A DNA stretch of 64,000 nt, taken from positions 39,742 through 103,741 of the forward strand of contig CACHMT010000004.1 in the NCBI GenBank assembly GCA_902581005.1, read 5' to 3'. Made by a program: the position numbers and the translations under genes. Of the stretch, positions 1 through 64,000 are shown one piece after another; the first letter of the stretch is position 1; each line of letters starts with the position of its first letter. Below the pieces are notes generated by a model that had not been told where the DNA came from, did no database searches, and was given only the letters and a program-made list of their open reading frames with translations. Source of the DNA: an uncultured Alphaproteobacteria bacterium (GTDB taxonomy: Bacteria; Pseudomonadota; Alphaproteobacteria; Rhodobacterales; Rhodobacteraceae).

Positions 1-1
1 A

Positions 2-568
2 GGCATAACTGATATTCTTATCTCTCACGGACACTTTGACCATACGAATGATACTATAGAAATAGCTAAAGAAACTAATGCCCCCATTTATGGAATAGCA
101 GATCTAATGTCGTATTGGGAAGAGAGTGAAGGAGTAACTACAACTGGATTTAATAAAGGTGGAACTGTTAATCTTGGAAACGTTAAAGTTACTATGGTAA
201 ATGCTGTTCACAGCTCATCTATGATGAAAAATGGCCAGATAATGTACACTGGTGCTGAAGCTGGCTTTGTAATTGAGGGTGAAAATAACACAATTTATTT
301 TTCTGGGGATACCGACGTCATGGCTGACATGGAAATAATTAACGACCTTCACAAACCAAATATTGGCATTCTATCCTGTGGTGGACACTTCACTATGGAT
401 ATGAAAAGGGCAGCCTATGCAGCAAAAAAATATTTTAACTTTGAGAAACTAATCCCCTGTCATTACAAAACATTTCCTCTTCTCGAACAAAATGCTGATG
501 TTCTAACAGAAGAACTGGGCTCAAATATAGTTGTTGAGCCCGAAGTTATGAGCCCAATAGAGATCTAA
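2..568 (+). CDS. UPF0173-type metal-dependent hydrolase (metallo-beta-lactamase fold), 5' end outside window
   Basis: Frame 2 is open from the window edge (GITDILISHGHFDHTND...), joining the listed ORF at 107; HxHxDH motif and UPF0173-like C-terminus. Confidence 0.8.
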   Translation, partial: GITDILISHGHFDHTNDTIEIAKETNAPIYGIADLMSYWEESEGVTTTGFNKGGTVNLGNVKVTMVNAVHSSSMMKNGQIMYTGAEAGFVIEGENNTIYFSGDTDVMADMEIINDLHKPNIGILSCGGHFTMDMKRAAYAAKKYFNFEKLIPCHYKTFPLLEQNADVLTEELGSNIVVEPEVMSPIEI

Positions 569-578
569 TACTGCTATT

Positions 579-1091
579 TTATAGCTCCTTTGGGCAAATG
601 AATTCTTGAATCTTGAACATCGTATCGCCAGCGTGTGCCCACTTTTCTATCGTGGATGTAAGAGTACAAAAAGCGGCAGTAGGATATTTGTGTTCAACTC
701 TATTCAGTAAATTCGAGTTTTGCTCGGTGTCTGAGAGACGCAGAACTGTCTCTTGTATGGCTGGATTATGTCCCACAATAAGTACTGATGATATGTCATC
801 TTTTATTTTAGATATGAACTCCAACATCATATGATCGTCAAAAGTATAGAGATCTTTTTTATACATTATCTCTGTATCCTTAAGGGAGGGTTTTATGATT
901 TCAATTGTCTCCACTGCTCTTAAGGCGGTTGATGAGAATACACTATCAAAATTCTTATTCAAGGTTTCAAAGAAATCTTTCATAATTGTTGATGCTCTTT
1001 GCCCTTTATCTGCTAATCTACGGTCGTGATCAGACACCAGTGGAGAGGTCCAGTCTGATTTGGCATGACGTATAAAGGATAGAGATTTCAT
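579..1091 (-). CDS. SixA-like phosphohistidine phosphatase (histidine phosphatase family)
   Basis: LSFIRHAKSDW and VLIVGHNPAI motifs. Confidence 0.8.
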   Translation of the reverse strand: MKSLSFIRHAKSDWTSPLVSDHDRRLADKGQRASTIMKDFFETLNKNFDSVFSSTALRAVETIEIIKPSLKDTEIMYKKDLYTFDDHMMLEFISKIKDDISSVLIVGHNPAIQETVLRLSDTEQNSNLLNRVEHKYPTAAFCTLTSTIEKWAHAGDTMFKIQEFICPKEL

Positions 1092-1213
1092 TTTTTTATC
1101 AATTTCTTTTTATTCATTTCTTAAACCAATTGAAATTTTTCCAATTAGCAATAATTTCGACCAGTGTAAAACATTAAGATTACAAGTCGAGTTTTAACTA
1201 ATAGTTTCGACGA

Positions 1214-2065
1214 TTACAAACAATTGGAAGTAGAGTAATCAAATTCTGCAAGGGAAGCTAATCTATACTTGGTTCTTAAATATCTACTTTCAACAATTGT
1301 CGACTTCCACCAACAATATGACCCATGTCTCCATGCGAAAGCTGCCCTAATTTTTCTGTAACGCTCATATAAATCAGGCCGTTCAAGAAATTTCCAAAAA
1401 CTATTAAGGTCTTGTGCGGATAAGGGTGTTCCGTCCGCGAGTATCTGGAAACCTGGTGAAATAAATGAAAATATATCCTCACAGATATCTCCTTTTGCTG
1501 GTGTTTGCCAATCAATTAGCTTTATGCCACCTTTAAATTCACTTATCAAATTCTGCCTTATATCTCTATGTAAGAGTGAAAATTTTTTAACTGGTGAGAT
1601 CTGTTCCGGGTGTGGTCTTTTCACTTTAGGCAATTTTTGGCACTTTGCCAGAAATACATCTCCTTGTCTCAAAATTTCCGTTGGTTCACAACTGACCTCC
1701 TTAAATTTTTCAGGATTGATCTTCTCTTTTTCCAGAATAAGCTTTGCAACTGCCTTGATGTCATTGTGCCAAGGAACACCCTCAACATATCTGTAGGCGA
1801 TAATAGAAAGATCAGGCCATGATTTCACAAATTTAGGTGCAATATTTATCTGTTTCACAGTTTTAAGTGCCTTTTCTTCTTCCTGTAAAGAATTCTCAAA
1901 TAAAGATCCTGGAGGAACCTTGAGGTATTTTTTCAACACAATCTCCTGCGCTCCCTTATACCTCCAAACATGATTAGAGTGGCCACCAACCATCTTTATT
2001 AAATTTTCTTGGACATCTTCACTTTTATTTTTTGCCAGTGATACAACTATATTTTCTAAATCCAT
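1214..2065 (-). CDS. Aminoglycoside/choline-kinase-like phosphotransferase
   Basis: LLHRDIRQNLI...IKLIDWQ kinase-like motif pair. Confidence 0.6.
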   Translation of the reverse strand: MDLENIVVSLAKNKSEDVQENLIKMVGGHSNHVWRYKGAQEIVLKKYLKVPPGSLFENSLQEEEKALKTVKQINIAPKFVKSWPDLSIIAYRYVEGVPWHNDIKAVAKLILEKEKINPEKFKEVSCEPTEILRQGDVFLAKCQKLPKVKRPHPEQISPVKKFSLLHRDIRQNLISEFKGGIKLIDWQTPAKGDICEDIFSFISPGFQILADGTPLSAQDLNSFWKFLERPDLYERYRKIRAAFAWRHGSYCWWKSTIVESRYLRTKYRLASLAEFDYSTSNCL

Positions 2066-2272
2066 TGATGCTACTTATGTCCGACTTCTAACAATTTAAT
2101 AATTAACTTTATTAAATTGCGAAATACTTATCATAAAAAAAATTCATACGTGTACTTAATCTTCTCATTTGTGTGGATGACCCATCTGGTAGAAAAATGA
2201 CAAAGCACTTAAAAAACGCCTTAACTTAAAGGGGGATTTCATACATTTATTAACAATTGATATAAAAATTTG

Positions 2273-2301
2273 TTTACATAAAAATTTCATATTTCTGACA
2301 A
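2273..2301 (+). promoter_or_regulatory. Pho-box-like array upstream of ugpB
   Basis: TTTACAT-AAAA-ATTTCAT-ATTT-CTGACAA, heptamers at 11-bp period, 52 nt before ATG. Confidence 0.55.
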
Positions 2302-2352
2302 AATTTCTTAAAAATTCTTCAGCAACGTTGAGCTTTTGAAAGGATATATAGA

Positions 2353-3660
2353 ATGAAATTTATAAGGACTAAAGCAGTCGCACTTTTCTTGCTCTTTTTC
2401 TCGATATCGCCATCCTTCGCCAAAACAGAGATTCATTGGTGGTATGGAAATAGTGGGTTCTTGGGAGACGTAATTATAGAAATAGCGAAAAGATTTAATG
2501 AGTCTCAAGACGATATCGTAGTTATTCCTACTGGCAAAGGAAGTTATGAAGATAACTTATCGGCTACAATTGCAGCTTACAGAGCTGGAGACCATCCACA
2601 CTATACACAGGTCTACGATGCAGGCGCCGCTATCATGGTTGCTCAAGTGAAAAATGGAGTGGTAATTGGTTTTGAAGAAATGGGGGAAAAATACGGCATA
2701 GACGTAAATGCAGACAACTACATTCCCCAAGTAAAAAACTTTTATGCCGATGCTGATGGCAAAATGATTGGAGTACCCTTTAATAGTTCAACATGTATCA
2801 TGTATGCAAACATGGATATACTGAAAAAAGTTGGAGTTGACGTACCGACGACTTATGAGGAATTTGAAGAAATAGCTCAAAAGATTAAAGACGCAGGATA
2901 CATTCCGCTCGTTCAAAGTCATGATCCCTGGATTTGGACTGAAAACTTTTTTTCAAGGCACAATTTATTAATGACAGATGGAAACAATGGATTTGATGAC
3001 GTTCCAACCAAAACTTTGTTCTCTGAAACTCCGGAGTTTATAACTCATTGGACAAAGGTAAAAGAATGGCATGATAAAGGTTGGTATGCCTACAAGGGAA
3101 GAGGATGGGGTGATAACCAAGCTCCGTTTAACGCAGGTGAAGCGGCTTTTTGGTTTGGCTCTTCTGGTTCTTTTGGTGGAATAAAGGATTTACCAATTAA
3201 TTTTACTACCAATCAAATTCCTTACTGGAGCTCAATTACAGGCGGCAAGGCATATCCCACTTTTATCGGTGGCGCGGCAAACTGGATCTTAAATGGCCAT
3301 ACTGAAGAGGAATACGCTGCGCTAGCAAAGTTCATCAAGTTTATGGGCTCACCCGAAATGGACCTTTATTATCATAATACTACTGGTTATACAGTCGTGA
3401 CCAAAGGTGGTGGACAGCTTGCAGAAACAATAAATTTTTACAGAACTTCACCGTATCATAAAACCGCTCCAGAACAGTTAAATCTGGAAGGCGCAACTAT
3501 TCCTGGTGGATATAGGGCAGGAAATTGGCCACAAATAAGGGAGGTTATTTATGAGAATTTCCCAAAAATCTTGACTGGTGAGCTTTCAGTAGAAGAAGCT
3601 ATGAAAAGAACCGATGAAGGAGCATCAAAATTGCTTGCTCAGTTTGCTAAGACTTTGTAA
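2353..3660 (+). CDS. ugpB: sn-glycerol-3-phosphate ABC transporter substrate-binding protein UgpB
   Basis: Signal peptide, family 1 extracellular solute-binding protein sequence (EIHWWYGNSG...), followed by two permeases and a UgpC-like ATPase. Confidence 0.85.
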   Translation: MKFIRTKAVALFLLFFSISPSFAKTEIHWWYGNSGFLGDVIIEIAKRFNESQDDIVVIPTGKGSYEDNLSATIAAYRAGDHPHYTQVYDAGAAIMVAQVKNGVVIGFEEMGEKYGIDVNADNYIPQVKNFYADADGKMIGVPFNSSTCIMYANMDILKKVGVDVPTTYEEFEEIAQKIKDAGYIPLVQSHDPWIWTENFFSRHNLLMTDGNNGFDDVPTKTLFSETPEFITHWTKVKEWHDKGWYAYKGRGWGDNQAPFNAGEAAFWFGSSGSFGGIKDLPINFTTNQIPYWSSITGGKAYPTFIGGAANWILNGHTEEEYAALAKFIKFMGSPEMDLYYHNTTGYTVVTKGGGQLAETINFYRTSPYHKTAPEQLNLEGATIPGGYRAGNWPQIREVIYENFPKILTGELSVEEAMKRTDEGASKLLAQFAKTL

Positions 3661-3678
3661 GCCAATCAAAAATAATAT

Positions 3679-3707
3679 GGAGGGAGGGGTTTTCCTCCCT
3701 CCTTTTT
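3679..3707 (+). terminator. Intercistronic hairpin ugpB/ugpA (attenuator or 3' stabiliser)
   Basis: GGAGGGAGG-(6 nt)-CCTCCCTCC-TTTTT. Confidence 0.75.
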
Positions 3708-3711
3708 GCTA

Positions 3712-4590
3712 ATGAAAAAAGTACAATTTAAATCCAAATATACCCAATATATTTTTTTAGCTCCAACGCTAATAATTATATCAATTTTTCTTTATCTTCC
3801 TATAGTGCAAACGTTTAGAGATGCATTCACGACGCAAGATGCGTTCGGCTTCGGTAGGTTTTTTGCAGGATGGGACAACTTTAAATTTGTGCTATCAGAT
3901 CCCTCATATCTTGTAGCACTTAAATTCACTTTTATTTACATATTTGTCATAACTGTTATCTCTTGCTCTTTAGGGCTGTTATTGGCGGTTCAGGCCAATA
4001 AAGTTATACATGGAAAAAGCGCTTACAAGACCCTTTTGATTTGGCCGTATGCTATAGCTCCTGCAGTTGTTGGGGTAACTGCTCAATATTTTTTTAGCGA
4101 AAGGTTTGGTATCCTATATGCTCTATTTAATTCTCTATGGGGGTTTGACTGGACCGCAAATATTTTTGATGCCTATATCTACTTATTCATAGCGGGATCT
4201 TGGAAACAAATCAGCGCGAACTTTATTTTTTTTCTTGCCGGGTTGCAAACGATACAAAAATCAGTTATCGAAGCTTCTTTAATTGATTGCAGAAGCAGTC
4301 TGCGTCGGTTCTGGACAATCACTTTCCCCCTACTAATGCCAACAACGTTCTTTCTCGTGATTATCAATATCACTTATGGTTTTTTCGACACCTTCGGGAT
4401 TATTGATACTACGACGATTGGAGCGCCTTCAGGGGAAACTAAAACTCTAGTATATAAAGCATATATAGACGGTTTTCGAGGATTAGATTTGGGAGCTGCG
4501 GGTGCTCAGTCAATAATTATGATGCTATTAGTACTCATCATAACAATAATTCAGTTTCGTTACATAGAAAGGAGGATTCACTACAATTGA
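3712..4590 (+). CDS. ugpA: sn-glycerol-3-phosphate ABC transporter permease UgpA
   Basis: MalF/UgpA-like permease with EASLIDC-type EAA loop; ATG at 3712 preferred over the TTG at 3706. Confidence 0.85.
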   Translation: MKKVQFKSKYTQYIFLAPTLIIISIFLYLPIVQTFRDAFTTQDAFGFGRFFAGWDNFKFVLSDPSYLVALKFTFIYIFVITVISCSLGLLLAVQANKVIHGKSAYKTLLIWPYAIAPAVVGVTAQYFFSERFGILYALFNSLWGFDWTANIFDAYIYLFIAGSWKQISANFIFFLAGLQTIQKSVIEASLIDCRSSLRRFWTITFPLLMPTTFFLVIINITYGFFDTFGIIDTTTIGAPSGETKTLVYKAYIDGFRGLDLGAAGAQSIIMMLLVLIITIIQFRYIERRIHYN

Positions 4591-5441
4591 TGATCAATCG
4601 TCTTACTCAAATGTTTGCACACTTTATATTACTATTGGGAGTTTTACTTATGGTAATTCCTATTTGGCTAGCCTTTACAAGCTCAACCCATGATAATGTG
4701 ACCCTAATAACAGAAGGGATGCAGTGGTACCCAGGACCTCTATTTATCGAAAATTATGACGAGGTGTTGAACGAAAAAGGGGGGTTTTCAGAAGAAATAA
4801 CAGCTACTGGCATGCTGATAAATAGTTTTATAATGGGGCTAGGGATCGCCACACTTAAGGTTATTATTTCGATGATGGCTGCTTATTCACTCGTTTATTT
4901 CCGATTTAGATTAGCCACACCCATTTTCTGGTTTATCTTCATAACTTTGTTAGTTCCCTTAGAGGTCAGAATATTTCCCAGCTACAAAATTGTATCTGAT
5001 ATAGGCTTGACAAACAGCTATACTGGCCTCGTACTCCCATTAGTTGCCTCGGCAACTGCAGTTTTTTTCTTTAGACAATTTTATAAGTCAGTTCCTGATG
5101 AACTTCTTGAGTCAGCCAAGCTTGATGGAGCTAATAGCTGGAGATTTTTTATTGACTTTTTAGTGCCCCTTTCAAAAACGATGATTGCAGCGATGTTTAT
5201 TTTTATGTTTGTTTTTGGATACAGCCAATACTTATGGCCTCTTTTAATGACTACTGATGAGAAGTACTGGACAGTTGTAATGGGGATGAAATTAATCTAT
5301 GTCGAATTATACGAAGGTGTGTCTTTACCCAGAGTGGGGCAAAGGTTTGCGTATATTATACTATCAATAATACCGCCCGTTCTCATTGTTGTTTTGTTGC
5401 AACGTTGGTTTATTAAGGGTCTTATACAAACGGAGAAGTGA
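4587..5441 (+). CDS. ugpE: sn-glycerol-3-phosphate ABC transporter permease UgpE
   Basis: MalG/UgpE-like permease, ESAKLDGANSWRFF EAA motif, overlaps ugpA by 4 nt. Confidence 0.85.
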   Translation: MMINRLTQMFAHFILLLGVLLMVIPIWLAFTSSTHDNVTLITEGMQWYPGPLFIENYDEVLNEKGGFSEEITATGMLINSFIMGLGIATLKVIISMMAAYSLVYFRFRLATPIFWFIFITLLVPLEVRIFPSYKIVSDIGLTNSYTGLVLPLVASATAVFFFRQFYKSVPDELLESAKLDGANSWRFFIDFLVPLSKTMIAAMFIFMFVFGYSQYLWPLLMTTDEKYWTVVMGMKLIYVELYEGVSLPRVGQRFAYIILSIIPPVLIVVLLQRWFIKGLIQTEK

Positions 5442-6497
5442 ATGAGTTTTATAAACCTTAAGAACGTTGTAAAAGTATATCCAGATGGAACCCAGGCTAT
5501 TTTCAACTCTTCTTTATCGATTGAGAAGGGTGAATTAGTTGTCTTTGTTGGGCCCAGCGGTTGTGGAAAGTCAACATTACTTAGAATGATAGCTGGGTTA
5601 GAAGACGTAACGGATGGAGAAATAGACCTAGATGGAAACAGAATTAATGAAATAGACCCCTCTGAGAGGGATATAGCAATGGTTTTCCAGAATTATGCCT
5701 TATACCCCCATATGTCAGTCTATAATAATATTGCTTATGGCCTAAGAAGTAGAGGAATAAAAAAACTGGAAATAGAAGCACAGGTTACAAATGTTTCAGA
5801 ATTACTTCAAATTGGCGATCTATTGAGTAAAAAACCAGGTCAACTATCAGGAGGACAAAGACAACGCGTTGCCATGGGGAGAGCAATAGCTCGTGATCCA
5901 AAAGTATTTTTATTCGATGAACCACTTTCAAATTTAGACGCAAAACTACGGGTCCAGGTGCGACTGGAAATAAAAAAATTACAAAGAAAAATGGGAACGA
6001 CTAGTATTTTCGTTACTCATGATCAAACTGAAGCAATGACCCTGGGTGATCGATTAGTTGTTATGAATAAAGGAGTGATGGAGCAAGTGGGTACTCCAAT
6101 GGAAATTTATTATCACCCCAAAACTAAATTTGTAGCAGAATTTATCGGCACTCCTAGCATGAATTTCATCACAGGCAGTATAAAAGATAAGACCTTTAAA
6201 GCTTCGAGTTTCGCAATACCAGCTAAATATGAAGATAAAGATGATGTTATCCTAGGAGTGAGGCCTGAAGATATATCAATCACTAAAGCTACAACCGGTG
6301 TCAAATGTAAGGTGGAGCTTATTGAAAAACTTGGTTCGAGTACCGTCATATACTGTGTTGATATGAAGGAAAATCAACTTTGCGTAAGTACTCAATCACG
6401 TGCTAGCGTGGAGGTAGGAGACACCATACACATATCTACAAATAATAAAGCCTTGCATTTTTTTGATAGGGAAACTTCTAAAGCGTTAACTAAATAG
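5442..6497 (+). CDS. ugpC: sn-glycerol-3-phosphate ABC transporter ATP-binding protein UgpC
   Basis: Walker [25 protein letters not shown] signature, C-terminal TOBE-type region. Confidence 0.85.
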   Translation: MSFINLKNVVKVYPDGTQAIFNSSLSIEKGELVVFVGPSGCGKSTLLRMIAGLEDVTDGEIDLDGNRINEIDPSERDIAMVFQNYALYPHMSVYNNIAYGLRSRGIKKLEIEAQVTNVSELLQIGDLLSKKPGQLSGGQRQRVAMGRAIARDPKVFLFDEPLSNLDAKLRVQVRLEIKKLQRKMGTTSIFVTHDQTEAMTLGDRLVVMNKGVMEQVGTPMEIYYHPKTKFVAEFIGTPSMNFITGSIKDKTFKASSFAIPAKYEDKDDVILGVRPEDISITKATTGVKCKVELIEKLGSSTVIYCVDMKENQLCVSTQSRASVEVGDTIHISTNNKALHFFDRETSKALTK

Positions 6498-6680
6498 ATT
6501 TCTGTAAGCTTTTTCGCCTTATTATTGAAGAGAGACAAGGGCATCTTAGTTCATTTGACAAACAACAAAAGAATTAAATGCTAATTGTTTAATCTATAAG
6601 CATAGTTTGTACCCATACAAATAGGTAAAAAATAAGGACGATGTTTTGCTTGTTCTTGCTTTAAGTTACATTCCGTTGTC

Positions 6681-7508
6681 TTAAAAAGCCAGCCCTCTTT
6701 CGCTGAGATAAGAAAATGCTATTGGTATTTCTCCATAGTTTTTGAGTTCTAGGATTAAATGTGGGTTGCTCTCTAAGAAACTTAGGGATTGGAAAACAGA
6801 ATGCCAATTAATTGTTCCATTGCCGGGTGCTTGGTGTCGGTCTGCATAACCATCACCATCTTGAATATGAACATGCTTCAATAGATTGCCTGCGTCTTCA
6901 ACAAAAATATCGACGGGTGGGGCTTTAGAAGCAAGCCCTGCTATATGTGCATGCCCAGTATCTATCGAAAGCTTTAGAGAATTAGATTCAATGCTCTCAA
7001 CTAGCTGCCTTCTAGTCTGTGGATTGATATCCTTAATATTTTCCATAACCAACTCGACTCCTTCATTTTCTGCAATCTTTAGAGCTGGAGAAATAATTCT
7101 TGCTACTACGTCAAAGACTTGTTCCAATGCTCGCTTACCATTGTAGATATTGAATCTATTAAATTCGTGCCAGTTATCAAATGGTGAGTGCATAACCATT
7201 TGTATCGCACCGGTTTCTGCTGCTGCTTCTACCCCTTGACAAAGTCTTTTAGAGATTACTTTTGCAACCTCAGAGTCAAAGCAAGAAAAGTCTAAACCCC
7301 AAAATGGGCCATGCACCCCCAGTCTTCCATTAAACCCTTTCAGTTTCTTTTTAGCAGTTTGAGCAATATTTTTCCAATCTTCGTTTATGTAAATTTCATT
7401 GCTGACGAAATCTTGAAGTTCTAAATCTCTTTCATCATCGAATAACCAAGGTTTATGATTTTCAACTTCACTTATTGGCATTGCCGCCCCAATTTTAAAT
7501 GGTTTCAT
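6681..7508 (-). CDS. Sugar phosphate isomerase/epimerase-like (AP endonuclease 2 / xylose isomerase-like TIM barrel)
   Basis: TIM-barrel motifs (VMENI, LSIDTGHAHIAG, HVHIQDGDG). Confidence 0.65.
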   Translation of the reverse strand: MKPFKIGAAMPISEVENHKPWLFDDERDLELQDFVSNEIYINEDWKNIAQTAKKKLKGFNGRLGVHGPFWGLDFSCFDSEVAKVISKRLCQGVEAAAETGAIQMVMHSPFDNWHEFNRFNIYNGKRALEQVFDVVARIISPALKIAENEGVELVMENIKDINPQTRRQLVESIESNSLKLSIDTGHAHIAGLASKAPPVDIFVEDAGNLLKHVHIQDGDGYADRHQAPGNGTINWHSVFQSLSFLESNPHLILELKNYGEIPIAFSYLSERGLAF

Positions 7509-7695
7509 CTGAGATCTCCTTTTAAGGTCAGCATTTTCCAGTTTTATTACAAAAAAATGAAAATTTTATCAAAAATTTCTAATTATTTATGTCGCTTTTT
7601 TAAAATAAAATTTACTTATTAGTAAGCAAAAAAGATAAACTTCAATAATCGGATACAATGTTAAAAGACTAGAAAAGCAAAAGAGAAAAAATTGA

Positions 7696-8352
7696 ATGAC
7701 ATATAAAAAAAACATAGCAGAGTTTATAGGTACCTCTTTTTTATTAGGGACGATAGTCGGCTCAGGCATAATGAGTGAAAGGCTTTCAGCAGGAATTGAG
7801 TCTTTGGCTTTATTAGGAAATACCATAGCTACAGGGGCGATTTTATTTGTTATGATCACAATTCTAGCTCCAGTTTCGGGCGCTCACTTCAATCCAGCTG
7901 TATCACTAGTTATGCGTTTAAGAGGGAATCTTAATAATGTTGAGCTTTCTACATACTTACTTTCCCAAATAGCGGGATCAGTTTTTGGAACCTGGGTTGC
8001 TCATTTTATGTTTGATGTAAGTATCATACAATTTTCGTCAAAGATAAGAACGGGCTCACCAATTTATATTGCCGAGTTCGTTGCGACTTTTGGCCTAATT
8101 TTTACTATATTGCTAGGATCAAGATATAGTCCCAGAAAGGTACCCGCATTAGTAGGCTTATATATAACAGGTGCTTATTGGTTCACCTCTTCTACCAGTT
8201 TTGCTAACCCAGCAGTAACATTCGCTAGGACCTTGACGGATACATTTTCAGGCATTAATTTCTCTGATCTTCCCTTTTTTATATTATTTCAAGTATTAGG
8301 TGGAGTTTCTGCACTTACTGTTTGTAACCTAATTGAAAATGGTAGGAAATGA
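7696..8352 (+). CDS. MIP-family aquaporin resembling the AqpS-like group
   Basis: Two NPA motifs (AHFNPAVS, FANPAVTFAR), six-TM hydrophobicity, 218 aa. Confidence 0.75.
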   Translation: MTYKKNIAEFIGTSFLLGTIVGSGIMSERLSAGIESLALLGNTIATGAILFVMITILAPVSGAHFNPAVSLVMRLRGNLNNVELSTYLLSQIAGSVFGTWVAHFMFDVSIIQFSSKIRTGSPIYIAEFVATFGLIFTILLGSRYSPRKVPALVGLYITGAYWFTSSTSFANPAVTFARTLTDTFSGINFSDLPFFILFQVLGGVSALTVCNLIENGRK

Positions 8353-8426
8353 TGTTATGCGGTTGAATTAGGCGGACCTCTTATGTTTGTATACTATAAA
8401 AAGGCGCCCTAATTTACTCATTTAAG

Positions 8427-9113
8427 CTACAGCTTTTCGACCATCAGATGCCAATGCCATGAGTTTGGTTTATCATGTTCTTGCATAGTAAGCCGATTAA
8501 ATTCAAAATCCTTAAATATCGACGTTAATTCGTTGGCAGTACAATAATAATGAGGATGAGCCTTATCGCTTTCAGAGTCTGAATTGACAATCCAAGTGTT
8601 TGTGGAAATCTCTTTGCAATCGAATTCACTTTTTAAAAGGTCAATTCTTTTCTTAGGGAGCATGGTTCCATGAAACGTGCCTCCAGGTTTCAGTACTCTT
8701 TTTATCTCATTTACAGTATCGATTAAAATATTGTGATTACCATGGTAAATCACATTCCACGATAACACGTGATCGAAGTAATCATTAGCAAAGGGTAATT
8801 GATCCATTTTTCCAAGTACTGTTTTTATAGAAACACTTTTTTCTTTTCCTAACTGCTCAATAGAAGCAAGTCCACTTTCTGCTGCATCAAAAGCAGTAAC
8901 CTCACAACCGTTTTCCGCAAAAGGAAGGCTATGCCGGCCTACCCCGGCACCGAGATCTAAAACCTTTTTAGATGGCCCGATATTTTCGAAAGTTGCGAGC
9001 ACCTCTGGCTCAGCTACAGTCCATTTCTCGGTAACAATTTTATTATCCCATTCAGTATTCCAATACTGATACGCCGTATCTGTTTTTGACATTTTTCTAC
9101 CTTTCTTTTCCAA
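8427..9113 (-). CDS. Class I SAM-dependent methyltransferase
   Basis: VLDLGAGVGRHSLPFAENG SAM-binding motif I; ends 5 nt from the phnE-type gene, same strand. Confidence 0.75.
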   Translation of the reverse strand: MEKKGRKMSKTDTAYQYWNTEWDNKIVTEKWTVAEPEVLATFENIGPSKKVLDLGAGVGRHSLPFAENGCEVTAFDAAESGLASIEQLGKEKSVSIKTVLGKMDQLPFANDYFDHVLSWNVIYHGNHNILIDTVNEIKRVLKPGGTFHGTMLPKKRIDLLKSEFDCKEISTNTWIVNSDSESDKAHPHYYCTANELTSIFKDFEFNRLTMQEHDKPNSWHWHLMVEKL

Positions 9114-9118
9114 ATGCG

Positions 9119-9964
9119 TTATTTCCCACTCTTAACAGATCCATCAAGTATCTTTAAGCGAGCATAACTGCTAATTTGTTCTACGAACAATATTAAAACA
9201 AACATTAAGCCTATTACTACAACAGCTCTATCGTAAGCCATCCAATTAAAAAGACTGTTTAATTCCATTCCGATTCCACCAGCACCAACTAGACCTAACA
9301 CCACTGATCCTCTTACAGACTTTTCTAAGGCGAAAAGCGATGTCGTTATAAAGCCAGGCATGGCGGCAGGAATGATTGCTGAAAAAGTACTGTCTAGCTT
9401 TGACGCTCCACTACTCTCTATACCTTCAGCTGCACTCCTTTCAACATCCTCCATCTCTTCAGCAAAAAATCTACCTACAAATCCTATTGTGTCTATTGCA
9501 ATCGTTAATGTGCCTGCAAAAGCTCCAAGCCCTACAACCATTACAAATATTATTGCCCATACTAAATCAGGTATTGTTCGCATAAATGTTATTAGAAACT
9601 TTGCAACTACTTGAAGCATTCTTGCCGGGATGCTATTTCCGAATAAGCCTCTTGAGGCCATCAGCGCAAATAAAAAACCTACAATTATTCCTAAAAACGT
9701 ACCAAAAATTGCCATTTGAGCCGTCTCAATTAAGAGCAAAATATACCTGTTAAAATCATTCCAGCTTAATCTATGCTCGCTAATAGGAGGAAAGGCTTCA
9801 CTGAGAAACCTACCAATGTACTCACTGCTTCCAAATAATTTGCTAAAGGAAAAACCGGAGCCATCAAGAGCCCACACCATAATCAAAAAGAAAACAATAA
9901 TGGACATATATTGAAAGGATGAGATTTGTTCAAATCTTTTTGGGGTTTTCATTTTTTGGTTCAT
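9119..9964 (-). CDS. phnE: PhnE-type phosphonate/phosphate-family ABC transporter permease
   Basis: PhnE-family sequence (RTIPDLVWAIIFV, VLGLVGAGGIGMEL). Confidence 0.8.
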   Translation of the reverse strand: MNQKMKTPKRFEQISSFQYMSIIVFFLIMVWALDGSGFSFSKLFGSSEYIGRFLSEAFPPISEHRLSWNDFNRYILLLIETAQMAIFGTFLGIIVGFLFALMASRGLFGNSIPARMLQVVAKFLITFMRTIPDLVWAIIFVMVVGLGAFAGTLTIAIDTIGFVGRFFAEEMEDVERSAAEGIESSGASKLDSTFSAIIPAAMPGFITTSLFALEKSVRGSVVLGLVGAGGIGMELNSLFNWMAYDRAVVVIGLMFVLILFVEQISSYARLKILDGSVKSGK

Positions 9965-9969
9965 ATCAA

Positions 9970-10737
9970 TTAAACGAATCTTACAGAGCTGTCGTATTGT
10001 GCAATTAATTTTTTTTGATCTATCATTTTACTTGCTTTGAAGAAACTTATTTCACCGTCTTTTAAAGCTAAAACTTTGTCAGAATATTTTACTGCATCTT
10101 CAACATTGTGGGAGGTAAATATGACTGTCATCTTTTCTTTTTTACATAGTTCTGTGAGAAGCTCCATAACTGTTTTTGCAGCTACTGGGTCAAGGCTAGC
10201 GACTGGCTCATCAGCAAGTAATAATTTGGGTTTTTGCATCAGAACTCTTGCTATTGCAACTCTTTGAGATTGCCCTCCTGAAAGGGTGTCAACTCGTTTC
10301 ATCGCAAGGTGAGATAAATTCACCTTCCGTAGGCAATCCATTGCCCTTGACCTAGAAGCTTGGGGTGCCAGAAAATGAAACCATCGTGTTACTCCCTTTA
10401 AACCGCTAGTGATATTTCCAAAATCTCCATGAATAACATTAGACAACACACTCAGTCGAGGAACTAGATTATGCCGTTGAAAAATAAACCCTACATCTCT
10501 TCGTATTTGTCGTAGCCGATGACTATTTAAATTTGTTATTTCCTTGTCAAAAACTTTGATACTTCCACTCGATGGCTCAATTAAGCGGCTGCAACATCTC
10601 AGCAAGGTAGATTTACCTGCTCCATTAGAACCAATTATCGCTAATAAACTTTGCGAATTAACGCTAAAAGAAAGACCTTTTAATACAGATTCGCTACCGA
10701 AGCTTTTTTTTAAATCTTTTATTTCTAAATCAATCAT
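9970..10737 (-). CDS. phnC: PhnC-type ABC transporter ATP-binding protein
   Basis: Walker A GSNGAGKST, LSGGQSQRVAIARVLMQKPKLLLADEPVASLDP. Confidence 0.85.
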   Translation of the reverse strand: MIDLEIKDLKKSFGSESVLKGLSFSVNSQSLLAIIGSNGAGKSTLLRCCSRLIEPSSGSIKVFDKEITNLNSHRLRQIRRDVGFIFQRHNLVPRLSVLSNVIHGDFGNITSGLKGVTRWFHFLAPQASRSRAMDCLRKVNLSHLAMKRVDTLSGGQSQRVAIARVLMQKPKLLLADEPVASLDPVAAKTVMELLTELCKKEKMTVIFTSHNVEDAVKYSDKVLALKDGEISFFKASKMIDQKKLIAQYDSSVRFV

Positions 10738-10743
10738 ATATCA

Positions 10744-10769
10744 AGCGCCCTATACTAGCATAGAGCGCT
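10744..10769 (-). other. Intercistronic hairpin phnD/phnC (first transporter)
   Basis: AGCGCcCTAT-ACTAGC-ATAGaGCGCT, one mismatch. Confidence 0.5.
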
Positions 10770-10786
10770 CTCCATACATCTATGGA

Positions 10787-11665
10787 TTAGTCTTGAATAT
10801 CAAATTCGGGCAATCCAGCTGTCCTGTACATGGCTCTTACTACATCATAGTCCGAATCATTAACTTCCAGCAATCTTGTGCCAATATATTTATCATTGGC
10901 TGGCTTACCTTTATCATCAAGTCCAGCTAAAATTCCAGCAATCAGCGAATCTTCATTATCTTTCATTGCCTTGGTTACTTTATCTATTTCAGCCTGCGTT
11001 AAATGACCTCCACCCATCATCATATCGTAGGGCAGATCACCTGACCTAGCTAACACCTTGAACTGACCTTGATTTTCGGGCGTTCTATTATATTTGATCC
11101 AAGAGCTAATTCGGACACCAATTGCCGCTGTATCACCTCTCTCTAGCCCAGCATGTTGCAATGCCTTCTTTGTATGGATTACTTTGATGTCTTTCATTGG
11201 GTCTACTCCATGGTCCATCATCACTTGCATCGGACAAAAATGTCCAGATGTCGACCCAGGCTTAGCAAAAGAGACTGCTTTACCTTTTAAATCTTCCATC
11301 TTCATTATTCCTACTCCTGTCTTAACGACAATACCGCAGTAATAATCTGGTCTCGCAATCGCAATCATTGCTTGAGAGTTTGTAAGCTTGTTAATTGCCA
11401 CATACTCTGCAGGACCTGTTATTGCAAAATCTAATTTCTTTCCTCTCAATGCCTCTGCTGTTGCAGTTTGATTGCTTACGGCAAAAAATTCAAAAGTATC
11501 ACCAGTGGCTTTTTCTAAAGCGTCCTTGAATGGTCCCCACTCAGAGATAAGAGCATCCATTCCTTCAATATCAGTAACAGCCATTTTGTAATTTTTCGCT
11601 GAAACTACTGAGCCTATCCCTAGGGATAAGCAAATTAACAATATAGTTTTAATAACAAATTTCAT
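10787..11665 (-). CDS. phnD: PhnD-type phosphate/phosphite/phosphonate substrate-binding protein
   Basis: Signal peptide; DFAITGPAEYVA and KAVSFAKPGSTSGHFCP PhnD-like motifs; ATG at 11665 with AAGGAGTT ribosome-binding site preferred over listed start. Confidence 0.8.
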   Translation of the reverse strand: MKFVIKTILLICLSLGIGSVVSAKNYKMAVTDIEGMDALISEWGPFKDALEKATGDTFEFFAVSNQTATAEALRGKKLDFAITGPAEYVAINKLTNSQAMIAIARPDYYCGIVVKTGVGIMKMEDLKGKAVSFAKPGSTSGHFCPMQVMMDHGVDPMKDIKVIHTKKALQHAGLERGDTAAIGVRISSWIKYNRTPENQGQFKVLARSGDLPYDMMMGGGHLTQAEIDKVTKAMKDNEDSLIAGILAGLDDKGKPANDKYIGTRLLEVNDSDYDVVRAMYRTAGLPEFDIQD

Positions 11666-11714
11666 AATTAACTCCTTGCTTTTCCCAATTATTAAAAAGT
11701 TCATTAACGCTTTT

Positions 11715-11743
11715 GTGACAAAAACCTAATAAATTTTTGACAA
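11715..11743 (-). promoter_or_regulatory. Pho-box-like array upstream of phnD (first transporter)
   Basis: Minus strand TTGTCAA-AAAT-TTATTAG-GTTT-TTGTCAC. Confidence 0.5.
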
Positions 11744-11790
11744 CTTTATACCCTCATAAGAGATCCACGATATTATTTCTTTTTCAGAAA

Positions 11791-11826
11791 AAAGGGAGAA
11801 CTCTACAGGCACTAGATTCTCCCTTT
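11791..11826 (-). terminator. Hairpin with minus-strand T-tract in the phnD/plcP divergent region
   Basis: AAAGGGAGAA-(16 nt)-TTCTCCCTTT, minus-strand continuation is T-rich. Confidence 0.5.
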
Positions 11827-12139
11827 GAGGGAATCGAGATCTTATAATATTCAGATAAATAATACAAAAAGATAACATTATTATGAATTTTTTTAGTCAT
11901 CAGTTTTCTCATCCAATCCAAAGTTCAAGTGGTCAGAAGCGCTTGGTTGCATGGGTAAATGGCTAAAAGAGAAAGCAGGTATCTCCTTAATCTGATTTAG
12001 ATTAGTCTACTTTAATAACATTTTATTTAGGTTTTTGTTCATCAAAGACTGGTTATTGGGCTCTGTGCTGAGCTCCGCTTTATTTTTGCGTCGAAGATTT
12101 GAGATCAACTAAATGTCGGTATTTTTTTTAAGGTTTTTC

Positions 12140-12168
12140 TATTCACAAAAATGTTACTAATCTGAAAT
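12140..12168 (+). promoter_or_regulatory. Weak Pho-box-like array upstream of the first plcP
   Basis: TATTCAC-AAAA-ATGTTAC-TAAT-CTGAAAT, 57 nt before GTG. Confidence 0.35.
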
Positions 12169-12224
12169 ATTTTTGAAAAAAACTTTGGATGTAATCTAGA
12201 TGATTAAGAGTAGAAGGCAGGTTC

Positions 12225-13085
12225 GTGGATAATCGGTTTGATGGCCTCAAGATCTATAGAAGTATCTGGATTTCAGATATACATCTTGGTACTCCTGGCG
12301 CCAGTACAGATCAACTTCTGCGTTTTTTAAAGTGTACGCGATCTGAAAATTTGTTTTTGGTCGGAGATATCATCGACGGTTGGCAATTGAAAAAGCGTTG
12401 GTATTGGCCACAAGCTCACAATGACATCGTGCAAAAACTCCTCAGAAAAGCTCGTCATGGTACGAATGTAGTGTTTATTCCAGGAAACCATGATGAGGCA
12501 GCGCGTCAATTTGTTAATGTGACCTTTGGTGAGATCAAAATATGCCTTGACTACATCCATGAAACTGCTGACGGTAAGAGACTGTGGATCGTGCATGGTG
12601 ATCTTTTTGACCATGTCATTCAACATGCGCGCTGGTTAGCGTATATTGGTGACAAAGCTTATCAGATTTTGCTTCGCGTGAATCGCTGGCTAAATATTTG
12701 GCGTGACGCATTCAAACTGCCTTATTGGTCGTTTTCTCAATACTTAAAACTTAAAGTCAAATTGGCAGTTTCATTCATTTCTGCATTTGAACATGCAATG
12801 GTAACAGAAACTCGAAGGCGCGGATGTAGCGGAATTATATGCGGGCATATACACAAACCAGAGTTAAAAATTACAGACGGAATCATATACGGAAATGACG
12901 GTGATTGGGTAGAATCTCGCTCTGCACTGGTAGAGCATTACGACGGTAAATTGGAATTACTAAATTGGGATAAAATTTCAAAAAATATTGCTTCAGTGGC
13001 TGATGTATCATCAGTGAAAGACGGGATTGATGGGGGGCCAACAGCAGCGCTTGGTGAACTACATAGCAAGAGTAACAGTCCGTGA
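12225..13085 (+). CDS. plcP: PlcP-like metallophosphoesterase (phospholipase C for lipid remodelling; LpxH-like fold)
   Basis: SDIHLGTPG, GDIIDGWQL, GNHDE, HGDLFD, GHIHKPE motifs; translationally coupled to a glycosyltransferase as in known plcP-agt pairs; GTG start. Confidence 0.75.
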   Translation: MDNRFDGLKIYRSIWISDIHLGTPGASTDQLLRFLKCTRSENLFLVGDIIDGWQLKKRWYWPQAHNDIVQKLLRKARHGTNVVFIPGNHDEAARQFVNVTFGEIKICLDYIHETADGKRLWIVHGDLFDHVIQHARWLAYIGDKAYQILLRVNRWLNIWRDAFKLPYWSFSQYLKLKVKLAVSFISAFEHAMVTETRRRGCSGIICGHIHKPELKITDGIIYGNDGDWVESRSALVEHYDGKLELLNWDKISKNIASVADVSSVKDGIDGGPTAALGELHSKSNSP

Positions 13086-14194
13086 AAATTTTAATTATCA
13101 CAGATGCGTGGTACCCACAAGTCAATGGAGTTGTACAAACACTAACAAAAACACGCGATCATTTGGTCCAGATGGGGCATAAAGCTGAACTTATTACCCC
13201 TGAATCGTTTCGTACGATTCCTTGTCCAACTTATCCGGAAATTAGACTTTCAATTTTTCCAGGAAAAAAGATTGCTGAAAAAATTCAGGTGTCTCAACCA
13301 GACGCAATTCATATTGCAACTGAGGGGCCGCTTGGTCTGGCTGCCCGGCGTTACGCAACTTCACATAATTTAGATTTCACAACTGCATTCCACACCCGTT
13401 TTCCAGAGTATATACGTTCTAGGACTAAATTGCCGCTTGGAGCTACATACGCACTCTTGCGTTGGTTTCACAGTCCGGCTAAAAATGTGATGGCACCAAC
13501 CAACACTGTTATAAGAGACCTAGAAAAATGGCAAATCGGAAACCCTGTATTGTGGCCGCGAGGGGTTGATCTTACCATTTTTAATCCATGTAACAGAAAC
13601 GTTAAGAAACCCACTGGAAACATCGAAAAGCTAAACGCGAGTATCGCAAAACTGGATAACGCAACGAAACCTGTTTTTATTTATGTTGGGCGAGTAGCTG
13701 TTGAGAAAAATCTTAGTGGATTTTTAGATTTGGATCTACCAGGTGAAAAACATGTTGTTGGAGAAGGGCCCGCTCTTAAAACACTGAAGAAAAAATATCC
13801 CAAAGTTATTTTTCATGATGCGCATCCAACGGAGAACTTACCGGCATTCTACAATCGCGCGGATGTTTTTGTGTTTCCTAGTCGAACAGATACTTTTGGC
13901 CTTGTTCTGTTAGAAGCAATGGGTTGCGGTCTGCCTGTAGCAGCTTTTCCAGTCACGGGTCCAATAGATGTCGTAGGTGAATCTGGTGCAGGCATCTTGG
14001 ACAATGACTTAAAGAAAGGCTGTCTAGCTGCCCTAAAAATTGACCGAAAAATTGTTCGTATGCATGCGGAGAAATTCTCATGGAAGTCGGCAACGGATAT
14101 ATTTTTTAGCCATCTAACCAATGCTCACAAGATTGTAGACAGGTATCAGATATCTAAAAAGCCTTATAAGACCAATTATAGGTTTGGCCCCTGA
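13082..14194 (+). CDS. Agt-like family glycosyltransferase (predicted glycolipid synthase)
   Basis: GT-B fold motifs, ITDAWYPQVNGVVQT N-terminus, FPSRTDTFGLVLLEAMGCGLPV C-terminal motif; GTG start overlaps plcP stop. Confidence 0.75.
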   Translation: MKILIITDAWYPQVNGVVQTLTKTRDHLVQMGHKAELITPESFRTIPCPTYPEIRLSIFPGKKIAEKIQVSQPDAIHIATEGPLGLAARRYATSHNLDFTTAFHTRFPEYIRSRTKLPLGATYALLRWFHSPAKNVMAPTNTVIRDLEKWQIGNPVLWPRGVDLTIFNPCNRNVKKPTGNIEKLNASIAKLDNATKPVFIYVGRVAVEKNLSGFLDLDLPGEKHVVGEGPALKTLKKKYPKVIFHDAHPTENLPAFYNRADVFVFPSRTDTFGLVLLEAMGCGLPVAAFPVTGPIDVVGESGAGILDNDLKKGCLAALKIDRKIVRMHAEKFSWKSATDIFFSHLTNAHKIVDRYQISKKPYKTNYRFGP

Positions 14195-15071
14195 GATATT
14201 CTGTGACCACATTCCGGTTTTCCATTTCAGCTAGTTCGGAACTGTGTATGGGGGGGCGCATCGTGACCGTTAAATTTGTCCCAATTCTTCTACAAATTTC
14301 TCTAAACATCAGAGAATAACCAAGAGTAAAGCTTACTCTTCTTGCAATTTGAAATAACGCTGAATTACGTCCCTCGAAGAAGAACGGAATAGTAGTTGTG
14401 TCAGGCTGCAATGCTAATTTCGCAACAAATGTTTTCCACGGCGCATCACTCGCAGTCCCAAATATATTTGGCGCCAATGATATGGCACCTGCTGGGAAGA
14501 TGATAAGTGCTCCGCCATTTCTGAGATGCTCCAACGCTCTGCGACGAGACTCCATATTTGTTTTAAGCGCAATTTTAGTCTCTGCAAAATCTATTGGCAG
14601 AATTTTATCCATTACCGCTGGTGCCTGTCTCAATACCCTGTGGGTAATGATTTTATAGTCATGCCGCACCTCGGCCATAATTGAACACAAGGCAAGTCCA
14701 TCTATGACTCCATATGGATGATTAGCGATGGTCACCACCCGTCCAGTAGACGGTATGGATGCCATTATTCCATTTGAAACCTCTCGACGAACATCTAGTT
14801 CGATACGCAGTCGGTCAAGTGCATCTGACCAAAAATATTCTGGATTTAGATTGTCATTTACATAGTCAAAATACAGTTTTTCTATACGCGGTTGACCCGT
14901 TAATTTTTCTAAGTAGCGGATTATTTTGTTGGGAATTACACCCATTTCCCCGTCGGCGAATGAAAACACAGGGTGTGTCTGACTGCTATTTTGCAAAATC
15001 AATACTCCTAGCCTGTTGATAGTTAAAAGATGTAACAAATAATTGATGAATTTATGAAAAATTAATGACAT
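14154..15071 (-). CDS. PlsC/OlsA-like lysophospholipid acyltransferase
   Basis: NHPYGVIDG acyltransferase motif, FPAGAIS block; convergent overlap with the glycosyltransferase gene. Confidence 0.6.
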   Translation of the reverse strand: MSLIFHKFINYLLHLLTINRLGVLILQNSSQTHPVFSFADGEMGVIPNKIIRYLEKLTGQPRIEKLYFDYVNDNLNPEYFWSDALDRLRIELDVRREVSNGIMASIPSTGRVVTIANHPYGVIDGLALCSIMAEVRHDYKIITHRVLRQAPAVMDKILPIDFAETKIALKTNMESRRRALEHLRNGGALIIFPAGAISLAPNIFGTASDAPWKTFVAKLALQPDTTTIPFFFEGRNSALFQIARRVSFTLGYSLMFREICRRIGTNLTVTMRPPIHSSELAEMENRNVVTEYLRGQTYNWSYKAF

Positions 15072-15162
15072 CCACGTGAGTAAGTTCTCAAATTTTGATT
15101 GTACTTTTTCAACAAATTTAGATTGAATAATAAAATTATTAACTCAAATGATGATTTAAAAA

Positions 15163-15191
15163 TTTTCATCAAATTGTCATCAATCTTTAAC
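15163..15191 (+). promoter_or_regulatory. Pho-box-like array in the intergenic duplicated element (copy 1)
   Basis: TTTTCAT-CAAA-TTGTCAT-CAAT-CTTTAAC followed after 12 nt by GACAAT (-10-like). Confidence 0.45.
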
Positions 15192-15215
15192 ATTTAAAAG
15201 TTAGACAATCTGTAA

Positions 15216-15275
15216 ATACACGCATGTATTTCCCTCCCAACTGGGCCGTTGTAAGCAGACGGCCCTTTTCTTTTT
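15216..15275 (+). ncRNA. Candidate PhoB-controlled small RNA (about 60 nt)
   Basis: Pho-box-like array, GACAAT -10-like element, ATACA-CGCA-TGTAT hairpin, TTTCCCTCCC segment, GC-rich terminator with T-tract; no + strand ORF at this site. Confidence 0.4.
15243..15275 (+). terminator. Intrinsic terminator
   Basis: GGGCCGT-(9 nt)-ACGGCCC followed by TTTTCTTTTT. Confidence 0.8.
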
Positions 15276-15419
15276 GATACATTGATGTAACAGCTAATCA
15301 ATATATAAAATTGGACTTTAGAAGCGTGTTGTAAGACTATTTTTAATTTTTATTTGACTAAATTATTAGTATTGCTAAATTTTGGCGCGATTGAAATTAA
15401 ATCCTCAAAAGGAAATAAA

Positions 15420-15842
15420 ATGTCGAAGGAAAAAGACGCTGATACCATCACTGAATTAGGTGAAGACGGAAAATTACATAATATAACTACTAAAGCAGGA
15501 AGACTAGCAATGGAGTTAGCGTCTGAAAAAAAGAGGCTTGCTCAAGAGCTAGAAGAATTACAAGGCGAGTACGATGACATTAAACCTCTTACGCCTACTG
15601 GTACAAGAGATTGGTATGTTAAATGGGGAGCCATGCTATTGTGTGTATTAGGAGTATTTCTTACATCAGGAAAAATGTATATTTTGGGGCAATTGTGTTA
15701 TTTCTTTAGTGCCATCGGATGGATATATGTCGGCATGCAATGGAGCGACAGAGCACTAATGATTGGATCCGCGATATGTGGTACTGCAGTTGCCATGCTG
15801 TTGATAGACAATCCCGACTTGTATCTGCTTTTTTCAAGGTGA
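15420..15842 (+). CDS. Hypothetical small membrane protein (coiled-coil N-terminus, C-terminal TM segments)
   Basis: ATG at 15420 after AAAGGAAATAAA ribosome-binding site; acidic charged N-terminal half, hydrophobic C-terminal half. Confidence 0.55.
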   Translation: MSKEKDADTITELGEDGKLHNITTKAGRLAMELASEKKRLAQELEELQGEYDDIKPLTPTGTRDWYVKWGAMLLCVLGVFLTSGKMYILGQLCYFFSAIGWIYVGMQWSDRALMIGSAICGTAVAMLLIDNPDLYLLFSR

Positions 15843-15920
15843 ATAATCCTAATACCATCTTTGGTATTGGCAGCATAAAGAAACTCACGACTAGAACTAC
15901 AGACTGGACTGAGTTCAAGA

Positions 15921-16274
15921 CTACCCTTTCTTGCTTAAAGGTCTTTTACCCCTTGCATGAGACATTTCTATAATTTCATTCTTCTCAATTTTTACAAACC
16001 CCAAGATCACTCCATCAGGTTCGACATGATCTGGAACCGAGTGTTGGTAAACTATAATTTTATCGTTTTCGAAATGACAAGTTATTTTTCCAATATTTGA
16101 TCTTGGCTGTTCTTCGAACCAGGCGATAGTTTCCGACTTATCACGTTTATTTTTTGTAAGACTTGATTGAGTTATTGATCGCCAAAAAAAATTTTCAGAC
16201 AAATATTTTTTAAGAAGAGATACGTCTCCATTATTTGCGGTTTCAAACATTGCTTCAAGTTTCTTAAAATTCAT
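15921..16274 (-). CDS. SnoaL/NTF2-like family protein
   Basis: Short alpha+beta sequence with NNGDVSLLKKYLSENFFW... resembling the SnoaL-like fold. Confidence 0.45.
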   Translation of the reverse strand: MNFKKLEAMFETANNGDVSLLKKYLSENFFWRSITQSSLTKNKRDKSETIAWFEEQPRSNIGKITCHFENDKIIVYQHSVPDHVEPDGVILGFVKIEKNEIIEMSHARGKRPLSKKG

Positions 16275-16310
16275 AGCCGACTCCTTTGCCTTATAAAATG
16301 AAAAAAATAT

Positions 16311-16551
16311 GCAACAAATTGTTGATGAATTTATGAAAAATTAATGACTTGTACGTAAGAAAGTTCTCAGATTCTATCTATATTTTTTCAATTAATTTAG
16401 ATTGAATGAAAATTATTAACTCAAGTGATGGTTTAAAAAATTTTTATCTGAATGTAATAAATCTTAACATTAATAAGATAGATAATACCCAAACAGTCGC
16501 GTGTATTTCCCTTCCCACTGGGCCGTTTTCTTTTTGATACATTAAAGTAAC
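16311..16551 (+). repeat. Imperfect direct repeat, copy 2 (terminator hairpin arm deleted)
   Basis: Same shared blocks as copy 1; ACTGGGCCG joins directly to TTTTCTTTTTGATAC. Confidence 0.85.
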
Positions 16552-16671
16552 TTACCATCTGCTGCTCACTCCAAGAACATGCTACATGAGCATCCCATGC
16601 GTCCCATGCGTTGAAAGGCTAGACCAAGCGGTAGCTATAGGTAATGGCAAAATTATGAATTTTACTCAAAA

Positions 16672-16899
16672 TTAATGGACAATATCATCTTGCATTCCTT
16701 TATCGAGTTCGAAGTAGGCCAACTCTTCTGGAAATCTATCTCCATAAAGAAATACATATTCATCTGGGTTTTCTTTTTGAAATTTCGAGTAATAATCGCA
16801 TAAATATTGAAAATACTCCGCCGCAGTACAATACTCTTTGCCTTCATCAAACGGCTCGTTATCTAAAACATTTAACAAAAAATAATTTTTCATCAACAT
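16672..16899 (-). CDS. Hypothetical small acidic protein
   Basis: 75-aa ORF with GAGGC upstream of ATG; more plausible composition than the overlapping 62-aa ORF. Confidence 0.4.
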   Translation of the reverse strand: MLMKNYFLLNVLDNEPFDEGKEYCTAAEYFQYLCDYYSKFQKENPDEYVFLYGDRFPEELAYFELDKGMQDDIVH

Positions 16900-17282
16900 T
16901 GCCTCGATTTTTTATAAATTGATTTGGTTGATATCATAAAATTATTACATAAATGCGACTAACTAAAAAAATAACTTAGCAAGTGATTTCAGCAAGCTCG
17001 GTATTTGCAATTATAGAAACGGGGTTTCACGAGAAAGAATATGGCAGATATGATTGTTGGGATATCACAAAAGGTACTAAACAACTATATTGCTGAAAAT
17101 CCACTAAACAAAGAATTTCAACCTTCTGCTTTGTTAAATTATTTAATAGTTATTTCTTGAATTAATGTAATACTTCTTCTGCTATAAACTCTTCCATCTT
17201 TATTAAAGTTTTCACATAGCCCAAGTCGTTTCCCGTTTATTCTGACAATTGTTTAGCATCGCAAAAAAGGTTTTTCAAAGGA

Positions 17283-18056
17283 TTAATTTACCTCTTCGTT
17301 ATGGATGGTATAGTTTTTACCATCCAGTAGGATAATGCCATATCCCGAATTTTCACCTTTGGCATATTCTACTCGATCAGCTTTGAACTTTAGGACCATT
17401 TGCTGATTTATGCTTTTGAACGTGGAGAAATTATATCCTTCGTAAAGACCACACATACTTCGATGTATGTGACCAGATATTAGATGGTTTACATTATTGA
17501 AATTTTTTATAGTTGAAAAAAAATCGTGGGAATTTTTTAGTCTTAGTAAGTCCATAGCCTGCATTCCCGTTGTAAAAGCGGGATGGTGCATAAACAAAAT
17601 TACTTTTTTATGATCCGCTTCTTTAAGTTTTTGACTCAACCAGTCGAGTCTTTTTTCACATAAGTAACCACAGCTTTTGGGTATGTCATTGTGAGGATCT
17701 TTAAGCGTATCTAAGAATATAAAATCAAGATTTTCATAAGCCTCACTACTCTGTAAGAATCCATTATGATCTGGTTGGTAGTATGGAAATACATCGAGGA
17801 AGTTCTTTCGGTTATCGTGATTTCCAAGCATAAATTTTATGGGTCTATTTATTACCGAGACCAAATTTCTTAAGGCACTATATTCTTCAATTTTACCACT
17901 ATCCGCTAAGTCGCCTGTAAAGACTAGCGTATCAAAATCATTATGATTGCCTTGCAAGTGCAGTATAGCTTTCTCAAGTTTTTGAGATGATTTTTTTAAA
18001 CTTGGTTCATCAGCAGAGTTTAAGTGAATATCTGAAAAGACTATGATTTTTTTCAT
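17283..18056 (-). CDS. Calcineurin-like metallophosphoesterase (GpdQ/CpdA-like phosphodiesterase)
   Basis: FSDIHLN, FTGDLADSG, LGNHDNR, HHPAF, SGHIHRS motifs. Confidence 0.75.
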   Translation of the reverse strand: MKKIIVFSDIHLNSADEPSLKKSSQKLEKAILHLQGNHNDFDTLVFTGDLADSGKIEEYSALRNLVSVINRPIKFMLGNHDNRKNFLDVFPYYQPDHNGFLQSSEAYENLDFIFLDTLKDPHNDIPKSCGYLCEKRLDWLSQKLKEADHKKVILFMHHPAFTTGMQAMDLLRLKNSHDFFSTIKNFNNVNHLISGHIHRSMCGLYEGYNFSTFKSINQQMVLKFKADRVEYAKGENSGYGIILLDGKNYTIHNEEVN

Positions 18057-18333
18057 TTTTAGCTCTCGAAAAATTTATTGGTCTAAACGTCCGCCCCACC
18101 CACGACGTGACTCTATAGCTCTTCTAAAGTTGCATTTTACAAAAGATAGATCCATTGGTCTACGATTTAGTCTGCAGCTTAAATTTATTGTCTAGGCCCT
18201 TTTGAAGAAGTTGGAAAATTGAATTAATGATATCTACTGTCAAATGAAACCCGGTAGTAATATAATTCGAATATGTGACCAGATATGATACTGAAAATAA
18301 CCTATGGTATATCGCAGATACTAAAATCCCTTT

Positions 18334-19500
18334 TCACTGGCGTTCATGAAAGATATGTGGGCTTTGAGTAGAATTAGGAGTCCACACCCTTTGAATTATA
18401 GGAAAATTATTTTTTACATCAAAAAGAAGTAAATCAGCTCGCATACCAATCTTAATCAAACCACGATCATTTAGATTAGCTGCTTTTGCTGGTGTCTCAG
18501 TAACCGCCTTTATTCCCTTTGCAAAATCTCCCAAAATATCTCCAAGTTTTACCGCTCCCATTAGCAGTGAAGAAGGCATATAATCCGATGAAAGAATGTT
18601 ACAGCAACCCATGGAAACAAGGTCCTTAGCCGCGACGTTTCCGGAGTGGGACTCCCCTCTCAGAATGTTTGGTCCTCCCATGATAATATTAATTGATGAT
18701 CGATTTAATACCTTTGAAGCTTCAACAGTTGTTGGAAACTCGGCGATTTTACATCCATTTTCAATTGATGTAATTGCATCATTCTCTGTCGTGTCGTCAT
18801 GACTTGCGAGAATAGCGCCAAGTCTTTTATTCGCACTTAAAGTTGCGGCATGGTTTCTATCTCCCCAAGCCTTTTTTATTTTATAAAGACGTTCAAAATG
18901 ATCTTCCAAATCTTTTGGACTCATAGAGTATTTTCCCTTTAAATACTCTGCCATTTTATCTAAGTCTCTAAATTGCTTTTGGCCCGGAGTATGATCCATT
19001 AAACTAACTATTCCAACTCGGTCTTCTGGGGTAAACTCTTCCAATTCGATTTCCAAAGTTTCAGAACAAACTTCTGCTCTAAGATGCGTAAAATGACTTA
19101 TTTTCAGGCTTTTCTCTGCTCTGAGCTCCTTAATGGTGTCCGTAACTTGCCTAGCATATTTAAGATAGTTACCCCTTTTATCTGACACTATCGAACCAAC
19201 TCGCAATGCGTCAAAAACAGTCGTAATACCAGCACTTTCTAGTTCTCTATCATGTGATAAAATCGCAGCCTTTATTGGCCATTTAACATTTGCTCTTGGT
19301 TGCATATGTCTTTCCAAATTGTCTGTGTGTAGTTCAATCAGGCCTGGTGATAAATAATTTTCATTACAATCGAAAGAACCACGTATAAATCCTTTTCCAG
19401 AGTTAACCTCTTTAATGACCCCATCCGCTACCCTGATGCTTCCGTTTACTACTTCGTTCTCCAGAACGAGACGTGCATTGCTTAAAATAAATTCATGCAT
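18334..19500 (-). CDS. phnM: PhnM, alpha-D-ribose 1-methylphosphonate 5-triphosphate diphosphatase
   Basis: GLIELHTDNLERHMQPR amidohydrolase motif, LASHDDTT, LSSDYMPSSLL; next to C-P lyase genes. Confidence 0.9.
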   Translation of the reverse strand: MHEFILSNARLVLENEVVNGSIRVADGVIKEVNSGKGFIRGSFDCNENYLSPGLIELHTDNLERHMQPRANVKWPIKAAILSHDRELESAGITTVFDALRVGSIVSDKRGNYLKYARQVTDTIKELRAEKSLKISHFTHLRAEVCSETLEIELEEFTPEDRVGIVSLMDHTPGQKQFRDLDKMAEYLKGKYSMSPKDLEDHFERLYKIKKAWGDRNHAATLSANKRLGAILASHDDTTENDAITSIENGCKIAEFPTTVEASKVLNRSSINIIMGGPNILRGESHSGNVAAKDLVSMGCCNILSSDYMPSSLLMGAVKLGDILGDFAKGIKAVTETPAKAANLNDRGLIKIGMRADLLLFDVKNNFPIIQRVWTPNSTQSPHIFHERQ

Positions 19501-19503
19501 ATA

Positions 19504-19532
19504 AATTCATACTCTTGACTTAAAAGTTTCAT
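19504..19532 (+). promoter_or_regulatory. Weak Pho-box-like array upstream of the DUF1045 gene
   Basis: AATTCAT-ACTC-TTGACTT-AAAA-GTTTCAT between divergent phnM and DUF1045. Confidence 0.3.
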
Positions 19533-19576
19533 ATAAATATTCCAAATTTTTTGTACTCTGTTATTAGGACATTTTT

Positions 19577-20269
19577 ATGACAAATTATTCCAGATACGCA
19601 ATTTATTTTTCTCCCTATCCAGATACATTTCTCGATAAAGTTGGGTCTCAATGGTTAGGCTGGAATCCAAAGAAAGGTAAGATTACCAATCACAAGAAAA
19701 TAAAAAACCCAAAATTTGTTGACTTAAAGTCTATCACGGAAAAAGCAAGGATATATGGCTTGCATGGCACGCTCAAAGCACCATTTGTCCTAAAAGATAA
19801 GTATTCATACAATGATCTCATTAGCGATGTGGAATTAATTTCAAAGCGACATAGTAGGTTTATAATCCAAAATCCAGTCTTGAAAAAGCTTGGCCGATTT
19901 TATGCTTTAGTCCCTGAAAGAAGCCCTAAGGCACTAAAATCTTTAGCAGATGATTGCGTTTTAACTCTAGATAAGTTTAGAGAACCTCCCACATCCACAG
20001 AACTAGAAAAAAGAAGAGCTAGTGGACTTGACTTTGAAGAGGAGGAAAACTTAAAGAAGTGGGGTTATCCATATGTCTTTAATAGATATAAATTTCACAT
20101 TACATTAACCGGAGAAATAAGGTTGGGTGAAGAGAAAAATATTCGAGACACAATAGAATTAAATTTTCAAGAAGTTATCGGATATCCCTTACCTTTTTTA
20201 GATATCTGTCTTTTTGGGCAAAGGGATGATAGGTATTTTTGTGAACTGAAAAGATTTTCGCTGCTTTAA
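19577..20269 (+). CDS. DUF1045 phosphonate-operon protein with 2H phosphoesterase motifs
   Basis: HGTLKAPF and HITLTG (two HxT motifs), 230 aa, in C-P lyase cluster. Confidence 0.8.
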   Translation: MTNYSRYAIYFSPYPDTFLDKVGSQWLGWNPKKGKITNHKKIKNPKFVDLKSITEKARIYGLHGTLKAPFVLKDKYSYNDLISDVELISKRHSRFIIQNPVLKKLGRFYALVPERSPKALKSLADDCVLTLDKFREPPTSTELEKRRASGLDFEEEENLKKWGYPYVFNRYKFHITLTGEIRLGEEKNIRDTIELNFQEVIGYPLPFLDICLFGQRDDRYFCELKRFSLL

Positions 20270-20790
20270 TGCATTACAGATAATAATTGAATAACTGCTT
20301 TATCTAGATCATCCTCATTGTTGATAATAATTGAGCCCGTTGGAATATCAAATTTCGCCCTTTTTAACCTTAGTTGAATATCCTTTGCATTTTCTCTAGC
20401 TCTTTTTTTCAATCTTTCCAGAACGATTTCTTCTTTAGCATCAATGTAAATTATTTTCAACTCTGGAAATTGCTGCTTATATTCCTTAATAGCATGTCTA
20501 GATCCATTGAAAATTACGTTTGTTCCCTTATTAAGGTGATATATAATATCAATAGGTATCCCATAAAAGTTATTATGCGCATACCAATGAATAGCTACTC
20601 TTTTTTCTTTTAATAAAATATCTATTTGAGACTGATCCACTTTAATAAAGTCTTCGTTGTCGACCTCAGCACTTCTAGAAATATATCTTTTAGGAAAATA
20701 TGCATCGACTTTATTCTTAGCAGCATTAAGAATTGAATCTTTCCCCACTCCAGAAGGGCCTACCACTGTAAATAATGTTCCTTTACGCAT
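20266..20790 (-). CDS. phnN: PhnN, ribose 1,5-bisphosphokinase
   Basis: P-loop GPSGVGKDS, position beside phnL/phnM. Confidence 0.85.
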   Translation of the reverse strand: MRKGTLFTVVGPSGVGKDSILNAAKNKVDAYFPKRYISRSAEVDNEDFIKVDQSQIDILLKEKRVAIHWYAHNNFYGIPIDIIYHLNKGTNVIFNGSRHAIKEYKQQFPELKIIYIDAKEEIVLERLKKRARENAKDIQLRLKRAKFDIPTGSIIINNEDDLDKAVIQLLSVMH

Positions 20791-20802
20791 AATAGATTTC
20801 TC

Positions 20803-21477
20803 TCAGCTTGCTGAAAAGTTGCTTACATCTATTTCTCGATCACACACTTTATCTCTTACTTCTTTGTCATGAAAGATACCAAGTATCGCCGACCCTTTTT
20901 CTTTTTTTTCTGAAATCATATCCATAACAATTCTTTTGTTTTCACGATCGAGGCTTGCCGTCGGCTCATCCAAAAGAAGCAACTTGTAGTCTTTAGAAAA
21001 GCCAATAGCAATATTTACCCTTTGTTGTTCCCCTCCTGAAAAAGTCAGTGGCGAGAGGTGCCATAACTTAGAGCTTAAATTTAGCCTAGACAATAATGTC
21101 TCAGCGATATCCTTCGCTCTGGCGCGACTTTCAAATTGATCAAGAAGAGGTTCCATAACCAAATCTATGGTGCTTACTCTCGGTAAAACTCTTAAAAATT
21201 GACTTACATACCCCATTTTTTGTTTTCTTAATATCGACATTTCAATGGCTTTTAAATCAAGGATATTTTCCTTATCTATATAAATCTTTCCAACTGCACA
21301 TACATAATTACCGTAAATCATTCTCATTAAAGTTGATTTGCCACAACCAGAGTTACCTATCAATGCAACACATTCCCCCGAATTAACATTAAAGCAAGCA
21401 TCTCTAATAACTGAAAATTTCCCTTTGTCTAAGTTCTTTAGATTGAAGGATTTTGCAACATTTTTTACTTCCAACAT
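20803..21477 (-). CDS. phnL: PhnL, C-P lyase ABC-type ATP-binding protein
   Basis: GNSGCGKSTLMRMIYGNY, FSGGEQQRVNIA, position after phnK. Confidence 0.9.
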   Translation of the reverse strand: MLEVKNVAKSFNLKNLDKGKFSVIRDACFNVNSGECVALIGNSGCGKSTLMRMIYGNYVCAVGKIYIDKENILDLKAIEMSILRKQKMGYVSQFLRVLPRVSTIDLVMEPLLDQFESRARAKDIAETLLSRLNLSSKLWHLSPLTFSGGEQQRVNIAIGFSKDYKLLLLDEPTASLDRENKRIVMDMISEKKEKGSAILGIFHDKEVRDKVCDREIDVSNFSAS

Positions 21478-21479
21478 TT

Positions 21480-22250
21480 TTACACCTTTAGTATTGAGGA
21501 GACAAGTAATTGCGTGTAGGAATGCTGTGGATCATCCAAAACTTGGTCGGTTAATCCAGTTTCAACTATTTTACCATTTTTCATAACAATCAATCTATTT
21601 GCCATGAACCTCGCAACTGCAAGATCATGCGTTACGATTATTACTGACAATCCTAATTCTCTAACCAAAGATCTTATGAGATCAAGTAATCTTGCTTGGA
21701 CAGATACATCAAGCCCACCTGTAGGTTCATCCATAAATATTAGCCTAGGTTTCGTTATAAGATTTTTAGCAATCTGAAGTCTTTGTTGCATTCCACCAGA
21801 AAAAATACTCGGTTTGTCATCCAGTCTGATTGCATCTATTTCAACCTTTTCGATCCATTCGGTGGCTTCAGCCCTAATTTGGGAGTAATTTCTATAACCT
21901 ATTGCCATTAGTCTTTCGCCAATGTTCCCTCCAGCACTCACTGCCATTCTAAGACCATCTCGAGGGTTTTGGTGGACAAAGGCCCACTCGGTTCTCAGTA
22001 GGTTTCTTTTTCTGGGTTCCGGCAAAGACAGTAGATCCAACCAATTATTATCTCTATCCAAATATGTTATATTACCACCATCTGGTACCAAGCTTCCAGA
22101 CAAGCAATTTAGAAGAGTTGATTTGCCAGAGCCAGACTCTCCAACAATTCCAACGACCTCACCAGTATAAAGCTCTATACTTAAGTTGTCGCAAGCATAT
22201 ACACTGCCAAATTTCTTATCTATAGCCTTAGCTTTTAAAATCTGTTCCAT
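21480..22250 (-). CDS. phnK: PhnK, C-P lyase ABC-type ATP-binding protein
   Basis: GESGSGKSTLLNCLSG, FSGGMQQRLQIAKNL, position after phnJ. Confidence 0.9.
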   Translation of the reverse strand: MEQILKAKAIDKKFGSVYACDNLSIELYTGEVVGIVGESGSGKSTLLNCLSGSLVPDGGNITYLDRDNNWLDLLSLPEPRKRNLLRTEWAFVHQNPRDGLRMAVSAGGNIGERLMAIGYRNYSQIRAEATEWIEKVEIDAIRLDDKPSIFSGGMQQRLQIAKNLITKPRLIFMDEPTGGLDVSVQARLLDLIRSLVRELGLSVIIVTHDLAVARFMANRLIVMKNGKIVETGLTDQVLDDPQHSYTQLLVSSILKV

Positions 22251-22253
22251 TGT

Positions 22254-23105
22254 TTAACTTTTTCTACTATTGCAGTAATCACTATCTGAACATGAAAACA
22301 TTCTAGTTCCCTTATCATCAATAACTACTTCATCGAGATATGTATTGGTGGCACCACATATTTCACAAGTCTTCTCGGCTCTTGAGGCTTCAAATGGATA
22401 ATCTTCAAAATCAAGACTTATAACCTTAGTATATGGAGGAACTGCGTAAATCCTTTGTTCTCTCCCAGCTCCAAAAAGCTGAATTGCCGGGCAAAAATTC
22501 ATTTTTGGGTTATCAAATTTTGGTGTAGGTGATGGATCCATTATATAACGATCGTTTACTTTTACTGGATAAGCGTATGCTGTCGAAATCTCCCCGTTAA
22601 TAGATATGTCTTCATATAATTTAACATGCATCAAGCCATATTCCTCTAATGCGTGCATAACCCTTGTTTCGGTCTCTCTAGGCTCTAAAAATCTTAAGGG
22701 CTCTGGGATTGGAACTTGATAAACAAGTATTTGATCTTCTGATAAAACTTGTTCGGGAATGCGGTGTCTGGTTTGAATTACAGATGCTTTTCCAGTGTTT
22801 TCAGTAGTTTTTACACCAGCTACTCTTTCAAAAAATTTTCTTATAGAGACTGCGTTGGTTGTGTCATCTGAACCCTGATCTATGACCTTCAATACATCTG
22901 TTTCTTGCAAGCATGCTGCTGTGACCTGAACGCCGCCAGTACCCCAACCATAAGGCATTGGCATTTCCCTACTTGCAAAGGGCACCTGATATCCTGGAAT
23001 GCATATCGCTTTTATTAGAGCCCTTCTTATCATTCTCTTGGTTTGCTCATCAAGGTATGCAAAATTGAAATCCTCTTCTGAGTTACTCATCTTTTTTTGC
23101 CTCAA
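22254..23105 (-). CDS. phnJ: PhnJ, alpha-D-ribose 1-methylphosphonate 5-phosphate C-P lyase (radical SAM)
   Basis: Exact CX2CX21CX5C cysteine motif (CEICGATN...FSCSDSDYC); GYQVPFASREMPMPYGWGTGG. Confidence 0.95.
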   Translation of the reverse strand: MRQKKMSNSEEDFNFAYLDEQTKRMIRRALIKAICIPGYQVPFASREMPMPYGWGTGGVQVTAACLQETDVLKVIDQGSDDTTNAVSIRKFFERVAGVKTTENTGKASVIQTRHRIPEQVLSEDQILVYQVPIPEPLRFLEPRETETRVMHALEEYGLMHVKLYEDISINGEISTAYAYPVKVNDRYIMDPSPTPKFDNPKMNFCPAIQLFGAGREQRIYAVPPYTKVISLDFEDYPFEASRAEKTCEICGATNTYLDEVVIDDKGTRMFSCSDSDYCNSRKS

Positions 23106-24168
23106 AAGCTGTCTTTCTTATCTTTCTAATTAGCTCTAGTTCTGCCTGAAAATCGACGTAATGAGGAAGTTTGATATGCTCTACAAAACCAGTCGCTTGA
23201 ATATTATCTCCATGATATAGAACAAACTCTTCATCTTGAGCAGGGGCACCATCGCTAACCTCTCCCAATTCTTTCCAACGTAAAGCGCGATCAACTAAAG
23301 CCATCGATATCGCTTTTCTCTCCGATTGACCAAAAACAAAACCATAGCCTCTAGTGAATTTAGGGGGATGGATCTTCGAGCCCAGAAATTGATTAACCGT
23401 CTCGCATTCTGAGATCTCTATCTCAGCTATCTCTATATTAAACCCTAGCTCTGGGATTTCAAATTCGACAGATATAAGTCCTATTCTTAGCTCACCAACG
23501 AATGGATGATTTCTTCCGAACCCCCTTTGGGTTGAGTATGCCATACCTAATAAAAACCCTTCATCGCTTCGAGTAAGAGCCTGTAGCCGCAATGCTCTAT
23601 TAGCCGGAATTTCCAAAGGCTGTCGAGTGAGATCAGGCGAGTCCGCTTCACTAGATGATGTCTCTTCTGTCTCAATAATTCCTTCATTATTTAGGAACTG
23701 AGTGACGTGTTGGAACATTTGTTCAGTGTCTTTTCCAGGCTCAAATTCATCGATGCTGCCATCAGCTAATAGTTTGAAATCTAAAAGTCGATGAGTGTAA
23801 TCAAAAGTCGGTCCAAGAAGCTGGCCTCCTGGAATGTCCTTAAACGTCGCTGATATTCTTCTTTTAGCAATCATTTTGTCCGTATTTATAGGCTTCCCAA
23901 CTCCAAATCTTGGTAAGGTTGTTCGGTATGCTCTTATTAAAAAAATCGCTTCGATTAAATCTCCTCTAGCTTGCTTTATTGCTAAAGACGCAAGCTCAGG
24001 ATCAAATAGCGAACCTTCAGCCATCACTTTTGCTATTGATAAAGATAATTGAGTCTTTATTTGATCGACACTCAGATCTGTGACTTTTCTGTCTCCTCGA
24101 CGCTCATCCTCCAGCCACCGATGTGCATTATCAATCGCTCTTTCGCCTCCTTTTACCGCTACATACAT
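23083..24168 (-). CDS. phnI: PhnI, C-P lyase core subunit
   Basis: MYVAVKGGERAIDNAH N-terminus typical of PhnI; overlaps phnJ. Confidence 0.95.
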   Translation of the reverse strand: MYVAVKGGERAIDNAHRWLEDERRGDRKVTDLSVDQIKTQLSLSIAKVMAEGSLFDPELASLAIKQARGDLIEAIFLIRAYRTTLPRFGVGKPINTDKMIAKRRISATFKDIPGGQLLGPTFDYTHRLLDFKLLADGSIDEFEPGKDTEQMFQHVTQFLNNEGIIETEETSSSEADSPDLTRQPLEIPANRALRLQALTRSDEGFLLGMAYSTQRGFGRNHPFVGELRIGLISVEFEIPELGFNIEIAEIEISECETVNQFLGSKIHPPKFTRGYGFVFGQSERKAISMALVDRALRWKELGEVSDGAPAQDEEFVLYHGDNIQATGFVEHIKLPHYVDFQAELELIRKIRKTAFEAKKDE

Positions 24169-24169
24169 A

Positions 24170-24733
24170 TTATGTCTCTACAATTGTTGTTCTAGGCAGT
24201 CCCATAACCAAATTTTCTTTTGTCAAAAAAATATCAATTCCTAAAGGAAAACTAATAGCACTTTCTCTTTCAATAATCTTTTCCGGGAGCTCTACATGAA
24301 GCGTCTCTTTAATCCCTGGTCCATTTATAGAAAAACTTTTTACATCATTGCTTGTGTTTTCAATCACAATATTGGCCGACCTGTCAGGATACTCGTCCGT
24401 ACCAATAGGAAATTCGTGAAAAGGTAGTAGTTCCTGTATATGCCCCACTGCGAAATCAACATTTTTATCGCCAGAAATTTTTGCACCGGTATAAAAATTT
24501 ATCCAATCCTCGACATTTTTATTGCGAAAGGTCTCTCCCAAAAAAATCTTAGTATTAAAATCACAAAAAACTAATATAAGCGTTGCACCAGCGATAGATA
24601 GAGGTGTGGGAAGCCCATCAATAACCTGAAAATTCTGAATTTTTCCTGGCATTGCCATCGCTTTCAAAGCCATCCTAAAAGCTCTAGCAGCATCCTTGGA
24701 CTGGTCTTGGAAGAAGGGAAGCGGATTTGTCAT
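24170..24733 (-). CDS. phnH: PhnH, C-P lyase core subunit
   Basis: FRMALKAMAMPGKI motif, order between phnG and phnI. Confidence 0.9.
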   Translation of the reverse strand: MTNPLPFFQDQSKDAARAFRMALKAMAMPGKIQNFQVIDGLPTPLSIAGATLILVFCDFNTKIFLGETFRNKNVEDWINFYTGAKISGDKNVDFAVGHIQELLPFHEFPIGTDEYPDRSANIVIENTSNDVKSFSINGPGIKETLHVELPEKIIERESAISFPLGIDIFLTKENLVMGLPRTTIVET

Positions 24734-25176
24734 TTTTCGTCTTCTCCACGCACAAGAGTAAAAAAGTCCACCTTTGTTTTTTCTGCTTTTCTTTTAATTA
24801 AGTCATGTCTTTTTTTCTCTATTTCTTTTAGTTTTATTACAATTTTACTTTCAATTAAGGTCCTCTTATCGCTTTGCATTAAAGCGTCACACAGCGCAGC
24901 AACGGTCGACTTCTTTTTACTTCTACCTTGCACATATCCATGACCAACTATCTTACCGTCTTCTAATTGAATAGAGCATCGCGTAACGGAAATTTCGCCT
25001 GCATTAAATTTTTGCCCAGTATTTCCAATCCTCGCTGTCGCCATAATTGTGCCTATTTCCGGTTTTCTCAGATAAGTATAGCTCGGATCTAACCCAGTAG
25101 ACTCATACAACCCAACGAGATCGGATTCGGATGATTTTGCTAAATAGCTTAACCATTTAGATCTGCCTAGCAACAT
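24730..25176 (-). CDS. phnG: PhnG, C-P lyase core subunit
   Basis: KPEIGTIMATARIGNTGQKFNAGEISVTRCS motif. Confidence 0.9.
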   Translation of the reverse strand: MLLGRSKWLSYLAKSSESDLVGLYESTGLDPSYTYLRKPEIGTIMATARIGNTGQKFNAGEISVTRCSIQLEDGKIVGHGYVQGRSKKKSTVAALCDALMQSDKRTLIESKIVIKLKEIEKKRHDLIKRKAEKTKVDFFTLVRGEDEK

Positions 25177-25233
25177 GCTTACTCATACAGGTTAAAATTA
25201 AACCGGTTTTCTCAAACCTATGATTTGATCTCT

Positions 25234-25262
25234 ATTTGAAAATTATGACAAGAGCATGACAG
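25234..25262 (-). promoter_or_regulatory. Pho-box array upstream of phnG (C-P lyase operon)
   Basis: Minus strand CTGTCAT-GCTC-TTGTCAT-AATT-TTCAAAT; first heptamer is the canonical E. coli half-site. Confidence 0.7.
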
Positions 25263-25263
25263 A

Positions 25264-26031
25264 TTAAGTTCTATGAGCTTTTTCTTTAAGAAAAATCCTT
25301 ATTTGCTCCAAATTGAACTTTGCATCATTATCACCATTATCAGCAGCTGACAAATACCACTTCATTGCCTGGGAAAAGCTTTGCTTCGTGCCGATTCCCA
25401 TATGATGCATGTAGCCTAAATTAAATTGTGCCTCTACTAAGCCTGATGAGGCAGCTTTTTCATACCAATAAAGAGCTCTCTTGAGGTCTTGCTTGATGCA
25501 TTTACCGGTTTCAAGTAATAGCGCCAAGTTATATTGTGCATGGTAATCTCCACCCTCAGCAGCCACAAGGTACCAATATTTTGCTTTTGAAAGATCTACT
25601 AGAGATCCTTCTCCACTTTCATACATGAGAGCTACATTGTATTGAGCCACCGAATTACCTAACCTTGCAGCATCCAAATATAGGTCCAGCGCTTTACTTT
25701 TGTTTTTTTCTAGCACTAAGCCCTGATCATAAAAATATGCTAAGTTAGTCATAGCTTTAGGGTGCTTTTTTTTTGCTGCTTTCTTATACCATTTTATAGC
25801 CACAACATTATTTTGTGACACCAACAGCCCTTTATCATAAGCCCTTCCTAATTTGTATTGATATTCCGGATGGCCCGAGTAGGCCATTACCTTATTGAAA
25901 CTGAGCTCCGTGAAACTAATATCATCTTCGTCTCTTTTTTTACCATTTGCATCGATTATTAAAAGCGAGACAAATGCTATGACTATTAAAATGTATGGGG
26001 ATTTCTTAGCGTATTTTTTTGAATAATACAT
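25264..26031 (-). CDS. Sel1-like repeat (tetratricopeptide-like) membrane-anchored/secreted protein
   Basis: Several repeats of A...YNLALLYE.G.......KALYWYEKAA type with N-terminal hydrophobic segment. Confidence 0.8.
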   Translation of the reverse strand: MYYSKKYAKKSPYILIVIAFVSLLIIDANGKKRDEDDISFTELSFNKVMAYSGHPEYQYKLGRAYDKGLLVSQNNVVAIKWYKKAAKKKHPKAMTNLAYFYDQGLVLEKNKSKALDLYLDAARLGNSVAQYNVALMYESGEGSLVDLSKAKYWYLVAAEGGDYHAQYNLALLLETGKCIKQDLKRALYWYEKAASSGLVEAQFNLGYMHHMGIGTKQSFSQAMKWYLSAADNGDNDAKFNLEQIRIFLKEKAHRT

Positions 26032-26035
26032 TATG

Positions 26036-26064
26036 ATGACATTTATATGACAAAAATATGACTA
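26036..26064 (-). promoter_or_regulatory. Pho-box array at the 5' end of the Sel1-repeat gene
   Basis: Minus strand TAGTCAT-ATTT-TTGTCAT-ATAA-ATGTCAT, three strong heptamers. Confidence 0.65.
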
Positions 26065-26142
26065 AGTAAAGCATTATTATTGTTGATTTTTTTATATTTA
26101 TATGTATCATAATTTGTAAAAAAAGTCAGATTGAGGGGAAAA

Positions 26143-26301
26143 ATGAGGTTTCGAACAGTAAAATCAGAGAATTTTTTCAGAAAAAAGCAAACTAAGCTAT
26201 TGAAAGCTTACGCTTTAGGAAAAGTAAAAAAGGCCGAGAAAATCAGGCAAGGCCTTCTTATATCTAACACGGTTCACGTCAATAGATCTGGGTTTAAATA
26301 A
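26143..26301 (+). CDS. Small basic ORF (52 aa, MRFRTVKSENFFRKKQTKLLKAYALGKVKKAEKIRQGLLISNTVHVNRSGFK)
   Basis: ATG preceded by GAGGGG at ribosome-binding-site distance; complete ORF below the 60-aa cutoff of the ORF track. Confidence 0.4.
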   Translation: MRFRTVKSENFFRKKQTKLLKAYALGKVKKAEKIRQGLLISNTVHVNRSGFK

Positions 26302-27514
26302 TATTCGTCAATGTATTTAAATCCAATCCGTAATGTTTAAGTTGAGTGAAGCAAGCGCCGATAAGGCCTAAAAAAATAAGAGATAGCCAAGGTGACATCC
26401 GTAGATAAAAAATCAGGATGAAGGAAATTAGAATTAAAATAATCGATGTTTCTGATGTTGCTATCGATGGTATAACAAAAGCCAAAAAACTTACAAATAG
26501 AATTGAGGTTACAGCTACATTTACTCCCCTTATTCCCCGCAGAAAAACTCTATGTCTTTGAAGAACATTCCAAAAGTTTATTGCAGGAGCTACGAGAAGT
26601 AAGGTGGAGCCATAAAGAGAAATTAGTAGAATTAATGAGTACAAGAGCTTTTTCTGATCTGACACGTCGCCTAATAGAGCACCAAGATACGCAGCAAAAG
26701 AAAATAGTGGTCCAGGAATAGCTTGGGCCATTCCATAGCCAAGCATAAAATCTTCCGAAGATATAAAGCCATTCTGGACAACTACACCCTCTAACAACGG
26801 GAGCACAACGTGACCACCTCCAAAAACCAAAAAACTCATATTGAAAAAGTCCCGGCATATTGCAGGAACGCCTTCTAAACTGATAACATTCGAAAAAATT
26901 AATAAAATCACAAGAATAAAAAGACAGAGAATAGAATGTATACTGTTCCCTATTTTCAACTGGTTAGAAAAGTTTGGTCCTTTAACAGTGTCATTGGTTG
27001 AAAGCACACCATATATCCAGCCAATAAGAAGAATCGCGATAGGGTATAGTAATAAGTTAGTAAAAATTAAAATACCGGAAAAAATTATAAACCCTATTTT
27101 GTCCAAGTTATCATTACAAAACATCTTAAACATTGAATAGACCGCCTTCCCCACGATAGGAATAGAGATGGACGATAATCCAACAATAGTTAAGGAACTT
27201 AAAACCACCAAATCGTTGGATATAAATAGAGCAAAAGCAATCATTATAAAAGTTGATGGTAGGCTGAATGCTAATAAGGCTAGGTGACCACTAATAATCC
27301 CTCCTTGCTGCAACCCAATAGCTAATGCTAATTGACTCGAAGTTGGTCCTGGCAATGCTTGTGTTATCGATAGTAAATGCGTGAATCTCATATCATCGAT
27401 AATCTTCATCCGCTCTACAAACTTTTCTCTAAAAAAACCTATATGGGCGGTAGGTCCTCCAAAGGATGTAAAGCCTAAAGAAAGAAATGTAATGAAAATC
27501 TTCCACAAAGTCAT
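26294..27514 (-). CDS. chrA: ChrA-family chromate transporter (two fused domains)
   Basis: FTSFGGPTAHIGFFREKFV and duplicated FGGGHVVLPLLEG / AQAIPGP motifs. Confidence 0.85.
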   Translation of the reverse strand: MTLWKIFITFLSLGFTSFGGPTAHIGFFREKFVERMKIIDDMRFTHLLSITQALPGPTSSQLALAIGLQQGGIISGHLALLAFSLPSTFIMIAFALFISNDLVVLSSLTIVGLSSISIPIVGKAVYSMFKMFCNDNLDKIGFIIFSGILIFTNLLLYPIAILLIGWIYGVLSTNDTVKGPNFSNQLKIGNSIHSILCLFILVILLIFSNVISLEGVPAICRDFFNMSFLVFGGGHVVLPLLEGVVVQNGFISSEDFMLGYGMAQAIPGPLFSFAAYLGALLGDVSDQKKLLYSLILLISLYGSTLLLVAPAINFWNVLQRHRVFLRGIRGVNVAVTSILFVSFLAFVIPSIATSETSIILILISFILIFYLRMSPWLSLIFLGLIGACFTQLKHYGLDLNTLTNII

Positions 27515-27567
27515 TCTATGACGATATCAGTAGTATTAGGAAAGTAACCTTAAAAATTGAGAAATTT

Positions 27568-27596
27568 TTGTAAACTTTTTGTAACATTCTTGTCAT
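27568..27596 (+). promoter_or_regulatory. Pho-box array upstream of the second phnM-like gene
   Basis: TTGTAAA-CTTT-TTGTAAC-ATTC-TTGTCAT. Confidence 0.6.
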
Positions 27597-27618
27597 AATT
27601 TAAATGTACACCGACACT

Positions 27619-28776
27619 ATGTTTTCAGATTTTTCTTTCTCTAGCTCTAACGTTTTAATTGATGGCAAGCTTCAAAAGGGAAGCTTAACCATTGAACAAG
27701 GTAAAATTCAATTAGATAGGGAGAGTAGCCCATACAGGCATTATAAAATGGGGAATTTCTACATTCTTCCCGGAATAATAGATCTTCATGGGGATGGCTT
27801 CGAACGCCACTTATTCCCAAGACCTTCCGCTCCGGTAAAACATACAATAGCCCTCAAAAATTTAAGTAACGAATTAATATATAATGGAATTACCACTGCC
27901 TATTTAGCCCAATGCTATTCTTGGGAAGGTGGATACAGAAGTCCTGAGTTTACTACTGAATTGCTAACGTCTTTAAAAATACTAAAAAATGACTTTATGC
28001 CCGATCTACGGCTTCAAATAAGATTTGAAACACACCTGATTGACGAGAAAAAATATCTTATTGATCTTATAGATCAATTTAATATTGATTACTTAGTCTT
28101 TAATAACCATTTGCCTGAGGCAATTAAAAAGTGGGAAAACGATAAACCGAGGATCGAGGCTTGGGCTGGTCAAACAGGTAGAACTGGCGAGCAACATATG
28201 AACATTGTAAAGGGTTACTTGAAGAATAATGTGAGAGTTAAGGGGTTTCTTGACGAACTCTCAGGAGAACTGAAAAGAAGAAACATTACCCTTGGATCAC
28301 ATGATGACGATAGCCCTTCAGACAGAGAGTATTATAATTCACTCGGGGCTTACATCTGCGAATTTCCAACAACTTTGCAAGCGGCTGAGGCAGCAAAGAA
28401 AAATAACAACGGTGTCATAATGGGAGCACCAAATATCATGAGAGGAGGATCACAAGCTGGAAACATAGATGCAATAAATTTAGTTAAAAGTGATCTAGTT
28501 GACTGCTTGGTTTCTGATTACTACTACCCAGCGCTCTTAGAGTCGGTATGGAAGATGGCTGATATGAAGGTTAGGTCATTTGAGAACTCGTATAAGATGA
28601 TCTCGACTAATCCAGCTAGGCTTTTAAATTTAGCTGATAGAGGAGAGTTAGTAGATAATGCCCGAGCTGACTTACTGATATTAAACCCCGATAATAGAAA
28701 AATTGTCGCTGTCTTCTGTAGGGGAATTCCTTTTTTTGTGTCTGATGAGCTCGTGGGTAGTTTAAGCGCTGCTTAA
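27619..28776 (+). CDS. Second PhnM-like amidohydrolase (HGDGFERH subtype)
   Basis: GIIDLHGDGFERHLFPRP, SHDDDSPSD, LVSDYYYPALL; ATG at 27619 chosen because 27604 lies 8 nt from a Pho-box-like array. Confidence 0.8.
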   Translation: MFSDFSFSSSNVLIDGKLQKGSLTIEQGKIQLDRESSPYRHYKMGNFYILPGIIDLHGDGFERHLFPRPSAPVKHTIALKNLSNELIYNGITTAYLAQCYSWEGGYRSPEFTTELLTSLKILKNDFMPDLRLQIRFETHLIDEKKYLIDLIDQFNIDYLVFNNHLPEAIKKWENDKPRIEAWAGQTGRTGEQHMNIVKGYLKNNVRVKGFLDELSGELKRRNITLGSHDDDSPSDREYYNSLGAYICEFPTTLQAAEAAKKNNNGVIMGAPNIMRGGSQAGNIDAINLVKSDLVDCLVSDYYYPALLESVWKMADMKVRSFENSYKMISTNPARLLNLADRGELVDNARADLLILNPDNRKIVAVFCRGIPFFVSDELVGSLSAA

Positions 28777-29390
28777 GAAAACTTCTCTATGAAGCTCTCT
28801 ACTGAAAGTTCTCTAAAATCCTTTAACCGTTGACCTATCGTATCATGATCCCAATCCCACCAAGACATTTCCATAAGTTGATCAACAACTTTATCGTTAA
28901 ATCGCATTCTTATAAGCCTTGCAGGATTCCCTGCCACTATTGAATATGGTTTAATATTTTTTGTAACAACACTTCCTGCTCCAATAATTGAGCCATGTCC
29001 AATAATTACTTCTGGTTTAATAATTGAGCCATGGCCTAACCAGGTATCATGGCCAACATTAGCCATTCTTGATTCTCGGGCAGCAAAAAATTCGTGATCC
29101 TCTTTCTGGTCCTTCCAGTAATCATTAGAGCGGTAAAGAAAATGGTGCAAAGATGCTTTATCCATAGGATGGTCTGTTGGACCGATCCTAACGAAGCTTG
29201 CTATATTAGAGAATTTCCCAATCTCAACATTCGCAAAATCACAATATCTTGCACAGTAAGAGTAATCACCGACAAACGCATTTATAAGATGCGTACCCAT
29301 TCCAATCTCTACAAAGCGTCCAAAGTTGCTATTCTTTATGCTGCACTCTTGATGTATAAGCGGTTTTTCGATTAAGAGATTTTTGGTCAT
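28773..29390 (-). CDS. Hexapeptide-repeat acyltransferase, phosphonate-metabolism type (DapH/PhnO-like position)
   Basis: Left-handed beta-helix hexapeptide repeats (GHGSIIKPEVIIGHGSIIGAGSVVTKNI), downstream of transporter; start shortened to avoid overlap. Confidence 0.75.
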   Translation of the reverse strand: MTKNLLIEKPLIHQECSIKNSNFGRFVEIGMGTHLINAFVGDYSYCARYCDFANVEIGKFSNIASFVRIGPTDHPMDKASLHHFLYRSNDYWKDQKEDHEFFAARESRMANVGHDTWLGHGSIIKPEVIIGHGSIIGAGSVVTKNIKPYSIVAGNPARLIRMRFNDKVVDQLMEMSWWDWDHDTIGQRLKDFRELSVESFIEKFS

Positions 29391-29412
29391 GCTTTGGTCT
29401 TGAAAGTCTAAT

Positions 29413-29835
29413 TCACCAAAACTTCCACCAAGGTTTTTGTTCTTCCTTATTAATTTTTTTATCCTCACTGTTTTTTTGAACTTCAGTCACCGCATTATCT
29501 CCTACCTGACCAAATTTATCCGTAACTCCTTGTCGAGCAATTTCATAAGCATTTTTTGCCATTTCAACAGCTTTTTCAACTTGTCCTTCACCACAAACTT
29601 TGTATGCACTTTCTAACATTCCCATTGCGTCTTTCCCAGCGGACTCAGTAGCTCTACTGATTTCAAGTCTAATTTTTGCTCTAAGAACTAAAATCTCTGT
29701 ATTATCACATTGGTCAATTATCTTTTGAAACGTTTCCTCTGTATTTCTACTGGCCTCATTGCCAGCCTTCTGTTCCTGACCGAAACCGAGAGTGACACTA
29801 CAAAATAACACAAAAAATGTCAGTAAAACCTTCAT
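29413..29835 (-). CDS. Hypothetical secreted protein in phosphonate transporter operon
   Basis: Signal peptide MKVLLTFFVLFCSVTLGFGQ; ends in aromatic/basic KPWWKFW; same strand as neighbours. Confidence 0.55.
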   Translation of the reverse strand: MKVLLTFFVLFCSVTLGFGQEQKAGNEASRNTEETFQKIIDQCDNTEILVLRAKIRLEISRATESAGKDAMGMLESAYKVCGEGQVEKAVEMAKNAYEIARQGVTDKFGQVGDNAVTEVQKNSEDKKINKEEQKPWWKFW

Positions 29836-29847
29836 CCAAACCTCCTT

Positions 29848-31230
29848 TTAATTTTTTTCTATTCCAATTAAAAAACGTCTCAAAAATGCTGACATTTGAT
29901 CCATGACTGTTACCAGTAGCACAATTAACACTGCCATATAACCAACGTTTTCAAAATCATTACCCGTTCTTATAGCCCCAAGAAGTTGAAGACCTATACC
30001 TCCAGCGCCCATAGCACCTAATATAACCGCTCCTCTTGTGTTGGATTCCAGATAGTATAGTGACTGAGATATAAAAACAGGCATTATCTGGGGAATAATA
30101 CCAAATCTATGCTGTAGTATAGTTGATGCTCCAGTAGATTTGACACCCTCCTGCTGTTTATTATCAGCGTTTTCTATTGCTTCCGACATCAACTTTCCCA
30201 ACGTTCCTGTATCGGTGAAAGCTATCGCAAATATTCCTGTGAAAAGACCAGGGCCAAATGATCTTACAAATATTAAGCACCAAATGATCATGTCTATTCC
30301 TCGTAGCATATCAAAAAGTCTACGAAGCGAGAATCGAACAAATTTGAAGGGTGTTATATTATATGCTGCCAGAAATGCGAGCGGCAAACCGAGCAAAGAC
30401 GCCAAAAGCGTGCCCAAAACAGCCATAAGCAATGTTTCCAAGATCGAGAACAGGACTGTACCGTGCATCCATTGTTCGTTATCACTGATTTCAGAGAAAA
30501 CTAATTCAAAATTAGTTTTGTCAGGTTCTATTCTTTCATTACTAAAAATGAGCGATAAGGCCTCTGGAAGCGAATAATCTTTCAGTGGGCTGAAAAAATC
30601 GAACCAAAAATACTTCCATCCGAATTCATATCTATGTACTTCCACCTTTCTCTTATAAATTTGAATCCTCTCGTAAAGTGATGGTCTTACTTCTACCTTT
30701 GACTCAGTAACTCTTATCCAGTTAGGAAGATCTTTTTCGTTTCCATCGTTATCATAAGCTTCTGCGTAAGGCTTTCCATTGTTCCCTATTCCAAAAATAA
30801 ATTTTCTATCTTCACTCTTACTTTGTTCGAAAATTATTTTATCGTCTCTAAAGATTGCCTTGCTACCACTGTTAAAGGTAAGGATAGCGATGTCTTTCCC
30901 ATCTCCTATGCGTTCTAACCACTCAGGGAAACTAGGGTACTGATATCTATAATCTCCTTCAAAATTAACAGATATTTTCGAAGTGTCCTTCCAGTTCATT
31001 ACCACATGGTCTTTGTGCGCGTATGTATCCAAAAATAATCGCGATGCTCTGTCTGGACTCCATTTTCTCGATATACTGCCTAAATCAAACTGAATAATCG
31101 AAAACACAAAATATAATAGAATCCCTCCTATGGACACCAGGGTAATTAGCTTCTGGTAGTATGCTTTTTTTTCAACGCTTTGATAGATCTCTTGAAAAGA
31201 AACCCCTCTATCATCTACCGTAATACTCAT
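29848..31230 (-). CDS. phnE: PhnE/PhoT-like permease with large extracytoplasmic insert
   Basis: C-terminal PhnE domain (VILGAMGAGGIGLQLLGAIRTG) preceded by one TM and a roughly 200-residue hydrophilic insert. Confidence 0.8.
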   Translation of the reverse strand: MSITVDDRGVSFQEIYQSVEKKAYYQKLITLVSIGGILLYFVFSIIQFDLGSISRKWSPDRASRLFLDTYAHKDHVVMNWKDTSKISVNFEGDYRYQYPSFPEWLERIGDGKDIAILTFNSGSKAIFRDDKIIFEQSKSEDRKFIFGIGNNGKPYAEAYDNDGNEKDLPNWIRVTESKVEVRPSLYERIQIYKRKVEVHRYEFGWKYFWFDFFSPLKDYSLPEALSLIFSNERIEPDKTNFELVFSEISDNEQWMHGTVLFSILETLLMAVLGTLLASLLGLPLAFLAAYNITPFKFVRFSLRRLFDMLRGIDMIIWCLIFVRSFGPGLFTGIFAIAFTDTGTLGKLMSEAIENADNKQQEGVKSTGASTILQHRFGIIPQIMPVFISQSLYYLESNTRGAVILGAMGAGGIGLQLLGAIRTGNDFENVGYMAVLIVLLVTVMDQMSAFLRRFLIGIEKN

Positions 31231-32081
31231 GCTGAAATCTTCCCAATGAGCTTATGTCGGACATATGATGAAAAATAATCCAAAGCAGTTATTGTTGCTA
31301 CGAGTAGAAACATAATTGCTAACACTTCGTCTCCATATCTCCATTGAAGTGATGCTGTTAAATATGCTCCAATTCCCCCAGCTCCTACAAAACCCAAAAT
31401 AGTAGAGGCCCTGACATTTATCTCCAATCTTAAAAGAGAGTAGGAGAGAACCAACGGTAATACCTGTGGATAAACAGCAAAGCAAATAATCTGGTACCAG
31501 CTAGCTCCCACAGATTTGAGACCATCTACTGGTTTCATATCAATATTTTCTATAGCTTCCGAAAAAAGTTTACCCATCGCTCCAATTGTATGAAGAGTTA
31601 CCGCTATAATGGCGGGAACGATCGATTTTCCCATGAGATATAATAATATTAACGCAAAAACTAACTCTGGAAAAGATCTGAGAATATCAAAGGTCCTTCT
31701 TACGATCTGTACGGTAACCTGATTTGGCGAAAGGTTAATGGTGGCCAAGGGACATAGGATTAATGCGATCGAAGCACCAACTACGGTAGAAAACACTGCA
31801 GCGGAAAAAGTCTCGAATAAAGCGGGGATAAAACTTAAGACTATACCAAACCATCCCCAACCAGCCTCAAAGGCATCACTGAAAAGATCCACCGGGTAGT
31901 CAAAAAAATTCTCGACTCCTCTTGTAAAACTTCCAGCATTATATTGATTGGCAACACCAACACCACTCACAACTATAAAAATTATAGCACCGATAAAGAG
32001 GACCGAATAAATCGCTCTTTGTCTTGCTAAAACTTTTAGATTTTCTTCAAGACTTTCGATTGTTATTGCGTTTTGTGACAT
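31227..32081 (-). CDS. phnE: PhnE/PhoE-like permease
   Basis: RSFPELVFALILLYL, TILGFVGAGGIGAYL. Confidence 0.85.
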   Translation of the reverse strand: MSQNAITIESLEENLKVLARQRAIYSVLFIGAIIFIVVSGVGVANQYNAGSFTRGVENFFDYPVDLFSDAFEAGWGWFGIVLSFIPALFETFSAAVFSTVVGASIALILCPLATINLSPNQVTVQIVRRTFDILRSFPELVFALILLYLMGKSIVPAIIAVTLHTIGAMGKLFSEAIENIDMKPVDGLKSVGASWYQIICFAVYPQVLPLVLSYSLLRLEINVRASTILGFVGAGGIGAYLTASLQWRYGDEVLAIMFLLVATITALDYFSSYVRHKLIGKISA

Positions 32082-32106
32082 AAAATAATTCTTTTTTTAA
32101 AGGAGT

Positions 32107-32133
32107 AATGTGCCCCTTTTTTTGGGGCACATT
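32107..32133 (-). other. Intercistronic hairpin phnD/phnE (second transporter)
   Basis: AATGTGCCCC-(7 T)-GGGGCACATT, perfect 10-bp stem. Confidence 0.75.
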
Positions 32134-32156
32134 ATAAAACCATTACTATGAAGTAC

Positions 32157-33110
32157 TTAGTTTTTCTTCTTAGCTTCGAGCTTAGCCTTTCTGGCCTTCA
32201 CAACCACCTCATAAAAGGAGTGATCAACAGGAACCCACGCTCTTACTATACCGTTTGCAATATTTTCGCTGCACTTCGGGTCGTTTTCGTGAATCCACTG
32301 CTTCATGCCAACCATTACGTCTCTTGCTTCTTTTGGTATAGCTTTTCGCATAACCATTGGACCGTTCGGGATAAGCTTTGACGACCATATTTGCTTTATA
32401 TCGTCCATATTAAGCAGACCTTTTTCAACCATTCTTCTTAAGTTACCTGAAGAGTAGCCCTCGTCCCATTCACCGACGCCTGACACCCAAGTTACTGCCG
32501 CATCCACATCACCGTTCAACACGCCGAGCACTCCATTTTCGTGCCCTCCCATGAAAGGGGTATCTTTGAAGTATTCAGCCATATTTATATTGTAAATGTC
32601 AGGTAATTCAACTGATGGGATTAGGTATCCTGAGGTTGAATTCGGATCTGCAAAGCCGAGCACTTTACCTTTCATATCATCAAGATTGTTTATCCCTGAA
32701 TCCTTTAAGGTTACCATTATTGAATAATAGCCTGTATCTCCAGTTGGTTGCATTCTTGTCAACACTGGGACGACTGCGTCAGGATCTGCTAAGTACATTC
32801 CGGCATAGCCCGATGCACCAAACCATGCATAATCTATATTACCACCTAGCATTGACTCCATCGTTCCAGCGTAGTCAGTAAACGTAAACATTTTTGCTGG
32901 AACTCCATACGCAGCTTCAAAGTACGGTGGCAAGCACTGGTTCCTTGCAATTATATCTTGTGCGGCTTCATCCCCTAAAAAACCAATTCTAAACTCTGGT
33001 TGTATTTTACTTAGATCGTATGTTGGGCCCTTGTAGTTTGGATTAGGCTCAGCATAGGTTGCTCCAAAAAATAGCAGCAAAGTAGATACTAAAAAAAACT
33101 TCTTTAACAT
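32157..33110 (-). CDS. phnD: PhnD/PhoD-like substrate-binding protein
   Basis: Signal peptide, FRIGFLGDEAAQD, GFADPNSTSGYLIPS. Confidence 0.85.
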   Translation of the reverse strand: MLKKFFLVSTLLLFFGATYAEPNPNYKGPTYDLSKIQPEFRIGFLGDEAAQDIIARNQCLPPYFEAAYGVPAKMFTFTDYAGTMESMLGGNIDYAWFGASGYAGMYLADPDAVVPVLTRMQPTGDTGYYSIMVTLKDSGINNLDDMKGKVLGFADPNSTSGYLIPSVELPDIYNINMAEYFKDTPFMGGHENGVLGVLNGDVDAAVTWVSGVGEWDEGYSSGNLRRMVEKGLLNMDDIKQIWSSKLIPNGPMVMRKAIPKEARDVMVGMKQWIHENDPKCSENIANGIVRAWVPVDHSFYEVVVKARKAKLEAKKKN

Positions 33111-33132
33111 CGTGAACTCCTCATTTTAAATA

Positions 33133-33939
33133 TTAACTTGCAATCCCTATGTGGGATTTATTTAAGGACGTTGAGGTTATTGACGCTTCGAATGCCTCGT
33201 CAGTCTCAACACCGTAAATTTCTCTCGCTTTCGCATCGCTCAATTCACTCGGCTTGCCGTCAAACACTATCTCTCCAGACCGCATTCCAATAATCCTGTC
33301 GCAATATGTTCTTGCTGTATCTAAAGTGTGCAAATTACATATCACTTTGATTTTTTCGTTCGAATTAATTGATTGCAGTGCTTCCATTACTAGCCGTGCG
33401 TTTAATGGATCCAAGGATGCAATTGGCTCATCTGCTAAAATTATTTTTGGATTTTGCATCATCGCTCTACAGATCGCTACCCTCTGTTGCTGACCTCCAG
33501 ATAAAGTTTCTGCTCTTTGCAAAGCTGTAGGAGCGACACCGAAACGATTCATCAAATCAAGGGCATCCGAACGCTCTTCTTTAGTAAAAAATCTGAGTGT
33601 TGACCGCAAAGTAGACTGGTAGAACAAGCGACCCAATATGACGTTTGTGATCACGTCCAAGCGAGGCACTAAATTAAATTGCTGGAAAATCATTGCGCAT
33701 TGAGATTGCCATTGCCTTTTCTCTGAACCCTTGAGCTCCAGAATATTTATGCTCCCGGCAAACACTTTCCCTTCAGTTTCAGTAGTCAGTCTATTTAAAA
33801 CCCGGAGGAGCGTTGACTTTCCTGCGCCAGAACGACCGATGATACCTATGAACTCATTTTTAGTAGATTCAAAAGAAACACTATCTATTGCGACTGTCGA
33901 ACCAAATTCTTTTTTAAGTTTTGATACTTGTAGATGCAT
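33133..33939 (-). CDS. phnC: PhnC/PhoC-like ATP-binding protein
   Basis: [54 protein letters not shown] at 33939 (MHLQVSKL) preferred over listed start. Confidence 0.85.
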   Translation of the reverse strand: MHLQVSKLKKEFGSTVAIDSVSFESTKNEFIGIIGRSGAGKSTLLRVLNRLTTETEGKVFAGSINILELKGSEKRQWQSQCAMIFQQFNLVPRLDVITNVILGRLFYQSTLRSTLRFFTKEERSDALDLMNRFGVAPTALQRAETLSGGQQQRVAICRAMMQNPKIILADEPIASLDPLNARLVMEALQSINSNEKIKVICNLHTLDTARTYCDRIIGMRSGEIVFDGKPSELSDAKAREIYGVETDEAFEASITSTSLNKSHIGIAS

Positions 33940-33975
33940 GATTTCACTTCCTGAACACATAAATAGATCAGCAAA

Positions 33976-34004
33976 GTGACAGAATGATTTCACATTTGTG
34001 AAAG
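33976..34004 (-). promoter_or_regulatory. Pho-box array upstream of the PhoCDET-like operon
   Basis: Minus strand CTTTCAC-AAAT-GTGAAAT-CATT-CTGTCAC. Confidence 0.6.
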
Positions 34005-34033
34005 AAAAATAACAGGTTAAAAATATGAATTCT

Positions 34034-35209
34034 TTAACTAATAATTGACGCGTTTATTAATTTTTCAATGTCGGTAACGATCACCTTAACCGGATTTGTT
34101 GACGTAGCTGTGTCAAACATAGCTTTTTTTGCAATCCTTTTGGCACAGCTATCAGGGACTCCAATTTCTGAGAGTGACTCCGGGATTTCTAATTGTGTTA
34201 ATAATTGTTTAATACATGAAATTAAATGATGCTGGGTATCTTCCTTTAAACCAAGTGATTTGGTTATTCTATTTGTCTTTTCACCCATATTCACCAAGTT
34301 AAAATCTAAGACCGTTGGCAAAATAATAGCATTGGTCAAGCCGTGATGAGTGTTAAACTCCGCGCCAATCATGTGAGATATTGCATGAACCAACCCCAGA
34401 CCCTTTAAAAATGACACACCGGCCATACATGACCCTATAAGCATTCCCGATCTTGCGTTCAAGTCATTAAGATTATCACATGCTCTTGGCAAATATTTCC
34501 ATATGAGGTGTAACGATTCCAATGCCATTGCATCATAGATAGGGTTAAAGTCAGGAACCAAATACGCTTCAATTGCATGCGTAAGAGCATCCAATCCAGT
34601 CCATGCGGTTAAATTAAAAGGGAGATCCAGTGTTACCATTGGGTCTAATATTGTTTGGCAGGGCTTGTACATCGGATGCCAAACACAGAACTTCATTAGT
34701 TTTTTTGAATGCGTTACCATCGCGGTACTTTCGGTTTCCGCCCCAGTACCCGCTGTTGTCGGAATGGTAATAAGCTTTGGGAACACACTATTATTGTCTA
34801 TTTTGGGAGGATTTTTCTCGTAGTCAAATCTCCAGAGATCTTTACCACTATTAACAGTCAAGCCAATGGCTTTACCTCCATCCAATGCGCTGCCTCCACC
34901 AATTGCTATTATCCCATCATGTTTGTCTTTTGAGAACTGGTCGCACCCCATTTCTAAATCTTTATCATTTGGGTTAGGCGCTATACCGCTGTAAAAACCA
35001 AAAGAAACATTTTTCTTTTTCAAAGCCTTTTTTAAAATATCTATAAATGATAGGTTTTTGCTTCCTTTATCAGTGACAATTAAAGGATTTGAAATGCCAT
35101 ATTTTGTGCAATAATCACCTACCTCCCAAATGCGTCCAGGTCCATAAGCTATTGGTATTGGGAATACCCAATCCTGTGGTGTTAAAATTTTTTCATCCTC
35201 TATAAACAT
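34034..35209 (-). CDS. Iron-containing alcohol dehydrogenase
   Basis: IGGGSALDGGKAIG, TIPTTAGTGAETES, GLDALTHAIEAY, GLVHAISHMIG metal/NAD-binding motifs. Confidence 0.85.
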   Translation of the reverse strand: MFIEDEKILTPQDWVFPIPIAYGPGRIWEVGDYCTKYGISNPLIVTDKGSKNLSFIDILKKALKKKNVSFGFYSGIAPNPNDKDLEMGCDQFSKDKHDGIIAIGGGSALDGGKAIGLTVNSGKDLWRFDYEKNPPKIDNNSVFPKLITIPTTAGTGAETESTAMVTHSKKLMKFCVWHPMYKPCQTILDPMVTLDLPFNLTAWTGLDALTHAIEAYLVPDFNPIYDAMALESLHLIWKYLPRACDNLNDLNARSGMLIGSCMAGVSFLKGLGLVHAISHMIGAEFNTHHGLTNAIILPTVLDFNLVNMGEKTNRITKSLGLKEDTQHHLISCIKQLLTQLEIPESLSEIGVPDSCAKRIAKKAMFDTATSTNPVKVIVTDIEKLINASIIS

Positions 35210-35314
35210 TTTTTCTCAATTTACTGTTTTCTTTTTACAGAATAGATTGTTTTAGGAAAGGTTTGTAAAAAACTTTTAGTTGTTATGGAACACTAAAACA
35301 TTGAGAAGCTGTTA

Positions 35315-36241
35315 ATGATACGTGAAAGAATCACTGTAGAGCCAAAATACTCAGATACATCTTTAAGCTTAGCGCTTTTAATTAGCGGAGGCTTATGGGG
35401 TCTTTATTGGATACCAATAAGGGAACTGTCATTGGCAGGATTGGATAGCTATTGGAGTATCTTTTTTATAAATGCTTGCCCACTTCTAGTTCTATCCCCA
35501 ATGGCACTTTTCAAGATCAATCAATTTAAATTTACAGATTGGTCCACTCTATTATCTGGTCTTACTATAGGACTTGCTTTCACGCTTTACGCAGGCGCGA
35601 TTTTAGAGACTACCGTTGTCAGGGCAACCCTCTTGTTTTATCTTAGCCCGATCTGGGGAACTATTTTCGGCACGATTTTTTTATCGGAGAGATTTACCGT
35701 CAGACGGACAATTGCAATTATTTTTGCTTTGTTCGGGATTTTTTTGCTTCTATCAAATAAAGATACTTCAAATTTTACATTGAAGATAGGTGACTTTTTC
35801 GGTTTTTTATCAGGCCTTCTTTTTGCTATTGGATCGGGATTGTTGAAGCGCTCGCCAAGAATAAAAATATTTCCTCTAACGTTCTTCGTTTATGCATTCA
35901 CCAGTGCAGGCGCATTAGCATTGGTATTTTTTTTCGTCGGCCAGACTGAAATACCAAAAAAGACTGTAATTGATTTTTTCCCTTATGTTTTTCTATGGTC
36001 TACAATTATATTTATGCCAAGCTTTATGCTTGTCTTTAAAGTCTCACAGACTTTGTTTCCTGGACGCGTAGCTATTCTCCTTATGTCAGAGATCATAGTT
36101 GCTGTTGTTACGGCTAGTATTTTACTTCCAGAGGAAAGAATGACTTTAATTCAATGGCTTGGAGCACTTGCAATTGTTATAGCCGGCTTTATTGAGATAC
36201 TATTTAGCAAGTCGACAAAATACATATCAAAGCCCATGTAA
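35315..36241 (+). CDS. EamA/DMT-family permease
   Basis: Ten predicted TMs, EamA-like repeats (SGLLFAIGSGLLKR). Confidence 0.7.
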   Translation: MIRERITVEPKYSDTSLSLALLISGGLWGLYWIPIRELSLAGLDSYWSIFFINACPLLVLSPMALFKINQFKFTDWSTLLSGLTIGLAFTLYAGAILETTVVRATLLFYLSPIWGTIFGTIFLSERFTVRRTIAIIFALFGIFLLLSNKDTSNFTLKIGDFFGFLSGLLFAIGSGLLKRSPRIKIFPLTFFVYAFTSAGALALVFFFVGQTEIPKKTVIDFFPYVFLWSTIIFMPSFMLVFKVSQTLFPGRVAILLMSEIIVAVVTASILLPEERMTLIQWLGALAIVIAGFIEILFSKSTKYISKPM

Positions 36242-37651
36242 CGATTTAGTTTCCAAATAATCCTCCAAACCCATTAAACCACCCTCTCTGCCATTGCCGG
36301 ATTGTTTGTATCCACCAAAAGGTGTTCCATAATTGTATCCACCTCCATTTATGTGAACTGCCCCGACTCTCAATTGTGAACTAACACGCTCTGCTTTTTT
36401 AATGTCAGACGTTTGCACATAGGCCGCTAAGCCATAGGGCGAGTCATTTGCTATAGATATCGCTTCCTGCTCATTCTTGAATGGCATTATAACTAAAACT
36501 GGTCCGAAAATTTCTTCTCTAGCGATCCTCATAGTATTTCTAACATTATAAAAAATTGTTGGTTTAACAAACCAACCCTTTTCTAAACCGTGAGGCTTAC
36601 CTAAACCTCCCGTTAAGACGGAGGCTCCTTCTTTTATTCCCAAATCAATCATATTTTGAACTCGATCGAATTGTATTTTATCAAATAAGGGCCCTATGTG
36701 ATCTCCCTCTTTAGTTGGATCTCCGATTAAAATTTCTTCTGCTGACTTCTTTGCTATTTTTAAAACCTCTTCGTAACAAGAGTGTTCAACTAGTAGCCTC
36801 GTCGGTGCATCACAAGATTGACCCGTATTGAACATGCACTCATTGATCGAATATTTTATATCCCTTTCTAGATTTGCATCCGAAAATACAATGTTAGGTG
36901 ATTTTCCACCAAGTTCCAAAGTAACTCTTTTAATGGTCTCAGAAGAATCTTTGGTTACCATGATTCCAGCTCTTGTCGATCCAGTGAAAGACATCATATC
37001 TATTTCTGGATGCTTTGACATTGCCCTTCCCACCGTATCTCCGACACCGTTAACCAAATTAAAAACACCGGCTGGGTAGCCGGCCTCCTCAATGATTTCG
37101 GTATAAACCATCGCAGATAAGGGTGTGTACTCTGACGGTTTCAAGATACAGGTACAGCCAGTTGCTAAAGCTGGTATAACCTTCAGTGCGATTTGATTTA
37201 CAGGCCAGTTCCAAGGTGTTATCAGTCCACAAATCCCTACCGGTTCTTTTAAAAGAATATCCCCACTATCCAAAAGTGTTCTTTCCTTAAGCTCTGCCAG
37301 CGCACCAATAAATGATTCCAAGTGCCCTACAGCTGCATCCGCTTGGGCAGATCGTGCCATTGATATAGGTGCACCCATCTCTTCGCGCATGGCCTGGGCT
37401 AAATCTTCGAACCTTCTCTCTGTTATTCTCTTGAGATCCTTCAAGAGATCTATTCTTTCTTTCTTTTTCGTTTTGGAAAAGCTTGTAAATGCTTTTTTCG
37501 CCGACTGAACTGCATCATTGACATCCTGTTCATTTCCTAGTGACACAGTCCCGATTTGTCTTAAATCCGATGGGCTTATCACAGCCATTGTTTCGTCTGA
37601 TCTTGGGTTTACCCACGTCCCATTAATAAAAAATTTTTTTAACTTTTCCAT
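36227..37651 (-). CDS. Aldehyde dehydrogenase family protein
   Basis: ITPWNWPVNQIALKV, TLELGGKSPNIVF, NTGQSCDAPTR catalytic Cys motif; start at internal ATG (MEKLKKFF) preferred. Confidence 0.9.
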   Translation of the reverse strand: MEKLKKFFINGTWVNPRSDETMAVISPSDLRQIGTVSLGNEQDVNDAVQSAKKAFTSFSKTKKKERIDLLKDLKRITERRFEDLAQAMREEMGAPISMARSAQADAAVGHLESFIGALAELKERTLLDSGDILLKEPVGICGLITPWNWPVNQIALKVIPALATGCTCILKPSEYTPLSAMVYTEIIEEAGYPAGVFNLVNGVGDTVGRAMSKHPEIDMMSFTGSTRAGIMVTKDSSETIKRVTLELGGKSPNIVFSDANLERDIKYSINECMFNTGQSCDAPTRLLVEHSCYEEVLKIAKKSAEEILIGDPTKEGDHIGPLFDKIQFDRVQNMIDLGIKEGASVLTGGLGKPHGLEKGWFVKPTIFYNVRNTMRIAREEIFGPVLVIMPFKNEQEAISIANDSPYGLAAYVQTSDIKKAERVSSQLRVGAVHINGGGYNYGTPFGGYKQSGNGREGGLMGLEDYLETKSLHGL

Positions 37652-37704
37652 TTTTTTAATCCGTGATTTTTCTATCCTCAACTATAGACAATTAATTGTA
37701 TTTT

Positions 37705-37733
37705 CTTACATATTTTTGTCATAATTTTTTTGT
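37705..37733 (+). promoter_or_regulatory. Pho-box-like array upstream of GAPDH-arsJ
   Basis: CTTACAT-ATTT-TTGTCAT-AATT-TTTTTGT, 22 nt before ATG. Confidence 0.55.
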
Positions 37734-37754
37734 AACGTCTATCCGAGGTCTATT

Positions 37755-38759
37755 ATGAAAATAATTATTAACGGGTTAGGAAGAATTGGGAAGCTTGTCT
37801 TTAGAAGACTATGCGATGAGAACCTCCATAAAAATATTTTAATGGTGAATGAGAAAGCAGGGTCTGCTTCTGACCAAGAGTATTTTTTAAGATATGACAC
37901 CGTTCATGGGACTTGGGGTGATGACCTTTGTTTTGAAAATGGTTGTCTTAATTACAAAGATCATTCTATAGCTGTGATGACAGAGGGGTCTATAGAGAGT
38001 ATTAGTTTTCCTAAATCTGAAAAGTTTCTGGTAGTAGATTGCACTGGCGTGAATAAATCAGAAAAATTACTTGAGCCATACTTCGAAAGAAAGGCATCAT
38101 ACGTATTAATTTCTGCCCCTATAGAATCATCCAATGTCCAGAATATTGTTTATGGAATAAATCATCAATCCATAGACACTAGTGCTTATAAAATATTTAC
38201 AGCCGCAAGCTGTACCACTAATTGCCTCGCGCCTATTGTAAAAGTTCTCGAAGAAAATATTGGAATAAAGCATGGGTCAATTACAACTATCCATAACATT
38301 ACAAACTCTCAAACTATTGTTGATGCTCCAAAAAATAATTTAAGGCGATCGAGATCCGGAATTAACTCATTAATCCCCACGACCACGGGCTCAGCTAGGG
38401 CAATTTCATTAATTTATCCAGAGCTTAAAGGAAGGCTGAATGGTCATGCTGTAAGAGTTCCTCTCTTGAACGCATCATTGACTGATTGTGTTTTTGAGAT
38501 GAAACAGAATGTAGAAGTTGATAAGATTAATCAACTTTTTAACGAAGCTTCAAATACCTATTTGAGAGATATCTTATCTTATGAAGAAAAACCCTTGGTG
38601 TCATCTGATTATGTTAATAATCCCCACTCAGCAATTATCGACTCTCTTTCAACTATGGTCGTAAATAAAACCCAGCTTAAGATATATGCCTGGTATGATA
38701 ATGAATGGGGATACGCCTGTAGAATGGTTGACATCTTATCTAAATTAATCCGAGACTAG
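37755..38759 (+). CDS. Glyceraldehyde-3-phosphate dehydrogenase paired with ArsJ (arsenate detoxification type)
   Basis: INGLGRIGKLVFR, AASCTTNCLAP catalytic Cys, WYDNEWGYACR; directly upstream of ArsJ. Confidence 0.85.
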   Translation: MKIIINGLGRIGKLVFRRLCDENLHKNILMVNEKAGSASDQEYFLRYDTVHGTWGDDLCFENGCLNYKDHSIAVMTEGSIESISFPKSEKFLVVDCTGVNKSEKLLEPYFERKASYVLISAPIESSNVQNIVYGINHQSIDTSAYKIFTAASCTTNCLAPIVKVLEENIGIKHGSITTIHNITNSQTIVDAPKNNLRRSRSGINSLIPTTTGSARAISLIYPELKGRLNGHAVRVPLLNASLTDCVFEMKQNVEVDKINQLFNEASNTYLRDILSYEEKPLVSSDYVNNPHSAIIDSLSTMVVNKTQLKIYAWYDNEWGYACRMVDILSKLIRD

Positions 38760-38771
38760 GCTTTCCTCCTG

Positions 38772-40022
38772 TTGATATTCAATCCATTTTTAAATGTATC
38801 GATTATTTATTGGTTTTTGATGCTGACCGATGGTGCTTTACGAATGTTAGTGCTAATGCATTTTCATGATAAAGGCTATTCTCCTTTTACTCTCGCTTAT
38901 ATATTTCTACTCTACGAATTTATGGGTGTTATTACAAATTTTGTGGCTGGCATTTTTGGTCGTCGCTTTGGATTATCCACCCTCTTGATAGCTGGTACTA
39001 GCCTGCAGGTATTAAGCCTAACATCACTTGGCCTTCTATCGATTAATAGCCCAGAATGGTTTATGATTTTTTGCCTTATCTTTTTTCAAGGTCTCTGTGG
39101 TGTCGCTAAAGATTTGACTAAAATAGGAAGTAAGACAGCCGTAAAGTTTCTAAGCAATGAAAATATTAAAGGGAAGCTTTTTAGGAACGTCAGTTGGCTC
39201 ACAGGATCCAAAAATACTGTTAAAGGGTTAGGTTTTTTTGTTGGTGCTTTTTTGATTACCATTCATCCCTTCTCAATCTCTTTATATATTCTTGCCTTCA
39301 TTTTGTTTATAGCTCTAATGATTGCGTTGAACCCAGTGTTAAAAACGCCTGAATTAAATACAAAATCAAATAGAGTACAATCAGAAGGAAAGTTTTTTTC
39401 TGACATTTCCAGTATAAATTATCTTTCTTTGTCGAGAATTTTCTTGTTTGGTGCACGAGACATTTGGTTCGTAATTGGAATTCCTTTGTTTTTATTGGAA
39501 GTGTTTTCAACTATGTTTGTTACGGGATCAAACGGTAAAGTTGTTTTCCTTTTGGTAGGCAGCTTCATGGCTCTATGGGTCATTTTTTATGGCTTCGTAC
39601 AATCTCAAGTGCCAGCAATTATTCAAAGAAAAACTGATTTAAATATAGAATCTAGTGCTTTTCGCTGGTCCATTATTGTAATTTTCCCTACCTTATTTTT
39701 AACTTTGTTAACTTTTGTTTTTGATAACACTCTGTCAGTGACGCTGATTGTAATAATAATCACTTTACTTTTTATATTTGGAGGTTTTTTTGCAATTAAT
39801 TCAAGCATCCATTCTTATTTGATATTAAAGTTAACAAGTAAAAAAAATGCATCCGAAGATGTTGGTTTTTACTATTCAGCTAACGCAGTGGGTCGCTTTT
39901 TTGGAACACTATTATCTGGAGTTAGCTATCAGTTGGGCGGGCTTAGCCTTTGCTTATTCTTTACGACGGTCTTTTTAGTTTGTTCCAGTTATTTTATTGC
40001 AATTTTGGCAAAAAAAACTTGA
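38772..40022 (+). CDS. arsJ: ArsJ, MFS efflux transporter for 1-arseno-3-phosphoglycerate
   Basis: ArsJ-type N-terminus LTDGALRMLVLMHFHDKGYSPFTLAYIFLLYEFMGVITNFVAG; partner GAPDH 12 nt upstream; TTG start in ORF track. Confidence 0.8.
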   Translation: MIFNPFLNVSIIYWFLMLTDGALRMLVLMHFHDKGYSPFTLAYIFLLYEFMGVITNFVAGIFGRRFGLSTLLIAGTSLQVLSLTSLGLLSINSPEWFMIFCLIFFQGLCGVAKDLTKIGSKTAVKFLSNENIKGKLFRNVSWLTGSKNTVKGLGFFVGAFLITIHPFSISLYILAFILFIALMIALNPVLKTPELNTKSNRVQSEGKFFSDISSINYLSLSRIFLFGARDIWFVIGIPLFLLEVFSTMFVTGSNGKVVFLLVGSFMALWVIFYGFVQSQVPAIIQRKTDLNIESSAFRWSIIVIFPTLFLTLLTFVFDNTLSVTLIVIIITLLFIFGGFFAINSSIHSYLILKLTSKKNASEDVGFYYSANAVGRFFGTLLSGVSYQLGGLSLCLFFTTVFLVCSSYFIAILAKKT

Positions 40023-40082
40023 TATCTGGATTTAAAAATGAATCACTGTAAGCTACAATTTACGTTCTGAGTTGGTTTTAAG

Positions 40083-41375
40083 ATGAAAGACAATCGTAAA
40101 GATTATATCATTTTTTCTACTATTCTAATTGGTTTAACAATGGTTTTTGCGAGCTTAGGATATCCAATCTGGGTTTTCCCTGCAACGGTTCTCATGTGCT
40201 CGATAATATTTTTTATGTATTTAAAGTCTAGCCAAATAGGCGAAAAGCACCATGTTAACGCATTGAAACAGGAAGCTATCAAGGAAGAGATTCAAGATAC
40301 GTATAATGCCAAGATCACTTACAGGGTAATTAAAGGATTATTGAACATTCTTCCTTCACCCTATATTTTGATCGACAGAAATGGTAGAATAACATTCATA
40401 AATTCAGAGGCTAAAGGAATAGTCCCTGATTTTCATGCTGGCTCCCATATTTCGAACGTTTTCAGGTCGCCTATTTTTTTAGCTGCTGTCGAGAATGCAA
40501 TAAAAAAAGATAAGCAGGTAAAGCTGTCTTTTGAAGTTCAAAGCCCACAATTTCGTCAATTTAGTGCAAATATTTTTTTCATATCATCAAATAAAATATC
40601 AAACAATTTCAATGACATTTTTATCCAACTAACAGATGACTCAACTCATATAAGAGCCGAAAAAATGCGGACGGATTTTGTTGCAAACGCTAGTCATGAG
40701 CTTAGAACTCCATTAGCGTCGATCACAGGCTTTATCGAAACATTGCAAGGGCCAGCAAAAAATGATCCGAAGGCAAAGGATCTTTTCTTAAATCTTATGG
40801 CCAAACAGGCTGGTAAAATGGAACTTTTAATTAAAGATTTGATGTCTCTTTCCAAATTGGAAATACTAGAGACTAAACCTATTACGTCTGTCTGCTCATT
40901 AAGTGAACTTATCAGTGATTTAACGCAGAGCTTACAACAATACGCACAAGACAATAATGTTAAACTAGTTAATAATATTTCTAAAAAAATGATGCCAATA
41001 ATGGGGGAAGTTGATCAATTGCGACAACTATTCTCAAACTTAATAGAGAATGCTATTAAATACTCAGGATCTGAATGTGAAGTAAAAATTTTTCTGTCCA
41101 AAGAAAAACACAAAGGTATGGTTGGAATAGTGATTGAGGATAACGGGCGTGGAATTTCTGCAGAACATTTACCTAGACTTACGGAGAGATTTTATAGAGC
41201 TAACACAAATTCTGAAGCTGAAAAAGAGGGTACTGGTTTAGGATTGGCGATAGTGAAGCATATTTTAATCAGACACCGCGGAAAACTCCAGATTGATTCC
41301 AAACTTGACAAAGGCAGTCAATTTACTGCTTGGCTACCAAAAGGGAATTTGGGTAAACAAAAAAAAATAAAGTGA
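40083..41375 (+). CDS. phoR: PhoR phosphate-regulon sensor histidine kinase
   Basis: Two TMs, PAS-like region, FVANASHELRTPLASITGFIETLQG H-box, GTGLGLAIVKHIL. Confidence 0.85.
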   Translation: MKDNRKDYIIFSTILIGLTMVFASLGYPIWVFPATVLMCSIIFFMYLKSSQIGEKHHVNALKQEAIKEEIQDTYNAKITYRVIKGLLNILPSPYILIDRNGRITFINSEAKGIVPDFHAGSHISNVFRSPIFLAAVENAIKKDKQVKLSFEVQSPQFRQFSANIFFISSNKISNNFNDIFIQLTDDSTHIRAEKMRTDFVANASHELRTPLASITGFIETLQGPAKNDPKAKDLFLNLMAKQAGKMELLIKDLMSLSKLEILETKPITSVCSLSELISDLTQSLQQYAQDNNVKLVNNISKKMMPIMGEVDQLRQLFSNLIENAIKYSGSECEVKIFLSKEKHKGMVGIVIEDNGRGISAEHLPRLTERFYRANTNSEAEKEGTGLGLAIVKHILIRHRGKLQIDSKLDKGSQFTAWLPKGNLGKQKKIK

Positions 41376-41416
41376 ATTAAAAATTTAAAAAAAATTTATG
41401 TTTTCAATATCTTATT

Positions 41417-41445
41417 TATTCATAAAATTTTAATATTTTTGACAC
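41417..41445 (+). promoter_or_regulatory. Pho-box-like array upstream of pstS
   Basis: TATTCAT-AAAA-TTTTAAT-ATTT-TTGACAC. Confidence 0.55.
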
Positions 41446-41515
41446 ATTTAAGTGAGGATCTAGTGACATTGTTCGATGTAATTAGACTTTTGAGTTAACA
41501 AAGGAGTTGTCAATA

Positions 41516-42481
41516 ATGAACAATATTTTAAAAATTTTTACTGCTGCAGTTGTAGGGGCAGTCTTAAGCACTGGCTCGCTGATGGCTAGGGAAGGCGATC
41601 AAATATCGATCGTTGGATCCTCAACTGTATTCCCATTTTCAACCATCGTTGCAGAGCGTTTTGCCAAAAACACTGACTTTAAAGCCCCAGTTATAGAATC
41701 AACGGGTACCGGTGGGGGCGCGAAACTATTTTGTGCAGGGATCGGTCTTGATCATCCAGACGTAACCAATGCAAGTAGGGCAATGAAATCAAGCGAAAAA
41801 GAGACTTGTACTGCAAACGGTATAACGCCGGTTGAGTATATGATCGGCTTTGATGGAATAACTTTCTCAAACAGCAATAAAGCACAGAAGTATTCTTTAA
41901 CTAAGGAAGAGATTTTCAAAGCTGTGTCAGCTAAAATAATGTCTAACGGGAAAATGGTAGACAATGGCTATAAGAGATGGAGCGACATTAATCCGTCCTT
42001 GCCGAGTGTTAAAATAGATGTTTTGGCTCCTCCACCATCTTCCGGCACACGAGATGCTTTCGTAGAGTTGGTCATGCACGATACTTGCAAGAAGGTTTAT
42101 AAAATGCCTAAAAAAGGTGATGACGGGTACAAGGCCCTTTGTTCTGCACTAAGAGAAGACGGTGCTGTTACCGAGGCAGGAGAAAATGACAACCTGATTA
42201 TAGAAAAGCTTGCTGCAAATCAGGATCGATTTGGTATTTTCGGATATTCATTTCTTGACCAAAATAAAGATAAGGTTCAGGGTTCTGTCATAAACGGTGT
42301 AGCTCCATCAATGGGTACAATTGCTGATAGTTCGTACAAAGTTTCTCGGCCACTATTCTTTTATGTTAAAAAAGAACACGTTGGGGTAGTTCCAGGACTT
42401 CAAGAGTTTTCTGACTATTTTATGAGCTTAGCAGTGAGCGGTAGCCCCTTAGAAGCTGCTGGCCTTATTCCAAAGCCATAG
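41516..42481 (+). CDS. pstS: PstS phosphate-binding protein
   Basis: SIVGSSTVFPFSTIVAERF, STGTGGGAKLFCAG; ATG at 41516 with AAAGGAG ribosome-binding site preferred. Confidence 0.9.
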   Translation: MNNILKIFTAAVVGAVLSTGSLMAREGDQISIVGSSTVFPFSTIVAERFAKNTDFKAPVIESTGTGGGAKLFCAGIGLDHPDVTNASRAMKSSEKETCTANGITPVEYMIGFDGITFSNSNKAQKYSLTKEEIFKAVSAKIMSNGKMVDNGYKRWSDINPSLPSVKIDVLAPPPSSGTRDAFVELVMHDTCKKVYKMPKKGDDGYKALCSALREDGAVTEAGENDNLIIEKLAANQDRFGIFGYSFLDQNKDKVQGSVINGVAPSMGTIADSSYKVSRPLFFYVKKEHVGVVPGLQEFSDYFMSLAVSGSPLEAAGLIPKP

Positions 42482-42503
42482 TGTACTAACCTATTTACTT
42501 AGA

Positions 42504-42535
42504 CCATAAAGCCGATTACCATATCGGCTTTATGG
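42504..42535 (+). other. Intercistronic hairpin pstS/pstC
   Basis: CCATAAAGCCGAT-TACCAT-ATCGGCTTTATGG, perfect 13-bp stem. Confidence 0.8.
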
Positions 42536-42567
42536 CACATTAAATTACAGACAGGATTTTCACTTCA

Positions 42568-43950
42568 ATGACCCTTCCTCTAAGTTTCGTTTTTTTTGTG
42601 CTTCTGGGGTTATCTGTATATTTTTATTATCACGCAAAAAGCGGTATAGTTAGAAAAGCTGCATTACTTAGCGATCGTACAAAAGCACTTCCGTCTCACT
42701 ATGGACAACAATCCTTCCTCTGGGCTTTCATACCCTCTTTCCTAATATTATTGGTTCTAACAATCGGTGGGCCAAACTATATAGATCAAATTTTCTATAA
42801 TAAAATTCAAGAATTAAATCCCACATTTAATGAATCTTTTGTAAGTCTTATCTTGGCAAAAGTTATTAATGTCTCAAATGGAAAAATTTCCACTGGTGAA
42901 GAGAATATAATAATGCTCGCAAAGGACTATAAAATAGCTTTCGAGCAACTGCACTTTTATCGTGGATTAGTGGTTATTTTATGCGCTGCGTTATTGGGAA
43001 TGATTATTTCCTATAGACAGAAACCTGGCTCAAACGCAAGGGAACAGGTTGAAAAATTTATAGTTAATATTTTCTTCGCTTCAGCAGTTATTGCTATTTT
43101 TACAACGGTAGCCATTATATTAAGTCTATTTTTTGAAGCGTTGAGATTTTTTAATTTATATAATTTTTTTGATTTTATATTCGGACTTCATTGGGCTCCA
43201 AATGTAGCTATAAGAACAGATCAAGTGGCTGCTGAAGGTTCATTTGGCATGATACCTGTGCTATTAGGTACATTACTAATTTCTTTCATAGCAATGTGTG
43301 TGGCTATCCCAATTGGCCTTTTCTCTGCAATATATCTTGCGGAGTTTGCTACGCCTAAAATTCGAGATTTCGTAAAACCAACTTTGGAAATTTTAGCTGG
43401 TATTCCAACTGTTGTGTATGGATATTTTGCTGCTTTGACTGCCGCTCCATTTTTCCGGGAAATTGGTTTTTCACTGGGTTTAGATGTTTCATCTGAGTCA
43501 GCTATAGCAGCTGGTGCTGTAATGGGTATAATGATTATTCCGTTTATTTCCTCTTTATCCGACGACGTTATTAGAGCTGTTCCGCAAAGCTTGCGAGACG
43601 GTTCAATGGGACTTGGTGCCACAAAAGCTGAAACAATTTACCTCGTGATACTGCCCGCTGCTATTCCTGGTTTGGTCGGCGCGGTTCTCTTGGCCGTTAG
43701 TCGTGCTATCGGAGAGACAATGATTGTTGTAATGGCCGCGGGATTAAGCGCAAATTTGACAGTCAATCCATTAGAGTCCGTAACAACCGTCACAGTTCAA
43801 ATTGTTTCACTCCTTACTGGAGATACAGAGTTTGATGATATTAAAACCTTGTCAGCCTTTGGCTTAGGGCTAGCACTTTTCTTCTTTACCCTGTTACTCA
43901 ATATTTTTGCACTCTCTATATCGCGGAGGTTAGCTGAAAGATATGATTAG
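42568..43950 (+). CDS. pstC: PstC phosphate permease
   Basis: PstC-like (AIYLAEFATPKIRDFVKPTLEILAGIPTVVYGYFA). Confidence 0.9.
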   Translation: MTLPLSFVFFVLLGLSVYFYYHAKSGIVRKAALLSDRTKALPSHYGQQSFLWAFIPSFLILLVLTIGGPNYIDQIFYNKIQELNPTFNESFVSLILAKVINVSNGKISTGEENIIMLAKDYKIAFEQLHFYRGLVVILCAALLGMIISYRQKPGSNAREQVEKFIVNIFFASAVIAIFTTVAIILSLFFEALRFFNLYNFFDFIFGLHWAPNVAIRTDQVAAEGSFGMIPVLLGTLLISFIAMCVAIPIGLFSAIYLAEFATPKIRDFVKPTLEILAGIPTVVYGYFAALTAAPFFREIGFSLGLDVSSESAIAAGAVMGIMIIPFISSLSDDVIRAVPQSLRDGSMGLGATKAETIYLVILPAAIPGLVGAVLLAVSRAIGETMIVVMAAGLSANLTVNPLESVTTVTVQIVSLLTGDTEFDDIKTLSAFGLGLALFFFTLLLNIFALSISRRLAERYD

Positions 43951-45208
43951 AAAAAGTATACAATCAAGAAGAGCCCGTGAAACCAGATTAAAGATCTATG
44001 GTATTACCTCCATTTGTTTTGCTCTTATTATGCTTGCAACGCTACTTATATCGATAGGGCTTAATGGGTATAGCGCACTTCAGCAAGCCTACTTTAAGTT
44101 AGATATATCTGTAAACACGGAAAAGTTCGTTGATGACAGTGGGGCTCCTGACAACAATAAGATGAATCTTTTTAACTGGGATGGTTTAGTGCAAAGCGCA
44201 TTAAGAGAATTTTTTCCAGAGGTAAAAGATAGAGATGAAAAAAAAGAATTGTTTGCAATTATCTCTGCTAATGCTGGCTATGATCTAAAGGAAATTATTA
44301 AAAAGAAAGCCCTTGGTAGTGGCTCTCATACTTTGTCAGTTTGGCTTCATTTATCTGACGACGCAGATCAGTATTTAAAAGGTAGATTAAGCATTGATAT
44401 TCCAGAGGAAGATAGAAGGATTAATAATAAGCAAATAGCATGGGTAAATAGCTTGGTGGAGAGAGATATTGCAAAACTTAAATTTAACAAAACATTTTTC
44501 ACATCTGCTGACTCCAGAGAGCCTGAGAGCGCTGGAATTCTCGGATCGGTTATTGGTTCAGCTTTAACCCTTTTCGTCACGATAATGTTTGCACTTCCAC
44601 TGGCTGTTATGGCCGCGATATACCTCGAGTATTTTGCAAAACCTGGAAAGATAACAGACTTTATTGAAGTAAATGTTAACAACTTAGCGGCAGTCCCATC
44701 TATAGTATTTGGATTGCTTGGTTTATCAGTTTTTCTATCTACGTTTGGTCTTCCTAGATCAGCACCTCTTGTCGGTGGACTTGTGTTAGGTTTGATGACG
44801 CTACCTACGATAATTATAGCCTCAAGAGCATCTATACGCTCTATTCCTCCATCTATACGAGAGGCTGCTTTGGGGCTGGGCGCTTCAAAAATGCAGGCAG
44901 CACTACATCATGTATTACCCCTAGCAACCCCTGGCATTTTAACGGGCACAATTATAGGTATGGCTCAAGCATTGGGCGAGACAGCACCTCTTTTAATGAT
45001 TGGGATGGTGGCCTTTATAATTGATATTCCAACAACCTTTACCTCTAGTGCCACAGCCATGCCAGTTCAAATATATATGTGGTCTGACAGCGCAGAAAGA
45101 GCGTTTTATGAAAGGAGTTCTTTAGCTATACTATTCTTAGTGGCGTTTTTAATCTCAATGAATCTCTTAGCCGTTGTATTGAGGAAAAAATTCGAGAAGA
45201 AATGGTGA
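43943..45208 (+). CDS. pstA: PstA phosphate permease
   Basis: PstA-like ([37 protein letters not shown]). Confidence 0.9.
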
Positions 45209-45212
45209 AATA

Positions 45213-45971
45213 ATGACTAGCAAATTTAGAACAAAAAAAGTTGAGGTATCTTACGGCGACAAAAAAGCGATAAGAGATATAAGCCTTGATATAGAAAAAA
45301 ATATAATTACGGCGCTAATTGGTCCCTCTGGGTGTGGAAAATCAACTTTTTTGCGTTGTCTAAATAGAATGAATGATGTCATAGAGAATTGCTCAATAAA
45401 AGGGAGTATACATCTTGATGAACAAGATATTTATGGGCCAGACATAGATCCTGTCGAACTCAGAGCACGCGTTGGAATGGTTTTTCAAAAGGCAAATCCG
45501 TTTCCGAAATCTATTTTTGACAACATTGCCTATGGCCCAAGAATTCATGGCTTGGCTAGTAATGACAGCGAGTTGAAAGATATAGTCCACAATAGTTTGG
45601 AAAAAGCAGGACTTATGGATGAAGTCAAAGATCGGTTAAATGATCAAGCAACGGGGCTTTCAGGGGGTCAGCAACAGAGAATATGTATTGCCAGAGCCAT
45701 TGCCGTTAGCCCTGAAGTTATTCTCATGGATGAACCCTGTTCTGCACTTGATCCGATCGCCACTGCAAAAATCGAAGAACTTATGAGTGAACTATGTGAG
45801 TCTTATACCATAATTATTGTAACCCATTCAATGCAGCAAGCGGCACGTGTATCAAAGAAAACGGCCTTTTTTCATTTAGGAGACTTAATTGAATATAACG
45901 ACACAGATAAAATTTTTACTCAACCCGAGAATCAAAAAACACAGGACTACATTACCGGGCGATTTGGATGA
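45213..45971 (+). CDS. pstB: PstB phosphate ATP-binding protein
   Basis: [47 protein letters not shown]. Confidence 0.95.
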
Positions 45972-45983
45972 TAAGGAAATAGG

Positions 45984-46667
45984 ATGACTTTACATATTTC
46001 ATCAGCATATAACGAAGACTTAATTCACATTAACAGCAAAATCGTGGAGATGGGTGGCTTGTGCGAGCAGATTATAGATAACACGAACCTTTCGATAAAG
46101 GATAATAACGTTCAACTTGCTGAAAAGGCTATTCTTTTGGACGAGAAGCTTGATTTTCTAGAAAACGAAATCAACGAGTCCGTGATAAAGGCAATTGCTT
46201 TGAGACAACCTGTTGCCGATGATTTGCGGGTTTTATTCTCTGCAATAAAGATTTCTGGAGCTTTTGAAAGGGTCGGTGATCTTTGCAAAAATATAGCAAA
46301 GCGCACCCAACTTCTAATCGATGAAAACCAGATAGAAATAAGAAGAGAAATATTCGAGCTAGGTGAAAAGGTAAAAAAACAGCTCACTCGATCCATTAAC
46401 TCATATACCAATCAAGATACTAAATTAGCTACAAAAGTGTGGAAAAATGATTATAAAGTTGATCAGATGTATACCGATCTTTTTAATAATCTTCTCGTAT
46501 ATTTAAAAAAGAAAAAACGAGTAGCCTCTGGCTCCCACCTTATGATTATAGCAAAAAATTATGAGAGAATTGGAGATCATGCTACTCATATTGGAGAAAT
46601 GACACACTTTGCAATAACAGGTGAGAATTTAGTGGCAATAAGACCAAAAGTTAACCTGCCTGTATAG
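45984..46667 (+). CDS. phoU: PhoU phosphate signalling protein
   Basis: Two PhoU-type helical repeats; NYERIGDHATHIGE. Confidence 0.95.
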   Translation: MTLHISSAYNEDLIHINSKIVEMGGLCEQIIDNTNLSIKDNNVQLAEKAILLDEKLDFLENEINESVIKAIALRQPVADDLRVLFSAIKISGAFERVGDLCKNIAKRTQLLIDENQIEIRREIFELGEKVKKQLTRSINSYTNQDTKLATKVWKNDYKVDQMYTDLFNNLLVYLKKKKRVASGSHLMIIAKNYERIGDHATHIGEMTHFAITGENLVAIRPKVNLPV

Positions 46668-46681
46668 AGGTTTTTTTAATA

Positions 46682-47377
46682 ATGAAACATAAAATTTTGC
46701 TTGTTGAAGATGATAAGGACATTCAAGAAATTATAGAATACAATTTTTCTAAGGAAGGCTACGAGGTAACTAAATGCTCTGATGGTGAAAGCGCTATTGA
46801 CTTAGTTAGGCATGAGACACCGGACCTTGTCATTTTGGATTGGATGCTTCCAAATCTATCTGGTTCGGAAATATTAAGGCAAATACGTTCATCCAAGAAA
46901 TTAAAAAAAATACCTGTCATAATGCTCACAGCGCGAACTGAAGAAAGTGATAAATTGAGAGCTTTCGACACCGGAGCTGATGACTATATAACCAAGCCCT
47001 TTTCAAACTCTGAATTAATTGCCCGAACGAAAGCTCTTCTTAGACGCGTGAGTGAAGACAGTTTTACAGACACTTTAAATTTTCATGACATTGAATTAAA
47101 CCGTGATAACAAAAGAGTATTTAGAGGTAAAAAGGAAATAAAATTAGGGCCTGTGGAATTTAAGTTACTTGAAGTTTTTCTAATGAGGCCAGGACAAGTA
47201 TTTAACAGGGAGCAATTGTTAGATAAAGTCTGGGGCAATCAGATCTACGTTGAGGAAAGAACTGTTGATGTCCATGTGGGGCGTTTACGAAGAGCGCTCA
47301 ATAGGGGTAAAGTGAAAAAGGATCCTATACGAACTGTAAGAAGTGCAGGTTATTCACTTAATGAAAACTATAGTTAG
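46682..47377 (+). CDS. phoB: PhoB phosphate response regulator
   Basis: Receiver domain (LVILDWMLPN) and winged-helix output (RTVDVHVGRLRRAL). Confidence 0.95.
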   Translation: MKHKILLVEDDKDIQEIIEYNFSKEGYEVTKCSDGESAIDLVRHETPDLVILDWMLPNLSGSEILRQIRSSKKLKKIPVIMLTARTEESDKLRAFDTGADDYITKPFSNSELIARTKALLRRVSEDSFTDTLNFHDIELNRDNKRVFRGKKEIKLGPVEFKLLEVFLMRPGQVFNREQLLDKVWGNQIYVEERTVDVHVGRLRRALNRGKVKKDPIRTVRSAGYSLNENYS

Positions 47378-47384
47378 CGACGTC

Positions 47385-48401
47385 TTATCCTATATGTAGG
47401 TAAGAAAAAAAATTTTCTGATGCTTTTTCCCAAGAAAACTTCTTTGCATGTTTTATAGCAGTCGATGCACTAAGCGATTCTAGTCCTCGCACTGCTTCAG
47501 CCAAATCTTCTCTTAGGATTCCTGCTTTCGATTTGCCGATAACATCTTTCGGACCGGAAACATTATATGCAGCAACAGGGAGACCACATGCCATTGCTTC
47601 GAGCAATACCAATCCAAAAGTATCGGTTTTTGATGGGAAGACAAAATAATCACACTCTTGATAAATCTTTGCGATTTCCTCATGACTTTTATTGCCAAAG
47701 AATTTGACGTCCGGGTATTTTTCTCTGAGTCTTTTTTCTTCAGGGCCACTACCTATCATCCATTTTTCTCCATCTAGTTTTAGACTTAAGAACGTATCTA
47801 AATTTTTCTCTATCGCTAATCGGCTTGTGCATACATAAACCTTTTTCTTTCTAGCGGCTCTTTTCTTTGGTTGAAATATTGAAAGATCGACTCCCAAGGA
47901 CCATACCTCAGGTTTTCCCACATTCCATTTGATGAGATCTTCTTGAACTGTTTTGGAAGGAACAAGCACTCTCTCAGAGTTTTTATGGAACCATCTCAGA
48001 AAAGCGTATGTCCAGGACAATGGGATTGCTGTTCGCGCTTTTATGTACTCTGGAAAACGTGTTTGAAAAGCGGTTGTATAACGCATTTTATTTTTATGAG
48101 CGTACGATCGAGCTGCTATTCCGAGAGGACCTTCTGTATTAACATGGAGTGCGTCCGGTTTTAAATCATCAAGGATAGCAAAAACCTTCTTTCTTGCGAA
48201 GAGGGCCAATCTTATTTCCGGATAGGTTGGGCAGGGAATATTTTTAAAGCGGTCAGGTCCGATAACAAAAACATCGTGTCCCATCTTTCTAAGGTGTTTA
48301 ACAGTTTGCTGGATACAAACGACAACCCCATTGACTTGAGGTGTCCACGCATCGGTTATAATAACTATTTTTGACAAATCGGCTCTACTTAACACCTTCA
48401 A
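47385..48401 (-). CDS. Second Agt-like glycosyltransferase (paralogue of 13082..14194)
   Basis: IITDAWTPQVNGVV, FPSKTDTFGLVLLEAMACGLPVAAYNVSGP. Confidence 0.75.
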   Translation of the reverse strand: MKVLSRADLSKIVIITDAWTPQVNGVVVCIQQTVKHLRKMGHDVFVIGPDRFKNIPCPTYPEIRLALFARKKVFAILDDLKPDALHVNTEGPLGIAARSYAHKNKMRYTTAFQTRFPEYIKARTAIPLSWTYAFLRWFHKNSERVLVPSKTVQEDLIKWNVGKPEVWSLGVDLSIFQPKKRAARKKKVYVCTSRLAIEKNLDTFLSLKLDGEKWMIGSGPEEKRLREKYPDVKFFGNKSHEEIAKIYQECDYFVFPSKTDTFGLVLLEAMACGLPVAAYNVSGPKDVIGKSKAGILREDLAEAVRGLESLSASTAIKHAKKFSWEKASENFFSYLHIG

Positions 48402-49173
48402 CGGGTGTCAATTTACCTTTTGTTTTCGACCATTCAATTATTTCAAGTTTTCCGTCAAAATTCTCAACTAAGGCAGTCATTGATTCTACCCAGTCTCCAT
48501 CATTGGCGTACATTATATCTTCAACCATTTTCATCTCAGCCTTATGAATGTGACCACAAATTACACCGTCACAACCTCTTCGCCTTGTCTCCGTCGCTAT
48601 AGACTTTTCAAAGGCAGACATGAATGAAACAGCTAGCTTCACTTTTGATTTTAAGTATTGAGAGAGCGACCAATAGGGAAGCTTAAAGAGACGCCGAATT
48701 GCATTAAAAACAGTGTTTGTTTTCAACAGGAATACATACGCCCAGTCACCAATATAGGCAAGCCATCTTGCGTGCTGGATTACATTGTCGAATAAATCGC
48801 CATGAACCACCCAGAATTTTTTGCCATCAGCCGTAAAATGTATATCGTCATCCTTAACTTTTATTCCCCCCATGGTGAGGCCTATAAAGTCCCTGGCCAC
48901 TTCGTCATGATTGCCGGGAATAAAAATAATCTCAGTACCTCTCTTTGCTTTTTCCAAAATCTTCTGCACAACATCATTATGCGTCTGAGGCCAGTACCAT
49001 CGTTTAGAGAGTTGCCACCCGTCTACTATATCTCCCACAAGAAAAATTTTTTCACATTCTATGGTTTTCAGAAATTCTAAAAACTCTTTAGCTCTTGATC
49101 CTTTGGTCCCCAGGTGAACGTCAGAAACCCACACCGTTTTAAAAACCTTTGCTGTGTAACTAAGATCATTCAT
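48385..49173 (-). CDS. plcP: Second PlcP-like metallophosphoesterase (paralogue of 12225..13085)
   Basis: SDVHLGTKG, GDIVDGWQLSKRWYWPQTHNDVVQKIL, GNHDEVARDF, GHIHKAE. Confidence 0.75.
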   Translation of the reverse strand: MNDLSYTAKVFKTVWVSDVHLGTKGSRAKEFLEFLKTIECEKIFLVGDIVDGWQLSKRWYWPQTHNDVVQKILEKAKRGTEIIFIPGNHDEVARDFIGLTMGGIKVKDDDIHFTADGKKFWVVHGDLFDNVIQHARWLAYIGDWAYVFLLKTNTVFNAIRRLFKLPYWSLSQYLKSKVKLAVSFMSAFEKSIATETRRRGCDGVICGHIHKAEMKMVEDIMYANDGDWVESMTALVENFDGKLEIIEWSKTKGKLTPVEGVK

Positions 49174-49473
49174 TATTTATTCCAAAAACGCTTAATGATT
49201 AAACTGACTTGTAGAGATTAAAGATTGTCTTTATTTCCGAGTCTTAATTCGGCTTCTTTCCCACCTTAATATAGTGCCTTACCATATTATTTAAATACCC
49301 GTTTTGAAAGAAAAATATTAAAAAAACTCCCCTTTTTTATTATTTTCGAGAATAGGTACCAAATTTAAATTTTAGACAATAGGAGCCCTTGATAGCTTTA
49401 TTTTAATTCTGGTTCATAAGTAGAATAAAATCCTATACTAAATAAATACAACGTATGCGGAGGTAATGATCAA

Positions 49474-50388
49474 ATGAAAATTCTCGTTTTAGGTGCAGGT
49501 GCCGTAGGAGGTTATTTTGGAGGACGAATGGCTGAGGCCGGTATGGATGTCACTTTTTTAGTAAGAGAAAAAAGACAAAAAAAATTAGAAAAATCGAGTT
49601 TAATAATCAAGAGTCCAAAAGGTGATTTGGTCACTAGCCCCAACCTTGTGACTTTAGATAACGTAGACAGTATCTATGATGTCATATTATTCACTAATAA
49701 GGCCTATGATTTAGACGAGATTTTGCAATCTCCATTTCAAGTAAAGGATGGGTCAATAATTATCCCATTACTTAATGGCTATGCACATATGGAACAATTA
49801 AGAAATAAGTTTCCAAATGCGCGTTTATTTGGAGGTATTGCGCACATCTTTTCCACATTGAGCGAAGAAGGTGAAATTCACCATTTCAATGATATTCACT
49901 CGCTAACTTTTGGTCACTTAAACAACGCAGATGAAACGGATGGAAGAAGATTTTTTGATTCTTGTAGTTCTGCAAACTTCTCAATTAAGTACTCGGATGA
50001 CATCATTGTAGACCTTTGGCATAAGTGGGTACTCATAACCACCGTAGCTGGTGCCACTACTCTATTCAATGCAACCATAGGAGAAATTGCATCCACTGAG
50101 CATGGAATAGCATTTATTACGGATCTTCATGATGAGTGTGTAAATATAGCAAAGTCTGAAAAAATTAAGGTAAATGACGATGACTTAGCGCAACAAAGAC
50201 GCTTTCTTTCTGACAAAAAATCTACATGGAGTTCATCTATGCGAAGAGACATGGTGAATAAGTCAAAAATTGAGTGCGCCCATATATTTTTAGAACTCAT
50301 TAATATTGCAGACAAAAACAACGTTGAATGTCCCTCTTTAAAAACCGTAATGATAAATGGTGAAATATATATGCGGTCTCTAGTCTAA
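49474..50388 (+). CDS. Ketopantoate reductase family (ApbA/PanE-like)
   Basis: ILVLGAGAVGGYFGGRMAEAG Rossmann motif. Confidence 0.85.
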   Translation: MKILVLGAGAVGGYFGGRMAEAGMDVTFLVREKRQKKLEKSSLIIKSPKGDLVTSPNLVTLDNVDSIYDVILFTNKAYDLDEILQSPFQVKDGSIIIPLLNGYAHMEQLRNKFPNARLFGGIAHIFSTLSEEGEIHHFNDIHSLTFGHLNNADETDGRRFFDSCSSANFSIKYSDDIIVDLWHKWVLITTVAGATTLFNATIGEIASTEHGIAFITDLHDECVNIAKSEKIKVNDDDLAQQRRFLSDKKSTWSSSMRRDMVNKSKIECAHIFLELINIADKNNVECPSLKTVMINGEIYMRSLV

Positions 50389-50975
50389 GGTGCAATCCAG
50401 CTAGATTTATTATTGTTAAAATCTAATACCATTCTCTCGTGGCCCGATGATTTTAAATAAAGATAATCTATTTCGGTTATCTTATTGTCGACAACACAAA
50501 AATTCTTTTTTCCTTCTTCACTCTGTTCCGATGTTGGGGTCTTTCCCTTTAACTCTAGAGGCAAGCCATCATCCTTTTCTTCAATGTGGCTTGAAGGATC
50601 ATATTTTGTTAAATAACATTTTCTTGATGCGAGCCCTGTCTTATCCCATGAATCATTCCATATTGGATCATCGTAATGGATACTAGAAATTGTCTTTATC
50701 CTTAACTGCGTTTTCAGCTTATAACTATATACCAAGCAAACTGTGTTTGGGTTTTTCTTAATATCATCAAGTTTTGGACTTCTATAATCGGTGTGAAAAC
50801 GAATAATATTTTTATCTTTATCAAAATTTCTTAAAACAACACTTCTTGCTTCCACTCCCTCCTTTCCAATGGTACAAAAAGTCATAATGTGGAAATCATG
50901 ATCTCTCTCTTTCGCCCCGTTTTCCAATAGCTCACTGACTTTTATAAAAATATCGTTATTCATTTCCAATTCCAT
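50385..50975 (-). CDS. Pyridoxamine 5'-phosphate oxidase-like FMN-binding protein
   Basis: PNPOx-like split barrel (ARSVVLRNFDKDKNIIRFHTDYRSPKLDDI). Confidence 0.8.
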   Translation of the reverse strand: MELEMNNDIFIKVSELLENGAKERDHDFHIMTFCTIGKEGVEARSVVLRNFDKDKNIIRFHTDYRSPKLDDIKKNPNTVCLVYSYKLKTQLRIKTISSIHYDDPIWNDSWDKTGLASRKCYLTKYDPSSHIEEKDDGLPLELKGKTPTSEQSEEGKKNFCVVDNKITEIDYLYLKSSGHERMVLDFNNNKSSWIAP

Positions 50976-50977
50976 TA

Positions 50978-52183
50978 ATGCCTAATATCTTAAATATATT
51001 AAAAAAAACAGTTTTTTCAAAAGAGCCTTTCGGATTACTTATCTTACTCGCTATAGCAATGCCCATAGCGTTTTCAACTTGGGTTGCTTTGCTTAATAAT
51101 TTTGTAATAGAAGTATCCGGTTTTTCTGGCGTCGAGATAGGTTGGCTTCAAAGTGTAAGAGAGATACCAGGATTTCTTGCTGTCTGTGTTATTTTTATCT
51201 TGTTTTTCATGAGCGAACAAAGACTTGCGTACATATCGCTAGCTCTTCTAGCGTTGGCGGTAGCGGTTACTGCTCTTTTCCCTGAGTTTAAAGGATTAAT
51301 TATTACAACATTAATCAGTTCAATTGGTTTTCATTACTATGAGACAGTCAATCAATCGCTTCAATTGCAATGGCTAAAGAAAGAAACAGCTCCTTCGTCA
51401 ATAGGATGGATTGTAGCGGCTGGATCGGGTTCAGCTTTTTTTGTTTATATCGCTATAATTATTCTTTGGCTTAATCTTAATTTTAATTATTTTTTCATCT
51501 ATTTTTTTGCAGGCTTATTGTGCTTATTAATTGTTGTCTTTTGCTTTTTTTATTATCCACAATTTCAAATTGGCAAAAAGCAGCGGTTAGCTATTGTGCT
51601 AAAGCGGAGATATTGGGTTTATTATACCCTGCAGTTTTTTTCGGGAGCCAGGCGACAGATATTTGTTGTTTTTGCAAGCTTTATGATGGTTGAAAAATAT
51701 GGTTTTGATGTTCACCAAATCACACTTCTTCTTCTAACAAATTTTTTAATCAATATATTTATGGCACCGTTAATTGGGCGGTTCATAGAAAAGTTTGGTG
51801 AAAGACTTTCATTAATTGTGGAGTACTTTGGGCTTATGGTTATTTTCCTTCTTTATGCCGGTCTTTATTATTTCGATTGGTCTTACATTGTCGCGTCTAT
51901 TCTATTTATTGCCGACCATATGTTTTTTGGGTTGGCTTTTGCAATGAAAACCTATTTTCAAAAAATTGCGGATAGCGAGGATTTTGCTCCAACCGCTGCT
52001 GTGGCTTTTACAATAAACCATATTTCTGCTGTATTTCTTCCAGTCCTATTGGGCTATATTTGGATCCATAATAATAGTGCTGTTTTTTACCTAGCTGCCG
52101 TATTATCATTTATTTCATTGATAGTGGCGATATTGATACCAAGATTTCCGTCTAAAGGTAACGAGAGTATTTTACGTGTCTAG
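50978..52183 (+). CDS. MFS transporter
   Basis: Twelve-TM hydrophobicity profile with MFS-like loops. Confidence 0.65.
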   Translation: MPNILNILKKTVFSKEPFGLLILLAIAMPIAFSTWVALLNNFVIEVSGFSGVEIGWLQSVREIPGFLAVCVIFILFFMSEQRLAYISLALLALAVAVTALFPEFKGLIITTLISSIGFHYYETVNQSLQLQWLKKETAPSSIGWIVAAGSGSAFFVYIAIIILWLNLNFNYFFIYFFAGLLCLLIVVFCFFYYPQFQIGKKQRLAIVLKRRYWVYYTLQFFSGARRQIFVVFASFMMVEKYGFDVHQITLLLLTNFLINIFMAPLIGRFIEKFGERLSLIVEYFGLMVIFLLYAGLYYFDWSYIVASILFIADHMFFGLAFAMKTYFQKIADSEDFAPTAAVAFTINHISAVFLPVLLGYIWIHNNSAVFYLAAVLSFISLIVAILIPRFPSKGNESILRV

Positions 52184-52680
52184 GTGTTTTGTTGATGAAG
52201 GTCCAAGTCACTACCCATCTCATACATTTCTTCATCTGGTTGTGGGGGTTCAGGAATTTGTACAATTTCAATCCAGCCGTTTAAAAAGTCAAACCGCAGA
52301 CCAACTTCATACATACCGGTTTTAAGAATAATTTGGTCAAGACCATTTGTATTCTTTACAGCTCTATTAATAGATTTACACATAATTTTGTGGAGAAACT
52401 CTCTCTCTAATTTTGTTTTACGTTTGAAGGTTTTCTCTATTTCTAAATATTCAAGATCTAAGCACCGAACATTTACTTTATCTTTTCCAGCTAATAGGCT
52501 GATCACCACTGTTGGTTTGGTTTCGCCAATTCGTGGAATTGCCCAAAAAGATTCATATTCCCAGTTGGGACGAACTAGACTAGTTATTTCATAATTTAAA
52601 GCACTCATCTGCGAAAATAATGCTTTTAGCGATATGATTAAAGAAATGACAGTGGTGCTGAAAATTTTTATAAACAACAT
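52180..52680 (-). CDS. Hypothetical protein with N-terminal signal/anchor
   Basis: 166-aa ORF with hydrophobic N-terminus. Confidence 0.5.
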   Translation of the reverse strand: MLFIKIFSTTVISLIISLKALFSQMSALNYEITSLVRPNWEYESFWAIPRIGETKPTVVISLLAGKDKVNVRCLDLEYLEIEKTFKRKTKLEREFLHKIMCKSINRAVKNTNGLDQIILKTGMYEVGLRFDFLNGWIEIVQIPEPPQPDEEMYEMGSDLDLHQQNT

Positions 52681-52713
52681 ACAACCTATTTGTTAATTAC
52701 ATCCAAAGATGCC

Positions 52714-54147
52714 TCAAACTTTATTACCATCTATTTCAACTTTGTCTACTTGTATATCAGGGCTGTAATTATTCTCTCCAATTATCAAAGGAAGTATTTC
52801 ACTTTGATCATTTCCTCCTAGGTTTTCATATCTCTCTTCTCTCCATTCGAGCGTTGAGAACTCTCCGCATTTTTTACAAACGGGTTCCCATTCGCTTTGA
52901 CTATCACAGTTAGAGCAAATCCACCGTTTTGATCGCTTAGCTGTAACGGCTTTTGCAAGCCAGCCTTTTACAACAGCATCTGATGATCCAACTCCCTTTT
53001 CAATGGCAGCCATTAGGGTATACACCTTAGCGTTTGCTTGATCAGTTTCTATTAGATCACTTATAGCCCGTCTCGCTTCAGGAAAGTTTTCAGAAAGAAT
53101 ATTTAATTCGGCTTTTAAGGTTTTTGTCTCTACATCAGTCTTTTTAACATTTAATATTTTTTTAAAACGTTCTACACGATCATCGACGCTTTCATTGGCC
53201 TCGATTTCCGCAAATTTTTTTGCTACATCTGGGTGAGGAATAACTTTCCATGTACTTAACAATACTGTTTCTGCTTTCTTTTTTTGTCCTTCAAGAACCT
53301 CTAGCTCTGACAAAAAGATCGAATTTGGAACGAGGCCCGCGTATTTTTTTAACGACTGCCTAGACATCTTCAAGGCATCGAGCGTCTTTCCATCTGATCT
53401 AAGTTCCTTAGCTTTCTGAAATAAAAGAATACTTTCTCCTTTGCTATACGTTTCTTTATCTATTCTTTTAATCTTATTAATATTTTTATAACTCGTTAAG
53501 GCTCCATCCCAATCACCCTCTGTGAGTTGGAGATTAAAAAAAGTTTTATTGAAGGAGAGGTTTCGGGGTTTCAACTTGATTAACCGCTCTGTCAGTTTGA
53601 GTGCTAGGCTCGTGTTCCCCTCAGTTAGTTTCATCTTTATAAGACCAAACAAGCCCATGCTCCGTGTCGTTTTGTCTCTAATTAATTCTTGAAAAATCTC
53701 TTCTTGTTTTGCCACGTTTCCTTTGGCGTCATATGAGCTAAGAGATAATATGTTCGGCAAAGATTTTGACTTTAGATATTTCTTGCTTCGCTTTATTTCT
53801 GATAGAGCTCTTTCATGATCCCCCTCAAAGCTTGCAGTATATGCGCTGATTAAAATGCTTTGTCCTTTTCTTTCTGACCTTTTTTCAAAGAACCTCTTTA
53901 AAGCTGTATCATCTCCTCTCAAAAATCCGATCAAAGACCATAAAAACTTTAGGGCTATATTTATCATTAAAGCAACAAAGAGGAGCGCTAAGATGAGGGC
54001 AAAAAACGAAATGAAACTTAATTGGTATTCTCTATTAAGAAAGTCAATCGTAAATGTCCCATCGGTATCTTTTACAAAATTAAATGCAACAGCTAGTGCT
54101 ATCGCAATGCTGAAAAAAAATATTGCCTTTATAAATACCCAAATCAC
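52714..54147 (-). CDS. hemY: HemY-like TPR protein with C-terminal zinc-ribbon
   Basis: Two N-terminal TMs, TPR-like region, CSNCDSQSEWEPVCKKCG; in hem cluster. Confidence 0.8.
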   Translation of the reverse strand: MIWVFIKAIFFFSIAIALAVAFNFVKDTDGTFTIDFLNREYQLSFISFFALILALLFVALMINIALKFLWSLIGFLRGDDTALKRFFEKRSERKGQSILISAYTASFEGDHERALSEIKRSKKYLKSKSLPNILSLSSYDAKGNVAKQEEIFQELIRDKTTRSMGLFGLIKMKLTEGNTSLALKLTERLIKLKPRNLSFNKTFFNLQLTEGDWDGALTSYKNINKIKRIDKETYSKGESILLFQKAKELRSDGKTLDALKMSRQSLKKYAGLVPNSIFLSELEVLEGQKKKAETVLLSTWKVIPHPDVAKKFAEIEANESVDDRVERFKKILNVKKTDVETKTLKAELNILSENFPEARRAISDLIETDQANAKVYTLMAAIEKGVGSSDAVVKGWLAKAVTAKRSKRWICSNCDSQSEWEPVCKKCGEFSTLEWREERYENLGGNDQSEILPLIIGENNYSPDIQVDKVEIDGNKV

Positions 54148-55067
54148 TGATTTATCTGATCTTCCATTTCAATAAGTTTATCCAGCTTTCCAATCCACTC
54201 TTTCATAAAGGCTCTAGTCTCTGATGATAATTTACTAATCTCAATTTTTGCGCTTTCTAACTTTCCCCTTTTTAATGAATCATCAATTCTGGATAGTATT
54301 GCGTCTGTGTGATCACCCTCAATAGGCTCAGTAGACCTAGATATAAAAATAGTGTTGAAGTAACTTGTTAACCAGTCTGTCCAGTCTTGTTTCTCGAGCG
54401 AGTTTATTTCGTTTTTCAAAGCACGATAAGAAATCTCGGTGAATTCTTCTATTAAAATAAAAAGCTCTCGACTCATTTCTAAGGACTGTTTTTTCTCTAT
54501 ATTCTGATAGGAACTTCTTAAAACTAATAAACTCTTTTTGTTATTTTCAATAAGCTCTTGGTTCTTTGATATTCGTTGCTGCAATACATCTAATTCGCTT
54601 TTATATGTTTGTTGAAAATTTTTAAGCTTATCTATTTGGTTTTTTGATAACCCCTCATTTATAACGTCACTTTGGTTTTGTGTCTCATATTTGGATTTGT
54701 ATTTCACATTTTCAGAAATAGCAGCGCTTATTTTTGACTCTATATCTTTCGCGTTCTTTTCAACCAAGTCATTGACCATATTAATTCTTGATAGCAAGAT
54801 TTCTTTTTCTGATTGTAACTCTTCGATACTAGAACTGATTATTTTCTCTCTTTCCGAGAGAAATGTATTTTTGTTCAACTTAGAGTTTAATTCAGATTTT
54901 AAATCTTTAATTTCAACAAAAAAAATAAAATATAAAGAGCCTAAAGCTAACGCTGAAAATGCTAAACTTATTACGGCTAACATAAGGGCATAGTTAAGGT
55001 GATAACCCAATGTTTTTGGTCCACCACTGTTTTTTTTCAAACTTTTCTTAGTATTCGATTCTGTCAC
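54144..55067 (-). CDS. Mitofilin/HemX-like coiled-coil membrane protein
   Basis: N-terminal TM, long coiled coil, position between hemD and hemY. Confidence 0.65.
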   Translation of the reverse strand: MTESNTKKSLKKNSGGPKTLGYHLNYALMLAVISLAFSALALGSLYFIFFVEIKDLKSELNSKLNKNTFLSEREKIISSSIEELQSEKEILLSRINMVNDLVEKNAKDIESKISAAISENVKYKSKYETQNQSDVINEGLSKNQIDKLKNFQQTYKSELDVLQQRISKNQELIENNKKSLLVLRSSYQNIEKKQSLEMSRELFILIEEFTEISYRALKNEINSLEKQDWTDWLTSYFNTIFISRSTEPIEGDHTDAILSRIDDSLKRGKLESAKIEISKLSSETRAFMKEWIGKLDKLIEMEDQINQ

Positions 55068-55090
55068 TTTTAAGCTTTTTAAGTTTAGTC

Positions 55091-55747
55091 TTAATAACGT
55101 GCATACTCTTTAACTATCATCTTGACCATTTCAGAGATCAAAGGCTCTTGAGTTGTTTTACATCTAATGTCTTTATCTAAAACCGATCTTAATCTATTTT
55201 CAATTTTTTTGCTAAAACAGAAAAATATTTTATTGAGATTGTTTTCTGAAGCGCCCTTTGTCAAGCTGTCCACGGATTTTTCCGAGAATAGCGCTATTCC
55301 CTCCAAATGTTTTCTGGCTAAGACATTGTCTAATTCTCTTTGCTGAATAGGTCTTTTCTGCTTATAAACCACATACTCTTCACAATTAAAGTTGTACTTT
55401 GAAAGATCAGCCTTTAGGTCGAAAGATATTTCGTCACCTCGCAAATAAAATATAGTTGGTCTTTTGTTATTACAGTAGTCTTTCAAGCTATCAAGCAACT
55501 GCTTTACATTTGAGAAAATAAATGTCTCTTTTGCTCCTATTTCTCTAAGAAATTCATCACATCTTTGCCCAACAGCAAAAATAGGTGTTTCCGAGTTTTT
55601 CAATTCTATATTTAATTTTTCTGCAGCATAAACGGATGTAAAGACTAAAATATCTGCTTTCTCTATGTTTACACTTATATTTTGGAACTCTATTTCCAAG
55701 AGAGGAAAAATCAAAACCCTACCGTTGAACTTTTCTTTTTGTAACAT
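55091..55747 (-). CDS. hemD: Uroporphyrinogen-III synthase HemD
   Basis: HemD-like (LVFTSVYAAEKL...FAVGQRCDEFL), adjacent to hemC. Confidence 0.8.
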   Translation of the reverse strand: MLQKEKFNGRVLIFPLLEIEFQNISVNIEKADILVFTSVYAAEKLNIELKNSETPIFAVGQRCDEFLREIGAKETFIFSNVKQLLDSLKDYCNNKRPTIFYLRGDEISFDLKADLSKYNFNCEEYVVYKQKRPIQQRELDNVLARKHLEGIALFSEKSVDSLTKGASENNLNKIFFCFSKKIENRLRSVLDKDIRCKTTQEPLISEMVKMIVKEYARY

Positions 55748-55796
55748 TTCTTTGAAACGGCAGCTGTCTTTATAAGTCCGCGTTAAAAGAATTTCT

Positions 55797-56723
55797 TTAT
55801 TGGAAGAAATTTTTTCCTCCTTTTGACTTTATCTCTCTTCCTGCCTCGCGCCCAATTTCTACCGCCATGGCCCAGTCCCCTTGCCAAACGTCATGTATCT
55901 TTACCTCGCCATTAGCACTTATAATTTCTCCCATAAATTTAAATTCTTCATTGTTTTTTTGCGCCAATCCGCCAATAGGCGTTCTACAGGATCCGTCTAA
56001 CTCCCTTAAGAATGCTCTTTCAGCCTCAACTCTTTTCTTTGATACACTGTCGTTGAGAGGTGCTAAAAATTCTTCCATTTTTTCGCTTCGTAAATGCTCA
56101 ATTCCGACAGCTCCCTGAGCAACAGCAGGTAACATTTCATCTGTTGATATAGGGTTAATCAGCTCAACTAATCCAAGTCTATTTAATCCTGCAGTAGCTA
56201 AAAAGGTTGCAACAGCCACGTTGTTGTCTAACTTTTCAAGTCTTTTTTGAACATTTCCTCTAAACTCAACCACCTTTAAATCCTTTCGCTTGTTTAGTAA
56301 CTGTGCCTTTCTTCGAAGAGATGATGTTCCAACAACAGACCCCAAGGGCAAATCTGCGATGGAGGAGTATCTTCTCGATATGAAAGAGTCTCTTACATCT
56401 TCGCGCTTTAAGATAGTTGAGATAACCAATTTTTCTGGGAGGTCCGTTTCAACATCTTTCATAGAGTGAACAGCTATGTCTATTCGCTTGTCGATAAGAG
56501 CTTGTTGAATTTCCTTCGTAAACAAGCCTTTTCCCCCAATTTTTGATAGTGACGTATTCAAAAACTTGTCGCCACTTGTTTTAATGATTTCTATTTTTAC
56601 CTTTTCAGGATCTATTTGATTTAATGATAATAATTTATTTCTTACTTCATTGGCTTGTGCTAAGGCCAAAGGAGATCCTCTTGTGCCAATAATTAATTTT
56701 TCTGGATAACTACCTTTACTCAT
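55797..56723 (-). CDS. hemC: Porphobilinogen deaminase HemC
   Basis: IGTRGSPLALAQANEV, AVHSMKDV, LDGSCRTPIGG. Confidence 0.95.
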   Translation of the reverse strand: MSKGSYPEKLIIGTRGSPLALAQANEVRNKLLSLNQIDPEKVKIEIIKTSGDKFLNTSLSKIGGKGLFTKEIQQALIDKRIDIAVHSMKDVETDLPEKLVISTILKREDVRDSFISRRYSSIADLPLGSVVGTSSLRRKAQLLNKRKDLKVVEFRGNVQKRLEKLDNNVAVATFLATAGLNRLGLVELINPISTDEMLPAVAQGAVGIEHLRSEKMEEFLAPLNDSVSKKRVEAERAFLRELDGSCRTPIGGLAQKNNEEFKFMGEIISANGEVKIHDVWQGDWAMAVEIGREAGREIKSKGGKNFFQ

Positions 56724-56771
56724 TCTCTGATTTTCTAATTAACAATTTTTTAATTAATGTAATATATAACT

Positions 56772-57881
56772 ATGCACAAGTCTATCATAGCACTAGGAAT
56801 CGAAAGTAGCTGCGATGACACTTCAATAGGCGTTATCAAAGTAACTCGTAAAGATAACACTCTGGTTTCAGAAAAACTGGGGCTTGTGACACTATCTCAA
56901 GAAAAACTCCATAAAGGCTACGGTGGTATCGTACCGGAAATTGCGGCGCGTGCCCACTCAGAAAGAGTGGATACATGCTTTAAAAAAGTTCTCAAAGAAA
57001 ATAATATTAAACTTTATGATATTGATATTATTTGTGTAACACAGGGGCCAGGATTAATTGGAGGTCTTATCTCAGGTATAAATTTTGCGAAGGGATTGGC
57101 TTTTTCAACAGAAAAACCTCTGATTGGTGTTAATCATCTGGTTGGTCATGCGCTCACACCTCAAATGACAGATGATCTAAGCTATCCCTATCTACTGCTT
57201 TTAGCTTCAGGTGGTCATTGTCAATATTTAGCCGTTTTGGGAGCAAATGAAATAAAGAGGCTTGGAACAACTATAGATGATGCTCCAGGTGAGGTTTTTG
57301 ATAAAGTAGCAAAAATGTTGAGCCTTCCTATATTTTCAGGATCAGAAGTGGAAAAGTGGGCGAAAAAAGGTGATAAAAGTCGGTTTTCATTTCCATTGCC
57401 ACTTATCAATAAAAATGAATGTGACCTTTCCTTTTCTGGCCTTAAATCGTCCGTTAGAAGACAAGTAGATTATCTAGTTGAAAAACAGTCTGGCCTATAT
57501 TTGCGTGATCAAAGAGATATTTGCGCATCGTTTCAAAAATCTATGAAATTAATTTTTGAGCAGAAAACAAAAAAAGCTTTAGAACTATTCTCCAAGGTTT
57601 CCTCTGTGAAAAGTCTATCCTTTTCATTAGCAGGTGGTGTTGCAGCAAATAAGGAAATAAGAAATTCACTGAGGGAGCTATGTGATAATCTCGGAGTCCG
57701 ATTCTCTGCACCGCCACTAGATCTGTGTACAGACAACGGCTTAATGATCGCGTATGCGGGAACACAAATGTATTTAGGAGGACAAGTTGATGATATGGAC
57801 TTGTCTCCAAGACCAAGGTGGCCTATTGACATAGGCAACCAACATTCTCTAGGCTTTGGAAAGCGGGGACGGAAAGTTTAA
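56772..57881 (+). CDS. tsaD: tRNA N6-adenosine threonylcarbamoyltransferase TsaD
   Basis: GIESSCDDTSIGV, GGIVPEIAARAH, SGGHCQYL. Confidence 0.95.
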   Translation: MHKSIIALGIESSCDDTSIGVIKVTRKDNTLVSEKLGLVTLSQEKLHKGYGGIVPEIAARAHSERVDTCFKKVLKENNIKLYDIDIICVTQGPGLIGGLISGINFAKGLAFSTEKPLIGVNHLVGHALTPQMTDDLSYPYLLLLASGGHCQYLAVLGANEIKRLGTTIDDAPGEVFDKVAKMLSLPIFSGSEVEKWAKKGDKSRFSFPLPLINKNECDLSFSGLKSSVRRQVDYLVEKQSGLYLRDQRDICASFQKSMKLIFEQKTKKALELFSKVSSVKSLSFSLAGGVAANKEIRNSLRELCDNLGVRFSAPPLDLCTDNGLMIAYAGTQMYLGGQVDDMDLSPRPRWPIDIGNQHSLGFGKRGRKV

Positions 57882-59276
57882 TTAATAGCGATAGCTGTCG
57901 CTTTTAAATGGTCCGGCTTCATTTACACCAATATAATCAGCCTGATCTTTCTCTAGTTTTGTAAGTTTCACTCCTATTTTCTCTAAGTGCAACCTTGCAA
58001 CTTTTTCATCCAGATGTTTTGGCAGCGTGTATACGCTATTGGAATAATTCTTACCATTTTTCCACAGCTCGATTTGGGCTAGGACTTGATTACTAAAGCT
58101 TGCGGACATTACAAAAGATGGATGACCAGTTGCATTTCCAAGATTAAGCAATCTGCCTTCAGACAATAGAATTATATTTCTACCTGAAGCCATTTCCACC
58201 ATATCAACCTGTTCTTTTATTTTTGTCCATTTTTGATTTTTGAGAGCAGCGACTTCGATTTCGTTGTCAAAATGACCAATGTTTCCAACGATAGCCATAT
58301 TTTTCATATTCCTCATATGCTCTAGCTTTATAACATCTTTGTTTCCTGTAGCTGTTATAAATACATCTGCTGTTGCGACTGTGTCTTCTAATGTTACGAC
58401 TTCGAAACCATCCATCGCGGCTTGCAGTGCACATATAGGATCTACTTCCGTGACCTTTACGCGGGCACCGGCTCCTCGTAATGATGCTGCTGATCCTTTT
58501 CCCACGTCACCGTAACCACAAACGACTGCGACTTTACCTGCCATCATAGTATCTGTTGCTCTTCTTATTCCATCTACTAACGATTCCTTACAGCCATATT
58601 TGTTATCAAATTTAGACTTTGTAACGCTATCATTTACGTTAATTGCAGGAAAAGGTAGCTTACCTTCCCGCTCTAACTGATACAACCGGTTTACACCTGT
58701 AGTTGTCTCCTCTGAAACTCCGAGAATTGACTCCTTTTGTTTCGTAAACCAGCCTTTACTTGATTGTAATCTCTTTTTAATTTGTTTAAAAAGCGCTTCC
58801 TCTTCCTCTGAAGAAGGTTTTTCCAAAAATTCCGTGTCTCCACTCTCTGCCCGCGATCCTAATAGAACATACATTGTTGCATCCCCGCCGTCATCTAGGA
58901 TTAGGTTCGCTGTTTCTTCCTTAAAAAGAAATATTTTATCAGCATATTCCCAGTATTCATCGAGTGTTTCACCTTTATAAGCAAAAACAGGAACACCGCT
59001 TTCCGCTATAGCTGCTGCAGCGTGATCTTGTGTAGAAAAAATATTACAACTTGCCCAACGAACATCTGCGCCTAAATCAACCAGTGTCTCTATTAAGACA
59101 GCTGTTTGAATTGTCATGTGGAGGCTTCCTGCAATTCTTGCCCCTTTAAGTGGCTTTTTTCCTTCAAACTCTTTTCTTATGGCCATCAATCCTGGCATTT
59201 CTGTTTCAGCAATGGCTATCTCTTTTCTTCCGAATGAGGCCAAACTGATATCTTTCACGATAAAATCTTTACTCAT
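57882..59276 (-). CDS. ahcY: Adenosylhomocysteinase
   Basis: [17 protein letters not shown]-terminal KSDSYRY; ATG at 59276 preferred over listed start. Confidence 0.95.
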
Positions 59277-59339
59277 TTTATTTTCCTTACAAAACCCTAT
59301 ATAACTAATAGGAGTTATAATAATTTTTGCAACTTCAAA

Positions 59340-59921
59340 ATGAAAATAAAAAGGGAATGGCAAAGGATGCTTTCAGGTAGAAGGCTTGAGCTATTAGACC
59401 CAAGCCCTCTCGATATAGAAATAGAGGATATAGCGCATGGCCTTTCGTTTTTAGCCAGATGGAATGGTCAAACTATTGGAGAATACCCTTTTTCAGTAGC
59501 GCAACACAGTCTTTTAGTTGAAAATATTTTTGCAAAGCAATTCCCGCAAATGGATAATCCTTCGAAATTATTTGCTTTACTCCACGACTCCGCTGAATAT
59601 GTGATAGGGGATATGATCTCTCCTCTAAAATCTCATTTGGGTAACATTTATGAAGAATTGGATGAAAAGTTAACAAGAGCAATTTGTATAAGGTTCAACA
59701 TCCCAACAAAAAAAATTAAAACAATCAAAAGACGCGTCAAGTTAGCAGACAAGAAGGCTGCTTGGTTAGAAGCCATACATCTTGCAGGGTTTTCAAAACA
59801 AGAGGCTGACAGAATATTTGGAAAACACGAAGAAATTAAAGGATATGAGAACAGTTTATTACCAAAGCCACCATTTTTTATAAGAAAAAAGTTTGTTAAT
59901 AGATTTAATGACTTATATTAA
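59340..59921 (+). CDS. HD-domain phosphohydrolase (YfbR-like)
   Basis: [32 protein letters not shown] motif. Confidence 0.8.
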
Positions 59922-59947
59922 CCTCAAGGGGAAAGGATGTTTCTAAG

Positions 59948-60817
59948 ATGCTAGCAGAGTCTATAAAAGATGTAAGTGAAAATACATTTGTCCCCGAGGT
60001 TGTTGAAAAATCCAAAGAAAAAATAGTAATAGTCGATTTTTGGGCTCCGTGGTGTGGCCCATGCAAAGCCCTTACTCCCATTCTTGAAAATCAAGCAACG
60101 AAAAAGAAGGAACATCTTGAGGTAGTTAAAGTTAATGTAGACGAAAATCAAGGTATTGCCTCTCAACTTAGAGTACAGTCTATCCCCGCGGTCTTTGCTT
60201 TTTCAGATGGTCAACCAGTCGATGGATTTATGGGCGCCAAAACCGAGCCCGAAGTAGAAAGATTTTTAGACACACTTATAAAAAAATTTTCAAAAAATAA
60301 TACTAATATATCTGAAGAGTTTGAAATATTACTTTCAGAAGGAAGGTTTGAAGAGGTAAAATTAGCATCCGAAGAGCTAATTAAGTCCAACCCAACTCCA
60401 GAGAATTATTCTCTGTTTATAAGGTCAACTATTGGATTAGGCGACTTTGACAGTGTCGAGAAACTAATAGAAAATTTGTCACCTGAAATACTTAAAGATA
60501 ATGCGGTTAAAGGTGCTATTTCATCTTATGAGCTTATGAAAAATAATGATGTCGAAGATAGCAAGAAAGAAATTTTAGATAGAATGCGGAAAAACCCCGC
60601 CGACCTAGATTGCAAGATGAATTATTCTAAAATACTCTTTAAGGAGGATAATTTCTCCGAGTGTATAGACGTTCTTTTAGAGATGTTTAGAAAAGACAAG
60701 GAATGGAAGGATGGTTATGCAAAAAAACAGCTACTGTTAATTTTTGATCATCTCGGTAGTGAGAACGAGCTTTCTAAAAAAGGGCGAAGAGCGCTCACAT
60801 CCCTGATTTTTGTTTGA
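59948..60817 (+). CDS. Thioredoxin-fold TPR protein (CnoX/YbbN-like)
   Basis: WAPWCGPCKALTPIL active site plus helical C-terminal extension. Confidence 0.85.
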   Translation: MLAESIKDVSENTFVPEVVEKSKEKIVIVDFWAPWCGPCKALTPILENQATKKKEHLEVVKVNVDENQGIASQLRVQSIPAVFAFSDGQPVDGFMGAKTEPEVERFLDTLIKKFSKNNTNISEEFEILLSEGRFEEVKLASEELIKSNPTPENYSLFIRSTIGLGDFDSVEKLIENLSPEILKDNAVKGAISSYELMKNNDVEDSKKEILDRMRKNPADLDCKMNYSKILFKEDNFSECIDVLLEMFRKDKEWKDGYAKKQLLLIFDHLGSENELSKKGRRALTSLIFV

Positions 60818-60824
60818 ATAACGT

Positions 60825-61472
60825 ATGGAAAAATTACCTAAAAATATACCCCTTTTTCCTCTGCCCGGCGCATTGTTACTTCCTAACAGCAGACTTCCAC
60901 TAAATATATTTGAGCCAAGGTACATAAGAATGGTTGAAGACACACTTGCCACAAAACATAGACTGATAGGAATGATTCAGCCTATTAAATTAGATAAAAG
61001 AAACAAGCTGACTGGAGCGAATAAGTTTCAAAAAGTAGGGTGTGCAGGCAGAATTGTTTCATTTACTGAAACTGAAGACGGAAGATACCTTATTACCTTA
61101 GAAGGCGTTTCGAGATTTAATTTTAGAAAGGAAATGGAGGATCAAAAGCCTTATATATTATCTCAAATAGATTGGGATTTTTACAGTAATGACCTTGTTC
61201 CCTTCGAAGGTATAAACAGTTTTGACAGAAAAGGTTTTTTAGAAATTTTGAAAAAGTATTTAGATAGCGCACAAATTGCATCCGACTGGGACGTGCTCAA
61301 AAAAGCTAGAGAAGAAGTTCTTGTGAACTCTTTATCTATGCTTTGTCCGTTTGAGCCAGAGGAAAAGCAGGTTCTTTTAGAGGCGGAAACGATAGTCAAG
61401 AGGTTAGACGTTTTAGTAACATTGATGAAGCTATCATCGGAAAATGACCTCGAAAGTCGATATGTCCAATAA
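60825..61472 (+). CDS. LON peptidase N-terminal (substrate-binding) domain protein
   Basis: IPLFPLPGALLLPNSRLPLNIFEPRYIRMVED. Confidence 0.85.
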   Translation: MEKLPKNIPLFPLPGALLLPNSRLPLNIFEPRYIRMVEDTLATKHRLIGMIQPIKLDKRNKLTGANKFQKVGCAGRIVSFTETEDGRYLITLEGVSRFNFRKEMEDQKPYILSQIDWDFYSNDLVPFEGINSFDRKGFLEILKKYLDSAQIASDWDVLKKAREEVLVNSLSMLCPFEPEEKQVLLEAETIVKRLDVLVTLMKLSSENDLESRYVQ

Positions 61473-61656
61473 GGAAAAAAATGAGTTCAATACTTTTCTC
61501 ACCAGATTATTGGTATGCCCCATTAGTGGTGGAGCACTGTATTATGATAAAAATGAAAATTATCTGATATCTAAAGTTGCTAAAATAAAGTTTCCGGTGC
61601 GAGACGGCGTACCAATACTTTTAGCATCAGAGTCAAAGCCAATATTTAATGACTGA
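61444..61656 (+). CDS. Trm112 family protein
   Basis: LLVCPISGGALYYDKNENYLIS...FPVRDGVPIL. Confidence 0.85.
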   Translation: MTSKVDMSNKEKNEFNTFLTRLLVCPISGGALYYDKNENYLISKVAKIKFPVRDGVPILLASESKPIFND

Positions 61657-63235
61657 AAAGCCTCCTTTTTGTAAAAATCATTGAGATATTTAGCTTATCG
61701 GCTGCCTTTATAACTTCTAAATCGCTTATTGATCCCCCAGGCTGAATTATACAAGAAATTCCATTTCGAGAAGCCATTTTAATTGAGTCAGGAAATGGGA
61801 AAAAAGCATCTGAAGCCATACCATTGGATATAGTTTTAGTGTTGTTTGTATAATTTTTTTCTAACCTTCTCGAATTTTCTATTGCTAGTTTCACACTCCC
61901 TACCCTGTTGGTCTGTCCAGCTCCAATTCCAGTAATGCATAGGTTTTTTCCAACAACGATAGCGTTTGATTTTACGTGTTTGACTATCTTCCATAGAAAA
62001 ACTAAGTTATCGAATTCTTTTTTGTTCGGTCTTCTTTTCGTTACTACTTTAAATTCCTCTTCATTTGGTTTACTTAAAGACGTTTCCTGAACAAGATATC
62101 CTCCTATGACCGACCTAACCTCCTCTGCATGTAATAAGGTTCTATCAAAGCTCTTTATTTCAACTATCTTGATGTTCTTTTTAAAACTCAGCATTTTAAA
62201 TGCCTCTGGTGAAAAGCTTTTTGCGATTATCACCTCTGTAAATACGCTTAATATTCTCTTTGCTAGTTTCTCATCAACTTTCTGATTTACAGCAACAATT
62301 CCCCCAAAAGCAGATATAGGGTCTGCTTCAAAACTTTTTTTATAAGCACCTAAAATTTTGTTATCAATTGCTACTCCGCACGGATTTCCATGCTTTATAA
62401 TTACACAGGATGATTTGTTGTAATCTTCAAGCTCACATAATATTTTGTAGGCTGCCGTCGTATCAGCGAGGTTATTGTAAGATAAAGCTCCATGTAAAAT
62501 TTTTACAAGATATTTTGCTTTTCTTTCCAAATCAGGACTATTGAGATAGGATGCCTCTTGGTGAGGATTCTCTCCATACTTCAAAACCTCTCTTGATGAT
62601 CCACCAAACAGACGGCTTTTAGTATCTTTAAGCTGCTTTTTTGATAAAAACCATCCCGTTATTAAGTGATCGTAATAAGATGTTTGGGAAAACGCTTTTC
62701 CAGCAAAAAATTTTCTCGTTTTTTGTCGCGTACACCCTTGGAAATTTGTTAGCTCTTTTTTTAATTGGATATAATCTGTTGGATCAGAAATAACCATTAC
62801 ATGATCAAAGTTCTTGGCTGCTGCCCTCATAAGAGCTACCCCTCCTATGTCGATATTATCGATTATGTCTTTTCTGGGGGCCCTACTTTTTAAAATAGTT
62901 TCAAAAGGATAAAGATTAATAACTACTAGGTCTATAGCTTTTGAGCCCATTTTTCTTAACTCCTTAATACTAACTGTATCATCCCTATCAAATAATATCG
63001 GAGCATGAACTTTTGGATGGAGTGTTTTGACCCGACCATTCAAAATCTCAGGAAATCCTGTTATATCGCTCACCTCTTTAACTTTTAAGCCCACTTTTTT
63101 TAAATATCGAGCAGTTCCTCCTGTAGAGACGAGCTCTACACCCAATCCCTCTAGAAATTTTCCTAAATCCTCCAGATTAGTCTTGTCACTAACACTTATT
63201 AATGCCCTGCGGATTGGTGTTGTTCCTGATTTCAA
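61646..63235 (-). CDS. purH: Bifunctional AICAR transformylase/IMP cyclohydrolase PurH
   Basis: RALISVSDKTNLEDL, STGGTARYL, KYGENPHQEA. Confidence 0.95.
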   Translation of the reverse strand: MKSGTTPIRRALISVSDKTNLEDLGKFLEGLGVELVSTGGTARYLKKVGLKVKEVSDITGFPEILNGRVKTLHPKVHAPILFDRDDTVSIKELRKMGSKAIDLVVINLYPFETILKSRAPRKDIIDNIDIGGVALMRAAAKNFDHVMVISDPTDYIQLKKELTNFQGCTRQKTRKFFAGKAFSQTSYYDHLITGWFLSKKQLKDTKSRLFGGSSREVLKYGENPHQEASYLNSPDLERKAKYLVKILHGALSYNNLADTTAAYKILCELEDYNKSSCVIIKHGNPCGVAIDNKILGAYKKSFEADPISAFGGIVAVNQKVDEKLAKRILSVFTEVIIAKSFSPEAFKMLSFKKNIKIVEIKSFDRTLLHAEEVRSVIGGYLVQETSLSKPNEEEFKVVTKRRPNKKEFDNLVFLWKIVKHVKSNAIVVGKNLCITGIGAGQTNRVGSVKLAIENSRRLEKNYTNNTKTISNGMASDAFFPFPDSIKMASRNGISCIIQPGGSISDLEVIKAADKLNISMIFTKRRLFSH

Positions 63236-64000
63236 TCAATAAACTCCTCTAATTTCCAATTTATTTTTCCTTCACTTTGTTTGACACTATTTTCAATAAC
63301 CATCATTGTTATTTCCTGAGGTTCATTAAAATTACCGGTGTATGTTGACTTTTCAAGGCGTAAATTTCCTCCTTTATGTGAAAAAACCATTTTTTTATTA
63401 CCTGGAATTTCGAGCATCACTCCATTTCTCCTCTTTTTGCAAGAAATTGAAGGATGCATATGAAAATAGAGAGTAACAGAGGCATCAATTAAATTTTTTT
63501 TTAAATTACCTTCAGGAAATACTGTATCCTGTCCAATCACACAGTTTTTTACAAGATCCATCGAAAGTCTCCTGCTGACGGATATGTTATAGTCTTTTTT
63601 GTATGCATCATGAGACAACTCTACGGTTTTTTCAGTTATAGAATTTTCACAGCTTATCTTAGTGTTCCTAGGCCCATCTTTTATGTAATAATAAGAGTTT
63701 CCTCTTGAAAAAATCTTTTTTCCAAAAGAACATTGTGACTTTTCATTAAACAACAAAACGTTATGTGCCTTAGAGCTTTGACAATATTTCCTGTATTGAT
63801 ACCCAAACCTGCTACCACCCCCACAGTTTACAAAAATAGCCTTAGTTCCATAGTACAACTCGAAAGATGAAAATCCTGCATGCGCAATCCCATTTCTTTT
63901 TCCGTAAAGAGGGGAACTAGCATCAATAATCATTGACAATCTAGCTCCATTAAGCCGCTTGAAACCTAAGTCACTTACCTCATCACCTTCTTTATAATTC
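63232..64000 (-). CDS. Heparinase II/III-family protein (partial; 5' end beyond window)
   Basis: Frame remains open upstream of listed TTG start to window edge (NYKEGDEVSDLGFKRLNGARLSMIIDASSP...AHAGFSSFEL). Confidence 0.75.
   Translation of the reverse strand, partial: NYKEGDEVSDLGFKRLNGARLSMIIDASSPLYGKRNGIAHAGFSSFELYYGTKAIFVNCGGGSRFGYQYRKYCQSSKAHNVLLFNEKSQCSFGKKIFSRGNSYYYIKDGPRNTKISCENSITEKTVELSHDAYKKDYNISVSRRLSMDLVKNCVIGQDTVFPEGNLKKNLIDASVTLYFHMHPSISCKKRRNGVMLEIPGNKKMVFSHKGGNLRLEKSTYTGNFNEPQEITMMVIENSVKQSEGKINWKLEEFID

Follow-up and report, generated by a model that had tools for sequence, protein, structure and literature searches.

The best reading of a compact intergenic element in this genome is a lineage-specific small RNA of the alpha-r8 type that would be activated by PhoB. 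Based on sequence comparison, we consider it probable that this predicted RNA of ~60 nt, which is related to alpha-r8, is switched on by PhoB and acts in trans to repress mRNAs with GGGAGG-type ribosome-binding sites. Throughout, "the window" denotes the whole 64-kb stretch of DNA that was analysed.

A predicted small RNA within a phosphorus island

The genome comes from an AT-rich genus of Alphaproteobacteria with small genomes, and the names of its close relatives (AG-899-B02, AG-892-M03, AG-426-E23 and others), together with gene content, suggest a marine origin. The small RNA locus lies inside a phosphorus island (Table 1) with ugp genes, phn genes (including the C-P lyase genes phnH and phnL), plcP-agt, pst genes (pstS and pstA) and phoB; the plcP-like phosphoesterase and the glycosyltransferase serve lipid remodelling. 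The adjacent acyltransferase gene, whose true start probably lies downstream of 15071, is faced by a divergent Pho box; the alignments of its clade-B matches (L269, L270, L271, L272 and L273) reach as far as query residue 259 of 262 and contain one TAG stop. Among the 22 genus genomes, many of them incomplete, PhoB scores above its cut-off in 16 and Hfq is encoded in 15, as it is in the genome under study; the window itself carries phoB, whose product is the likely activator. Further strong Pho boxes in the window, at 26036(-), 7546(-), 25234(-), 33987(-), 27568(+) and 37705(+), lie mostly directly 5' of genes, several of which are phosphorus genes; the Pho-box-like site at 37705-37733(+) directly precedes a GAPDH gene (37755-38759) that exceeds the ArsJ-associated cut-off.

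Table 1. Features of the small RNA locus and its surroundings, in window coordinates
Feature	Position	Strand	Basis or remark
ugpBAEC	2353-6497		
phnCDE, phosphonate uptake	9119-11704		
plcP-like phosphoesterase	12225-13085		
Glycosyltransferase (agt)	13082-14194		
Acyltransferase, OlsF N-terminal/GlsA-like (ornithine or glycine lipid synthesis)	14154-15071	-	
Divergent Pho box facing the acyltransferase gene	15043-15071	-	score 16.5
Three-unit Pho (PhoB) box, 11-nt periodicity	15163-15195	+	score 18.2, clade conservation
Pho-box unit TTTTCATCAAA	15163-15173	+	
Pho-box unit TTGTCATCAAT	15174-15184	+	
Pho-box unit CTTTAACATTT	15185-15195	+	
-10-like hexamer GACAAT	15204-15209	+	sequence
7-bp hairpin AAAUACA-CGCA-UGUAUUU	15214-15231	+	fold
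Predicted alpha-r8-type small RNA, ~60 nt	15216-15275	+	RF00519 and R1 matches; 5' end placed from the -10
Unpaired CU-rich anti-SD tract, UUUCCCUCCCA region	15230-15240	+	pairing probability, conservation
Intrinsic terminator GGGCCGUU...GACGGCCC UUUUCUUUUU	15243-15275	+	terminator scan, fold
DUF6552 membrane protein gene, beyond the terminator	15420-15842	+	
Copy 2, decayed duplicate including the promoter region	16290-16560	+	alignment
phoB, likely activator	46682-47377	+	TIGR02154, 311.9 bits (cut-off 296.2)

An earlier note, made from the letters of this DNA, had described at 15163-15275 a compact unit composed of a Pho-box-like array, 12 nt leading to a -10-like hexamer, a short hairpin, an apparently unpaired CU-rich segment and a strong intrinsic terminator. 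Every one of these parts was recovered at its position; the interval omits the divergent Pho box at 15043-15071(-) and the decayed copy at 16290-16560. The Pho box is the third best in the window, and its score of 18.2 exceeds the best scores in 15 order-2 Markov sequences of 64 kb each, which averaged 16.8 and reached at most 17.4. This predicted PhoB box sits at the -35 distance from the putative promoter, as in the Pho regulon, and the 12-nt spacing (15192-15203) is as had been claimed, but the hexamer differs in the other clade. Positions 15211-15275 are predicted to fold at -18.3 kcal/mol (z = -3.0; one shuffle in 200 did equally well) into the 7-bp hairpin and a terminator stem at 15243-15265, with an unpaired probability of 1.0 at most positions of the CU-rich tract (15230-15238); the terminator was also found by a scan, with 8 pairs, 6 of them G-C, plus TTTTCTTTTT. 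The claim that no plus-strand gene needs this terminator holds because the DUF6552 frame (ATG 15420) starts beyond it. A 17-codon frame runs open from ATG 15224 to a TGA just past the T-run and could be taken for a short coding gene, which we regard as extremely improbable, given that the frame is without a ribosome-binding site, crosses the terminator and is missing from the paralogous copy of the element upstream of a bioY-like gene (described below).

Relation to the alpha-r8 family

Small RNAs of the alpha-r8 family are widespread in Alphaproteobacteria. Their Rfam model, RF00519 (suhB), comprises MmgR and the Caulobacter RNAs SisA-D, which combine a weak hairpin, the 10-mer UUUCCUCCCU in single-stranded form and a terminator (PMC12559287, PMC7143759). 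At the gathering score, Rfam gave no match anywhere in the 64-kb window. Positions 15211-15280 aligned with RF00519 from end to end (model 1-77) at 22.5 bits, short of the 41 bits set for gathering, and RF00519 was the sole bacterial small RNA family to appear even at E <= 5; a match to the S15 leader (22.3 bits, 15367-15470) and snoRNA matches, all sub-threshold, were treated as chance. A second model, R1, was built from 20 alpha-r8 RNAs (9 from other families, 11 from the genus) with the Pho type left out. With R1 the window RNA reached 27.9 bits, at E = 1.3e-5 for a search of 256 kb and 8e-5 for its own genome, and exactly four places in that genome were hit at E <= 0.01, namely the tandem type, the E type, the window RNA and its bioY paralogue. 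Other alpha-r8-like RNAs of the genus mostly fall under the gathering score too, with one reaching 42.1 bits. Since R1 recovers the RNA without the Pho type in its training set and the RF00519 score stays under the gathering score, we call the window RNA alpha-r8-related and not a certified member of the family. The likeness to alphaproteobacterial trans-acting small RNAs that the earlier note had proposed is thereby upheld and sharpened to alpha-r8 (RF00519, MmgR/SisA-D).

Compared with the family trait by trait, the window RNA has a Rho-independent terminator at its 3' end and a weak hairpin just 5' of the core, which is partly broken in some bioY copies; the core, predicted to be unpaired, has one C more than the family core and is degraded in the bioY paralogue; and the N-formylglutamate amidohydrolase gene that neighbours the main alpha-r8 copy (optional for siblings) is absent, the neighbours here being the acyltransferase and DUF6552 genes. 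MmgR of Sinorhizobium meliloti shares with it the hairpin, the unpaired CU-rich core, a short ACUNGGGCC link and the intrinsic terminator, whereas the two differ in the core (UUUCCUCCCU in MmgR/RF00519 versus UUUCCCUCCCA), in length (77 versus ~60 nt) and in control, which is by NtrC/AniA for MmgR (PMC8401924) in place of a Pho box. A survey of 2008 assigned no PhoB site to its prediction of MmgR (as sm8) and does not name the region of this RNA among those that rise when phosphate is short (PMC2573895). The genome of Caulobacter crescentus likewise encodes several alpha-r8 siblings, SisA-D, whose promoters are unrelated and which have an anti-SD motif in common, but Pho control is not reported in the accessible part of that account (PMC12559287); a sponge RNA, CrfA, is known in Caulobacter.

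CU-rich anti-SD motifs occur in several alphaproteobacterial small RNA families (PMC7143759), among them AbcR1/AbcR2 (alpha-r15), where they lie in unpaired regions; a response of abcR1 to nitrogen and phosphate stress in combination is on record (PMC8829014). An assignment of the window RNA to AbcR/alpha-r15 or NfeR1/alpha-r14 is nevertheless highly improbable, in view of the exclusive appearance of RF00519 among bacterial small RNA families at E <= 5 and of the architecture of AbcR RNAs, which have three stem-loops, two motifs and another family model, compared to two stem-loops and one motif here.

Copies, conservation and distribution

Copy 1, the window RNA, is present in 8 of the 22 genus genomes (many incomplete), always accompanied by the acyltransferase of the island; one more genome (G011) has the acyltransferase on a contig that ends just before the position of the small RNA. 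Its CU tract is identical in all eight. Divergence between clades A and B amounts to 1.5% in the Pho box, 1.7% in the hairpin and tract, and 5.3% in the terminator, compared to 37.5% in the spacer that includes the -10, 9.5% in the region between the boxes and 5.8% downstream; the region of the divergent Pho box (15029-15075) differs by 2.7%.

Copy 2, present in five genomes, is 80% identical to copy 1, promoter region included; its upstream hairpin is broken, most of its terminator hairpin is deleted, it shows no fold (z 0.03), and R1 does not detect it. Behind this decayed copy lies a 117-aa frame (15921-16274(-)), faced by a Pho box at 16333(-) and without a match in Pfam or NCBIfam. Copy 3, upstream of the bioY-like gene in four genomes, looks intact: the Pho box (~0.2 different from copy 1) and the terminator (0-3%) are kept and are its best-conserved parts, and its other flanks are lost (0.5-0.6 different, downstream 0.62). 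In the genome under study its hairpin (AAAUACG-UUU-CGUAUUU) keeps 7 pairs; some bioY copies, this one among them, show an A-U to G-C exchange at the loop-closing pair relative to copy 1, other changes lead to G-U, and covariation is slight. The CU tract of copy 3 is degraded (UUUUUCUUCC, UUCCCUUC and UUUUCCUUU), and conservation of the anti-SD sequence therefore does not extend to the whole Pho-type set. The conservation of hairpin and CU segment on which the earlier note had staked its proposal thus stands for copy 1 and fails for the CU segment of the bioY paralogue.

Two alternatives bear on these copies. The terminator separates the Pho box from the DUF6552 gene, which follows on the same strand after 145 nt and, within the aligned part, holds its position in the other clade too; the element might thus be an attenuator or leader, in which a PhoB-started transcript runs toward this gene and the terminator controls read-through. 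Yet copy 3 sits upstream of an unrelated gene and retains box and terminator although its downstream DNA has diverged; the element is therefore no leader of a single gene. At the sequence level, copy 3 shows that the Pho box and the predicted RNA move together and are not tied to any one gene downstream. Promoter-like sites at 15282-15311 and 15354-15381 also intervene between the terminator and the DUF6552 gene, no alternative antiterminator was found, and alpha-r8 RNAs are stand-alone, all of which makes attenuation quite unlikely. The second alternative is a promoter segment duplicated passively and spreading with the divergent Pho promoter, its RNA without a regulatory role and its terminator merely ending PhoB-driven transcription. 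The loss of hairpin and terminator from copy 2 with retention of the flanks, as well as the degraded CU tract of the bioY copy, would agree with such a history, but hairpin and tract of copy 1 are conserved as well as the Pho box, and the RNA is similar to a regulatory family; we judge passive duplication unlikely. A PhoB-activated, alpha-r8-type RNA remains the preferred reading, against which the sub-gathering RF00519 score, the extra C in the tract, the unconserved -10, the degraded bioY tract and a target search that gave no convincing candidate (see below) have to be counted.

In other alphaproteobacteria, 98 alpha-r8 loci showed no comparable upstream Pho box (best score 10.6 versus 10.5 for a downstream control; 12.3 for the window). 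A model of the Pho type, R2, matched only the genome under study among 241 genomes drawn from the class, and weak relatives may have escaped this search because its filters were strict. Two exact 19-mer matches in Rhodospirillaceae MED667 are without a terminator and look coding, and those in Bacteroidetes and Planctomycetes (R1 <= 10.7 bits) were taken as chance. The accessible parts of the literature report PhoB-mediated phosphate control for no alpha-r8 RNA.

The genus carries several other alpha-r8-like RNAs, each type with different upstream DNA. One type, which scores 27-42 bits with RF00519, lies behind ACGTTAACGT-containing DNA and often has another CU-rich segment ~106 nt after it; further types include an E type and, marked by AUACCUCCCU, an M type. 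At L027:2200-2375(-), L026:6010-6195(-) and relatives, the alpha-r8-like RNA is followed 106 nt later by a second conserved CU-rich segment (TTTCCTCCCCAACTGGTAC, with CTGTG/CACAG arms), and the DNA upstream contains ACGTTAACGTCACGTTA, which is also present with another RNA (L209) and suggests a common regulator. A short RNA type with CATGAAA..TTTCATGTTCATACCTCCCTGTTGACTAAAGCCGA and a strong terminator (L139:3129-3200(-), L073-L079) recurs in several genus genomes and matches alpha-r8 weakly.

Proposed mode of action and targets

Upon phosphate scarcity, phosphorylated PhoB would occupy the tandem box and activate transcription from about position 15216; the RNA would end at the terminator, its U-rich 3' end probably being held by Hfq, and the exposed UUUCCCUCCCA would pair with GGGAGG-type ribosome-binding sites, so that the mRNAs carrying them would be repressed. 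Repression at such sites under phosphate starvation is likely because of the analogy with SisA, which represses through the family 10-mer, with its anti-SD signature, by pairing with an mRNA 5' region, assisted by Hfq (PMC12559287). The genome under study has 61 matches to the pattern GGGAGG-N2-10-ATG and 32 to the reversed pattern, and many of the former do not lie 5' of a gene; a target search of this genome that combined the pattern with duplex energies gave no convincing target. The best duplex with a long frame (G000:C5:61939, molybdopterin-type oxidoreductase-like, named by eye; -16.7 kcal/mol) is too weak to claim.

Between ugpB and ugpA, at window positions 3679-3707, lies a perfect, terminator-like hairpin, GGAGGGAGG/CCTCCCTCC, with five T after it. 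The small RNA tract is complementary to its 5' arm (duplex of -16.7 kcal/mol), and pairing of the CCCUCCC tract with the GGAGGGAGG arm could promote read-through into ugpAEC, a PhoB-coupled antitermination of glycerol-phosphate uptake besides the blocking of ribosome-binding sites, which we consider very unlikely. The conservation of this hairpin is uninformative because the region, located in three relatives, is 99.3-99.7% identical there over 300 bases. These sequences (L261, L259 and L263, compared with window 3500-3800) retain that identity even in clade B, whereas the small RNA region is ~7% different, a discrepancy that possibly reflects recent recombination of the island.

If the preferred reading is true, a phosphorus-scavenging lineage has placed a carbon/nitrogen-linked riboregulator under PhoB, and the Pho regulon would thereby gain a repressing arm beside the neighbouring scavenging genes. 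The genus, moreover, is a natural set of alpha-r8-like siblings with differing upstream sequences.
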